Shown here: in pieces, positions 1 to 64,000 of the stretch
Layout: every line of letters starts with the position of its first letter
How positions within the stretch are numbered: the first letter of the stretch is position 1
Assembly (NCBI RefSeq): GCF_020382885.2
Contig: NC_058512.1
Coordinates: forward strand, 1,983,001-2,047,000
Direction: 5' to 3'
DNA length: 64,000 nt
From: Scatophagus argus
Lineage: Eukaryota > Chordata > Actinopteri > Scatophagidae
Notes under the pieces: model-generated
Databases searched by the model: none
Seen by the model: only the letters and a program-made list of their open reading frames with translations
What the model was told of the DNA's origin: nothing
Program-made: the position numbers and the translations under genes

Positions 1-1600
<1,600 letters not shown>

Positions 1601-3724
1601 CCGTGTGTGGCTCAGAGATGGAGCTCATACCTCAGCGTGTGGCTCTGATTTAGTATTAGAAAGAAATGCATTATATCTTCACGTTTTAGTCTTCAACTTT
1701 ATGTCGTCCTATGTGTTTACACTGCGCTAAGCTCCGTATTGTTGATCAACAAAGCTAGCGGTTACCCCATGCTAAGCTAAGATTAGCATAAAACTAACCG
1801 GTTAGCTTGGCCAGTAACTGGTTAGCTTCTATTCATTTGTATCCGTCCGTCTTGTCTGACTTTCTGCCAGAAAGCAATAATAATCAAATTATACAAAAGC
1901 AATCTTTTGCTTAAGTACTCTCAAAGTCCTTTATTGAAAATCTGTCAATAAAAGTACAAAGTATTATGTGATCAAAGTATCAAGTGTAAAATTGTGTCCT
2001 ATTCTAATTACTTGTTACATGTAAGCAATATTTTAATGTTATACCATGTTGAGGTGAAGCTAAATTTAATTACTTTTAATACTGCTGTGTAAAATATTGC
2101 ACATTACCTGTTCATAAGACTTTTAAGCTGTAAAATAACAACAGTCGTTGAATGAAACTAGTTGGGTAAAACGCACCATTTTTCGCTCTGAAGAGTTGTG
2201 TACTTTAAGCAAAAAGCAGCAGATGATGAAAATACCAAAGTACCTCGCAGTCGTGACTCGGTGTAGTCAGTCACTGATAACAATAGTTCAGTCACTGATA
2301 ACAGCACACACACCCTGTCCAACAAAAGGCTCGTAGTTGTTTCTTGGACCCTCGTTGCTTCTACATGAACGTTCTCACCTCGGGCCAACCGGATGGTTTG
2401 CACTATGGAGAATGACTGTGTTGTTTTGCAGTTGCCCTCGGGCCCAACTGCTGGATTTCTGTTTTATCAGCTGGTTAGTTGCGTTCACCTTGAGCCCCAG
2501 GTGTAAACTAGCCTCTGAATGCCTACAGTTGAAACAGTAGGTTCACTATGGAAACATTTTGTGTCGTTTTTCTGGTTGAACTGTTGTGTGTGACTAAAGC
2601 AGCAGCTCTACTCCTTATGGCAGGTAATTTAACAGTGTTTAATATGAACCTAATGAGCAGATATGAGCATCTACTGATTTTCCTTTGATTATTTAGTTAA
2701 AAAATATATATATTTTTGGTTTGAACTGTTTGTTGCACAGTTAGAAGTTGGCAACTTGTGATGATGTTTGGGTAATTCTAACGGCATTTCTTGTAATTTT
2801 CTGAATTTTTAAAAACCAATCAATCAGTGAATTAATAAAGAAAATAATCAGCAGGTTCATCCACAATAAACAGTAAAGCCCTGCTTTTACATAAATGCAT
2901 GGCTCAGAATGATCTAATGATATGCATGCAAAAGAGTCACAGGGGACACTTTACTGCACTGAGTACTTTTACTCTGAATATTTTAAGTACATTTTCCTCA
3001 TTCATCTTAGAACCCTCTGTTTAAGTAACACTTTGAATGCAGGAATTAGAGGGCTGAAACACAAAACTTGGTCTCCTCCGACATCCCGGTTCAGCCACAC
3101 TTGTGGTGTTTTGTCATTCAGCGACAACTCAGCCAATGTTTGGCACCTCCTTTTGATCAGCACCAGGGGAACATTTCAGAGATTATTTTAAACCGCTTCA
3201 TTCATGCATAAACATACTGTTTGTCACCGTAATGACTTTATCTGCCTTTTTTCTTCCCATCTTCCTCCAGTTACAGTACCACCTGCTGCTCCTGCACAAC
3301 TGAGTTATCACAATCCTCATTTCAGCACACTCGCTCCATGCTGTGTAAATGATTTAGGCCCCCCTGGTTGAAAATCTTTACTATTGTCTCATTTTACTCT
3401 GCAGACAGCGCAGTTGAAGCGCAGTAATGACTGAGCCTATTCGCTCAGCATGGTGGTAACAGTAGGTGGGCTGAGAGGGGAAGACAGCAGCATGACACAC
3501 TGCCTTGAATAAAACAGAACCACACTGTAACAACCTGAGCTTTTATTCATTTTTAGGGACTTCTCTCTCACCGTATACCATTTAAATTTTAGACGTTCAT
3601 TATGTTAATAAGGTTCTTATCGCTTCTTGACTGGGAGTGCAAACATTTCATCGAGACACTTCATTTATTTTAGCCGCCGCTGTGTTCTCGTATGGGTGGC
3701 GATCTGTCAGTTGCTTGGTTGATA

Positions 3725-3945
3725 CTGAAATATCTCAACAATTATTTGACGGATTGCCATGGAATTTTTATTTGTTCATAGTCCCCAGAGGACAGATCAT
3801 CCTGATGCTGGTCATCCCTGAGTTTTCCTCTATGATGTTGATATGTGTGGCTTTTGAGTGAAATGTCTCTTGTTACAACTTTGGTGCTCCTCTGACATTA
3901 GATTTCCACGCCACCATCTGGTCATATTTTTCATTTGCCTAATAT
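3725..3945 (+). repeat. Dispersed repeat, GAAATATCTCAACAA family
   Basis: It begins with GAAATATCTCAACAATTATT, then has TTGCCATGGAATTTTTATT, GTCCCCAGAGGA and CGCCACCATCTGGTCA. Related sequence recurs at about 9470-9600, 11940-12150, 20070-20240, 26060-26340 (reverse) and 33540-33960 (reverse), often next to GTTAGCATGCTAAC blocks. From memory this is an abundant non-coding repeat of percomorph genomes; its class is uncertain to me. Confidence 0.6.
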
Positions 3946-4034
3946 TTTTGTTGATGACCAAAGAAACACTTCGGTTTTAGGCCTAGCTATAAACATGGCA
4001 GACAAACGCCAGACAACTCATGACAGAGCTGAGA

Positions 4035-4200
4035 GTATAGCTGTAAACTCTGAGGCTGTTCACGCTTACGGACTCAAAAACTACAATTCCTCAACTGGCC
4101 ACTAGAGGGCTGGCTCCAGAAGTGAGTCAGTCCCCTCAAGATCCCACTTTACAGTAGAAATAAACATGTTCTACAGCCTCGTACAAAAACGTTTTTGGTC
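4035..4200 (+). repeat. Dispersed repeat, CCACTAGAGG family
   Basis: The segment contains AAAAACTACAATTCCTCAAC, GGCCACTAGAGGGCTGGCTC, AGAAGTGAGTCAGTC and GTAGAAATAAACATG, in the order I recall from a common fish interspersed repeat. It has no coding potential. Confidence 0.5.
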
Positions 4201-4669
4201 TGTGTCGCTGGTCTCTGAATTCCTTGTTGGATTAGTAAGCTAACTGTGCGGAGTCATGTGAGAACGAGATGGCTGACGGCTGGAGACATCATAAAATGAG
4301 CCACTTCCTGTGTGGTACGGCAGCTATGTCGGCAGTGCGTGTACGCGCCTGCATTTGAAACCTCGTTAACGCATACGTTCACACAGCAGATGCTGTACAT
4401 CATATCTATTCTAAACCTTTAATTTCAGCTTTTGCAGTTTTTATGTGCATGACTTAAGGCGACTTGCATGTGCAGTTGACTGCATCTCACTGAATAAAAC
4501 CTGTGCAACATTTCTCACAACATACAGCATCGTATGTTAAATACTACTCAGGTATTCAGGCATAAAGAATGCTTTAAGATTCCCATTAACATGATTTCTA
4601 TGGATGGACTCTCTCTGCTCAGCTAAGATGGCCTGTACTGGGGATAATGACACTCACTCCTGGGGATAA

Positions 4670-4670
<1 letters not shown>

Positions 4671-4704
<34 letters not shown>
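4671..4704. repeat. (CA)n microsatellite
   Basis: About 17 uninterrupted CA units. Confidence 0.95.
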
Positions 4705-4705
<1 letters not shown>

Positions 4706-4740
4706 CACAAACCATACCATCCTTTCACGCTGTGCTCATT

Positions 4741-4860
4741 TGCATTCTCATCAGTATGCATGAAATTTCTCGCTGAACTTTAATACCCTAACTGCTGCAT
4801 AATACACTTTAATGAGCATAAAAGTGAGCATGACAATTAAAACTCGCATTAATCACTAAA
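4741..4860. promoter_or_regulatory. Candidate conserved non-coding block
   Basis: This AT-rich, non-repetitive stretch is dense in homeodomain-type TAAT/ATTA cores and has a TATGCATGAAAT POU-like motif. It resembles vertebrate conserved enhancers in composition only. Conservation was not tested. Confidence 0.3.
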
Positions 4861-4864
4861 CGCT

Positions 4865-5070
4865 GAGGGGTGAGGATGTGGGGGTGAGATGAGAATGAGA
4901 GAGAGGAGGGAGGGTGTGGGAGGATACTGAGGACTGGGGGATAAAGAGCACTCAAGAGAGGATGGGGTGGGGAGAAAAGAAATTGAAGTGAAAAATGAAG
5001 AAAGGTTGGATAGTAAAGAGCAGAAAGGAGGAGGAGGGGAGGAGGAGAAAAGCAAAGGAAGAAGGGATTG
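4865..5070. repeat. Polypurine tract (GA-rich)
   Basis: About 200 bases on the plus strand are almost entirely A and G, with few pyrimidines. A pyrimidine-rich tract of C/T runs follows at 5285-5335. Such tracts can adopt triplex structures. The antisense open frame across it is a by-product of the composition. Confidence 0.6.
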
Positions 5071-5819
5071 AGTGTGGAGGAGCTGGCAGAGGCATCACGA
5101 GGCCAACAGCAGACGGATGATGTGTTTTTATCTCAAAGGTGTGTGGAGCGGCGCTGCTTCCTGTTGGTCCACCTCGGTGCCTTTTTCCTTTATCCTTTCT
5201 ATCGTTTCCTGTTTCCTCACTTTGTCCTCCTCAAAGACTGACGGGGAGGATTATGTTCCCTGATAATGAAAACCAAGCAGTTCTTTGCACCTTTACCCCT
5301 CCTCCCCTCTCCTCCCCCCCTCCCCTCTCCTCCCCTCACGCTGCGTCCCCTCTTTGGCACAGATTATTTGGTGGTTATGAATATTCAGAAACATTTCGAT
5401 GTCTCACACCCGCTTGAAAAAACAACACTAACAAGCTCAGTTGTGATTTCACCAGCAAAGTGCCGCCTGAAACCTCACTGTCACGCCGGGTCGAGCATGT
5501 TTATGGTTGTTCGGGGGGAAATTCTACTTGTGACTGCATTACATTCGTCTGACAGCTTCAGCAGTTACTTCTCAGATAAAAAATTTAGATCAAAATCATA
5601 TGATGAGAGTATAAAATAACATACGCCATTAAAGACTTTTTCCAAGCTTCTTGTCATGGTTCAGGTGCCAGCAGAAAGACTTTTCTGAAGTAACTACTGA
5701 ACACCCAAAGTGATCCAATAACTCACACAGAATAGTGAAAATTAAAAATCTAAGCTATGAAAATGAATTTGTGTATCAAAGCTTAGTTTGTCATTTGATC
5801 CTTACCAGTCAATCATCTG

Positions 5820-5885
5820 ATGACCCCTCAGGTTTATCAGGTGACCCTGTGGGAGGGGCCTGACCCCTCAGGTTTGGAGCCACTG
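5820..5885 (-). mobile_element. Fragment of hAT-type non-autonomous element
   Basis: Read on the minus strand it begins CAGTGGCTCCAAACCTGAGG and continues with GGGTCAGGCCCC. CAGTGG(T/C)TCC termini are typical of hAT elements. Related pieces lie at about 14458 (plus) and 35865-35893 (minus). Only end fragments are visible. Confidence 0.45.
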
Positions 5886-6523
5886 CACTTAAATACTGTA
5901 TAGAAGTAAGTTGACACCAGAATAGCAGTTACAGAGTTTCATGAATTAGCACTTGGAAAGGACTGACTGAAGATGAAGATTCGGTGACGTTCTGTTTAAT
6001 TAAAACTGTGAATTAGTTTTAAAACCTGAAGCGATCTGAAAGACTTCCCCGTCTGAATTGTATCTCATAAAAAAGTAGTTTGAAAATATAATATCATATG
6101 TTTTCAGAAACTGAGTTTCATTCAATTCAAGGAGCTGATGGGGTCTGCAGAGGTCTGAAGAGTTACAGACGATGTAAAATCATCATATTAACAATCTAAT
6201 TAGGTCATATATAACATTATCAGTCCCAGGTGCCCCTCTAATGCTTTATTTTTGTCGGTAATGTACTCAGAATTTAGTGAAGAATCTAAATGTTTCTTTC
6301 ACCACCGCAGAAAACCCACAAAACACAAAAATTCACATCCAGCAAAAACTCAAATACCTAAAATACTTAGTGTTTCCCTTAACATGTTAATTACAGCAGT
6401 TAAATAAAGATGTCCTCACACACACACACACACACACTGAGCTCATAATCTAATCACCGTTTTTGTTGCAGAGTTGACATATTTCTTACAGTGTCTGACC
6501 CCTTTGTCCTCCCTTTACAGAAT

Positions 6524-6526
<3 letters not shown>

Positions 6527-6576
<50 letters not shown>

Positions 6577-6578
6577 GT
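6527..6578. repeat. (TG)n microsatellite
   Basis: A long TG run with one GC interruption near the end. A second, imperfect TG-rich patch follows at about 6698-6740. Confidence 0.95.
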
Positions 6579-7729
6579 CAGGAGGAGGCATAATAAAAAC
6601 TCCATCTGCATTTCCATAAATCAGGGAGGCAGGATTGTTGTCACCCAGCAGAGGGGCCTGAGAGCAGGGCCCTGGGGCCTGTAGGGATTATAAACCAGTG
6701 TGTGTGTGAGAGTGTGAGTGTGTGTGAGTGTGTGTGAGTAGCAGTGCCCACTACTCATCGCCTGTGCTGCATACAAATAATGTTTAAAACATATCTCATC
6801 TTCTTGTCTCCTTTCCTGTTTCTGTCCTCCCTCTCCTCTCCTACCTTAACACCTCCAGACTACGTGCCAAAGATTTAAAGTAACATTTCAAAGTATTTTC
6901 GGCTTTATTGGTAAAGTATGTGCACACGCATACTTTTTACAGTTTTAAGTTGCTCTCAGTGTTGCACACTGATCCAAGAACAGTTTGCAGGAAGAGAGAA
7001 ATAGGTACAAGTTCCTCAGCCTCCATGTTAGCAGATTTCATTTCATTTGGCTGCAGTCTTCCACCTCACCACTAGATGTCACTAAACCCTGCACACTGGA
7101 CCTTTAATTAGCTTGTCACTGGCTCACGATGGCAGCAAGCAGCCCGTACCATAATAATTAATAATTCATGCTATAATGCTAATACAAGACTATTAATATA
7201 ATAATAATGTGAGCTATGTACCGGACATGATTTTTAAAATGAGAAGTCAAAATTAATAATTGATTACATGCAGCTGCTTAATAAATGTTTCAATGATCCG
7301 CCTGCTTTCAAAATCCGTTAGTGTAACACTCTTGAGTGCAGACGGGCGCCACCTCAGCTTAGTTTTACTCATACTTGTACTCATTTTTGAAGTAACATCC
7401 AGCTCATTCCCAACTTTTGTGAGATGAGTCATCAGAAAAGCCGCCTCTCCCACCGATGAGATCCTGAACACAATTTTCTACCAAAGTTAGGACAGTTTTA
7501 GAGTTAATTAAGTTTTAGAGCATTAAATAAATTGACTTTCAAAACTTTAAATATGATTGTTGAATATTTTATGCCACAGATATTTGGATTTGACTTTAAA
7601 GCACCCGTTCTGATTTCCACACATATTCTACATGAAGTCCCAAACGTGTCAGCTCCTAATTGCACTTACATTACAGCCAGTTGCTCTCACATTGTGGTCA
7701 AGAGTCAAATCTAAACAGTAAATCTCTAT

Positions 7730-7900
7730 TTTAGGGCTGCAACTAGCAGTTATGCTCGTGATCGATTCATCCGCGGGCTTTTTTACCGATTAATCGATTT
7801 GTCAGGGGAAAAAAGCTCTGAAAAGCTGCGGCCGTCAAAAGTTTGGCCTTTTTGTGAAGACAAATTTACAAAACATTTGCTCCTGGACAGACTAACCGAT
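7730..7900 (+). repeat. Dispersed repeat, TTAGGGCTGCAACTA family
   Basis: The stretch starts TTTTAGGGCTGCAACTAGCA and contains ACCGATTAATCGATTTGTC. This matches a fish repeat I know by its opening TAGGGCTGCAACTAACGATT. A diverged relative lies at about 25545-25650. Confidence 0.5.
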
Positions 7901-7979
7901 CAGTGATATCAGGGAATTGTTTTAAAAACTGAACTTTTATTTCCTTATTCTCCATTTAACCGGCTGGTTGAAGACAGGA

Positions 7980-8540
7980 CCGGGGGATGTGATGGAGGAA
8001 GGCAACCCAGAACCTCCGGGCGCGTCGCTGAGACTCAAATGCGTCTCAGAGCGCATCATTTAACCCTCAGACTGCCGCTCCTAAACGGTAATCAGAAACT
8101 TTCACAAGGAGTTTCTGCAGATCTCGTCTCGGTGTGAGGGACGTGTCGTCGTCCCCCCGTCGCCCCCCTCAGAGCGCGCGCCGTGGGCGTTTTAACGTGA
8201 GCCCGCGTCCCTCCTGATCCGATCCAGCGGGTTTGCGGTGGTGAAACTGATCCCTGCGGCGGACGCGCTGACGGGCCCTGAGGAGCTCGGCTGCATTAGG
8301 AGGAAGAGAAGAAGACAGCGAGGCCTTTCTGTTTGTTCTGCCTCTAAATAATACAGCACCATGACAGCCAGCAAACAAACGCGTTTGTGTGGCGCACAGC
8401 AGACCGGGGATGGGATCCGACACGGAGGGACGCTTCACTTACAGATGACAGTGGAAACGTCTTTTATTTTGGGATGTTTTGCTGGCTGTTAAACGCTGAT
8501 GGGAGTGAAACCAGCGGGGACGAAGGCAGCAGCGAAGAAG
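7980..8540. promoter_or_regulatory. Isolated CpG-rich island
   Basis: This GC-rich stretch is dense in CpG (for example GGGCGCGTCGCTG and GAGCGCGCGCCGTGGGCG) and sits inside AT-rich intergenic DNA about 7 kb upstream of zswim6. A minus-strand frame of 89 codons crosses it, but I recognise no protein in it. It could be a distal promoter, a non-coding RNA start or an enhancer. Confidence 0.4.
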
Positions 8541-8619
8541 AGCTCAGTGTTTGACCACTAAAGCAACCGGAAGCCTGCGAGCGACGAACCGCAGCTCTGG
8601 GCTCGGCTCCCAGTTGGAC

Positions 8620-9135
8620 GCACTTTCTTTTATTTTGATATTTGCCAGCATAAAATATCTTCTAACTTTTCTTTTTTTAAACTTAATTGCATAGCTTGAG
8701 GGTGAACAAAACAAATGACAACCAAGTGATTGTATCCAAACTCCCTGAATGTGATTAAACATAAATGTGTATGTGTCGGCGGGGAGATTTGGCCCTGAAT
8801 AATTGACAATCGTTATTATATTGCTGTAGGAATTATTCTGCCTTAAAATACTCATTTCGGTCCGCATGTGTTTCTTAACATTCATGCATCTGAAAAATAA
8901 TTGAAAGGCCTGCGCTCTGCTGAATATTTCATCCACCTCTGCCTCTTTTCCCAAATTTTCACAGGCTGAACGATGGCTTTTGCACCCAAAAAAAGGAGGA
9001 TATGAATTTTTCAGATATTTTAAATAATTAAGCCCAAAGTGTTTGGGGCGGCAAAGCCCTGATAAACTAATCTGAGACGGAGGAGAGAGAGAAAAGGGTC
9101 TGAGAGGGACATTAGAAATTTATTATTTTATCAGC
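8620..9135. promoter_or_regulatory. Candidate conserved non-coding block beside the CpG island
   Basis: This AT-rich, non-repetitive DNA contains TGAATAATTGACAATCG, GAATTATTCTGCC and TTTATTATTTTATCAGCGG. TAAT cores, a SOX-like ACAAT and a GATA-like TTATC motif occur close together. Its composition suggests an enhancer, but conservation was not tested. Confidence 0.3.
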
Positions 9136-10309
9136 GGCTATTTATTATTAACACAGAGCGATCCCATTAGCATTCCCAGACAAAGGCACTCCTGGGAGGA
9201 CGCCCCGTGGACCTCAAGGTGATGCATGAAAGGCAGGAAGTTACAGGATCTGCGCACCAGCCAAAGTCCTTCAGTCTGCGAAGTCAGCGGGACGCCTTCA
9301 GGTGTCTTGACGCGGGTCTTGTGAGCGGACGGCAGATTTAACACATGAAAACGAATCGCCCTGACGTCACAGAGTCACGTGCTGGACGCTTGACGTTGAA
9401 ATGGGAATTTTACCAAACTAGATGGATATTAAAATCTTTTGTTTTCCTTGCTGTACTCCAGACCCGAACATCAACAGCTTCTGGAGGAACTTGCGCTTTT
9501 CCATTCACGGTCCCCAGAGGATGGACACCAATGACTTCAGCATCCTCCCGACTGATCCTCTAGCGCCACCACGTGGTCGACATCGGTCTTTGGGTTTTAA
9601 TCGATCACGGCTGAGATGACTCGATTGTTCTCAGACGTTAACTAAGCAGTTAGTTTAGCCCCAATGCCTGAATTCCCTGAATGCCACCAAGCTGCTCGTT
9701 GGAGCCTGCGCATAAGCAACACAAACCCAACTAGTGCTGACACATCAGAAAAGAGTTTTGAGAGTTTTGCATCACTAACAGTTACAGTAAGAGATATCAG
9801 CCACATGTTTTTTGTCAGGAAGACCAGATCTTAGGGTGGCAAAGCAAAACCACGATCTGAAGATGGTCTTTGGGAATTCTTACTTTCGTAAGATGTCACT
9901 CAAGGTGAATCCGTCCTGCTGATTAATGTCTGATGTTCTCCAACAACAGTTTACACTTCAGTTTGCTCACAGATTCATTACACTCATCAGCTTCTGTAAG
10001 GAGGTTGTTGGTCGCACACGAGAACGACAAAACCTCCAACACAAAAACACAGCAAGCTGGAAAAATTAATCCCAAAATGTATTTATGACAGTCTTCTGTC
10101 TTGGATAGTTTTGGACCAACAACAACAAAAACCTGATTAGTTTCCTACCTTGGATCAGTCCAGCATCCAGATGTGCAGACACGATGAGGCCTGAACACCA
10201 GAGTGACACCAGATTTCTCCTGCTTCACCGTCCACACAATTAACACAACTCGTTTTCACCATTTTCTAATTAAACTGTCTCCATGTGTCAACTGGCCTTT
10301 TACATTTCT

Positions 10310-10312
<3 letters not shown>

Positions 10313-10362
<50 letters not shown>
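10313..10362. repeat. (CA)n microsatellite
   Basis: About 25 CA units. The adjoining open frame with a His/Thr repeat is an artefact of it. Confidence 0.95.
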
Positions 10363-10364
<2 letters not shown>

Positions 10365-11035
10365 TACCTTAAAGCACAGTTCAAACGTACACAATCCGCC
10401 TCATAAGCGTCACCACAGCCGCCATGTTGACTGACTTTGGAAGGTCATAAAATCAAAACAATCGCTTTTCTGTTTGCAGCTTGTACTGCCCCCAAGTGGC
10501 CAAAAAGGAGATGAGCACAGGATTACAAAAATCACACGTGCTTTGGCTTGTGGGATTTCACCATCATTAAGCAACAAAGGTAAATAAAGAAAAAGAATTT
10601 GTCATTTTCTTCTTTGCTTTGTAAAACAAAGGGCTTTGAAACAGAATTTAAACCTTTATGCTGTGATATAAATTTTACAGAAACCATTACTGAACAAATA
10701 ACATAACTCCCACCTAATGAAACATTTATTTTGAGACTCTCCTTTTGGATTCTGGTCTAGTGTTTTCTGTGGTGGTGGTGGGCAGGTGGGTGGTGTTTGG
10801 GCAAGGCTGGACTCTTTGAAGCCTTCAGGGTCTGTCAAAACGTACAAAGACTGAGGAAAGTCAAGCGTGACCAGACAGAGAGGTGTGTAAGAGGAAAAAA
10901 GATCCAATATCTGTCAGCTCCATGTAAGAGAGCACCTACACTGATGGGTGGAGGAGTCGCCCCCTCCTCTCACGAATCCCATGAGAGGGGAGGAGAACAG
11001 CTGAGAAAGACATCCTAACCCACCCCCATCTCGGC

Positions 11036-11039
<4 letters not shown>

Positions 11040-11090
<51 letters not shown>
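11040..11090. repeat. (CA)n microsatellite
   Basis: About 25 CA units, uninterrupted. Confidence 0.95.
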
Positions 11091-11093
<3 letters not shown>

Positions 11094-11471
11094 CCTTTGT
11101 GAAAATATCCTAAATTCAATCAGGATCTGCAAATTTCATGAGCTGTCCGTCCTCCTCCTGAATTTCTTAAGAGGGCGTCAGACCAATCTGGGCCATGACA
11201 TCGGACACTCCGGGCTGAAGCTGACTTCTCTCTGTTATTAGGAGACGAATGTGTTCTTATCTCACACCCTCGCTGCCTCTCTGCTCGCACTGCGACCGCT
11301 CTCTGCTGCCGCCGCCCGCAAAATCTCATTACACTCGAAATTTAAGGGGGGAAATGTAACACCACGGGATTGCCTATTATCCTCCGGTGCTCGGAGGGGA
11401 ATCGAATGGAGAGGAGAAAAAGCTAAGAGCCTACAGCAGTGCTCGCAGTCTCTGTGAAGATGTACCATTAA

Positions 11472-11923
11472 TTGTATAAAGATGGCCGACGCAACTCCTC
11501 TTCCTCCCTCTGTACAAAAGCGAAGCCAAAAAAATCCCTCGTACGATTGCCGCCATCTTGTTCTGGTGACATCATTTGGAGCCAGAGTCTTTGCAGTAGT
11601 GATCAGGAGGTGGAGCTGTGGCGTCAAGTTCCCGCCTATATACTGGTCTGAGCCAATCGGGAGCCAATCGTAACATTTCAACCCCTTTTTTATAGCATCA
11701 AATAACTAATTAAAACCAAACATCAGAAACATTAACACTTGAACAAACATCAGAGGAATAAGAACTAGAGAGAAACCATCTTTGGGAAAAATTTATTTGA
11801 CGTGTAGATTTTAGTTGAAGGGGGAAGGGTTTATGAGCTGTACTGCAGCCAGCCACCAGGGGGCACCCAGATGTTTGTGCTTCAGTATTGGGGAGCTCTC
11901 ATGTCGTCCATCTTTGTATACAG
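11472..11923. mobile_element. MITE-like element with inverted terminal repeats
   Basis: The left end reads TTGTATAAAGATGGCCGAC. The right end, on the opposite strand, reads CTGTATACAAAGATGGACGAC, so the ends form an imperfect inverted repeat of about 19-21 bases. The 450-bp interior has no open frame of interest and includes CCGCCATCTTG and CACCAGGGGGCACCCAGATG. It matches my memory of a high-copy fish repeat that begins with 'tgtataaagatggacgac'. The superfamily is not certain. Confidence 0.55.
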
Positions 11924-12439
11924 TCAGTGAGTTGTATTTTTCACAGTGACGCAGTGAGCCAAATGCTAATGTCAGCATGCTAACACATTCATAAAACTAA
12001 CTGTGCTAACAAGGTGATGTTTAGCGAGTTCCCCATCTCACCACTTTGGTTTAGCATGTTAGCACAGCATATGTCACGCACTAAACGCATACATTTAAAG
12101 TTAAATCTGAAGTGCAGAACAGATTGAAAGTTTGGCCTGATGATGGCGTCGAAAGGTCAATGGATGAGCAAAACGATTACGTAGCGTGGGAAGTCAGAGA
12201 GCAGGAAACTGGCAGCTGGTAGTTTCAACTTGTTTGTTTGGAGGAAATATAAATGAAAATTATTTGGGATTTGAATTTTGAAGAAACACTTTGAAGAGAC
12301 ATTGAGGCATTTTGCTAAAGCTCTCCTCTTCATCCTTTTATTTCTCTGTTTTCCGTTCAGCTTCTGAAGGAGGAGAATCTGTGGGCTCGACCTCCGTCGT
12401 GCAGACGGTGCAGAGGATTCTGGGTAATGTCAGTGGAAA

Positions 12440-12690
12440 TACGCCTGGAGTGGCGAAGCTCCTCTGTGACCAAATACTCATCACTTCCCTCACCCAAAAG
12501 AACCCATTAATATTTCAAATTAATGCAAATAACCTTAAATGATGAATAATTGCCCCCATATCAAAATTCAATTACTGTTTAAACAGTGACGAATTGCTGA
12601 TTGAAAATTATGAATAATTTCTTTGACAGACTGAGACGGAGTGAAAGGTAAAATGGGAGAACAAAAGGAGGATCTCACAAAGCACTTGCA
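12440..12690. promoter_or_regulatory. Candidate conserved non-coding block with octamer motif
   Basis: Non-repetitive AT-rich DNA in which an exact POU octamer ATGCAAAT (near 12522) sits in AATTAATGCAAATAACC. TGATGAATAATTG, AAAATTCAATTACTG and ATTATGAATAATTTC lie close by. The clustering is typical of developmental enhancers. No conservation test was possible. Confidence 0.35.
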
Positions 12691-13207
12691 TATGAATATA
12701 TCACCTTTTCACTGTGCGGCGCGAAATGTTCTCCATTAGATAAAAGACAATTAACTTTGATTTTTGAACAGGAACAAATGTCATATTTTCATTTGAGATG
12801 CGCAAAAAATACCAAAAAGCCCCCGAGAGCCACAGAGCAGGTTTGTACAAGAAGTAAAACAAAGTAAAAGATGAATAAACACACAAAACTGCCGTTTGGT
12901 TTTTCTGTGAGGTCACGGAAACGTCACGAGGTTCCTCCTCAACGTCTGACAAAACTGTTTCATTTGTTGTTTCTTTTTGGGTTATGTTAACCAAATTTCT
13001 TTTTCATTTTCCGCTTTGACATTCTCTCCTTCTGTCTCGGAGAAACTTAAGCAGAATATTAAAAACATCAGGATGCTGGTGATCCATCAGGTCTTCAGCT
13101 TCAGCTCTCTGGTAACATAATGAGTTTCCCAGCACCCACCTGTTCTGTCTGTTAGTGTGAAACACACCTGGCTGATGGCTAACGCTGCACCTGTGCACTC
13201 ACTCGCA

Positions 13208-13208
<1 letters not shown>

Positions 13209-13241
<33 letters not shown>
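13209..13241. repeat. (TG)n microsatellite
   Basis: About 16 TG units. Confidence 0.95.
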
Positions 13242-13243
<2 letters not shown>

Positions 13244-14457
13244 CTGAGGCTGCTGAGCCGTTCGTCTCTTACAAATCACATTTCTGCGTTTTCAGGAGGG
13301 GACATCAAGTCGTGTCTGTGGTTCTTTAAAGCAACAATATTTTCTCTTAAATATTGCAGCCAAAAACAGGACATAGTGACTATTTTACTGATGATTCTGT
13401 GACTTGTGACTTGTGTTTGGTCCCTGTTGTCTCTCCCTCGGAAACGTCTTTGCTGTTGCACGTTGGTGTGATACGGATGTGATGTGACACGGCAGGCCAG
13501 ACTCTTTCCTGTACACTGAGATACTTCATGATGGTGCTATAAAACACAAGATCCTGTGATGTCGTTACAGGTCGTGTTGATGATGCGTCGCTGGTCTGGC
13601 TGCTTTGCTGTGAAGCTCCAGACATGTTTGGTGGACTGAGAAACTTCATCAGCATCGGGGTGAGCAGATGATGACTGTGTTTTCATTTCTGTGCGTACTC
13701 TTCCTTTAAAGGTTGGATGCTGTCTAAACCAGGGTGCTTTGTAAGAGCACCAGTACAGCCAAGCACTACTACATAGTACAGAAAGAGTATCAGCCAGCCT
13801 CACCTGACGTTACTCAGCAAGCACTACAAGTACTACACACCAAAACTGTGGTTCATCACACTCATGATGCAGCAGCGCCATCTTCAGGTGGTGCATCTGC
13901 AGTCCACGCAGACTCAGTCAGAGGTGGGAGTTTTGAGTGAAACGTTTAAAAAGTGTTGGATGGATGTTTGTGTGTTGTATGAGCTTCATTCCCATCAGGA
14001 TGTGCTTTATGTTCTGTGCTTCTTCCCACGGATGGAAACGCCGACGGTGTTCAGAACCGTGCAGGATCAGCATGAACCATAAGAGAAATCCTGCAGGGGG
14101 AAAGATGGCGGCATTTCTGAAACCTCTCGAGCTCAACTTCCTCGCCGAACACCACATGGTATCAGGATTACACAAGTAAATCACATTTTGGACCTTTTCC
14201 ATCACCACACGGTGGAGCCAAAGGCCCCCATCTGGTGAAGAGCTTCAGACTGGCTGGACTTTTTCCTTTTGCAGTGCAAGGCCAAGATACACTGAAGTAC
14301 ACAGATACTTCGAGTTCTGCACTCAGAATCCTGAAGTTAAAGTACATAAGCAAAATGTAGTTGGAAGTAAAGTAAAGTACTTGTTTTGCAGGAAATTGTC
14401 CCTTGTGACCGTTAATACTCATGTATTAACATGTAAGCAGGTGGGCTTCGTGTAGTC

Positions 14458-14560
14458 CAGTGGTTCCCAACATGAGGGTCGGGCCCCTCTGAGGGGTCAC
14501 GAGATGATCACTGAAGTTCTGGACCATGTGGGAGCATCTCAAACTTGTGCCTGTTAAATA
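14458..14560 (+). mobile_element. hAT-type element fragment
   Basis: It starts CAGTGGTTCCCAACATGAGG and continues with GGGTCGGGCCCC and GAGGGGTCACGAGATGATCA. This is the usual left end of a fish hAT-derived non-autonomous repeat. The far end could not be fixed. Confidence 0.5.
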
Positions 14561-14806
14561 AACACATTTTACATGTTTGGCGTGTTCAGATAAAAAGCCA
14601 AAGTCAGTATTTGTTCTCGTCCTCCTTCTTTAAATCAGATTTGAATCCATTCAGCTCCCACTCAGGCTCCTTCTCGCCAATCTTCAGGTATTTACTGACT
14701 CCAGGTGACAGGAAGTTCATAGGTGTTTCTCTCAGGTGAACTGCTGAGTCTTAAGCCTCGGACTCTCTGAGTCTTCTCCTCCATCTTTTCTCACAGACTT
14801 TCTCCT

Positions 14807-14832
14807 CCTCCTCCTCCTCCTCCTCTTCCTCT
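14807..14832. repeat. (CTC)n trinucleotide run
   Basis: About eight CTC units in otherwise pyrimidine-rich intergenic DNA. A short (CCG)n(CTG)n run also occurs at 15961-15989. Confidence 0.85.
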
Positions 14833-16164
14833 TTGCTCTTATTAGAGCGTCACATTCCTCGCGTGGGAACGTCGTATCGGCCGCCTGTGGCTCGATTTGT
14901 ATTGGATTACTTTATTTTTCCTCGTCTTTAATCCCTCATTCAGACAGACCAGTCAGTCTTGTCTTCGGGGACAGCTTGGATTTCAGAACTGGACTTCTGC
15001 ATATGTTTAAAAGTAACATAAAGGTTTAGCTTTGCATCAGTGGCTGCTCACTTTGACAGGATTCTGTTGATTTTATGTGAGGAGAACAAAAATGGTAACG
15101 TGAGGACTTGAGATGGAACAGGACGCTTTCACCTCTTCTTTCTTTCCTTCCCAGACGTGGAAACCTGCCAGGAAATCCTGCTCGAGCTCAGGTACCATGA
15201 AGTCACTTATCTTAAATATTTGTTTCACGCTCAACATGAGGAAAACTGCGTCAGTTTGCTAGAAGGTAACGAGTTGAATCTGGAGATTTAACGAGCGACA
15301 GGTTTCTAAAATGTGCACTTTGCGCTACAATCTTTAACTCTTGTTTAAGGACCAATCAGATTCAGGCTCCTCCTCAGGTGCTCAGGGAACCTGTGGCTCC
15401 ACTCAAAGAGTTTCATTCAGAGAATCCTGCAGGAGTTTTTCTCATGCACTTAATGTACATATACGAGTTTTATTTGTTTTCATTTCATAAACTTAAAATT
15501 TGTCAAAACCAAAACTAAGACCCTAAAGGAACTTCCCAGCATGCACTGCTTGAGACCGTTGAAGGAAACATGTATGATGGAAACTTGCTGTGTTGCTTTA
15601 ACACGTATAAATATAAGTCAGTTTCCACAAGGATGAAAACCTGTTGACGATCAGGCGTCAGAGTGCGTCTCATCAGTTTGTCTCATCAGAGTCATGTCTT
15701 AAACTAAGACTCTGAGGTGTTCAAACTGATTAATTCAAATATTTAGCTGAACTCACATTTCGAAGTTAACCACCCAAAATTATTTCGTTTGCCAAATTAT
15801 TGCTAATTATCACATTTTAATATGCTAACACTCTAAACCAAACAGGAGAAGCGTTCAGCATGTCAGCATGTGACTTCTTCTCTCTTTCCTTTTGCTCTTA
15901 TGATTTTACATCCCGTCAGAAACCGAGTGGAGCCCGGAGGAGACGCTGACGGAGGACTCAGGCCGCCGCCGCCGCTGCTGCTGCTGCTCACACAGGAATC
16001 TCAGGAGGAGTGAAGGCGGCTGGGAACAAAAACGTTCACGGTGTGTCATCACACATCGCATGTAATCCTCAGACAGTACGACACACAGCACATGCTGACC
16101 CAGTCTGAAGACAGTCACACACTGTCCCCACATCAAGTCCTCCAGAGACAACGCGGACAGCCAC

Positions 16165-17437
16165 ACACGAGGCTTAGGTTCTTTAATGGCAGAATAAATT
16201 AGACTCGTCCTCTGTTTTTATGTCTTCTACACAAGGAATACAAAGCAGCTGCAGTTTAACACACACTTACACAAGCACAATAACATGGCGGCTTCCTACA
16301 GGCGCCGCAGCTGAGAGGCGACTTCAACAGAAAACACACGGTTTGGTCACACACCACTGAATCTCCCTCCGGTTTCGTGTGTTCACACTGAGCGCACACA
16401 CACAGAGCTGCCATCGTGCCCACATCACAAGTGAGGATGAATGAAACAATGACTCAGCGTTTTAGATCAAAATACAACTCACCATAATGAAGCTGTAAAC
16501 ACTTGAACAACATCCTCATCTCAGCCATCTTTAACACAAATAAGTGCTAAACGTGGGGGTGAAAAGTCCTCTTTTATCTTATCAGGCAGTGCAGCTGGGA
16601 TTTAACTTGCATCTCAAGGGCACAACAGCAGTGGGTAGTGAGAAGTGAAACATGTTTTTTTTACAGTATTTAAATACTTCATTGTGTGAGCTTCATGACT
16701 AACGTGTTTATTCAACACAAAAGCATTTTGTAGTTCTTTTAAACTTGTTGAGCAACTGGAGAAAAGTGTCAGGACAACATGAACAAACATTTCAGTCTCG
16801 AGTCCGTCTCAAAGCAACAGCAGACAGACGGCTGATGTTTTCAGAGTTGCAGGCTTTTTAGGTTTGTTTTCCTCCTGAGCTGCAAAGCGAAAACTGCTTG
16901 AATGTACAGGTGAGTAAGTCAGACTATTCTTTAAAGCAGGTAAACAACATAAGGTTCACACATTCCTTTACTTTCAAAGTATCACAGACGAATGGCTTTC
17001 CTCCTTCTTGTCTGTGCTGCCCACTCGAGAGCTGAGCCTTCACAGCTTCACATCGTGATGTACAGGAGTTAACCTGCTGCGACGCCGTCACGTGAACGCC
17101 ACACGCCCTTTATCCCGCACTCTCTCCGTGATGCAGTCGACGTTTTCTTCTGGCCTCACAACTCTGTTGCTCACTTGCAACATGAATATGAATAAAAATC
17201 TGATGACTGCACTATTTGACAAGCTGAGAAAGTGAAACCCACATTACCAGCAAAATGCTGTAATGCAGCAAAGTGTTTTTGGTTTGAAATGAGAAGGGTC
17301 ATATTTCTTGGTGACTCACAGCAGACTATAAAAACCTATAAAAATCAGTCAGTCAGAATTTCTTCATTTGTCTGCAGTATAACCTCAGAAGTGCTTTGCT
17401 CACATGTTATCAGTCCGATCAGGGTCTCTGAAGGCCA
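16165..17437 (-). other. ahr2 3' UTR
   Basis: Non-coding DNA downstream of the ahr2 stop at 17438-17440. An ATTAAA polyadenylation signal on the minus strand lies at 16182-16187, suggesting an end near 16165. The length of about 1.3 kb is plausible for AHR transcripts. The end point is inferred only. Confidence 0.5.
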
Positions 17438-20400
17438 CTATGTGCCACTGTTTTGGGAAAGGTTGATGCTCCCAGCAGGAAGGGCCGGGAAGGCAAACGG
17501 GTCAGCAACACCGTTCAGGGGAACTTTGGGGATCTGCGGATGACAAGTGTAGAAATTCTGTGGTTATAATGAGGCCCACATCTGGATCAGATCGTTAGCG
17601 ATTAGGTCCACTTCATCAGCACAGTCATCCCTCCTGTGTCACGCTTGTGCAACAATAACACGAGGACCTGGACCCAGATGCAGACGCTCGAGGCGGAGCT
17701 GGTACAGAGCCATCATTTTATTAACACAGAAAAGGTAATGAAGCAAAGGCTTGTGGGATGGTGAGGCGGGCAAGACTGGAAACCACAGAAGACAGTCCAA
17801 ACGGGCAAACAAACAAAACATTTGCTTCTGGTCTTATTTTACCTGATCTTCACCGTTCCAGCAGAAGAAGGACGACTGTAACGATCCACTTTCAGGTCGA
17901 GCTGTTCCCCGGCCAGCGCTGCCCCCACTCACGTGAACCAAACTGATGTTGCCCACATCTGTACAGGCAGCCGGTCCCTGGTTGAGGCCTCCGGCTGCCA
18001 CGCCTGGATAGGACGGCATGACAGGACCGTTTGCGGTCACCCCTGCCACATATGAGGGCCCTCTGGAGCTCGTGGCTCCCAGCAGGGGCCCGTTCTGTCT
18101 GACAGGAACAGTGGCGGCGTTCGCCATGTGACCCTCTCTTGTTTCATACATGCAGCTGCCGGATAATCGCTGCATTTGTGGGAGGAGTGATGAAGCCGTT
18201 GAGTTCAAGCTGCCTGGTGTGTGTGAGGAGTGTGTCAGTGTGTGCCAAAGGCTCTGAAGCTGTGGCCCCCCGTGAGTGTGGTTTAGCGCATATTGCACAT
18301 TTTGGTCCGTCTCCTCTGAGCCAGGTCGACGGCTGCCGCGGGTACCGTCAGTGCTTTGAACAAATGGAAGCCAAGACTGTTGTGACGCGTGAGGATGCGA
18401 GTGATCCACATGGCAGGACTGTGTTGAGATCATTTGGCTGCCACAGTGGTGGTTGCTGCTGCCCGGAGGCTCCAGCCGACAGGTGTGTCCCTGCTGAGTG
18501 TGTGTCCATGTGTGTGCAGCCCTGTGACACACAACGTGAGAAGCACCATTTAGTCCAGTCGAACAACCGACACCACTGACAACACCTCCGGATGTCGGGT
18601 CCGTCGGTGGGGGCTCACTGGACCCAGGATGCTGTGCTTTAATGGATAAACCGTCCACAGGGAGGTGAGTCTGGTCTGAACCCTGCACAAACCCGCCCGT
18701 CTCTCTCCTCAGAGCCTCCTCCACGTACGAGAACACATCATTGGCCAGGATTTGGTTGAGTTCCTGTGATGCGTCTTCCCTCTCGTTATTCATCCTACAG
18801 AGAGTGTTCTCCCAGTCCCTCAGCTCTGTCTCCTCAACGTCAACTCCGTCTATCCCTCCACCCCCGATGTCTCTCAAAATCTGCTCCAGTGAGTCAATCA
18901 TGGCTTCCGATGTGACGTCCATTGTAACGGACCTTGCCTGTGAAGCTTCAGACTCGCTCGGCACACTGAGCAGAGCGTGGCTGTCCAGGAAGGCTTGTTC
19001 CATGGACGACTGGGGTTGTTCCAAATCCAGCTCCTCTATCTGGGGAAAGACCGGGAGCTGGGGACTGGGTTTCTGTGGATGCATGTAAACAGAGCGGTCC
19101 TGCCGTTGAAGGGATCCCAGGAGGGAAGCGGGGTCCAAAGCTTCCTCTGTTGTGGGCTCAGAGGCGCCCGGTGTACCCGAGCCAGGAGGTCCAGACATGG
19201 AGAAGGCATCCGTGCAGGAGTCGTACAGGACGCCTTCACCGGTGGCGAGGTTGAAGGGGAGCTGCTGTCTTCTCTGGTGCAGGTGTTCCTCTCCTTCCTC
19301 GTTCCTACAGAAAAACAAAGGCCATGAATGAACACTTTCAACGTAGTGAAGCTGACCTTGAGCAGGTCAAAGTGAGATTTTAGTCAGAAAAGATGTTGAT
19401 GCTTACGTGAGGGCTTTTTGACGGGCGATGATGAAGTCTGGTCTTCCTCCCTTGAAGACTATCCTGGCCGAGGCCTGAACCCACAGCCAGCGTCCAGTTT
19501 TGGTCAGCAGCCTGAAGAAGGTGAAGCCGCTGTCTCCAGTCTTCATCACTGCGGGTGGAGCCGGTGGACATGACAAAAGGTTAAAGACAAGCAGGACGTG
19601 CACAACGTAAAGCGCACGTGTCTCGGAGAAGAACTCACTCTTGAGGTGGTTGTCAGCGCAGTACATCATGTCCGCAGCGTGGATGAACTGATAGCCAGAG
19701 CCTGTTGTGACCAACTCGATCTCTGAATATCCTAAAACCAGCTTCCCTCTGAAAAGAGACACAGACCGTTATCGATGCTGGTCTGGACACTGGACACACC
19801 ACCAGTCTGAGAGATCTGCCAACCTGGTGTCTATGCCCACAGGGGCAAAGTCCATCCTGTGTTTAGTCTGGAAGATGAAGGTCTTGGTGCGGATCTCCAT
19901 GACTGAAGGAGGCTGCAGTGCTGTGGCGATGGCAAACAGAGCCAACTGAGGAGGATCAGCGCCAGCTCCCTGCAGGTGCAGGTACTTCAGACGTCCACTG
20001 AAGTTCACAGCCTGAAGCAGAGGAGAGGAAGTTACTTTGCGTCATGCCAGCAGCACGACTTCCTCCCAGACTGAAATATCTCAAGAACTACAGGATCGAC
20101 GAGAGATGTTCACGGTCCCCTGAGGTTGAATCCTAATGACTCTGGTGATCCTCTGACCATTCATAAAGCGCCATCATCTGGTCAAAACTTGCTTTGTCCA
20201 AATTAGCAAACGTTTTATCTGTTAAACATCAGCATGTTGCAGCTTTTCTTTGTGGTACCAGGAATCCAGACGTGTTGTCCAGGAGGGAGCGAAGGCGACA
20301 GCAGAAACTTCTGTCCAGGAAAGACGAGTTCTCTGGAGGGATGTGCTGAGGCAACAGGTTCACGGCGGTTTTACTGCCAGACTGCCCATCTGCAGGGAAA

Positions 20401-23400
20401 CAACATTAATCTGATACAATAACTTTCAAAACAAAACCCTCACTTTTAAAACTGTTTGAGAAGACAGAGGTGTTTTTTTGCTATTGTGGTTATGTAAACG
20501 TAATGATTAGTCACCCAAGGAAGAGTCAGGGATGTCCTCAGGTCGGCCATCCCTGACTCTTCCTTGGGTGACGTATTGTAATTAATGAAGTAAGAGCTTG
20601 TACTCAAAAGATATTGTATATTGTGATGTTAATTGCCCGTCCCTTTGTGCAGAGCTACAGGTTAGGGAGCCACAAATGCAGGGATAATATCTGAATAAAA
20701 TCTGCATTGTGTTTGTGACAGTCAGACCGGATTCATACTCTGTGAGCCGCCCTCGTCGGGGTTGAGGGAGAAGTGAAGCTGACACTTGAACGTCTCTCTG
20801 TCGTCCACGTGAACGAGATCGAAAACACTCTGCTGGACGACGTCGGACTGGTGACAGAAAGGAAGCAAAGGAGTTGAGTCACGCACTGCGCAGGTCTCAG
20901 GTACTTGTACAACGGCAACACGTTTCAGAGGGACACATTTTACTTTTTACAGTCTGAGAATGATAACGTAGTTAACATTACAGTTACACTCTGCGTCCAC
21001 TTTATTAGGCACACCTAACCTAAACTAATGCAGTTTAATTAACAAATGTTTTGAATGCCAGACTTTGCTGGGAACAGAACATTTCTACTGTACTGCAGTA
21101 TCGCAGTATCTCAGGTGGTATCACAGCTGTACCTGATGGAAGCCCAGGAAGTCCCCGATGGTCGGCGAAGCGTAGAAGACGGTCCCATCGGACGTCACAA
21201 CCAACACAAAACCATTTAAAGCCTGCAGACGTAAAGGAAACACACAGTGACACACATGCACACTGACACAGACACACCTGTGCACGCAGGTAATCCACAG
21301 TTCTGCTGCTGTACCTGGAGGAGGAGGTCTCCCTCGGAGAAGCTGACTCCATCCAAGGACACTGCATTGGTGCCGTTTGCAGGGACGGCTGACCTCTTCT
21401 GGAGCACCGCTGCAACACGCAAAAGCAAACAAATGGGTCAGAAACTGATTTTAATGTCCTGAAGCTGCCAGACGGCGAGCTCAGCGGCGTGCAGAAACAT
21501 ACTGACAAGGTAAACGAAGCGCCAGGATGTTCCTGACTCACCTTATTATGAGTTTTAAGATTATTAAAGCATCAGTTCACCCAAAACACCAAACCTAAAA
21601 ATATGTTTTCCCACTTTTCGGCCATGCAGCCTCACTGCTGACAGCTTCCATCAAACTGTCCACATACAAAGTGCTGACAGTGAAGTCTGGATTATCCATA
21701 AAACCAGGAATGTTGTTTCTGAAAACAGACGCTGCTGTTAACATCAGTGTTGTTCCAGAAGCGGCAGGCAGTTATTCCCTGAAAAAGGTCTAAAAATCCG
21801 GTGAACACTAACTGTCCAGCAGCAGACACACACAGTTAGCGACCAGCAGGTGAACAGAATGCAGCACTTAGCAGAAAGAGTTGGCCTGAAGTTGTAGTCT
21901 GTAAAGTGTCGCCGCCCTTCTCTGTTATGTCAGACTTGTCAGACACATTCTAGCCAACGTAAACACTGCTGGTATCCGGTGAGTCTCTACAGCACTCGCT
22001 GCACGGGTCTGCTAATGCTTCACTGGTTCACCTGTGGAGCAGATAAAAGTATCAGTGACTTCCTGCAGGCCAAACGCAGGCATCTTTCACCTCCACGAAC
22101 AGGACAGCCAGATGTGCGCACAGCTGCACTGTATTCACATATCGGAGTGTGGTGAAAGCATCCAGAATAGGCTGCAAATGCTCATCATCGCAGACAGGAA
22201 ACTCTGTGTTTGCAGAACTGCTGAATACAAAGGCCGTCCAGACAATCTTCCTCAAAACACGTCGTGATTTTTATTTCAACATTTTTGTCTTTGTGTTAAG
22301 AAGAAGTGATTCGGCAGCTTGAGCAACATCTCGTGTAATCTAATCTGTGATGGCTGGTGTTTGGCCAGCAAAGCAAAACGTCCTTACAGTAATGACTGTA
22401 TGGCACGCGATGCACCGCCCCCCCTGCTCCCACCGCCCCCCTCCCCCCTTTTTAAAACAAACCCACTGGATCTGCCTCTCGTCTCCCCTCCACACCCAGG
22501 AATGTGCCCTGTCGTCTCCGTCAAGAGCGCCTTTCCACAAACCGAAAGAATCTCCGGTTTGTTATGATAAGACGAACTGTAACCGACTCTGAAGTGCAGC
22601 AGCTCAGCATGTCTTCGAGTGTGACGGAAAACACACACGAGCGATGCGAAAGTCTAACAAATGTTACTGAAAAGTCCACTTCAGAACTGTTGTAACGTGA
22701 ATCTGCCCACCGCTCCTCCTTCGATCCTCACCCGCCTGCCTTCCTCTTACTCTCCTCACACCCCCCCCCCACCCCGTCTTCCCCCTCTGCTGGGTTCACA
22801 TACCAAAGTGAACAGATCTCCCTGAAGATGTGGGCCTGGAGGGAGGAGGGGAGGCTGATGGAGGGCTGCAACCCTTCAGGCTGAGGCCGCCTGCTTCATC
22901 TCTGCCTCCTTAATGTGATTCATAATAAGTATATTATAAACTAATAATTAAGCAGAGTTTGCCAGTACAAGGACTTAAGGAGAGTGTGTGGCCTGTTCAT
23001 GACTCAGCACATTTGTCTTGCTGACCTCGTTCACCCCTTGTTATCGACACACAGGAAGCAGACATCAACAACCAGCTCGGCAGCCGACCGCGGCCCGCGT
23101 GAGGCAAACCTCCACCCCTCCCGGCGGGCCCAGGCTTCCTGAACCGCTCAGACTCTGTTGCTACGAGGGATCACCATGACAGGAGGAGCAGCATCACCTG
23201 GGACTCGTTCAGAGCTCGCCGAAGGCAGCAGGTCTCAGATGTGAGTGAGTTTGTGACAGACAACTGGCATCCACCTCCAGTTTCCACCCAAGGCACCCAC
23301 CCAAGTCCAATTCTGACATCAGTCTTTTAATCTGACATCGATGGTGTTTTTCTCACTCGAAAAGTTGGTGCTGAAACAACAAACTTTAATTGGTTTCTGC

Positions 23401-26400
23401 ATTTGTGGAAGCCTCCACAGCTTCTTCCATGAATGAGATCAGACAGATCAGATACAGTTTGTTTGTACTTCCATTTCTTGACTAAAATATTCACTTTGTT
23501 TGACAACAGCAGGTGTGTTTGAGAGTCAAACAAGACATTTGTTTTAACAGCCAGGCACATCACACAAAACAGTCCTGTCCTGCTTTAGTTCCCTCACCTA
23601 AACACATCCAAACACACTTCAACAATCAGTTACAAAAACACATCAAAGATAGCGTGAGGACTGTTTGAAAGTGTTCTGGGGTTTTCGTCTTGTACAGCAT
23701 CAAACATCCATCTCATCGCTCCATCCTGCAAAAACATCTTTCACAATCGGAGGAAACTGCTGCAGAAGATTAGATGAAGAAGCACAAGAAATTCAGGAGG
23801 TCTTTGCTCTCCTTTAAAAACAACTGCAGTGCGTCCATCCTGGAAAATCTGCCATCAGCTTCATCATTTTTAGTCACTCTGGTGTAGCGTCAGTCTTTCC
23901 CGGCGGTGACGTTAAACAAGGCACAGCGCTGGTTGATTGCATCACACGTGTGACGTCAGGCTGGACGAACATCAGAGCTGAGAGGAGATAACATGTTCAC
24001 AATACGACGCATGGCGGCACAGAACACGCACACCGAATCTTCTTCATCCGCACTGATGATGAAGATACAAGCGTCATGCGATGAGCCCCGAACTGGAGCG
24101 ACTACCAGCAGCTTCGCCGCAGGTGACGTGAAGCTGAGCTGCTCAGACGTCTCCGCCCTGCACAGCCCTCATGTCGTGCTTCATCTCCATCATCTGCTGC
24201 TCCATCAGCAGCAGCGATCAGCCGGCTGATAGCAGCTGAGAGGCACAACGCGAGGGGAAACGCTCGCTGCAACCCGTGGCCACAACGGTGTGCAGTTTTG
24301 TCAAACCGAAGCTTTTATTTTCTTTGCTTCAGACAGCAGCTGGTGGAAGCGTGTGGTCTGATTTGGCTTTGGTGAATGACTAACACGCTCATGAAGCTCA
24401 GTAAGAACACCAGCACTTCATCTGAGCTCAGGGTTTCTGCAGGCTCACGACCGAAAGCCTGGCATCACAAACTGCGGGTGTGGAGCTTGAAAGCTGCAGG
24501 TCATATTGACATCATCATCATCATCCATCATCAAAGTGACACGTTTTGACACCTGGACAATGTGCTGATTTGATCAGCATCAGGATGAAGACCTACTGTT
24601 CCAGTCTGTCCGTCTCATGTTCCTCTGCCCAGACTCCATCTGCCCTGCAGTGCACCCTCCGGTCTCCCTGCCAGCAGAGCTCCACCTATTCATTATTCCC
24701 AGCGCCAAGCTGCCCCTCCGACCGCCCAAACACTCGCAGCTCAGACACAAAAAGTGTCTGCAGCAGCAAATTTTTTGTGCTCATGACACCTGTGACCTTT
24801 TCTGTGTAACATGTACCAAAAACAAAGTAGGAGGTAGAGACCACTTGCCATGGAAGTAACCCTTAACCTTGAGGTATCCCACGCTGAGCCGGAGCACAGA
24901 CAGCTTGTCCAGGCGACCTCTGACGTCCTCAGGGAAGGGCAGCAAGCTGGTCAGGTGGTCCAGCTCCACGTTCAGACGGTCCCGGTGCCGTTTGGACGGA
25001 TTGGTCTTCACAGGCGGAGGCTTCACGCTGTTTCAAAACGACACACAAGATAAGAGGATGCGTTCACTGATGCTGCCTGCTAAAACACGTCGGATCTGCA
25101 TGACAATCTACAACACACAGTGGAATCTTGGACTTAAAGTGAAGTGGGAGTTTGAGGCACCAGGTGCATTTTTCGTGTCCCGTGACAAGCTTGTGCAGTG
25201 TGTCTGAACGTCTGAATGTGTCTCATACCGCCACACTGACTCTTCCTGTTCATGACAACAATACGTTTGTTCAAAATTCCAGTGTTGAATTTCTCAGAAA
25301 CAGTGTCAGCTGCTGCCAAAATAAACTCTGAACCACATCAAATAAAGCTTCAACTTCCTGGTTTTAAAAGCCAGCAGAGGCTGAACATGCGGCTCAAACT
25401 TGTATTATTACAAGACTGGAAAACACACACACACACAGAAACGTTGTCGGCTACGTAAGCTTGGCACATTCACTGTGCGAGTCTGTGTTCAGATTAAACA
25501 CCTCAGAGTTTATTATTGAGTAAGTTCTCATCAGCATAGGTGGCTGCAACCACTCACTGATCACTTGATTAAGTGGAAACAAAATACTGAGCAACTATTT
25601 ATTCTGGTGATCTGTCGATTGTACCAGTAATTTTTCGAGTTAACCAAAGCAACCAACATTTGATGGCTTCGCGTTTCCAAATGTACGAATTTACCTTGAG
25701 CTTTCACCGTTGAAAACTGAATTACTGGATAATGAACATGTGTTAGCTGCAGCCGTAGTCTGTTTTACTGCGATCTACTAATTAGATGGGTCATAGTAAC
25801 AAAAAGCTGCCTCCCTTTTCGGAGTTAAGATCAGTGCATCACGGTAGTCTAGCCACTTAGTAGGTTTAGCAGATTAGCTATGGTGCTAAGCCACATAGCT
25901 GCACAACAAGAAAATTGAGCATAAAAGTTAAATAAAATTAAAATGGATTTTTTTTATCCTGGATCTTCAGCAAAGGTAAACAACCTGTCTCATAATTTAA
26001 AAGTCCGGCCTGTGTCAATAAAAATCTGCAAGTAACAAGAGTCTACAGGTGTGCTAGCAGCTTTGTGATGCTGTATTTAAGCTAAATGCTAATGTTAGCA
26101 TGCTAATATGCTTACAATAACAATGATAACATGATGATGTTAGGTAACGTTTAACATCTTCGCTGTTTCAGTCTAGCATGTGAGCATGCTAACAGCTGCT
26201 AATAGCGCTGAAAACTTAGCTTAGCTTGTCATAAACCAAAGTACTCGACAAAGTTTGACCTGATGATGGCGCTAGATGAAAAGTCGGAACATCACATCAC
26301 AACATCACCAAAGTCAGCAGGATTCATCCTCTGGATGACAAAGTCTGATGGTGGTCCTTTTAATAGCTGATAGATTATTCAGTCTGGATCAAGTGTGAAC

Positions 26401-27773
26401 CAACAAATATCATCCATCAGTTCACGCTGTTAGCATCGCTAACAGCACATCTGTGGAGTGAAACAGCTCAGTGACCACAAACACAGAGCTGCATCATTAT
26501 TGTTGATCTGTGGGTCTACCACTTGGCCACAGCCATTTGTTACTAGGAAGTGTCACAACACAAATCCTCCCTGACATGTCAGGACGTGCAGCAGCCATGT
26601 ATGTCATCCCCCCCGAACAAACACAAGAGCTCCGAGAAAAGAGATGGCGGGAAGAGGAACAAGGAGATGAAACACAGCAGGAGGGAGAGGGAGAGCACAG
26701 AAACATCTGGAGGAAACAAAGAGGAAAATCACAGGAAGCGTGGAGGAAGCGATAGCTGAGATTATTTAGTTTCAGAGCCAAACAATAACAAAACCAGCCA
26801 ACGGTCTGAGGGAGGTCTAAATAAAGCTGGTGTATTCACTGCACATCACGTAAAGAACTGTGACTCTGCCGCTCACCGCGCACGATCATCCAGGTTGTTC
26901 TCAGGTGTGGAGAGCAACTGCGTCTAAGTACGCTGTTGACGTACTTGTACGGGCAACATCTATACCACTTCAGTTTCAACACATATTGTACTTTTTACTC
27001 CATTACATGTGTGTGATACTTCGCAGATCCAGATTAACAATCAACAAATACATTAGGATGTACCACCACAGATTAAGATCGACCTTTATTGAGTCCCAGG
27101 GGGACGACAAACTACCCAGCAGTACATGAAACAGTCGTCACGAGCTGCACCTTCACCTCCTCTAACGTTTAATGGGATGAACACGTAAATTAATCAATAA
27201 TTAAATTCTAATAGTTGATATATTCATACTTATTATATGTTGATATATTTATATACTTTATGAGCACTTTTCCTTGTGGTATTTGACGTTTTGATGCTAA
27301 TACGTTTAATGCTTGAGTAAACTTTGTAATGCACGACTGTTACTTCTGACAAAGTATTTCTACACTGACTGCTATGTTTACTTAGGTCAGTGTACTTCAT
27401 GCCTCACCTGTGACTCACCTACTCGTCTACTCTTGGTTTCTTTACGTCATTACGTTTCGTGACACGAGAGCCTAAATCACTCAATTCTGTCTTACTGGGA
27501 CCACGAGGTGATTGTAAACGACTGGTGGTACTGATATTAATACTAAGGACGCAGTAACTGTTGCGGTGGTGATGACACTGACCAGCATTAACCCCGCCCA
27601 CGGTGCGCTGAGTTCAGGCTTTGTCGGGTTACTGTAGTGCAGTGGCTGTTTCGTACTCTGAGGTTACATTTAGAGGAGTAAAAACGTCACATATTTTAAA
27701 ACATTAAAACTTACATTTTCTGAACGGGCTTCTTCCTCCTCTTCACCGCGCAAACTCCCCCATTCCTCGGCAT
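17438..27773 (-). CDS. ahr2: Aryl hydrocarbon receptor 2, complete, 11 exons
   Basis: Ligand-activated bHLH-PAS transcription factor of the dioxin response; it pairs with ARNT in the nucleus. Exons: 27715-27773, 24849-25027, 21315-21409, 21133-21222, 20739-20847, 20259-20389, 19824-20011, 19639-19748, 19407-19548, 17843-19304, 17438-17533. All phases join to give 886 residues. The N-terminus [19 protein letters not shown] is AHR2-like, with the RRKKPVQK nuclear signal. The basic helix [11 protein letters not shown] starts near residue 29 and [17 protein letters not shown] follows. PAS-A contains [17 protein letters not shown] (from 112). PAS-B spans about 270-375, with [20 protein letters not shown]. 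Exon 10 holds the activation region, acidic near residues 500-570. Its reading frame runs on to a TAA at 17834, but a CAG/GTAAAA donor lets it splice to exon 11 ([20 protein letters not shown]), which gives the family-type C-terminus. Intron 2 has a GC donor. AHR1 is less likely from the N-terminus. Confidence 0.9.
20070..20240 (+). repeat. Dispersed repeat in ahr2 intron 6
   Basis: Contains CTGAAATATCTCAAGAACTA, CACGGTCCCCTGAGGTTGAA, AAAGCGCCATCATCTGGTCA and ACATCAGCATGTTGC, the same order of motifs as the repeat at 3725. It sits between ahr2 exons 7 and 6. Confidence 0.55.
20510..20572. repeat. Perfect 25-bp inverted repeat (hairpin) in ahr2 intron 5
   Basis: The left arm at 20510-20534 (starting GTCACCCAAGGAAGAGTCAG) is the exact reverse complement of the right arm at 20548-20572, with a 13-base spacer. 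The RNA of either strand would fold into an uninterrupted 25-bp stem. The flanks are only weakly symmetric. It could be a short foldback element, a template-switch product or a structured RNA. Confidence 0.85.
21410..24848 (-). other. ahr2 intron 2, with repeats and a candidate enhancer
   Basis: Large intron between the bHLH exon and exon 3. About 21560-22270 looks like an old interspersed repeat (opens AAAGCATCAGTTCACCCAAA). Around 22895-22990 is an AT-rich unique block (CCTTAATGTGATTCATAATA, ACTAATAATTAAGCAG) followed by a TGACTCAGCA site, suggestive of regulatory DNA. A plus-strand frame at 23993-24229 has no recognisable content. Confidence 0.5.
25028..27714 (-). other. ahr2 intron 1, mostly repeat-derived
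   Basis: About 25545-25650 is a diverged copy of the GCAACTA/CGATT repeat. About 26060-26340 is a reverse copy of the repeat holding TGTTAGCATGCTAATATG and GACCTGATGATGGCGCTAG. About 26930-27120 carries a TACTT-rich repeat (ACTCCATTACATGTGTGTG, CAGATCCAGATTAACAATCA) ending in a CTTTATTGAGTCCCAGGGG tail. No coding exon was seen. Confidence 0.5.
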
Positions 27774-28140
27774 GGTGGCGCTCGGGTTTCAGCCACCTTT
27801 CTCTTTCCTCTCACTTCAAAGCAAAAAATACCGTTCACATTAACATCAAAAAGTTTGATGACTGAATCTCCAGACACACCCTGAACGCTCCTTCTGATGT
27901 ACAAACAAATCTGATTTTAGCTCAGCCCGGTCCGACCCGAGTAGAAACAAGCCCCATATGTAGAGTCTAGCGGTCTTTTCCAACGACCACGTCGGTCAAA
28001 ACTAATTTAACTCGTGAACTTCCCAAGTCAAGTACAGCAGCGCACACCTCAAATAGTCCTCCGCCTGTTTGGCTGCTGCTCCTTCAGCCAATCAGGTGCG
28101 CTGTAACAGGACCGCGTCTCTGTTTCGCTCGTTATGATAG
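27774..28140 (-). promoter_or_regulatory. Probable ahr2 promoter and 5' UTR
   Basis: DNA upstream of the ahr2 start codon. A CAGCCAATCAGG CCAAT-type box lies near 28085, about 310 bases from the ATG. No TATA box and no clear TNGCGTG dioxin response element was noticed near it. Confidence 0.35.
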
Positions 28141-28399
28141 GCGTAAACCTTCTCCTTTGTCTGTCATTGTCCTCAGAGGTAAATTTAACGTACTGTACTG
28201 TAAACATTTTCCGTCTCCTTTGACTGGAGGTTATTCCCAGAGGGAAAGACTGTCTCCTTCTTGCAAAGCTCTTTGTATCCTGAAAGCGATACTTTCAACT
28301 GTGTTTCGTTTTCGGCCATGTTTTCCTGCCTCCAGAATAACGTAATATGTGCTGTAGCTCCACCTGTCGGCACTGGCAGTTATCACAGAAGATGGATGG

Positions 28400-28860
28400 A
28401 TGACTAGACAGATACTTTACTGATCCCGAGGGAAATTCAAGACAGTAAAAGTTAGTGTTATTACGATACTTACGAATGCTCTAGTACGTAAAAGCCACGA
28501 ATGGAAAAAAATATTTAAGCACATAAGTATTAACTGCAAAATGTACTTAAAGTAGGAACACAGAAAGTGGTTAAAAGTAGTTAATTTAATTCAAATACCG
28601 TACTTAAGTACAGTTTTGAGGTACCTTTACATTACCTGAGTATTACAATTTTCTACTACTTTATATCTGCACTCCAAGTTTACAGATCCAGATTAATAAT
28701 ACGAAAAATAATGAACAGTTAAATTATGATGTATTATTATAAGACATTACATTTATGAACACATCAATCATCACATTCACATCAATAATTCTAAAAGTAC
28801 TTTTTTGAACTTTAAATAAAGTAATCCAGGAAGGCTTATGTAGCATTTTCATCAGCATAA
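28400..28860 (+). repeat. TACTT-rich dispersed repeat with retroposon-like tail
   Basis: It opens with GATACTTTACTGATCCCGAG, a piece seen at the 3' ends of fish L2/CR1-like retroposons. TTAAGTAC-type motifs and CAGATCCAGATTAATAATAC follow. The latter also occurs in ahr2 intron 1, in a similar arrangement. No coding content. Confidence 0.5.
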
Positions 28861-28865
28861 TGTGA

Positions 28866-29148
28866 TTTATTACACATTACCAAAACACAGGACTTTTATA
28901 AATTTGACAGTGTTTCACAATTATTCTCTGAAAGTGCAATTATTTTTGAATGCTAACAGGTTTTTTCATACAGGAAAGTACCATGATTAAAAAAATCCAA
29001 ATCAAAATTCATTCTCAAAAGAAGGCACTGATCACTGCCTTTACAATTTAAGGTCATAAATTAAGAAAGGACAGAGAAACATTTAGAGCATGTGGAATTC
29101 AGTCACTCAGACTGGACTTCTTAACCGGAATGTGATCGACCCTCAAAC
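28866..29148 (-). other. 3' UTR of the MAT gene
   Basis: Non-coding DNA downstream of the TGA at 29149-29151. An AATAAA signal on the minus strand lies at 28866-28871. The end is inferred from this signal only. Confidence 0.45.
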
Positions 29149-32100
29149 TCAAAACACCAGAGACTTTGGTTTCTCCCAGGGGAACTGCTCTCTGCCAAAG
29201 TGACCGTAGCAGGCAGTGGCCTGATAAATCGGCCGCTTCAGTCCCAGCTCTCTGTAAAAGAAACACGGTCAGGATCGCACTGTTATGCTTACAGAAGAAG
29301 GCAGTGTTCAAAGCTTTGAGAAAACTGCACATACTTCACGATGACTCCAGGCCTCAGGTCAAAGTTCTTCTGTATTATCTGCAGCAGCTCGTCTTCGTCC
29401 CTGCTCGACGTGCCGTAGTGAAACACCGAGATGGACAGCGGATGGCTCACTCCGATAGCATAGGAGATCTGAACCAAACAGACCAGAAATCAGCTATCAA
29501 AGTCTTTTTAACTCATGAATGGTTGAAGTCCAGTCGACTAGTCATTGCGGCTCTACTTGCCATCATCACATAATGCAGCTAGAATCCCTCCTTTCTATAA
29601 AGCAGGGAACAACCTGTCAGTGAGTGGAGTTTGCAGGAGCTGCCAATGACTCAGCAGGTGCTGAAAAGAGGCATTCAGTGCTAGCCTTGGCCAGCAGGGC
29701 TAATGTAGCCTCTCGTGTCTGCTTAACTTTATAGCAGCGGTTTTCTGTTGGATCTGAGCTGATTGGTGATTCTAAAAGTTTTGCGCAGTTCAGCTCAAAG
29801 GCCCATAGAAGAAGTGTTTCTAAGAACAGCTGATAAGCACTTACAACAGAGTTACCACAAACTTAGCTGTTTTCCAGCTAGCATGTGCACAGTTTTACCC
29901 TCATTTGAAAACTGTAAAATGATGCACAGCAGCTGCAGGATCATTAAAACTGATTACACAAGTGAGTACAGCTTTAAACTTCCTCACCTGGACGAGGACT
30001 CTCCTGCACAGTCCGGCTTTGACCAAAGACTTGGCGACCCAGCGAGCTGCATATGCTCCGGACCGATCCACTTTGGAGTAGTCTTTTCCAGAGAAAGCTC
30101 CTCCCCCGTGCCCACCCCATCCACCGTATGTGTCCACTATGATTTTACGGCCTGTGAGTCCTGCATCGCCCTGGTGATAAAAAAACATCAGTCAAATCCT
30201 GCTTTACCCCAAACATCAGATACATTTCTTCTTTCTTTGTGGTTTCCTCACCTGTGGGCCACCTTTAAGGAATTTCCCACTTGGCAGTAGATGGTAGATG
30301 GTCTTGTCATCCAAGTACTTGCCAGGAATGACATCCTTCACCACCTTCTCCATCAGATTGTGTCTGATCTCCTCCAGGGTGATGTCCGGGGTGTGCTGAA
30401 CTGAAATGACCACAGTGTGAACTCGCAGAGGCTCCATGGCTCCATGGTTGTCTCTGTACTCGACTGTGACCTGCAGGTAAGAGGGCACAAAGCTAAAAGC
30501 AAACAGCACAGCGACGATACAGTAAAACCTTCTGAGGGATGAGATGAGGAGAGATGCTGAATGTCACATTTTAAAGGTCACAGTCAAACAGGTCCAAAAG
30601 GGCAGGTGGGTCACCTGCGATTTGGAGTCTGGCAGTATCCAGGGACAGTCTCCGTTGCGTGACAGCTCCCTCATCCTGTAGTTGAGTTTGTGAGCCAAAA
30701 GGATGCTTAAAGGCATACACTCCTCGGTCTCATCTGTGGCGTAGCCAAACATCAAACCCTGAAGAGATGCAGTCCGAGCAGTCAGAAGTTACGTTTATCT
30801 TCAAATTCAAAACCTCCTCTAATATGTTTTTTAATGCTTATTTTCATGCGGTGAAACACGGCAGTTTGGATTTAAAGGTCAGAAGCTGAACCTGGTCCCC
30901 TGCTCCGATGTTCTCCTGATCCCTGCCTTCAAACACACAGTCTGATATCTCCACGCACTGCGGCTCCAGCGCTAACAGCACGTTACACGTCTTGTAGTCG
31001 AAACCTGCAGACCACAGGTGGGACTCATTAGCTCAATTCACTTACACAGCTGGTTATTAAATAAGAAGAAGGAATCCCACCATACTGCACCTTTGGAAGA
31101 GTTATCATAGCCAATGGCCTTCACGGTATTTCGGACCACTGACTGCAGGTCCACTTTGGCCTTCGATGTCACTTCTCCGACCAGTAAAATCATGCCCGTC
31201 TTCGCCACACATTCTGGAACAACACATCGTGTTTTTACAAGCCGTGAAACGGACCTCATGAGACAAACTGCTGTACTGAATGCGGTACATAATCAGAGTT
31301 GGTCATAATTTTTCCAAACGTCTGGTTCTTGTGTACTTTCTATCTGACACATCTTCATTAGAATAACAGAAGAGAACAAAAGTTTCTGAGGATTGATTGA
31401 ATGCCGGTGACCGAATGCTTAAGTGAACTTTGACTAAAAGGGCAAAAGTGGATTCAGTAAAAGATAATTGAATGTTTAATCAGTAGTTATCAATACACCT
31501 TTGAAACTAAAAGTATTGACGGCGTCACTACCTCCATGTTTGCGACTATTTGAGTTTAGATTTGGTCCTCAGGACAAGATTTCTGATTTTAAAACACGCT
31601 TGTGTTACTTTCCAGTTAGTTCACTGACAGATCAGAAAAAGGTTTAATGTTTCTGTGTAAACTCTGTGTACAAGACATAAAATTCATGTTTCAATAGGTT
31701 TTCAGTAGGACAGAAAGTATTCAATACGCAAGAATTTTTTAAATCAAAAAATACTGAAAGGTCTCCTCCTTATGAAAAAAATAATTTGTATTCAATATGA
31801 TTTTTAAAAACTTCTTGAATAGACATTTTGCTGTTCTGAGATTATTCGGAGTCATTAGCTACTGAGAGTAATTGGCGCGCCAGCAGCAGCATCATGAGAC
31901 AGAGTACTTACCACAGGCCACTTTAGAGTCCGGGTCCTGGCTCAGGTACGCATCAAGTACAGCATCGCTGATCTGATCACACATTTTATCTGTGAGCACA
32001 AAGTCAAGAGACTTAAAAACAGAAACCTTAAACATATAAAGTGTGTAAATAATACTGTGCACTTCAAAACCTGACAAATCGTGGGAATTTTTAGACTCAC

Positions 32101-32525
32101 TTAAGTATATGTCTAATGAATGAATGAATGAATGAATAAATAAATAAAGGATTCAGTTTATCTGACAAAACTTAAAAGTGCAAAAAAGGAAATACTCGAT
32201 TAAAGCACGAGCAGGGCAGAACTGTACAGTGAACACAGTAAATGTACTTGCACTACTGCACATTTTGCTGATTATACGTCTGTACGCTTACATAAAGTTT
32301 TACATTTAGGACTTTCACTCGGAGTATTTCCAGACTGTGGTATTTCTACTTTTACTTAAACAAAGGGTATGAGTACTTCTTGCACCCAACATGTCCAGAC
32401 ATGTCCATACTCGGTATAGCTTCCTAAACATGTGTAAACATGACCACAGTACCGGAGTGTCCTTCTCCGACAGACTCGGATGTGAACAGGAAAGTCCTGC
32501 CGCTGCGGGTTCCGCTGGGGTTCAT
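29149..32525 (-). CDS. mat2al: S-adenosylmethionine synthase (methionine adenosyltransferase II alpha-like), 9 exons
   Basis: Cytosolic enzyme that makes S-adenosylmethionine from methionine and ATP. Exons: 32453-32525, 31912-31989, 31091-31213, 30892-31004, 30615-30758, 30252-30470, 29988-30170, 29335-29468, 29149-29251. Phases fit and give 389 residues (human MAT2A 395). Family motifs present: [10 protein letters not shown] (from 14), [15 protein letters not shown] (125-139), [20 protein letters not shown] (exon 7), [13 protein letters not shown] and the end [22 protein letters not shown] and FHYGTS are MAT2A-like rather than MAT1A-like, but the sequence is clearly more diverged than a normal MAT2A. 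The usual GHPDK is GHSDK (residues 22-26). The ATG at 32525-32523 is chosen because upstream codons have no family match. The gene runs divergently from vamp8. The family is certain; the choice of paralogue name is less so. Confidence 0.9.
32116..32149. repeat. (GAAT)n/(AAAT)n microsatellite in MAT intron 1
   Basis: Short tetranucleotide run, GAAT units passing into AAAT units. Confidence 0.85.
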
Positions 32526-33371
32526 CTTCGGCTCGTCGCTCGGCGCGGAAAAGCTAAACTTAACGGAATTAAAAACAGCTAAATTAAACGTGTGGATAAA
32601 ACGCCGCACTTCAAGTGAGGACGAGCTTTGGTGTCCACCGACACTGATAAGAAAAAGAAGCAATAATTAACTCAGGGGGTTGAGCCAAGATGCTTTTGCA
32701 GCAGGAAAGTCGACTGAGGACGTGCGGATTTAGCGCAGAATTATTAAAAGCGGCTGATTCAAGTTTTCACCAGTAGTTGCAAATATGTTTTTAGAAAACT
32801 ACAAACTTCTGTTCTCATGTCCTTTCCGGTGGGCCTTCTCTTTGGAGACGGATGTGTGGGCTGAAGGAGGAGTGTTTACGAGCGAAAGTCCTTCAGGCAG
32901 CGGCGAGGACAGCCTCAAGATGTCGCTGTTATGACGCAGCTTGAGGCGGATGCTTAACGATACACTTTATGTATTTACAACATTTTGCGGGAATACTTGT
33001 GTAGTACTTTCATAGTGTGGCGTTAGTACTTTTACTCAAGTATTAAGACTAAATACGCCTTCCACCACTTTGATTAGTAATATAAGGCACATTGCAGACT
33101 CATTTATGTATTTTTATTTGACTTTGAGAAATCACATGCACATACACGAAGAGGCTACATAATGAATGATTATTGCTGCTACTTGACTATTTGTAATTTA
33201 AGTACATTTTCTTGATAGTTAGAGCTTGTATAAGACTGTTCTTGAATTGAGGTGTTGTTACTTTTACTTCAGTAAAATATGTCAATACTTCCAGCACCAT
33301 ACAGTCTACATTTATTTATTCCTCTTTTCCCACACTCCACTCTACTACTCTACTTCCTTTGTATGAGTCAT

Positions 33372-33409
<38 letters not shown>

Positions 33410-34861
33410 TCAGTTGTTGTAACACATTAAGGGAAAAATTAGAACAAAAGTAGGAAGGAATGAATTTTAGTATTGAGTAGAAAGCTGTTGTAGTTATGCG
33501 GAATGATAGAAGCAATATTTTATTTATGTATTACACTGCAGATTGACTCTAAATGTTAGCATGCTAACAGCCTCACAGTGAGCAGATATTGGGTTTATCA
33601 TATGTTCACCATCTCAGTTTCACATATTAGCATACTAATATCTTCTAATTAGCACTGTAGCTACAGCTGAAGATGAGCAAAATATCTTCATATTTTCATA
33701 GATATTTGGTCATGAACCAGAATAATTGGACAGATTTATAAAACTGACCTGAAGATTGAACTGCATGTAAAGTCAGGGGACATCATCATGTTGCTGGGAC
33801 ATTTCACTCAAAACCAAAAATGTTAACCTCATGGTGGCGCTAGAGAAAAAGTCGGGCTCACAGAAGTCATCAGGATTCATCTTGTAGGGAAATTTCATGG
33901 CAATCCGCCCAACAGTTGTTTATATTTCAGTGTGGGCCAAAGTGGAGGCTAACACTGCTAACCCTGGTGCTATGCTGCTAGCATAGCAAAAAATGCTAAA
34001 AGTACAATCATTAACAAGCTATTTAGAGTTGTAGCAGCCAGTCAAGTGCAGTTATCTCTTTTAATATGTAATTCCACTCAATAAACATCTTGACAAGAGG
34101 TCCAAAGGTTTGCTATTAGGTGGAGTGACATATTTCTTTATTAGTTTAGTTATTATATAGCTATATTGCTAGCATTTTTAATCCATTTTTTAAATATGCT
34201 AACCTAGACATCAACATGAGTGAAGTGGATCTGCATACATAAACTGCTGTCAGGCGCTGGCTGCTTTACTGCTGAAATAACAAACTGCACAGCACAGGAT
34301 GAGGAAATGAAGTGAAGCAACAGTGACTTCACCCCTTTATTGCCTTGCAAATATCCCTGTGCTGAGCAGAGAGCCCTTTGGCCAGACTTATCAGTTCAAC
34401 GCTGGCCTACATCCCTCCATCTATCAGCTGATGGTATGTATATGTTTATAACAGATCAGTTCAGGTTGGTTAAATTGAATTTTCATCTTTTTTATGTTTG
34501 AAATTGTTGTTGATACTGTTGTCCTTTCGTGCTGAATATGTGGCAGCGTAGTTCATGAAAAGCAGGAAATGACAACACTGTGTGTCCATGATGTGACAAG
34601 TTCTTTATGTTGATGATGTTTGGCTCCTGTTGAGCCAGTGAGACTTTGATTGAGATCACGGGTTGGTTAATGAGTAACACAGGAAAGGTGCAACCTTCAG
34701 CAGGCGTTTGTTCAGCTCTTACTGTGTGACTCACACAGCCACAACAGGCTCAGATCTCTGTTTATTATACGGACAGGAGTGGATAACAGGACGCTTGTGG
34801 AGCTTTTTGTTCTTTGTATGAAGTTGTTTTTTGTCGGTTGTGACTGAGAAACGGTGCTTCT
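32526..34861. other. Divergent intergenic region between MAT and vamp8-like genes
   Basis: It contains the 5' regions of both genes. About 32940-33300 is a TACTT-rich repeat. A CA run lies at 33374-33406. About 33540-33990 is a reverse copy of the GTTAGCATGCTAAC/GATGGCGC repeat family (AATGTTAGCATGCTAACAGC, CATGGTGGCGCTAGAG). No exon was seen. Confidence 0.5.
33374..33406. repeat. (CA)n microsatellite
   Basis: About 16 CA units. Confidence 0.95.
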
Positions 34862-36879
34862 ATGGTAAGTGGAGTATTTCTTCTAATACACTGACGTTTT
34901 GTAAAGTTTTCATCTCAAGTGTTGTTCTTTTTGGACATGTTTTTCATCCTGATAGTATCTAAAAGGGATTCCCTGTACGTCTGTCCTCGTTTCCTGACCA
35001 GGTCTACTTTGTAACCACACTACTTGAGGTTTTCACCTGCCAATCACGCAGGCCTCGGTGATCTGATAGCACCATTTTCCTGTTGTCTAAGTTGCAGGAA
35101 GTGAAGTTTGGCCACTGAAAAGCGTGACTACAGAGGTCGCTGTTGACTGCATGTGTTTCTCATTGTGGTGTTCATGACAGTAAATGTGTGCAGATTCTGA
35201 TCAGATCTGTTCATTGTTTTTCACAGGATAACACAAGCCCTCAGACGCCGGCCTCCGGCTCGTCGGCTAAAATTGACCAAGTGCAAAGTCAGGTCAACGA
35301 GGTTAAAGTTATCCTGAAAGACAACATCAGCAAAGTGCTGGAGAGGGGCGACAGATTAGACGACCTGATTGACAAGACTGGCGACCTCCAGGCTTCTGTA
35401 AGTGTCCGATCGTGATGGTGCAGGATGACTGTGTTCTTTATGGATCAGGTTTTCATACACGACTCATTAAAACAGGGCTGAAGCACTGTAGCTAACTACT
35501 TAAAGTATTTAAGTTTCTGCTTTTCTGAGGAAATGTTGTAATTCTAACGTAACTCCATTTATGTGACAGCTTTGGTGAGTAGTTTAGTTTCTTTTCAGCT
35601 TAGCTTTTACAGATAAATAAAACAACAGTATCTACTTGAGGCCTCCTGTCACGTTTCAGGTCTGTAGGAAGGACTCATTTCCGCTCTAAACTCCGCTCTA
35701 AAAAGACAGTTTAATTTAAATAACCTGTTTGAGGCCTAATATGTACAGTATTTCATAAAAAGGCAAAGATTAGAGAAACACCCAACAAATGAAAACTGCC
35801 ATGAGATGATAAAACTTTTCTTCTTTCCTCTGCCATTTATCACACCTCATCTTCTGACCTTTGTGAGGGGCCTGACCCCTATGTTGGCAACCACAAACCA
35901 TCAGTACCGTTAATACTACTTTTACATTATTGCATTGGTGCCAGTACAGTCCTGAAACACAGTCAAACTCAAAAGGATCAAATGGTGACACTTTTTTGTT
36001 AAGGAACACATGTTCACCATTGGTTATCAACATGTATATTAGTTGGATATCAAAGAACTTATTAATGCCTTATTCTGTATGACCTTACTGTAATAATCCC
36101 GATGAGCCATTAACTGAGAGTTTTCCCACCAACAGCCTCCTAATTACTGCTTACTGATTGTACTTAAGGAAGTTGTTTTACATGAATTACCTTATGAGAT
36201 TGTAGTACCACATACCACATAGTCAGTCTCCCTCATTAACACTGCATAAATGTGGTTAATTCTCGAGTAGCAAACTATAAGTGTTTATAACTTTTTAAAA
36301 ACTCTCGTTTAGGTCTTTTTTTCTAACCCAGAATATGATTCATAATTAATTCACTAGTAGTTTGAAACTTATTAAGGTCAAAGAGTCAGGATGTCAGTGG
36401 TGGAAGAAGCATTCAGCACACAGTGAAAATACTCCACACCAAGTAAAAGTCCTGCGTCCAGAGCCAGTACCTGAAGATAAGATGTAGTGCAGTAACAAGT
36501 GCTGTATGTTTGCCTCTGAGATGGACTGGAGTGGAAATATAAAGCTGTTTAAATTGGAAATAAAATACAATTTGTACTGAAGCGCAGTACTTGTGCTTAG
36601 TTACACGTTACTTAATGGTGAACGTGACTCATTTAGGGCGTCTTTTTATTCCACACATTTCTCTTTCTTGTCTGGAGCCTACATTACCCACAATGCTCCA
36701 TCACTGGGGTTTTATCAGGTTTCTGTTATGTTTATTTTCAGGCGGACTCGTTCCAAAGAACATCCACACGGGTTGCCAGGAAGTACTGGTGGAAAAACAT
36801 TAAGATGATGATTATAATTGGTGTGATTGTGTTGATCATCGTCATCCTCATCATCCTCTTCGCCACAAAGGTTATCTAA
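34862..36879 (+). CDS. vamp8: Vesicle-associated membrane protein 8-like (R-SNARE), 3 exons
   Basis: Small tail-anchored R-SNARE of endosome, lysosome and secretory granule fusion. Exons: 34862-34864 (only the ATG, followed by GTAAGT), 35227-35397 and 36742-36879, giving 103 residues. A first exon that encodes only Met is also known in mammalian VAMP8. The SNARE helix runs from about residue 14 ([20 protein letters not shown]) to 73, with the central Arg in [22 protein letters not shown] precedes a hydrophobic C-terminal anchor rich in Ile and Val that ends FATKVI. VARK(Y/F)WWKN is VAMP8-type; VAMP2/3 have KRKYWWKN and VAMP4 differs more. VAMP8 also lies near MAT2A in human 2p11, which supports the call. 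It is divergent from the MAT gene and tail-to-tail with hnrnpd. Confidence 0.82.
36390..36620 (+). repeat. TACTT-rich dispersed repeat in vamp8-like intron 2
   Basis: Contains GTCAGTGGTGGAAGAAGCAT, AATACTCCACACCAAGTAAA, AGTCCTGCGTCC and GTAGTGCAGTAACAAGTGC. This is the motif order of a common percomorph repeat ('ggtggaagaagtattcagatc...'). Related pieces occur at about 28440, 32940, 49350 and 52560. Confidence 0.6.
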
Positions 36880-37289
36880 AACCTGCTGGCACTCTGTCAG
36901 CAGCCCGGGACTGAAAGCAATCGAGCTGGCGGGAGAAGCTCACCAACACAAAGCTTGTAATTGCACTCGCGAAGAGTCTCAGATCAGCTCAGCTCCAACA
37001 GATGTTTTATTTCCAGATCAAATGTTTGTCAAATATAAATGATTTTATAGCATCAGAAAGCCTGTTGATTAAGTTACTCTGAGAATTTGGAACTCGGAGC
37101 TTAAAATGTCAGAAAGTTGGCTTCCCTGAACACTCCAACAGTCATTAAAGGGACATTTAGCCGCAAAATTAAGAATACATGGGGTGGACTGTCCCTTTAA
37201 TTTGACATAATACAACTCTTAATATTGGACAAGGATCACAAATCCAGATGATTGTTTATTATTTTTATTTTGTCTCATTTTTAATACCC

Positions 37290-37315
37290 TGTGTGTGTGT
37301 GTGTGTGTGTGTGTG
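37290..37315. repeat. (TG)n microsatellite
   Basis: About 13 TG units in the vamp8-like 3' flank. Confidence 0.9.
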
Positions 37316-37639
37316 TATTTACCGTGTATTATGTCAAGCTGTAATAACGTGTATATTATATGACCGATGACTATGATAAAGAGGATGAACTGTAACAACG
37401 TATCTTATATCTTTGCTATCATATGAGTGTACATATGTGTGACTTGTTCAAACCAAACTAACATTTCAGTAAAGAAATAAATGAAGCAATTCACAAAGAG
37501 CATATGAGAACAACAAATACAAAAACAAGAAGGGCTGAGAAGGACTTTGCAGTAATCTAAATAAATGCAAAACATCAAAACTTTTAAGATACAACAAATA
37601 CTCTGGTAAATATGCTGTAGGTCATAGTGCTCTTCGCTC

Positions 37640-39025
37640 AGTTTATTTTTTATTTTTAGATTTTTTTTGTACAATCAGCTAGTGATCTTTGCTGGACACC
37701 ATCATCTCTCTGGCCAATGATCCACCAGCCCACAGCTGCCTTTCATCACTCTGAAACCTACGAAAAACAAACAAAAACAAATCAGCCCCAGATGAACGAA
37801 AAATGCTTGATTATAAAAAACAAAAAAGGAATCCCCCGTGTTTATTATGTCCAATGTAAAAAAATACATAAATAAGAAAAAGCAAATTATTTTAACATTT
37901 TACATTTACAAAAAGTTAGTCCATAAGCTAGAAATCCTGAAGTGCGATAAATTGAAGAGGTCAAAGCCCAAATACTAAATGGAAGAAACCTTCAATTGGT
38001 CAAAAATACACATTACAGAAAGCATTACATGCAAATTTCTGGAAATGTAGTGACACTTCTTGTTTTACAAAAGGTTATAAGAGGAAAATTCGTCACAAGA
38101 AAATTAACAAAAGAGGAGGCTTTTCCATCGCTGTCAGTAAGACAAAACAGAGCAGTACATGTACACAAAGTAAAGCACTTCATCCCCCAACACAGTAGAG
38201 TCCAACTACGAACCAGGTTTTAGCTCATGGACTACTGGCTACAAGAGCTAAATAAAGAAACAAGCATTTTAGATAAGATTAGGAGTGCATATATTAACAA
38301 TGGGAACTGGGAAGTCCAGAGAAAGCTGTACGTATCCTTTGAAAAGCAAATAGTTATTTTTTCATATATGTAATCATTACTTGTGGGGGAGTAAGGGCCT
38401 GTAAAAAATCACAATTACATGTGTATATTTTAAGTTTTACATTACAAACAGTTGCAAAGAAATTAAAATGGAAAGAAAGATGGCAAAGCTGGACGTGTCC
38501 CATATTGTTTTAGTTTAGAAATGCTGATACAGGATGTTGTAAGACCATACCAAATGGCAGCATTCGAGAGCGTATGCTTCTCGTACCCGGTCCGCATTGA
38601 GCGGGCCCTGAGAGTATCTGGGAGTCAGCTCATGGCCTGCAAGGAAGCTCCGCTGGCAGGTACAAACAAGGTATGTCAGAGTTAGGAGACAACATACTTC
38701 CTTTTCTGTTTCCTTGCACATCCTTAACTTTGGCATCCATTTACTGTAGTAGCAGTACTTTACCTGTTAACTTTACAGTTTAAAAAAGAAAAAGAAGGTG
38801 CAAAAGAGGCAGCAGAAGGCCAGCTGTTAAAATAATCGCCACAAGAGTGTAGCCTCTATGTTACCACTACTGTAAAGCACTTGAGGGTGCTGAGAAAAAG
38901 AAATTTACAAGAGGAAATTACACATTATGTTACCAAACAGCAAAGTAATTAGGACTACTTTAAATTTACAGTAAGTGGTGAATTTTTGTTCTTACATACC
39001 TACTTGAAGATGAGGGTTTCCCCCA
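37640..39025 (-). other. hnrnpd 3' UTR region
   Basis: AT-rich, non-repetitive DNA downstream of the TAA at 39026-39028. The minus strand has AATAAA-like signals near 37640-37660. AUF1 genes of vertebrates have long, conserved, alternatively spliced 3' UTRs. The 3' end overlaps or abuts the vamp8-like 3' UTR, so the exact limits are uncertain. Confidence 0.55.
38551..38652 (-). ncRNA. Candidate alternative (cassette) exon in the hnrnpd 3' UTR
   Basis: On the minus strand a TTTGTACCTGCCAG acceptor is followed by a 102-base GC-richer stretch that starts CGGAGCTTCC and ends CCATTTG at a GTATGG donor. The stretch stands out in the AT-rich UTR. AUF1 is known to splice its 3' UTR, which can expose the message to nonsense-mediated decay. 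This is my inference from splice sites and composition, not from a transcript. Confidence 0.4.
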
Positions 39026-40994
39026 TTAATACGGCTTGTAACTGTTGGTGTGACCACCACGCCGTGGTGACTTGCCATATCCACCAGACTGATCTACGAG
39101 CGCGGAGGAAAATAGTTTTTACAGTAACAGAAAATACATGGAATTGTTGACATAAAAGTGAAGCTCAACAAGCCGTTCGGATGATGGATTTACTTACCGT
39201 TGTAGTCACCATATCCATAATAGTTGTTGTAACCAGGGTAATCATAGCCACCATATCCTCCATATCCTTGATTATTGTAACCGTAATTGCCATAATTCCC
39301 ATAGCCTTGATTCCAGTAGTTGCCATAACCCTGGTTCCAATTTTGATTGGGACCTGCAATAAATCAAGATTTAAATAAAATCTTTTTCTACCACATGAGC
39401 TAACAGCCGCTTCACTGAGGCTGTCCGACGTTTCTTCAGATGGTAAAATGAGGAGCTGAGCTTTTATGGGAGGTTAGTTAATCAGTGAACTTTATGGGGG
39501 CCATTTAGTCCCAATTTCTAGTGTTTATTCAAGCTAAAGGCCTCTTAACAGTAATTTCATATTATGTCGATTGAACAAAAGTATTTCCCAAAACGTTTCC
39601 TTATTGTGGCATTATTTACGCTCTTCTTTACGTTGCCAACATTTTCTCCACTCACCTCCACCTCTTCCTCGAGACCTGGATGAGTATCCTCCTCTGCCTC
39701 CCCAGTACTGCTGCTGCTGGTACTGCTCCTTGGACATGGCCACTTTTATTTCACACTGAAGGGACACCCGTCAGGTTGATTTTTTTCCCCCCACAGTAAT
39801 CAATGTGATATAAAGTCACCATGATATGTGCCAAACCAAAAACCAGCTACGGTAATAAAGTTTTATGTGAGAGAGAAAAAAAAGAGGCTGTACCTTGCTT
39901 AGTCCAATATTGTGGTACTTTTTCTCCATGATGCTCTTAACTGGCTCCTCCTCTTTGAATGTGATGAAGCAGAAGCCTCTCCTTTTGTTTGTTTTGTTCT
40001 CCATGGGAAGCTCAATTGACTCCACCTGTTCACATTATCAAAAAATATAGTAGTCTTCATGAAACGTGTTTGTGGTTTGAAACAAAGAGCAGGTAAAATC
40101 TTATTTACAGTATGCCCAGTCATGCAAAACAAGAAATGAGTTCCGCGGAATAAGTTGATAAAATGGAACCAATATGATCCCAATTACCAACAGCACTAAC
40201 TAAAGGTAAATCTGGAAATGCTAGAAAAAACGTACCTCCCCAAAGGCACCAAAGTACTCTCTGACTTTCTCTTCAGGAGTGTCTGGAGAGAGACCACCAA
40301 CAAAGATCTTCTTTACGGGCTCCTTGCTCTTCATGGCCTTGGCTTTTTTGGGATCGATGACCTTTCCGTTGAGTTTATGTTCCTTCTGTGAGGCAACCTA
40401 CATAACAAAATTATCAAAACCAGTTGCGCCTTAATGCAAAACTTCCCATGTGGGATGGTTTAGAGTGAAGATAAGAGACCCTGGCAGGACGATACCTTCT
40501 CAACACTGTCAGGATCTTTGAAGAGCACAAAGCCAAAACCCCTTGAGCGGCCAGTCATTGGGTCCAGTTTTAATGTGCAGTCTACAACCTCCCCATACTT
40601 GGAAAAGTAATCTTTCAGATCCTTCTTAGTCGTGTCCCAGCTGAGCCCTCCTATAAACATCTTCCTATTAACAAAACAGCCGTAACAAGGAGTTAAGGAA
40701 ACCATAACTGCAGACTGAGAAAGCAAACAGTACATGACGTGATGTTTAAAACTCAGCTGTGGGATGGTAATGACATCACACAGGCTGGTTAAATATATTT
40801 GTATGTTAAACTGTAATATCACCGTACCCCTCATCCTCTTCGTTTTTACTGGCGTCAATCCTTGAGCCCTCGGCCTCGCCCCCCATCAGGCCACAGTCCC
40901 CAGTGGCAGACATTGGATCGTCACTGTTAGCCTCCCCGTCCTCTTCCATTCTCATCATGGTCGTGTCATCGGCGAATTCACAATCTTCCGACAT
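39026..40994 (-). CDS. hnrnpd: Heterogeneous nuclear ribonucleoprotein D (AUF1), 7 coding exons, one frame disruption
   Basis: RNA-binding protein that controls decay and translation of AU-rich mRNAs, shuttling between nucleus and cytoplasm. Exons: 40828-40994, 40496-40664, 40236-40398, 39894-40025, 39656-39755, 39198-39353, 39026-39093. The acidic N-terminus ends [11 protein letters not shown] and leads into RRM1 ([24 protein letters not shown]). RRM2 has [19 protein letters not shown] and [10 protein letters not shown] Gln/Gly/Tyr-rich tail ends SYKPY. The wording matches HNRNPD rather than HNRNPDL. Exon 3 is 163 bases where 162 are expected: the coding strand has GGAAACAT near 40380, where the family's KEHKL needs GGAACAT, so the frame meets a stop at once. 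Without that base the product would be 317 residues. This is probably a sequence error, as everything else is intact. Head-to-head with enoph1. Confidence 0.92.
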
Positions 40995-41635
40995 GTTTAG
41001 GCTTTATAGGACTAAGAAAAGTTGCCGCAAAACAGCTCGAAAACTCACGCTACGTCAGAATTTATTGTTGAAGCTAAGCTAGTTGGCGCTGTCAGCTAAT
41101 GCTAGTTAGTTGCTAGCTAATATTCTGTTATGATATGTCGGTAGCTGCAACTCTTGGCGTTAAACACAGCACGCTATCTAGTTGGTCTAAGTGGGTACAA
41201 CTGTAAAGATATTCCCAATATAAGCAAAACCGTCTCTCAGCAAGGCAGAAATTAGTTTTGAGTGCTAGTGATGATGATTTGAGAGCGTCGTTTTGTTTTC
41301 ATCGCATTTTCTTCTTCTCGTCTTTCTCGCTAAACCACGCTCAGTAGCGCCACCCGCCAAGCTACAGGCCGAACTGACAGCTTTGAACATGTGAACTCAC
41401 TGTTGTTTGAGTCGAGTCAGTGTTAGCTGTGAGGTGATGGCAAGGGTGGCTAGCTAGCTGGCTGGTGGCTGATAACTAACGAGGTGGCACAATTCTTGGC
41501 GTTTAGGATATCTTTGCTCTGCTTCATTTGTCCGAGTTGGCAACCGGTGAGGAGCAGCGTTGCCTGAATTTGACGCGTTGGTGCTGCTCCTAATTAAGCT
41601 AACGTTAGCTTACAAGCTGCAGACTCTCCTAAAAG
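40995..41635. promoter_or_regulatory. Bidirectional promoter of hnrnpd and enoph1
   Basis: Only 641 bases separate the two start codons, which face apart. The stretch holds both 5' UTRs, a TACGTCA CRE-like site near 41053 and several AGCTAAG/GCTAGC motifs. HNRNPDL and ENOPH1 are also neighbours facing apart in human. Confidence 0.6.
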
Positions 41636-44716
<3,081 letters not shown>

Positions 44717-45159
44717 CGCAGAGCGTGGAGGAAGGCGGGGAGGACCTCTCTGACTTCATCTCATAATGACCTGTTCCTTCTCCGCTTTGCCCCCACCCTC
44801 CCCCCCTTCCTTTCTGCAACACTGACGTTTCTGTTTATTCCACGTTGACAGTTTGAGAAGCGTAGGAGACGCTGCTGGGGCTGCAGTCAGCCACCACAAG
44901 TCCTGGGAGAAGTTCATCCATCCCGGTCTCCCAGGATGTCTTTCACGTGTATGGAAACAGATCTACGGAGCGAAACGGGGACTCAAATGGAACATGACTC
45001 TGATTGGACCGTTTGACGGACTGGGAAGGGAACAGAGAAGCTAACAGAAGCCTGAAGGAAGCTGCACATGACCTGTCATGTTACTTCACCTTTTTACCTT
45101 TTAGATGAACCGTATGTGGTCTCCAGATCTGAACCTCTCAAGTGTTACTAAAACTTCCC

Positions 45160-45191
<32 letters not shown>

Positions 45192-45565
45192 TGTAGCTGT
45201 CACCATTTTGTAAACGTTTTCCATTCATGTGCTGTTTTCGCCCTCTGCACATACACACATGTTGCAGATGTATGAAGTTTTATCAAGTGACTGAACTGTT
45301 TAACATTTTAATGTTTTAGAAAGTAGAGCCACAGTGTAGATGCACTCAGCAGCTCATTTCAGACTTTGTACGAATGTCTTAATTCAAACCCTCGCAGCTG
45401 ACTGGTGTCTGTTTAAGTGTGCCATCCTCGCTGTTCATCTGTAATGTTGGTGCTGGAAAGTTAACTTAAAGTTGCTAAATTAAGGATTTGCGTGTTAACA
45501 TAATTGCTATTATTCAGGAATGATGATCTAAAAACTTTCTTTCAATAAATGCCTTGTCTCACACA
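44717..45565 (+). other. enoph1 3' UTR
   Basis: Follows the TAA at 44714-44716. It has a TG run at about 45163-45191 and a canonical AATAAA at 45544-45549, which probably sets the end near 45565. Confidence 0.7.
45163..45191. repeat. (TG)n microsatellite
   Basis: About 14 TG units in the enoph1 3' UTR. Confidence 0.9.
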
Positions 45566-45754
45566 GACGTCTGTCTGCTCTTAGTCCAAATGTTCATGTT
45601 TGACTGTCTTAATCAACACTTGGACAAAGCTTGTACATTAAATACTTCAGACTGTAAAATAGTGAAAAGCCCATTGAACACAAGTCCTAAAATAAGAGTA
45701 AGATGTGAAGACTGAGATGACACTCTTTGTACAAATAAAACAGTTTGTTGACCC

Positions 45755-46040
45755 GCAGCAACCCCAGTCTTTATGCTAGGCTAAGCTAAGCTAACTAGCT
45801 GCTAGCAACTTTTGGACCAGAAACACGGAATCTTATATTAATTTATTTAGTTTTAAACTATATAATAGTTAAAAAATATTATTTAACTCTGTGGGGGCAG
45901 GACCAACTGTTTCAAGTCTTCATGCTAAGCTAATTCAGTTTTTAACTGTAGAATGTAATTTCACCCAAAAGCTGTTTCTCTCTTACCAGTTTTCGTGTTA
46001 AGCTAAGCTAAGTTAAGCTAAATTAAATTCAGCTAAGTAA
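45755..46040. repeat. AGCTAAGCTAA-type dispersed repeat
   Basis: Contains CCCAGTCTTTATGCTAGGCT followed by AAGCTAAGCTAACTAGCTGC, CATGCTAAGCTAATTC and TTAAGCTAAGCTAAGTTAAG. This resembles a frequent percomorph repeat ('ccagtctttatgctaagctaagctaa'). It lies between enoph1 and the first tmem150c gene. Confidence 0.55.
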
Positions 46041-46444
46041 CCTTCAATCCTCAGCTTCATCTTTCCAAAAACAGTGTTTCAGTTATTCAAAACAATGAAC
46101 AAACAAAACTCCACACATTCTGTATTGTATTTACAGTTATTGTGTACAGTTAAAAGGCGCGTTTTTAAAATATCTTAAGTCATGTCATCAATACAGCAGA
46201 CTCGCACAACCTCCCAAACCTGAAACACGTAAAAAGCTTCAAAAATAACCCAGTAATCAGGTCTGTTAAGTTAAAGAAGGAAGCCTTAACCCAGCGATAT
46301 GGTTTTCTTTGCATACCAACGAACGGGATTGTAAAGTTCTTTGGTGTTGCTTTTAATACATAACTCGGATAATAAAATACACAACGCCGGACTCGAACAT
46401 GAAGTGAGCGGCGTAGCCGACAAACATGAGACGGCGTCGCAGTC

Positions 46445-47804
46445 CTACGGCTGCATTTCCTGGCTCTCTGACAGGCTCACCGGACTCCGACAGTCCTCTG
46501 TGCACACGGTGACAAAGCGGCTGTGACGAAACTCGACGGCAAAGGTGCTGATGAAGAGCAGGAAGAACATGACCAGAGCCCACTGGCTCTGCGCTGCTTG
46601 TGCGTGCAGGTGCTGAAGCTGCAGGGAAATGTCTGCGTCAGGTGAGTTAAGGCGCGCACACGAAGGACGACAGCACGTGAAGACAGATCGCGGAAACCCG
46701 AAACTACATGCTGTGTGTGTGTGTAAACTGCAGTGAGTAAAGGATACACAGTATGAAGCAGACAGTGATGAACCCGGACAGCAGGAAGCGAACGATACCC
46801 GTCTTCCTCCCCTCGTTCTGTATGTTAACTGTCATGGTGATGTAGGACTGCGCCCAGCAGAACAACGTCCCCACGCCAAAGGTCAGCAAGGCTCCAATGT
46901 TGTGTGTAATCATGTCAGTGAAAAGCTAAACACAAACAAACACCCGGAAGTGAGTCCATCTGCAAAGTGGCGCATAAACCGTCGAATTCGTGTCGGTGTC
47001 CGTCAGTGTTTACCTGGAAGTTTCCTATGAGTGTCATCCCAAAGCAGCCAGCAGAGAAACCCAGCAGACTGCCAACGTTCAGCCAAGCTGCTGTCACTTT
47101 GGGTTTCAGCTGAAGGTATCTGAGGAAGCCGATAATGAACCCTGCAACAGAGAAGAACCAACAGAATAACACGTTTCCGTGCCCAAAAATACAGAATGCT
47201 GTCGTCCTCTGCATTTGTTGGATCTTGTACCCCAACTGTTTTAAGGACATCAGCACTGGCTGCTCCTACCCACAAACGCAGACAAGTTCATGACTTCGCT
47301 GAAGATGCAGCTGGCTTTTGGAAAGTTGCCTGCAACACTGAACATTGAAAAGGGAAACATCTCCATTAGCTCTTCTACAACAAAGACGATAAAAACAGTG
47401 ACTGTGCTTTTATTTTCTAAAAGGAAATGATGGGTGTGTACCTGATGTAGGGAGGGTAAAGGGATCCGTTCATTGACCTAAAAACAAACATTAAAAAACT
47501 TAACAAAAAGACATTCAAAAGTCATTATTTGCTGTACATAAGTTTTATTCTTACCGGTATTTTGAACCCAGAGGTGCTATTTTCCCATCTCTGAGAGCGA
47601 CAAAGTACCTGTTCAAATGCATCAAAACACAGGAGGGAGCAGAGAAACAAAGATGAAAACGCGTCACATTAGGATTTAACCGTCAAAGTGATGGTTTCAG
47701 GCGCTCAGTCCTGCCATTCAGAGGACTTACACCACCCACAGTCCAGCAGCAGTGAACGCAGAGTAGACTGGAGGCAGAAAAGCCCACAGGCTGCACTTCA
47801 ACAT
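46445..47804 (-). CDS. tmem150c: Transmembrane protein 150C, copy 1 (tandem duplicate)
   Basis: Six-pass membrane protein of the TMEM150/FRAG1/DRAM family. TMEM150C (Tentonin 3) has been reported to take part in slowly adapting mechanosensitive currents. Coding exons: 47731-47804, 47555-47608, 47442-47477, 47270-47337, 47014-47141, 46748-46925, 46445-46632, giving 241 residues. Family blocks: MLKCSLWAFLPPVYSAFTAA at the start, ISVAGNFPKASCIFSEVMN, GFLRYLQLKPKV, NIQNEGRKTGI and FAVEFRHSRFVTVC. The C-terminus ends SLSESQEMQP. A 5' UTR exon with an ACAG/GTGAGG donor lies near 48032. Exon 6 onward reads TMEM150C-like, and the position beside enoph1 and sec31a agrees. The donor of exon 46748 (CTGT/GTATCC) is weak. 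Compare copy 2. Confidence 0.9.
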
Positions 47805-48236
47805 GTCGTCCCCTCCGACAGCTGGAAGACATGAACGTGTCGAAGGTGTGATGTGAAACACGCTGGGGGAGATGTGATGTTTATTTGTCCATCCAAAGTA
47901 AACTTGGAGGACACAGGAAGTGTTTACCACCGTCCGACAGCAGCAGCAGAACACAGCAGAATGTAAACACGAAGGCTAAAAAACTGGGTAATCTCGTTGG
48001 TTTGTCAATGAAACACAGGTAGATGCCTCACCTGTCCGTCCTGTGGATAATCTCTCACTGGTTCCAGCACTCCGTGACCCCGTGATGAGCGGCGGATGTG
48101 GATACAGTACAAAAACCGCTCACGTACTTCCTCAGCGCATTTATGGTCGGAAATAAAAGTAATTCGCGATCGTAAATCGTTAACGATTCGTCATTACACG
48201 ACCGGAGGCGTGACATCGCTGTGGTGGCTTCTGAAT
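46700..48236 (-). repeat. Tandem duplication unit, copy 1 (near-identical core)
   Basis: This matches 50790-52329 at a constant offset of 4093 with only a few scattered differences, introns included. Homology continues on both sides but is much weaker (3' UTR near 46200-46440 versus 49770-49985). Confidence 0.9.
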
Positions 48237-48299
48237 TCAAGAATCATTGAGAAGTTTATCACTTCCGGTTTGAAAATTCGCCCTTCAAAACAAGAGGGC

Positions 48300-49760
48300 G
48301 GAAATGACGAATAGATGCAAACATTGTGATCTTAATGTGATACGAGAGAATTTCTAAACTCGCACTCGCAGAACTTTCGGTTCTGTCGGAGCACTCATGA
48401 GGTAGTCTTAAATGAATAGGGTTTTATGGAGCTGTAGCCCAAAAATTAAACTTTTATGGGGTTAAAAAAAAATAAAACAGTTTTCGGTACAAGAGGTGGG
48501 GAGACAACAGATTTAGTTCCATTAGATTAGATTTAATGAAATACCTTCGCGTAAGTATTTGTGGCCACAAGCACCGGTTTACGCAAGTCGCCGTATTGGT
48601 TTCACACATTAATCAAGCACCAAGTTTTTGTTTTAACTGTGATTCTAAATTCTGCTGTCGCCATCATTAGGAAAATACACAAAGATTATTTAAAGAATCT
48701 CTCCTCGGGGATAAATAAAGGAATTCTGATTCTGATATACATAAAAACCGATGGTTATGTTTACGTAAGTGAAGCTAGCCTACCGTAACGTAATGTTGCT
48801 AGTCGTAAATCTTTGACCGACCAATCAGCATACATTAGCGGAATGCTAGCACTTTATGCGCAAAACCGCCTGCCCTGTAAGAAAAACAAACAGATATTGG
48901 TATTTTTCCATTTCAGGTCTGATGTATCAACAATACTATATTTGCAAAAAACAAAATAAAATTTGGGCGTTTTTGTCCAGACGTAAGTGTAAATAACTAA
49001 TTTAGCCTCTTAGCTCCATTCACTTCCGTTCACTGAGGACGACCATGCGAGTCCCCTCCAGGTGAACTGCAGTCAATTTTGGTACAATGGCGGTAACAGG
49101 AAGTGAACAGGCTCTCCGTAGAAGGGCTGAGGTGATGCACAACAAAAAGTACCCAAAGTATTCATGCAGAATGGCTCATTTCACAGCAACGTATCTGATA
49201 TTGATATGTTACAATTCTCTATACGTTAATGTGTGCAGAACTTGAACAATGTGGGTTGAAAGGGTGGAACTAATTGTAATTAGTTTTAATACTGCTGGGT
49301 AGCTTAACTTGTAATGATTCATAATCATTTATTAGTTGATTTTACATTTTTGTATTTCTGCAGTGAAGAAACTAGTAGCCTAACTAAAGCTGTTTAAAAA
49401 ATTTGGTGAAGTAAAAAGTACAACATTTGCCTCTGGAAAAAATAAAATTATACCTCAAAAAGTATAAAGTAGAAAAAAAGGAAATATTGTTATATTCCAC
49501 TACTGTATATATGAAGTAGTGCAAGAAATATTTAGATCTTTTACTTAAGTTAAAGTATTAATACCACACCATGAAAACACTTGAGCAAAAATAAATGCAA
49601 TCTCATATTCCACCATTGAATGAGTGTCTAACTACCACTACCTTGATTTGCATTTGTGGAAGGTAAAGTACATTTAGTCATGATTCAAATTTTTGAGTCC
49701 CCCCCAGCTAATGACAACGTCAACATGGTCCTTTATTGTTGTAATGTGATCTGGTGGAGC
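48300..49760. other. Spacer between the two tmem150c genes
   Basis: No exon seen. A CTCGGGGATAAATAAAGGAA piece near 48705 is the reverse of the retroposon-like tail seen at 28408. A TACTT-rich repeat lies at about 49130-49620, and the 139-bp repeat at 48991. Confidence 0.5.
48991..49129 (+). repeat. 139-bp repeat, first copy
   Basis: Shares 139 bases with 50648-50786, with about five mismatches by eye. It begins AAATAACTAATTTAGCCTC and ends CTCTCCGTAGAAGGGCTG. It lies between the two tmem150c genes. Confidence 0.85.
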
Positions 49761-49993
49761 TGGTGGACACTCACACAACCTCCCAAACCTAAAACATGTA
49801 AAAAGCTACAAAAACAATCCAATAATCAAGTCTGTTAAGTTAAAAAAAGAAGCTTTAATTAAATTATATGATTTTCTTTGCACACAAGGGAATAGGATTG
49901 TAAACGGAGATCTTTGGTGTTGCTTTTAAAACATTACTCAGAGCAGGAAACACAACACTCGACTCTGATGAAATAAAGTGAGCTGAGACGGAG

Positions 49994-51897
49994 TCACAGC
50001 TGTTTTCGCTGACTCCTGGACCCTGCAGACAGGCTCTCTGACAGGCTCACCGGACTCCGACAGTCCTCTGTGCACACGGTGACAAAGCGGCTGTGACGAA
50101 ACTCGACGGCAAAGGTGCTGATGAAGAGCAGGAAGAACATGACCAGAGCCCACTGGCTCTGCGCCGCTTGTCCGTGCTGCTGCTGAACCTGCAGGGAAAT
50201 GTCTGCGTCAGGTGAGTTAAGGCGAGACAGACAGATCACAGAAACCTGTAGGCTCACATCCTGCTACCACAATCTGCATCAAGTTTAATGTGGGATTCAC
50301 TTCCACAGGTGGGCAGAAATAAAGTCCTTCCAGTCAAGCAACAGAAATTCATCTGCAGCTCTTCTGATGACTGATTAACTCTGATATTTTGTAGTATTTT
50401 AACTTGCTAAAGATAAGAAGTCCTGTAGTTTGATCCAGTGCTGATGAAGGCTCAGTAAGTGCTTGCTTCTGATTGGTTAAAATGTAGAAAGACCACACTT
50501 GTGTCTACACATCCACAACACACGCAGACCTTTACTTATATAGTTTGCTGAGTGGTTTACTTACATTATCTCAAATGTTTTCAGCTTTCAGGTTTTGACT
50601 GAGAGACAAAAACCAAAGAAATTCTAATAAGAGAAGAAGTTATTAGCAAATAACTCATTTAGCCTCTTAGCTCCATTCACTTCTGTTCACTGAGGACGAC
50701 CATGCAAGTCCCCTCCAGGTGAACAGCAGCCAATTTTGGTACAATGGCGGTAACAGGAAGTGAACAGGCTCTCCGTAGAAGGGCTGTGCAGAACCTACAT
50801 GTTGTGTGTGTGTGTGTAAACTGCTGTGAGTAAAGGATACACAGTATGAAGCAGACAGTGATGAACCCGGACAGCAGGAAGCGAACGATACCCGTCTTCC
50901 TCCCCTCGTTCTGTATGTTAACTGTCATGGTGATGTAGGACTGCGCCCAGCAGAACAACGTCCCCACGCCAAAGGTCAGCAAGGCTCCAATGTTGTGTGT
51001 AATCATGTCAGTGAAAAGCTAAACACAAACAAACACCCGGAAGTGAGTCCATCTGCAAAGTGGCGCATAAACCGTCGAATTCGTGTCGGTGTCCGTCAGT
51101 GTTTACCTGGAAGTTTCCTATGAGTGTCATCCCAAAGCAGCCAGCAGAGAAACCCAGCAGACTGCCAACGTTCAGCCAAGCTGCTGTCACTTTGGGTTTC
51201 AGCTGAAGGTATCTGAGGAAGCCGATAATGAACCCTGCAACAGAGAAGAACCAACAGAATAACACGTTTCCATGCCCAAAAATACAGAATGCTGTCGTCC
51301 TCTGCATTTGTTGGATCTTGTACCCCAACTGTTTTAAGGCCATCAGCACTGGCTGCTCCTACCCACAAACGCAGACAAGTTCATGACTTCGCTGAAGATG
51401 CAGCTGGCTTTTGGAAAGTTGCCTGCAACACTGAACATTGAAAAGGGAAACATCTCCATTAGCTCTTCTACAACAAAGACGATAAAAACAGTGACTGTGC
51501 TTTTATTTTCTAAAAGGAAATGATGGGTGTGTACCTGATGTAGGGAGGGTAAAGGGATCCGTTCATTGACCTAAAAACAAACATTAAAAAACTTAACAAA
51601 AAGACATTCAAAAGTCATTATTTGCTGTACATAAGTTTTATTCTTACCAGTATTTTGAACCCAGAGGTGCTATTTTCCCATCTCTGAGAGCGACAAAGTA
51701 CCTGTTCAAATGCATCAAAACACAGGAGGGAGCAGAGAAACAAAGATGAAAACGCGTCACATTAGGATTTAACCGTCAAAGTGATGGTTTCAGGCGCTCA
51801 GTCCTGCCATTCAGAGGACTTACACCACCCACAGTCCAGCAGCAGTGAACGCAGAGTAGACTGGAGGCAGAAAAGCCCACAGGCTGCACTTCAACAT
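49994..51897 (-). CDS. tmem150c: Transmembrane protein 150C, copy 2 (tandem duplicate)
   Basis: Second complete tmem150c. Exons: 51824-51897, 51648-51701, 51535-51570, 51363-51430, 51107-51234, 50841-51018, 49994-50202, giving 248 residues (human 249). Exons 1-6 of the coding region lie exactly 4093 bases from those of copy 1 and are almost identical; the one coding change I noticed there is Arg in copy 1 to Trp here at the 51648/51570 exon junction. The last exon differs: YISLQVQQQHGQAAQSQWAL and a tail SLSESLSAGSRSQRKQL. The intron before it is 638 bases against 115 in copy 1. Splice sites and the 5' UTR exon (donor near 52125) are kept, so both copies look functional. Confidence 0.9.
50648..50786 (+). 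repeat. 139-bp repeat, second copy, inside tmem150c copy 2 intron
   Basis: Partner of 48991-49129. It is part of about 520 extra bases in the last intron of copy 2 that copy 1 lacks, and it ends right where the near-identical core begins. Confidence 0.85.
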
Positions 51898-52329
51898 GTC
51901 GTCCCCTCCGACAGCTGGAAGACATGAACGTGTCGAAGGTGTGATGTGAAACACGCTGGGGGAGATGTGATGTTTATTTGTCCATCCAAAGTAAACTTGG
52001 AGGACACAGGAAGTGTTTACCACCGTCCGACAGCAGCAGCAGAACACAGCAGAATGTAAAGACGAAGGCTAAAAAACTGGGTAATCTCGTTGGTTTGTCA
52101 ATGAAACACAGGTAGATGCCTCACCTGTCCGTCCTGTGGATAATCTCTCACTGGTTCCAGCACTCCGTGACCCCGTAATGAGCGGCGGATGTGGATACAG
52201 TACAAAAACCGCTCTCGTACTTCCTCAGCGCATTTATGGTCGGAAATAAAAGTAATTCGCGATCGTAAATCGTTAACGATTCGTCATTACACGACCGGAG
52301 GCGTGACATCGCTGTGGTGGCTTCTAGAG
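50790..52329 (-). repeat. Tandem duplication unit, copy 2 (near-identical core)
   Basis: Partner of 46700-48236. It covers the first six coding exons of tmem150c, their introns, the 5' UTR exon and the start of the promoter. Confidence 0.9.
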
Positions 52330-52339
52330 GCAGATACTT

Positions 52340-53060
52340 TTCTTTTTTTTCTTTTAGGTACCAAAGAAACTGTGGCAGGTAACAGTAAAAAGATTACCAC
52401 TTCCGGTTTGAGAGTTCGTCTTTCAAAATAAGAGGGCGGAAAAGTTAAATAGAAACGAACAGGGTGGTACACAGTAAAAAGTAACAGAACTATTCATGCA
52501 GAATGGGCAATTTCATATCATTATCATATTCATATTTTAATTCTTGATGTGTACAATAATGCAGACTGACAAACAGTAAAAAACTTAGTAGTCTAACTAA
52601 CGCTGTTAATGTGGTGGCGTAAAAACGGAATACTTTAAAAATTATGAAGTAGCTTAAAAATGGAAATCCTGTACTAAAGTAGTGTAATAAATATTTTGAT
52701 CCTTTTATACTTAAGTTAAAGTACTAATACCACACGGTTCACTATCATAGACATAAGACTTCCCTATGCGTTGTGCACATGCGCCAAAGTGGTCCTGTCA
52801 TTCAAAGAGGATTACCGCAAATATGCCTGTTCAAAATTACACGTGAGGCGAATGATTGATCATCATAAAGCAATCTTACATAAAACCAAATCTTTCAAGT
52901 CACGATAACAAAACGGTTTTTTAACAGTGAAGGGTTTTTATTCAGCCAGCGAAGCGATACGTCACCCACTATTGTTTAAACTGCAGGTGTGTCTTTATTT
53001 AAACAGCAATCATTTATTTCACAAATTTAGAGGAAAACAACTGAAATAAAAACGGCAACA
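52340..53060. other. Spacer between tmem150c copy 2 and the sec31a 3' end
   Basis: No exon was seen. About 52340-52440 still shows weak homology to the DNA beside copy 1 (CACTTCCGGTTTGA, AGAGGGCGGAAA). About 52560-52740 is a TACTT-rich repeat piece. Confidence 0.45.
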
Positions 53061-53064
53061 ACAT

Positions 53065-54450
53065 CGAGCTGTAAATAAATACTATTTATTGAAAATATTG
53101 CATGTAGTCAATCTAAAACAAAGACTTGTTTTCCGTTATCACCGTAAACACTCAGAGCCTCCTTACAGTTGGAATGAAAATCAAGTACGAGCCTCCCTCC
53201 AGTTTCCCTCTGAGGTCTGATTGATTAGCAGATAATTAACATCAAATACCATTAAAGAAGACTGTGAGCGTTTGTTTGAGCATGCATACTTTCAAATTCC
53301 ATTTAAAGCACAGACTCCTCTCAAAAATTCATTGCACTCTGCTGAGCCTCGCGGTTAACACTGAAAAAATAAAACAAATAACATGAAATGAAACAACATT
53401 AAACGTCCTTAACAAGTGGGACTGCATTGCTCTGCGTTGGCATATCCCACACTCTGACAATATCTTGGTCCAATGTGCTGTGTGTAGTGACACCAGTGGT
53501 GAAAGTAAGGCAGTAAAAGCAGAAAAAGGGTTTAAAATACTAAATCTTGTACATATATATTTAAAAAAAAGAAGAAAAAACTGGCTCTCCAACTATCAGT
53601 TTAATTTTAAATGCTTGGGAAAGAAGATTCCTGGATTTAAGGTCTGACTGCTAATCTGATTTGAAACGTATCCAGATTCTGTGTGCTGCCGTTAAATCTT
53701 CTCTAAACCTTTTTTACAGTGTTCACCTGTGGCCTCATGAGACGCAAGCAATGATGCATATGCAAACATAAAGCATGACAGGATTCTACGTATTTATGGG
53801 TGATAATGCCTCTGAGCATAGTTGTAGTGCGCAAATATTTAAAGTCTATAAAGATAAACAAGCTAATATTCCTAAAATGATTGCTGTTTGCATGATCGTG
53901 CAGACGTGAGCCAAAAGCATGCTGTTATCAAGGTGGGCTTCAATCTTCAAGCTGACTACATTTAATTTGATTACCTCAATAAAATCGCCCTTAAAATTCC
54001 TGAATCTCTTGATGCCGTTTCCAATTTGTTTTCACTGCAGTCTACAAGTTGCAGTCATTTCCAGTGTGCTGAAACTCTTAACGTTGTGAAATTTCCAGTA
54101 TGACTGCTGCATATTCATAAAGTCACATACATGAAGATGAGTTGAGAACAAATGTTTGGTGTAACCTGTCTGTAGATTAGGGTGGATTAAACAGTCTCTA
54201 GCCCTTTATTTGCACAGGGCTCGGATTTCACTTTCACCACTGAGTGCGACTGATTGCATGGCTTGTGTTTGAGCTGCGTCAGAAAACATGAACGGCACGC
54301 AGAAGAATTTTCCGGATTTTCGGACACCTCAGAATTTGCGCTGTGAGTGAAATGCAGCTCCCTGTGAAACGAGCTCGACCCCTGACCAGTCACGCTCCGC
54401 CGCCCGCCACTCGAAGACACTGGGGGAGTTACTTTTTGTTTTGTGCCCAA
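53065..54450 (-). other. sec31a 3' UTR
   Basis: DNA downstream of the sec31a TGA. A minus-strand AATAAA at 53085-53090 suggests an end near 53065. No other gene features were seen. The minus frame at 54187-54450 is chance. Confidence 0.5.
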
Positions 54451-55535
54451 TCAGACGCCGAGTTTGTTGGCTTGTGTCAGCACCACCTTGAGTACGGGCA
54501 TGAACGCTGACGTCTCGCTGAAGTTGCTGTTGCTGACTATGTGGGTGTGGATGTTGAGGCCCTCCGTGTAGGATCTGGACTCTATACTCCTGGCTATGTT
54601 ATGCAGTCCTCCAACAATGGTGGGAGAAAGCTGGAGAGAAGAACAGCAGAAAGTGTTGGTGAGAAATTTGGTGAGATATTCAGCAGGATCAATCTAGTCT
54701 GAACTGATGCAACATTTTTCTTATGTCTATTGTGTGTGTGTGAAATCTGCTCATACGACTCTTTACAACATGGATTCAGCCTGGCAGACGTTGGGCAGAT
54801 TAAAGTTCATTTCTGCTTTGCATAATTCGACCCCAACTGATTTCTACCAGATTGACATGCCTGATTTATTTCCAGAACAATCAATAACCTGCGCGATAGA
54901 CGACGGGTTGGGTTTCTGGAAGTCGGAGCTTTGGGTGAGTTTGTTTTAATGTTCCTGGAGACACTCACCGTCTGCTCTCTCAGTTTGTCATAAAGCGCCT
55001 CCAGACGTTTGGTGGCGTCATCAAGCTTCCTCCTGGTTTGCTGTGGGGACATTGCGAATACAATTACACGTCTACTCAGTCACTTCAGTCAGAGGAGACG
55101 AAGCAGGATTAGCATCTCCATCAGAGTGACTCACAGGGTCCGTAGCTACAGCCAAACACTTCTGGATGAGGCCCTCAAACGTGGTCTTCAGGACCAGGTG
55201 CTCGTCGGGGATGGGCTTCTTCGTGATCTTCTCAGCAGGGATGGACTGCAGAGGCTGAAAGGGTTAAACAAGGTGAGAGGGTTTCGAGTTTAATGAGTAA
55301 ACTCACGTTTGCTCAACTTACAGGTATTTTCCTCAGGCTTCATCATAACGTGTAGACTGAATTATATGATGAAGGTCAGAACTCTTATTTTGAAGGGGTA
55401 ATGCTGGTACAGTAAAACAACACTTACTGTACAGCTTGTTGTTCTCAGTACCTGTATGAGATCTCCTGTTGGTGCTCCCGGGGCGCCCTCCATACTGGTC
55501 TTGGGCATTGCAGGGTTCACAGGTGGAGGGGAGAA

Positions 55536-55568
<33 letters not shown>

Positions 55569-58100
55569 GTGCATGCCTGAGTAGGGGACCTGGGCACCAT
55601 GTGGCCCCTGGATCATGCCCTGAGGGGCCCCAGAGGACACGGGCTGGGCCTGAGGGTCAGCGCCCAGAGGACCCATGATGGGTGCAGTGATGGGGGCGGG
55701 AGGGGTGTAGTTCTCTGGAATCTGCTTGGAGGTGGCAAAAACATTTCATTTCAAACGTGAGACATGTTCACGTCCGTCGGTGAGGAGCTTCGGTCAGCAG
55801 ACTCACCTTCTTCTTCGGTGCTCTGCTCAGGGCCGGAGGGTCATTCCAGCCGTTCTGAGGCCCTGCAGAGCGAAACAGAATCCTAATCACCAACTCAGCC
55901 TCACACGAACAGGAAACGGGCTGTTTCATGTTTACAATGGTGCCAGGAAATTATTTAATTTGTTAGCCACAGATTCAATCACAAACTTCTATAAGTTAGG
56001 AAGAGCTTGACGTTTTGAGAACTTATCTTTTTCACTTACACGCAGTGAGAGTTTTGAGAAGGTTGATACGACTCTCATGTTCGTAAGCTTAACGTGAAGC
56101 TACGGCTGCTCACTGAAAAAGCAGATCTAAATGTTGGACACGGAGCTAACTGGCTGCCCCACTTAAAACTACACACTCTCATACTGATCGATTTAATGCA
56201 AAAATCATTTAAAAGATCAGTCTTCATTGTGGCCTCAAATTTTCAATTCAGACAACCCGATCAATTACGTTACTGACTGGGAGAAATCCGTGCAAATTTT
56301 TTTTAAATTTTATTATTAAATGGACACATTTTAGATTTTTTGCTATTTTTCTTAATGGACCGATTCAATGCTAACTGATTAATTTATTATGGCGTTTTGT
56401 TAATTCATACTGTCAGTGTGGTTAATAAGAGGAAACCGGTGGTCGTCTTTGAGTTAGTGAGGATGAGGATGATCAGAGCCATGCAGACCTGTTCTCTGAG
56501 AGGCGGGGATCAGCCCGGGGTCAGCGTCAAGCTGTGTACCTGAGACTCCGCTCGGTGGAGGAAGAGGAGGAGGCATGTAGGACACAGGAGATCCCGGACC
56601 GCCATGCTGGAAAGACGCTCCGGAGGACAGAGGAGCTGAAAACGAGGAGGAGGAGGAGGGAAAGAAAGGAGCCTGGGAGGGAGGAGAGGAGGACAGGCAC
56701 TGGCTGATGGGAGGAGGTCCGGGATAGACCGGAGGTGCCGGCTGAGAGGAGACGTGCTGTGTGTACTGAGAGAGAAAGCCAGGGGGCTCTGCAGGAGGAG
56801 CAGCAGCAGGGCGGTACTGAAGAGGCTGATAGACAGAGACCCCCCCAGCTCCAGGTGGGTACTGGCTGACCTGGGGGTAGGCTGGGGGCCACACAGGACA
56901 ACACAGGTGCTGTTAGCGAACCATGCAACAGGACAGACTTGTGATAAACAGACCGGTTACAGCACGGTTCAGTGGAGGTTACAGAAGACTCAACAGATAA
57001 GAAGTTACTCGAGACATTTTCTTCTTCTGTTAGTGAGTGTGAGCGCACACGAGAGATCAGAGGCTTTTTCTGAAGCATCTCTAAAAGCAAATGCTTCAAA
57101 AAAGTGAAGAAAAGTCTCATGTTGTTCATGCAAACCTGACCACAAATAACGCCTGTCAGGGATGAAGCCTGCTCAGGCCTTCTTCACGTCCAAAGGCCAA
57201 ACAGTTAACACCATTCATTTATAGTTTCACGTGCTTTGCAGTCAAAATTGAAACTTTTAACAGGGCTTTCCTCTCCAATTTAAAGGACTTCTCTCTAAAC
57301 TGTTCAGGCAGAATATAGAGGAGACTTACGCTGGTACTGATGGGACAACATGTACGCAGGAGTGGAGGAGGAGGGTGGAGGCGCAGCAGCCGAGCCGGAG
57401 GGGGGCATCCCGTACATGGGGTTTGGCGGCTCCACCTACAAAGACATAACAGGAAGTCATTTCAAAACAAGAGATTCGCTTTTTAGGAAGGAAAACGCAT
57501 GTAAGGGCTTTTCCTTTTGTGAGTTCGCAAACTCGCAGCTAAAACAAACGGTGAGATTTTAAATGAGTATTACAAAAACAAACACTAACACTTGTGTAAA
57601 GCCTAGAGAGATAAAAGATTCATCATTAAAACTCATGAATAAATGTATTTAATGTCTTCAGTTCAGTCTGGATGAGCAGACAGATGCTAGAGTTAAATCA
57701 CTACAAGCGCAGGAGAAAACGAGTGAAGGACTGAATGGAGACAGTGAACGCATCACAGGAGACGGAGGACACAGAGTATCAACAGGAAGTGGGGTTGGCT
57801 ATGAGGAAGGAAACTACCACAGCAGCCAAACAAAATTCAGAGATGACAGGCATTGACCCGATCAGTCATTAAAGCTGTAGCCTGCGAGCAAGAACATCTG
57901 TAAACATCAGCACAGGTGTGTGTCGTGGGCAGGCGGGTGGTCGGTGTACCTGCTGGTCTTGAAGAGGAGGAGGGACATTGGGGAGGGCTGTGGGAGTCTG
58001 GTTACTCCAGGAGGTGACAGTGGAGGCAGCCCTCACCTGAAGCACACAGAAACACACGGCACATACCAACGACGGCCACAGCACGGGGGAGGGGAGGACG

Positions 58101-58158
<58 letters not shown>

Positions 58159-61100
58159 AAACAATGCACTGGATCAGAGCCAGGGTTCAAATTACAGAAA
58201 CACAACTCAAATAAAGCCAAAAATTAAAGTTCGTATATGGACCGGCACGTTCAACATTAATATTTCATGAGTACATTTTAATCAGCATGTGATTTAAACC
58301 CTGGCTGGAATGGAAATGACTACAGCACCACAGCAATGAGCACTTCACCGGGTGGTTAGTCGGTGCGCGATGGGACGGGGTCTCACAGCTTTTACATCAG
58401 ATTCAAATATAAATCAATCTCTTCATGAATTAGACGCATCAGGGAGTATCTGAGACCAGCTGTTAGAACCCGTCCCGGTCATGTGGCCTGTAGATGTCGT
58501 CAGTTTTTAGGGGAAGAACAGGAAAAAGAGCCGTCCGTGTGAATCCTGATGCATGATGTTAAAAATACAAACAGGTTTCACACAGATTCAGCGAAGAAGA
58601 GTAAATACTCTGTCATGTGACAAACATACCGGCTGGTAATACTGCGGCTGAGCCGGGGCGGAGGGGGCGGGTGTAGCCATGGGTACTGGAGCTGGTGCGG
58701 GGGCCCGAGGCACCATGGCGGGCTGGATCGGGGTGAACGGATGCCGGGGCAGAGCCCGAGTCGAGGCAGGCAACTGAGACTGAGCTCTGTGGGTTTGTAC
58801 TGAGGCTGCTGGAGCCACCGCCTGCTGGCCCAGAGCCCGAATGAGACGGTCACGAAGCTGCTGTATGGCAACCTGTAAGGTCCAAATGAGAACTTAGGGC
58901 AGAACTCAACACATAAACAGTGTAGCTACAGACGGCTGGTGATGTGCTACGTGCCTGGTTGGTGTTGTCCGGCAGGTAGGTGATGGCGGTGGACAGACTG
59001 CCCTGGGAGGCCAGCAGGCTGGCGTACTGGCTCATCTTTTCCGCCAGCAGGATTCCGATGGCGGCGGGTCCAGAGCGTTGGGTCTGCTCGACAGCCCGCC
59101 GCAGCACAACCACCTTCTCCACCAGGTCCTGAGTGATGGAAACACAGGAAATCAGCATGACGAAAACGAAGACCCAGGCTGCACTCAGGAGGCAACAGAA
59201 CAAGCTGAAAACACTAAGTGTTCTCCAGTTCTCCTGTCTTCTGCAACCTGCGTTTGTATTCATTATTACTGACTCTGCTAACTGTGTTGGAGATGTCAAA
59301 AAGCAAAGAGCTTGTGATCATACAGGAAGTCAGATATTTCACTCAGGAGCTGATGGAAACCAAAAGTGGTGGGAAAACAGAGTGAACGATGGGTTTGAAT
59401 CAGGTGGATTTAAAGCGTAGGTTTAAGTTAAGAGCTCAACACACCTGGAGAGAGAGTGGACAGCGTCCGTCCTGCGCTCTGGTCCAGCATGACACGAGTT
59501 TCTCCACGTTTCCAGCGCAGATGTAACACAGACAGGCCTGGACTTGCAGCTGGGCGTCCTCTGCTGCCTCCAGTCTGTCCCCGAGAAGGTCTAACAAACA
59601 GACGGGTTCACTTACAGAGCACAACAGACAAGGAAGGACAGCAGACACTTGAACTAACTAACCACAGAGGGAAGAGAACTCCTCAGGCTGAGCGTAGGTC
59701 ATGACAGCAGCCAGGGCCTCCTTCCAGTTCTGCAGCTCGCACGTCTTCAGGATGTCATGCCAGTCCTTCATCACCACAGCACTGATCAGCTGCAGGACAA
59801 AAACATCAGTGCATCCGCAGGAACAAACTCAGAATCCATAAACTCTCAGTAAAACCTCTCCCTGTTGTCACCTTGCTTATCTTGCTCTGTGTTTTCGTGA
59901 AATACTTCCTCTGGGTTTTCTCTAAGAGCTCGGTCCCTCCGGCGATGGCCAGGATGATGCTGTCTGCCATTCGGTTGTCATGGAGACAGAGCTCCACAGC
60001 TCCCTCGAAGTCTCCGGTCAGCAGGGCCTGCGTGATCAGCCCGTCCACATCTGGCACAAAATATTTTATACAAATCAAAACCTGGAGCCTCGGAGAGTTT
60101 TCTCCGTCACCGGCTGAAGGTGACGTTCAGTGAAACCTGCAGGTTTACGTCATGAAAAGGCCGAGAGAGTCGTCACCTTGGCTGATGCTGAGACTGACTC
60201 CTGTGTGGGCTGAAGCTGGAGCCTCAGCCAGCTCCTGGGCTGGAGCGCAGGTCTCAGCAGGACTGGACTCCTCCGCCACCAGTGCAGTCGTCTCCTGAAA
60301 CACCAGAGCAACATCCCGTCAACCCTGAGAAAAGCTCTAATCGAGCAACATAATTAAAGTCACCCGTGTATACAAGAGGCTTATTGAAGGCAGTTCAACT
60401 GAGCAGCATCTCTGACAATGTGCAGCGATGAAGATGTACCTCCTCCTCCTCCTCCTCCTCCGCTCCCTCCTCTGGTGCGGCGTTTTCCTCTGGTTTGCTG
60501 AGAAGAGCGTCCTCTGAATCCGCCGCCGGCTCTTCGTTCTCTGGGTCAGGAGTGGCTTCTGGCTGAAGGTTCGCTGCAGCAATCATGTCGAAAGCTGCCT
60601 CGGGAGTGTCGGCAGGCGGCACGAGGCTGAGGTCCGCCAAAGGCTGCAGGCTGGCAGGAGCAGGCGCCTCCACCTGAATAATGAGGGAAGACGTGGGCTT
60701 AAAGTCAAGACCACTGCACATTTAGTGAAGGTTATTTGAACTCCCTCCAAATATTTGAACTTAAGCATTTCCTGATGCATCAGGGTGCAAATCAGCAAGC
60801 ACACTCCTGTTGTCTGACCAGCGCTAAAGAAACTTACCTGTGGGTGATCAGCAGGCTTTTCCTCTAGTGCTGCTGAAATCTGACAACAAACAGGACACAT
60901 TTATCACAAGATGTACAGGAATGTTTTCAGTTAACATGTATTTATAGCGCCTCATGGGGCCTTCAGGAGCCTGAAAAGTACACCTCACCTTTAAGGCGAC
61001 CTCCTCTTTGTTGTAACCCAGAAGTTCCAGGTACTTGCTGCGGACATCACTTTCAAAATTAGCCTGAAAATCACAAAGACAACTTTGTGTCTGCATTATT

Positions 61101-63993
61101 TGTTGAAAATATAATAAATATATTTACAAATGTACTCCAATATTTATATTAGAGAAAGATTCTTTCTGAATTTCATACCTTGAGGAAAGACCAAAGAGTC
61201 TTTTCAAACTCGTTTCCAGCTGCATCGATCTTTCCCTGGCAGAAATCCACAAAGCTGCCTGCACTCAGAGTGGCCTGCAGCTGCTCGGAGCGCTTCAAGA
61301 AGGCCGTTTCTGTGACAACCTGGCTGATATGTACAACATGTGCAGTGGACTGCTGAGGCTGCTGAGGCTGCTGCGGGTTCAGCTTTGTGTTCTCCAGAGA
61401 CACCAGCTTCCCACCAAACTGTGGAGTGGAAAAAAACCCAACAGAGTGTCAGCGTTTCAGTCAGCAAAACAAAGAAGCTCCACCCTCATGAGAAGTAGAA
61501 AGAAACGGGACTCACCGCAAACGAGGCTCCCACAGGTCTGCGGATCCACTTGGGTGGCTTCTTCAGGGGGATGGCTGTTGCTGCAGGGGCAGAAGTCTGG
61601 GGCAGCTGCAGGGGGGGCAAAGTTTGTCCTGTCCCAAAAGGATCCATGTTCCCAAACGAGTTGCTTATCTGTCACAGACAACCACAGTCAAGTCAGACAC
61701 AAAGGTGACGCTTAACATGCCAAACATCCACCTCACAGTCAAGTTCATGACTGACCCTAACCCACGACGGTTGGGTAAGCGCAAGTGGTTTGCTCGACAA
61801 ATATCCAGCAGAACCAGGACTACCCCCAGACCTGGGAGAAGAGCTGACCCTGGGACATCTTAGTCCATTTTCCACACACTCAACTAACCCTGAGCATCTT
61901 CAACATGCTGCCAAACAGTAACACAGTGTAGTAACACACCGATCGACTCGGAGCCTTGAATCACACAAACGTTTCAATGAGGACACCGCAGTGTTGAAAC
62001 GTTAGCTCCAGTTCCTGTTTTCTCCTTCTTAAGACACGTTTCTGTTTTAATCTCACCTGGTCAGCGTGTCTCTGGCTCTGCGCCTGATTGCTGCCTCCCA
62101 TGATGGAAAAGATGTCGATGTGTCCGTCAAAGCCCGCAGCCGACAGCACCGCAGGGTTCCTGGGGCACCACTGGATGTCAAAGCACCACTGGCTGCTGGT
62201 GGGCAACTCGTACAGCACCTGGACATTCAAGCAGATGAGTTACTACCATCAGAGGGCAGCAGTAGGACAAGCTTCCCTCTGGGTAAACATCCTGCATGTA
62301 CGTGACGTTTATAGTTAACTCTTACCTCTCCTGTGTTTGGATTCCAGCACAGGATCCTGCTGTCCTTCCCACAGCTGAGGAGCAGCTCGGGATCAGCCAA
62401 GCTCCAGGCGATGGCCAGGACACCCCTGTGCACAGAGAAAGTATGTCTCAAGAAGGCTTTCGAATCTTAAAGCATAAGGCTGCCGATATTCTTATTGTTG
62501 ATACTGTCAATAAATCTGATGAACGCGTTATAGTTTCTGACGTCCCCAGCCAGCTCAAACAGGAGGAAACAGAGCCTTTACTGGAGACTGGTTTGAGCAG
62601 GATCAGTTCCACAATGGCTGCGGTCATTTTAGGAGATTTAAGAGTAAAAAATAACTTCCAGCCACATCCTCCTGGAAAGCTTCAGCAGGTGTGTTTACCG
62701 TGTGTGATTCTCGAAAATCTTGAGAGGTGAGGTAGCAAAACGTAAGTCCCACATCTGGATGACCGGCATCCGGTCGTCCTCTGAGGCCAAGACCAGCTGA
62801 GTGGCCACTTCTGGGTTCCAAGCCAGCCCAGAGCAATGCATCTGAAAACAAAGACATACGCACAGAAGAAGACAGTTTCAGCTGAGCAAACGGGACCGAA
62901 GGATTACGAGAAAATTCAACATGACGGCGCGACAGTGCGGGAGAAGCGACGTACTCTGTTGCTGTGGTCGCTGACTTTAATAATGAGGTCGTTCTTGCGG
63001 AGGTCCCACACTGATGCTCGGCCACTCGGGCTGGCAGAGGCCAGGATGTGTTGAACCTGTCTGTTCCACGAGACACAGCTGATGTCCTCCAGAGGCTTTC
63101 AGACAAAGACACAAAACATTATTTACATGCACAAGATGATAACAATAAACGTCAGATGAATCTCTGTGTATTTCGCAGAAATTCAGAATTTGTGTCAACC
63201 AGTCAAGAGTCCAGAGCTTCAGTGTGTAAATACGTCAACAGTATTTGTGTAATTCCTCTAACTGCCAGAAGGGGGAGAGAAACGGCAGGTTTCATGTTTA
63301 AAAAGAGTCATTATCACTGACAAAGTGATGACATATGGAAAACTGCTCAAAAGACAAACTTTTCTGATCACTGAGTTAAAAAGCAAAGCACCTGAGTTTT
63401 GGGTCCTGGTGTCATTGGAGAGCCAAAGTTATTCATATCCCAGATGTAGATTTCAGACTCATTCCCACCTGATGCAACCAGGTTAGTCTGCAGCAGAAGA
63501 CAAAATGAAAAAACAGTCATTTGTTTTCAGCTTATTTCACACACACACACACAAAGTTAAACCGAGCGGAGCTGAATGGATCATACCTGGAACGGGTTGA
63601 CGTCGAGACCTCTCACTGGTCCCGTGTGCCTGTCGCTCTCAGTAATGATCACGTCGCTCTCTCCAGCCATGATCTTTGCAGGGTCGTACAGGATGACGTC
63701 GCCGTTCTCGCCTCCTGCGACGAGCACCCCTGAAGGGTGACCGTCGTCATCCATTCCATACGGACCCCAGACCAGTTTGTGGTATCTGTGGGGAGAGTGT
63801 GTGTGTGCGTGTCATGAACAACTGCACTACAAGCAAAACAACACGAGCGCAGTCTGCAGTTTTTAGCACCTGTGTGGGGAGGAGAAGCTGCCACACGACT
63901 TCATGTCCAGGGACGGTTCAGTCAGGTCCAGCTCGAAAAACTCCAGGGAGGCGTTGGTGCTAAAGGAGGCATCCAGCTGCTGGGCTGATGTTC
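54451..63993 (-). CDS. sec31a: Protein transport protein Sec31A, 26 coding exons visible, first exon off the edge
   Basis: Outer-cage subunit of the COPII coat, which with Sec13 drives vesicle budding at ER exit sites. Exons 5' to 3': 63870-63993, 63587-63785, 63392-63487, 62955-63095, 62699-62841, 62326-62425, 62057-62218, 61516-61668, 61179-61418, 60989-61063, 60838-60879, 60440-60673, 60177-60294, 59872-60050, 59663-59789, 59445-59590, 58955-59128, 58630-58872, 57950-58036, 57330-57435, 56489-56881, 55807-55862, 55452-55721, 55135-55254, 54969-55040, 54451-54630. All phases agree, giving about 1325 residues. The N-terminal WD40 part has [18 protein letters not shown] and WNPNTGE. The helical cage part has [18 protein letters not shown] and [18 protein letters not shown] Pro/Gln-rich linker has nine Gln at about 55537-55563. 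The C-terminus ends [19 protein letters not shown], as in human. The exon at 58955 uses a GC donor; the exon at 59663 has a weak GTTAGT donor. The initiator exon (family MKLKEVDRTA) must lie just past 64000. Confidence 0.95.
58103..58158. repeat. (CA)n microsatellite in a sec31a intron
   Basis: About 28 CA units, just upstream of the exon at 57950-58036 on the minus strand. Confidence 0.95.
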
Positions 63994-64000
63994 CTGCAGG

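Follow-up and report, generated by a model that had tools for sequence, protein, structure and literature searches.

Gene conversion between tandem paralogues is an ordinary and well-known process. In fishes it has been described for the anabantoid opsins lws1a and lws1b, in which synonymous divergence falls to zero over portions of the coding sequence and is higher elsewhere, a pattern explained in that study by a shared duplication with subsequent conversion (PMC11291592). For the protein family considered here, the role of TMEM150C as a channel is disputed (PMC9582506). We analyzed a 64,000-nucleotide stretch of Scatophagus argus DNA (hereafter the window), the minus strand of which holds two intact tmem150c genes arranged head to tail, as judged from spliced gene models. 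Human has a single copy of TMEM150C. No description of a tandem tmem150c pair was found among the matches listed in the open-access literature, for which titles and the beginnings of abstracts were considered.

Results

The coding sequence of copy 1 lies at 46445–47804 and that of copy 2 at 49994–51897, both on the minus strand. Spliced translation yields proteins of 241 and 248 amino acids, respectively, without internal stop codons and with GT-AG introns throughout. The two copies have seven coding exons in common, located at 47804–47731, 47608–47555, 47477–47442, 47337–47270, 47141–47014, 46925–46748, and 46632–46445 in copy 1 and at 51897–51824, 51701–51648, 51570–51535, 51430–51363, 51234–51107, 51018–50841, and 50202–49994 in copy 2. 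The initial annotation of this DNA had thus correctly proposed two complete head-to-tail genes, and the minus strand is added here. Both proteins match the Pfam family Frag1/DRAM/Sfk1 (PF10277) over residues 7–216, with E-values of 7.7e-39 (133.9 bits) for copy 1 and 1.7e-37 (129.6 bits) for copy 2 at a gathering cut-off of 30.3. No third tmem150c copy was detected in the 64-kb window by tblastn at E-values up to 1.

We assign the name TMEM150C, as opposed to TMEM150A/B or DRAM, on the basis of a presumed resemblance to the human protein and of what we take to be the gene order HNRNPDL, ENOPH1, TMEM150C, SEC31A. Among nine neighboring frames that were scanned, four gave a Pfam match: two are pieces of one S-adenosylmethionine synthetase (about 30 kb), one is an RRM protein (about 40.5 kb), and one a PAS fold (19.4–19.8 kb), while two ENOPH1-like frames, two SEC31A-like frames, and one frame at 17.8–19.4 kb gave none. 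When the copy 2 protein was compared with microbial and viral contigs, collections that are uninformative on fishes, 19 stretches and 1 stretch, respectively, fitted the pattern and none was confirmed. Rfam returned nothing at gathering scores in 44000–54500, and three weak matches to TRPM2 among solved structures (E 0.18–0.19) were taken as chance.

The main near-identical tract extends over 46733–48227 in copy 1 and 50826–52320 in copy 2 (minus strand), where the copies differ at only 6 of 1,495 columns, corresponding to an identity of 99.6%. In copy 1 it comprises upstream DNA, coding exons 1–6 together with their introns, and the very beginning of the last intron; it probably also covers a non-coding first exon, the splice sites of which were judged by eye only. 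Five of the differences fall in 957 non-coding columns and one in 538 coding columns, the latter replacing R43 of copy 1 by W43 in copy 2. Since the introns are about as identical as the exons, selection at the protein level cannot account for the main tract.

A comparison of the window with itself by BLAST gave a core of 46700–48232 versus 50791–52325 with 99.28% identity over 1,535 columns (9 mismatches, 1 gap), and 200-base windows starting between 46800 and 48000 scored 0.99–1.00 at an offset of 4093, with a steep fall outside. Identity along the unit is therefore not uniform, and the previously noted core of about 1.5 kb that is nearly identical even in introns was confirmed. Its supposedly fixed offset of 4093 bases holds except at the 46700 end, where a 2-base difference in a CA repeat reduces it to 4091. 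The 33 bases next to the tract contain three further differences in addition to this repeat difference, showing that the tract fades out just within the last intron. Around the upstream end of the tract, the observed/expected ratio of CpG rises to 1.2–1.65 at 48000–48400 (copy 1) and 1.4–1.6 at 52093–52292 (copy 2), whereas the window as a whole has a ratio of 0.59; a promoter region would be expected to show such a rise.

Older homology adjoins the tract on both sides, in blocks that are collinear in the two copies. On the 5' side, a 72-bp block at 48252–48323 in copy 1, which had been overlooked by the initial annotation, aligns with 52390–52461 in copy 2 (both minus strand) at 80.6% identity (14 of 72 positions differ), and no comparable match to it was found elsewhere in the window. 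Counted from the ends of the BLAST alignments, unmatched DNA of 19 bp in copy 1 and of 64 bp in copy 2 separates it from the tract. The next block (49131–49218 versus 52463–52544, 75%) follows directly after the 72-bp block in copy 2 and 807 bp further on in copy 1. The 5' evidence consists mainly of the 72-bp block, the blocks further out being weaker: the match of 49361–49417 to 52574–52625 was left out, and that of 49514–49569 to 52677–52735 was dropped because similar pieces occur at 32–33 kb. The latter two segments, together with 33008–33070, 32323–32385, and 33248–33297, are related pieces of a probable dispersed repeat.

On the 3' side, the block formed by the last exon and the 3' UTR (46200–46654 versus 49769–50224) aligns by BLAST at 82.6%; for the 3' UTRs, the initial annotation had given perhaps 80% by eye. 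The diverged C-terminal tail and 3' UTR within it occupy 46200–46461 in copy 1 and 49769–50031 in copy 2 (minus strand), and 72 of 255 aligned columns differ between 46460 and 46200. In the stretch 46205–46356 of the 3' UTR, which was picked for its good alignment, the copies differ at 24 of 152 columns. Divergence in this region is uneven, with 32 of 132 columns differing in 46409–46276 and 8 of 76 in 46275–46200 according to a seven-segment fit. The Jukes-Cantor distance is approximately 0.004 in the tract, compared with 0.18 in the UTR stretch and 0.23 in the 72-bp block.

The step pattern was evaluated statistically using 2,049 aligned columns with 101 differences, which were shuffled 10,000 times. 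The longest identical run of 446 columns, as well as those of 411 and 308 columns, exceeded the maximum of 252 reached in any shuffle. With the core left out (521 columns, 92 differences), a run of 133 columns compared with a maximum of 56 in 10,000 shuffles, although this procedure presumes equal constraint across sites, which is untrue for coding DNA. A comparison of non-coding tract and flank largely escapes this weakness: the 5 differences in 957 non-coding tract columns contrast with 24 in 152 columns of the 3' UTR (Fisher P = 2e-17) and with 14 in 72 columns of the 5' flank (P = 2e-13). In a change-point analysis, the BIC decreased from 813 for a single rate to 576 for three segments and 549 for four, five, or six segments; since the last three are equal, the BIC does not demand a separate segment for the identical patch in the last exon described below.

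This second identical stretch of 133 nt lies in the last coding exon at 46462–46594 in copy 1 and 50032–50164 in copy 2 (minus strand), and covers codons 193–236 without a change at approximately 29 synonymous sites. The probability of finding no synonymous change is 0.009, 0.0015, or 0.0002 if a neutral divergence of 15, 20, or 25% is assumed, and the divergence of the UTR stretch (24/152) sits near the first value, i.e., the weak end of this range. Selection could be a partial cause of the patch. The patch is separated from the main tract by the last intron, by 32 or more identical nt where intron and exon meet, and by a cluster of five substitutions within 25 nt (46595–46619 in copy 1, 50165–50189 in copy 2, minus strand). 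Four of these are nonsynonymous (codons 185, 187, 188, and 190) and one is synonymous (codon 192). The cluster precedes the last hydrophobic segment of the protein and is flanked by identical stretches of the last exon on either side. The pair is thus more mosaic than the initial annotation had it: the last intron, the tail, and the 3' UTR do differ as claimed, but most of the last coding exon is identical.

The coding tails 3' of the patch are hard to align and lead to different C-termini, SESQEMQP in copy 1 and SESLSAGSRSQRKQL in copy 2, as had been noted before. In the tail region 46410–46461 of copy 1, 33 of 48 columns differ from copy 2, which is worse than in the UTR beyond, and indels in this region appear likely from the alignment. 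When 46 nt of the copy 1 tail were aligned to 60 nt of copy 2, the match surpassed almost all of 2,000 shuffles (P = 0.003). A simple frameshift, in which one short deletion would convert the copy 2 tail into that of copy 1, was considered; two different gap placements were obtained, and no single indel emerged. The copy 2 tail is presumably similar to the human one, and if this holds, the copy 1 tail would be the derived one. The two proteins therefore differ in the tail, which had been regarded as the main site of divergence, and additionally at residue 43 (R/W) in the main tract and at residues 185, 187, 188, and 190.

With 638 bp, the last intron of copy 2 is longer than that of copy 1 (115 bp) and contains approximately 0.5 kb of unmatched DNA. 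According to the alignments and BLAST, 50225–50790 of copy 2 is almost without counterpart in copy 1. Conversely, 807 bp upstream of copy 1 (48324–49130) keep apart two 5'-flank blocks that adjoin each other in copy 2. Both stretches end in a 139-bp repeat, located at 48991–49129 in the spacer between the genes and at 50648–50786 in the last intron of copy 2. The two repeats are 96.4% identical, have the same orientation, and each is found at the right-hand end, in window coordinates, of its unmatched stretch. The intronic one stops five bases short of the BLAST core and 40 short of the defined end of the tract. No third repeat was found in the window, where the next-best match was 16 bp long, and a 30-base pattern of the repeat had no exact match in viral contigs. 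Its self-complementarity is imperfect, the best inverted match reaching 62.5% in one repeat and 67.7% in the other, and a search by eye for target-site duplications around the extra intron DNA of copy 2 gave none that was convincing. The repeat could represent either a short transposable element or an insertion templated locally.

Discussion

The key observation is an island of near identity (6/1,495) that lies between older homologous sequences in the 5' flank (14/72) and the 3' UTR (24/152) and that reaches into non-coding DNA (5/957). Such an island argues for ectopic gene conversion rather than a single duplication or a single crossover. From the comparison of two sequences of one genome we infer that, very probably, an old tandem duplication of tmem150c came first and ectopic (non-allelic) gene conversion then took place recently, in one event or several. 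The older homology found on both sides of the tract strengthens this reading, which the initial annotation had put forward as an older duplication with recent conversion of the 5' half. The second part of that description is too narrow, as the tract begins in the upstream DNA, takes in six of the seven coding exons, and is accompanied by the separate patch in the last exon.

In the proposed sequence of events, tmem150c would have been duplicated in tandem long ago, and approximately 1.5 kb of one copy, from the upstream DNA through coding exon 6, would later have been overwritten by the other copy. The separate last-exon patch, which measures 133 bp or more, would have been homogenized as well, either in the same patchy event or in another one. 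The tract ends near length differences, namely 19 versus 64 unmatched bp on the 5' side and the CA repeat followed by about 0.5 kb of extra copy 2 intron DNA on the other, which fits the idea that heterology may have limited its spread.

A single recent tandem duplication, the ends of which then diverged fast or were replaced by rearrangement, would be in keeping with a tract of 99.6% identity, and indels or unmatched DNA are indeed present in portions of the ends. It predicts, however, even divergence. The ends hold blocks that are homologous and collinear and that have diverged by substitution-type changes, with distances of 0.18 and 0.23 on the two sides; over only a few kilobases, these values amount to about 44 and 56 times the 0.004 found in the tract. 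A 133-nt identical patch also lies amid diverged pieces. We therefore consider this explanation very unlikely. Hardly more can be said for hybrid genes produced by unequal crossing-over between older copies in a single exchange: this process can act on tandem copies that share an orientation, but a single exchange leaves one boundary, and the near-identity observed here has older homology on both sides. Two exchanges would give the same pattern as conversion.

The near identity of approximately 1.5 kb exceeds the length of short reads, so that a duplicated haplotype or a repeat resolution that wrote the sequence of one copy into both has to be considered as well. Such an assembly artefact is very improbable, given that flanks, last introns, C-terminal tails, and 3' UTRs are specific to each copy, that the copies differ at six sites within the tract (nine in the BLAST core), and that the window is free of N bases.

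Under the favored history of duplication and conversion, it is conceivable, if rather unlikely, that conversion repeatedly homogenizes the membrane core while selection keeps the 25-nt stretch and the C-terminal tail different between the copies. If true, the fish would have two isoform-like genes with a common core and separate tails.

The locus provides a compact example of how gene conversion can mask the age of a tandem duplication, as most of the coding sequence makes the pair look very recent while its ends look old. The core exons are accordingly unsuitable for dating the pair, and mapping of RNA reads to the individual copies needs the last exon and the 3' UTR. The pair also represents two natural variants of TMEM150C, which are distinguished by a short stretch and by the tail.

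As in lws1a and lws1b, the similarity between the tmem150c paralogues changes stepwise along the gene (PMC11291592). Unlike that study, which draws on several species and a breakpoint analysis, the present comparison concerns a pair from one genome and a different gene family, and here the tract was traced through introns and upstream DNA. With TMEM150C (tentonin 3) of the Frag1/DRAM/Sfk1 family, both copies share the PF10277 match; they differ from it in being present as two tandem copies that diverge from each other in the tail at the C-terminus and in a short stretch preceding the last hydrophobic segment.
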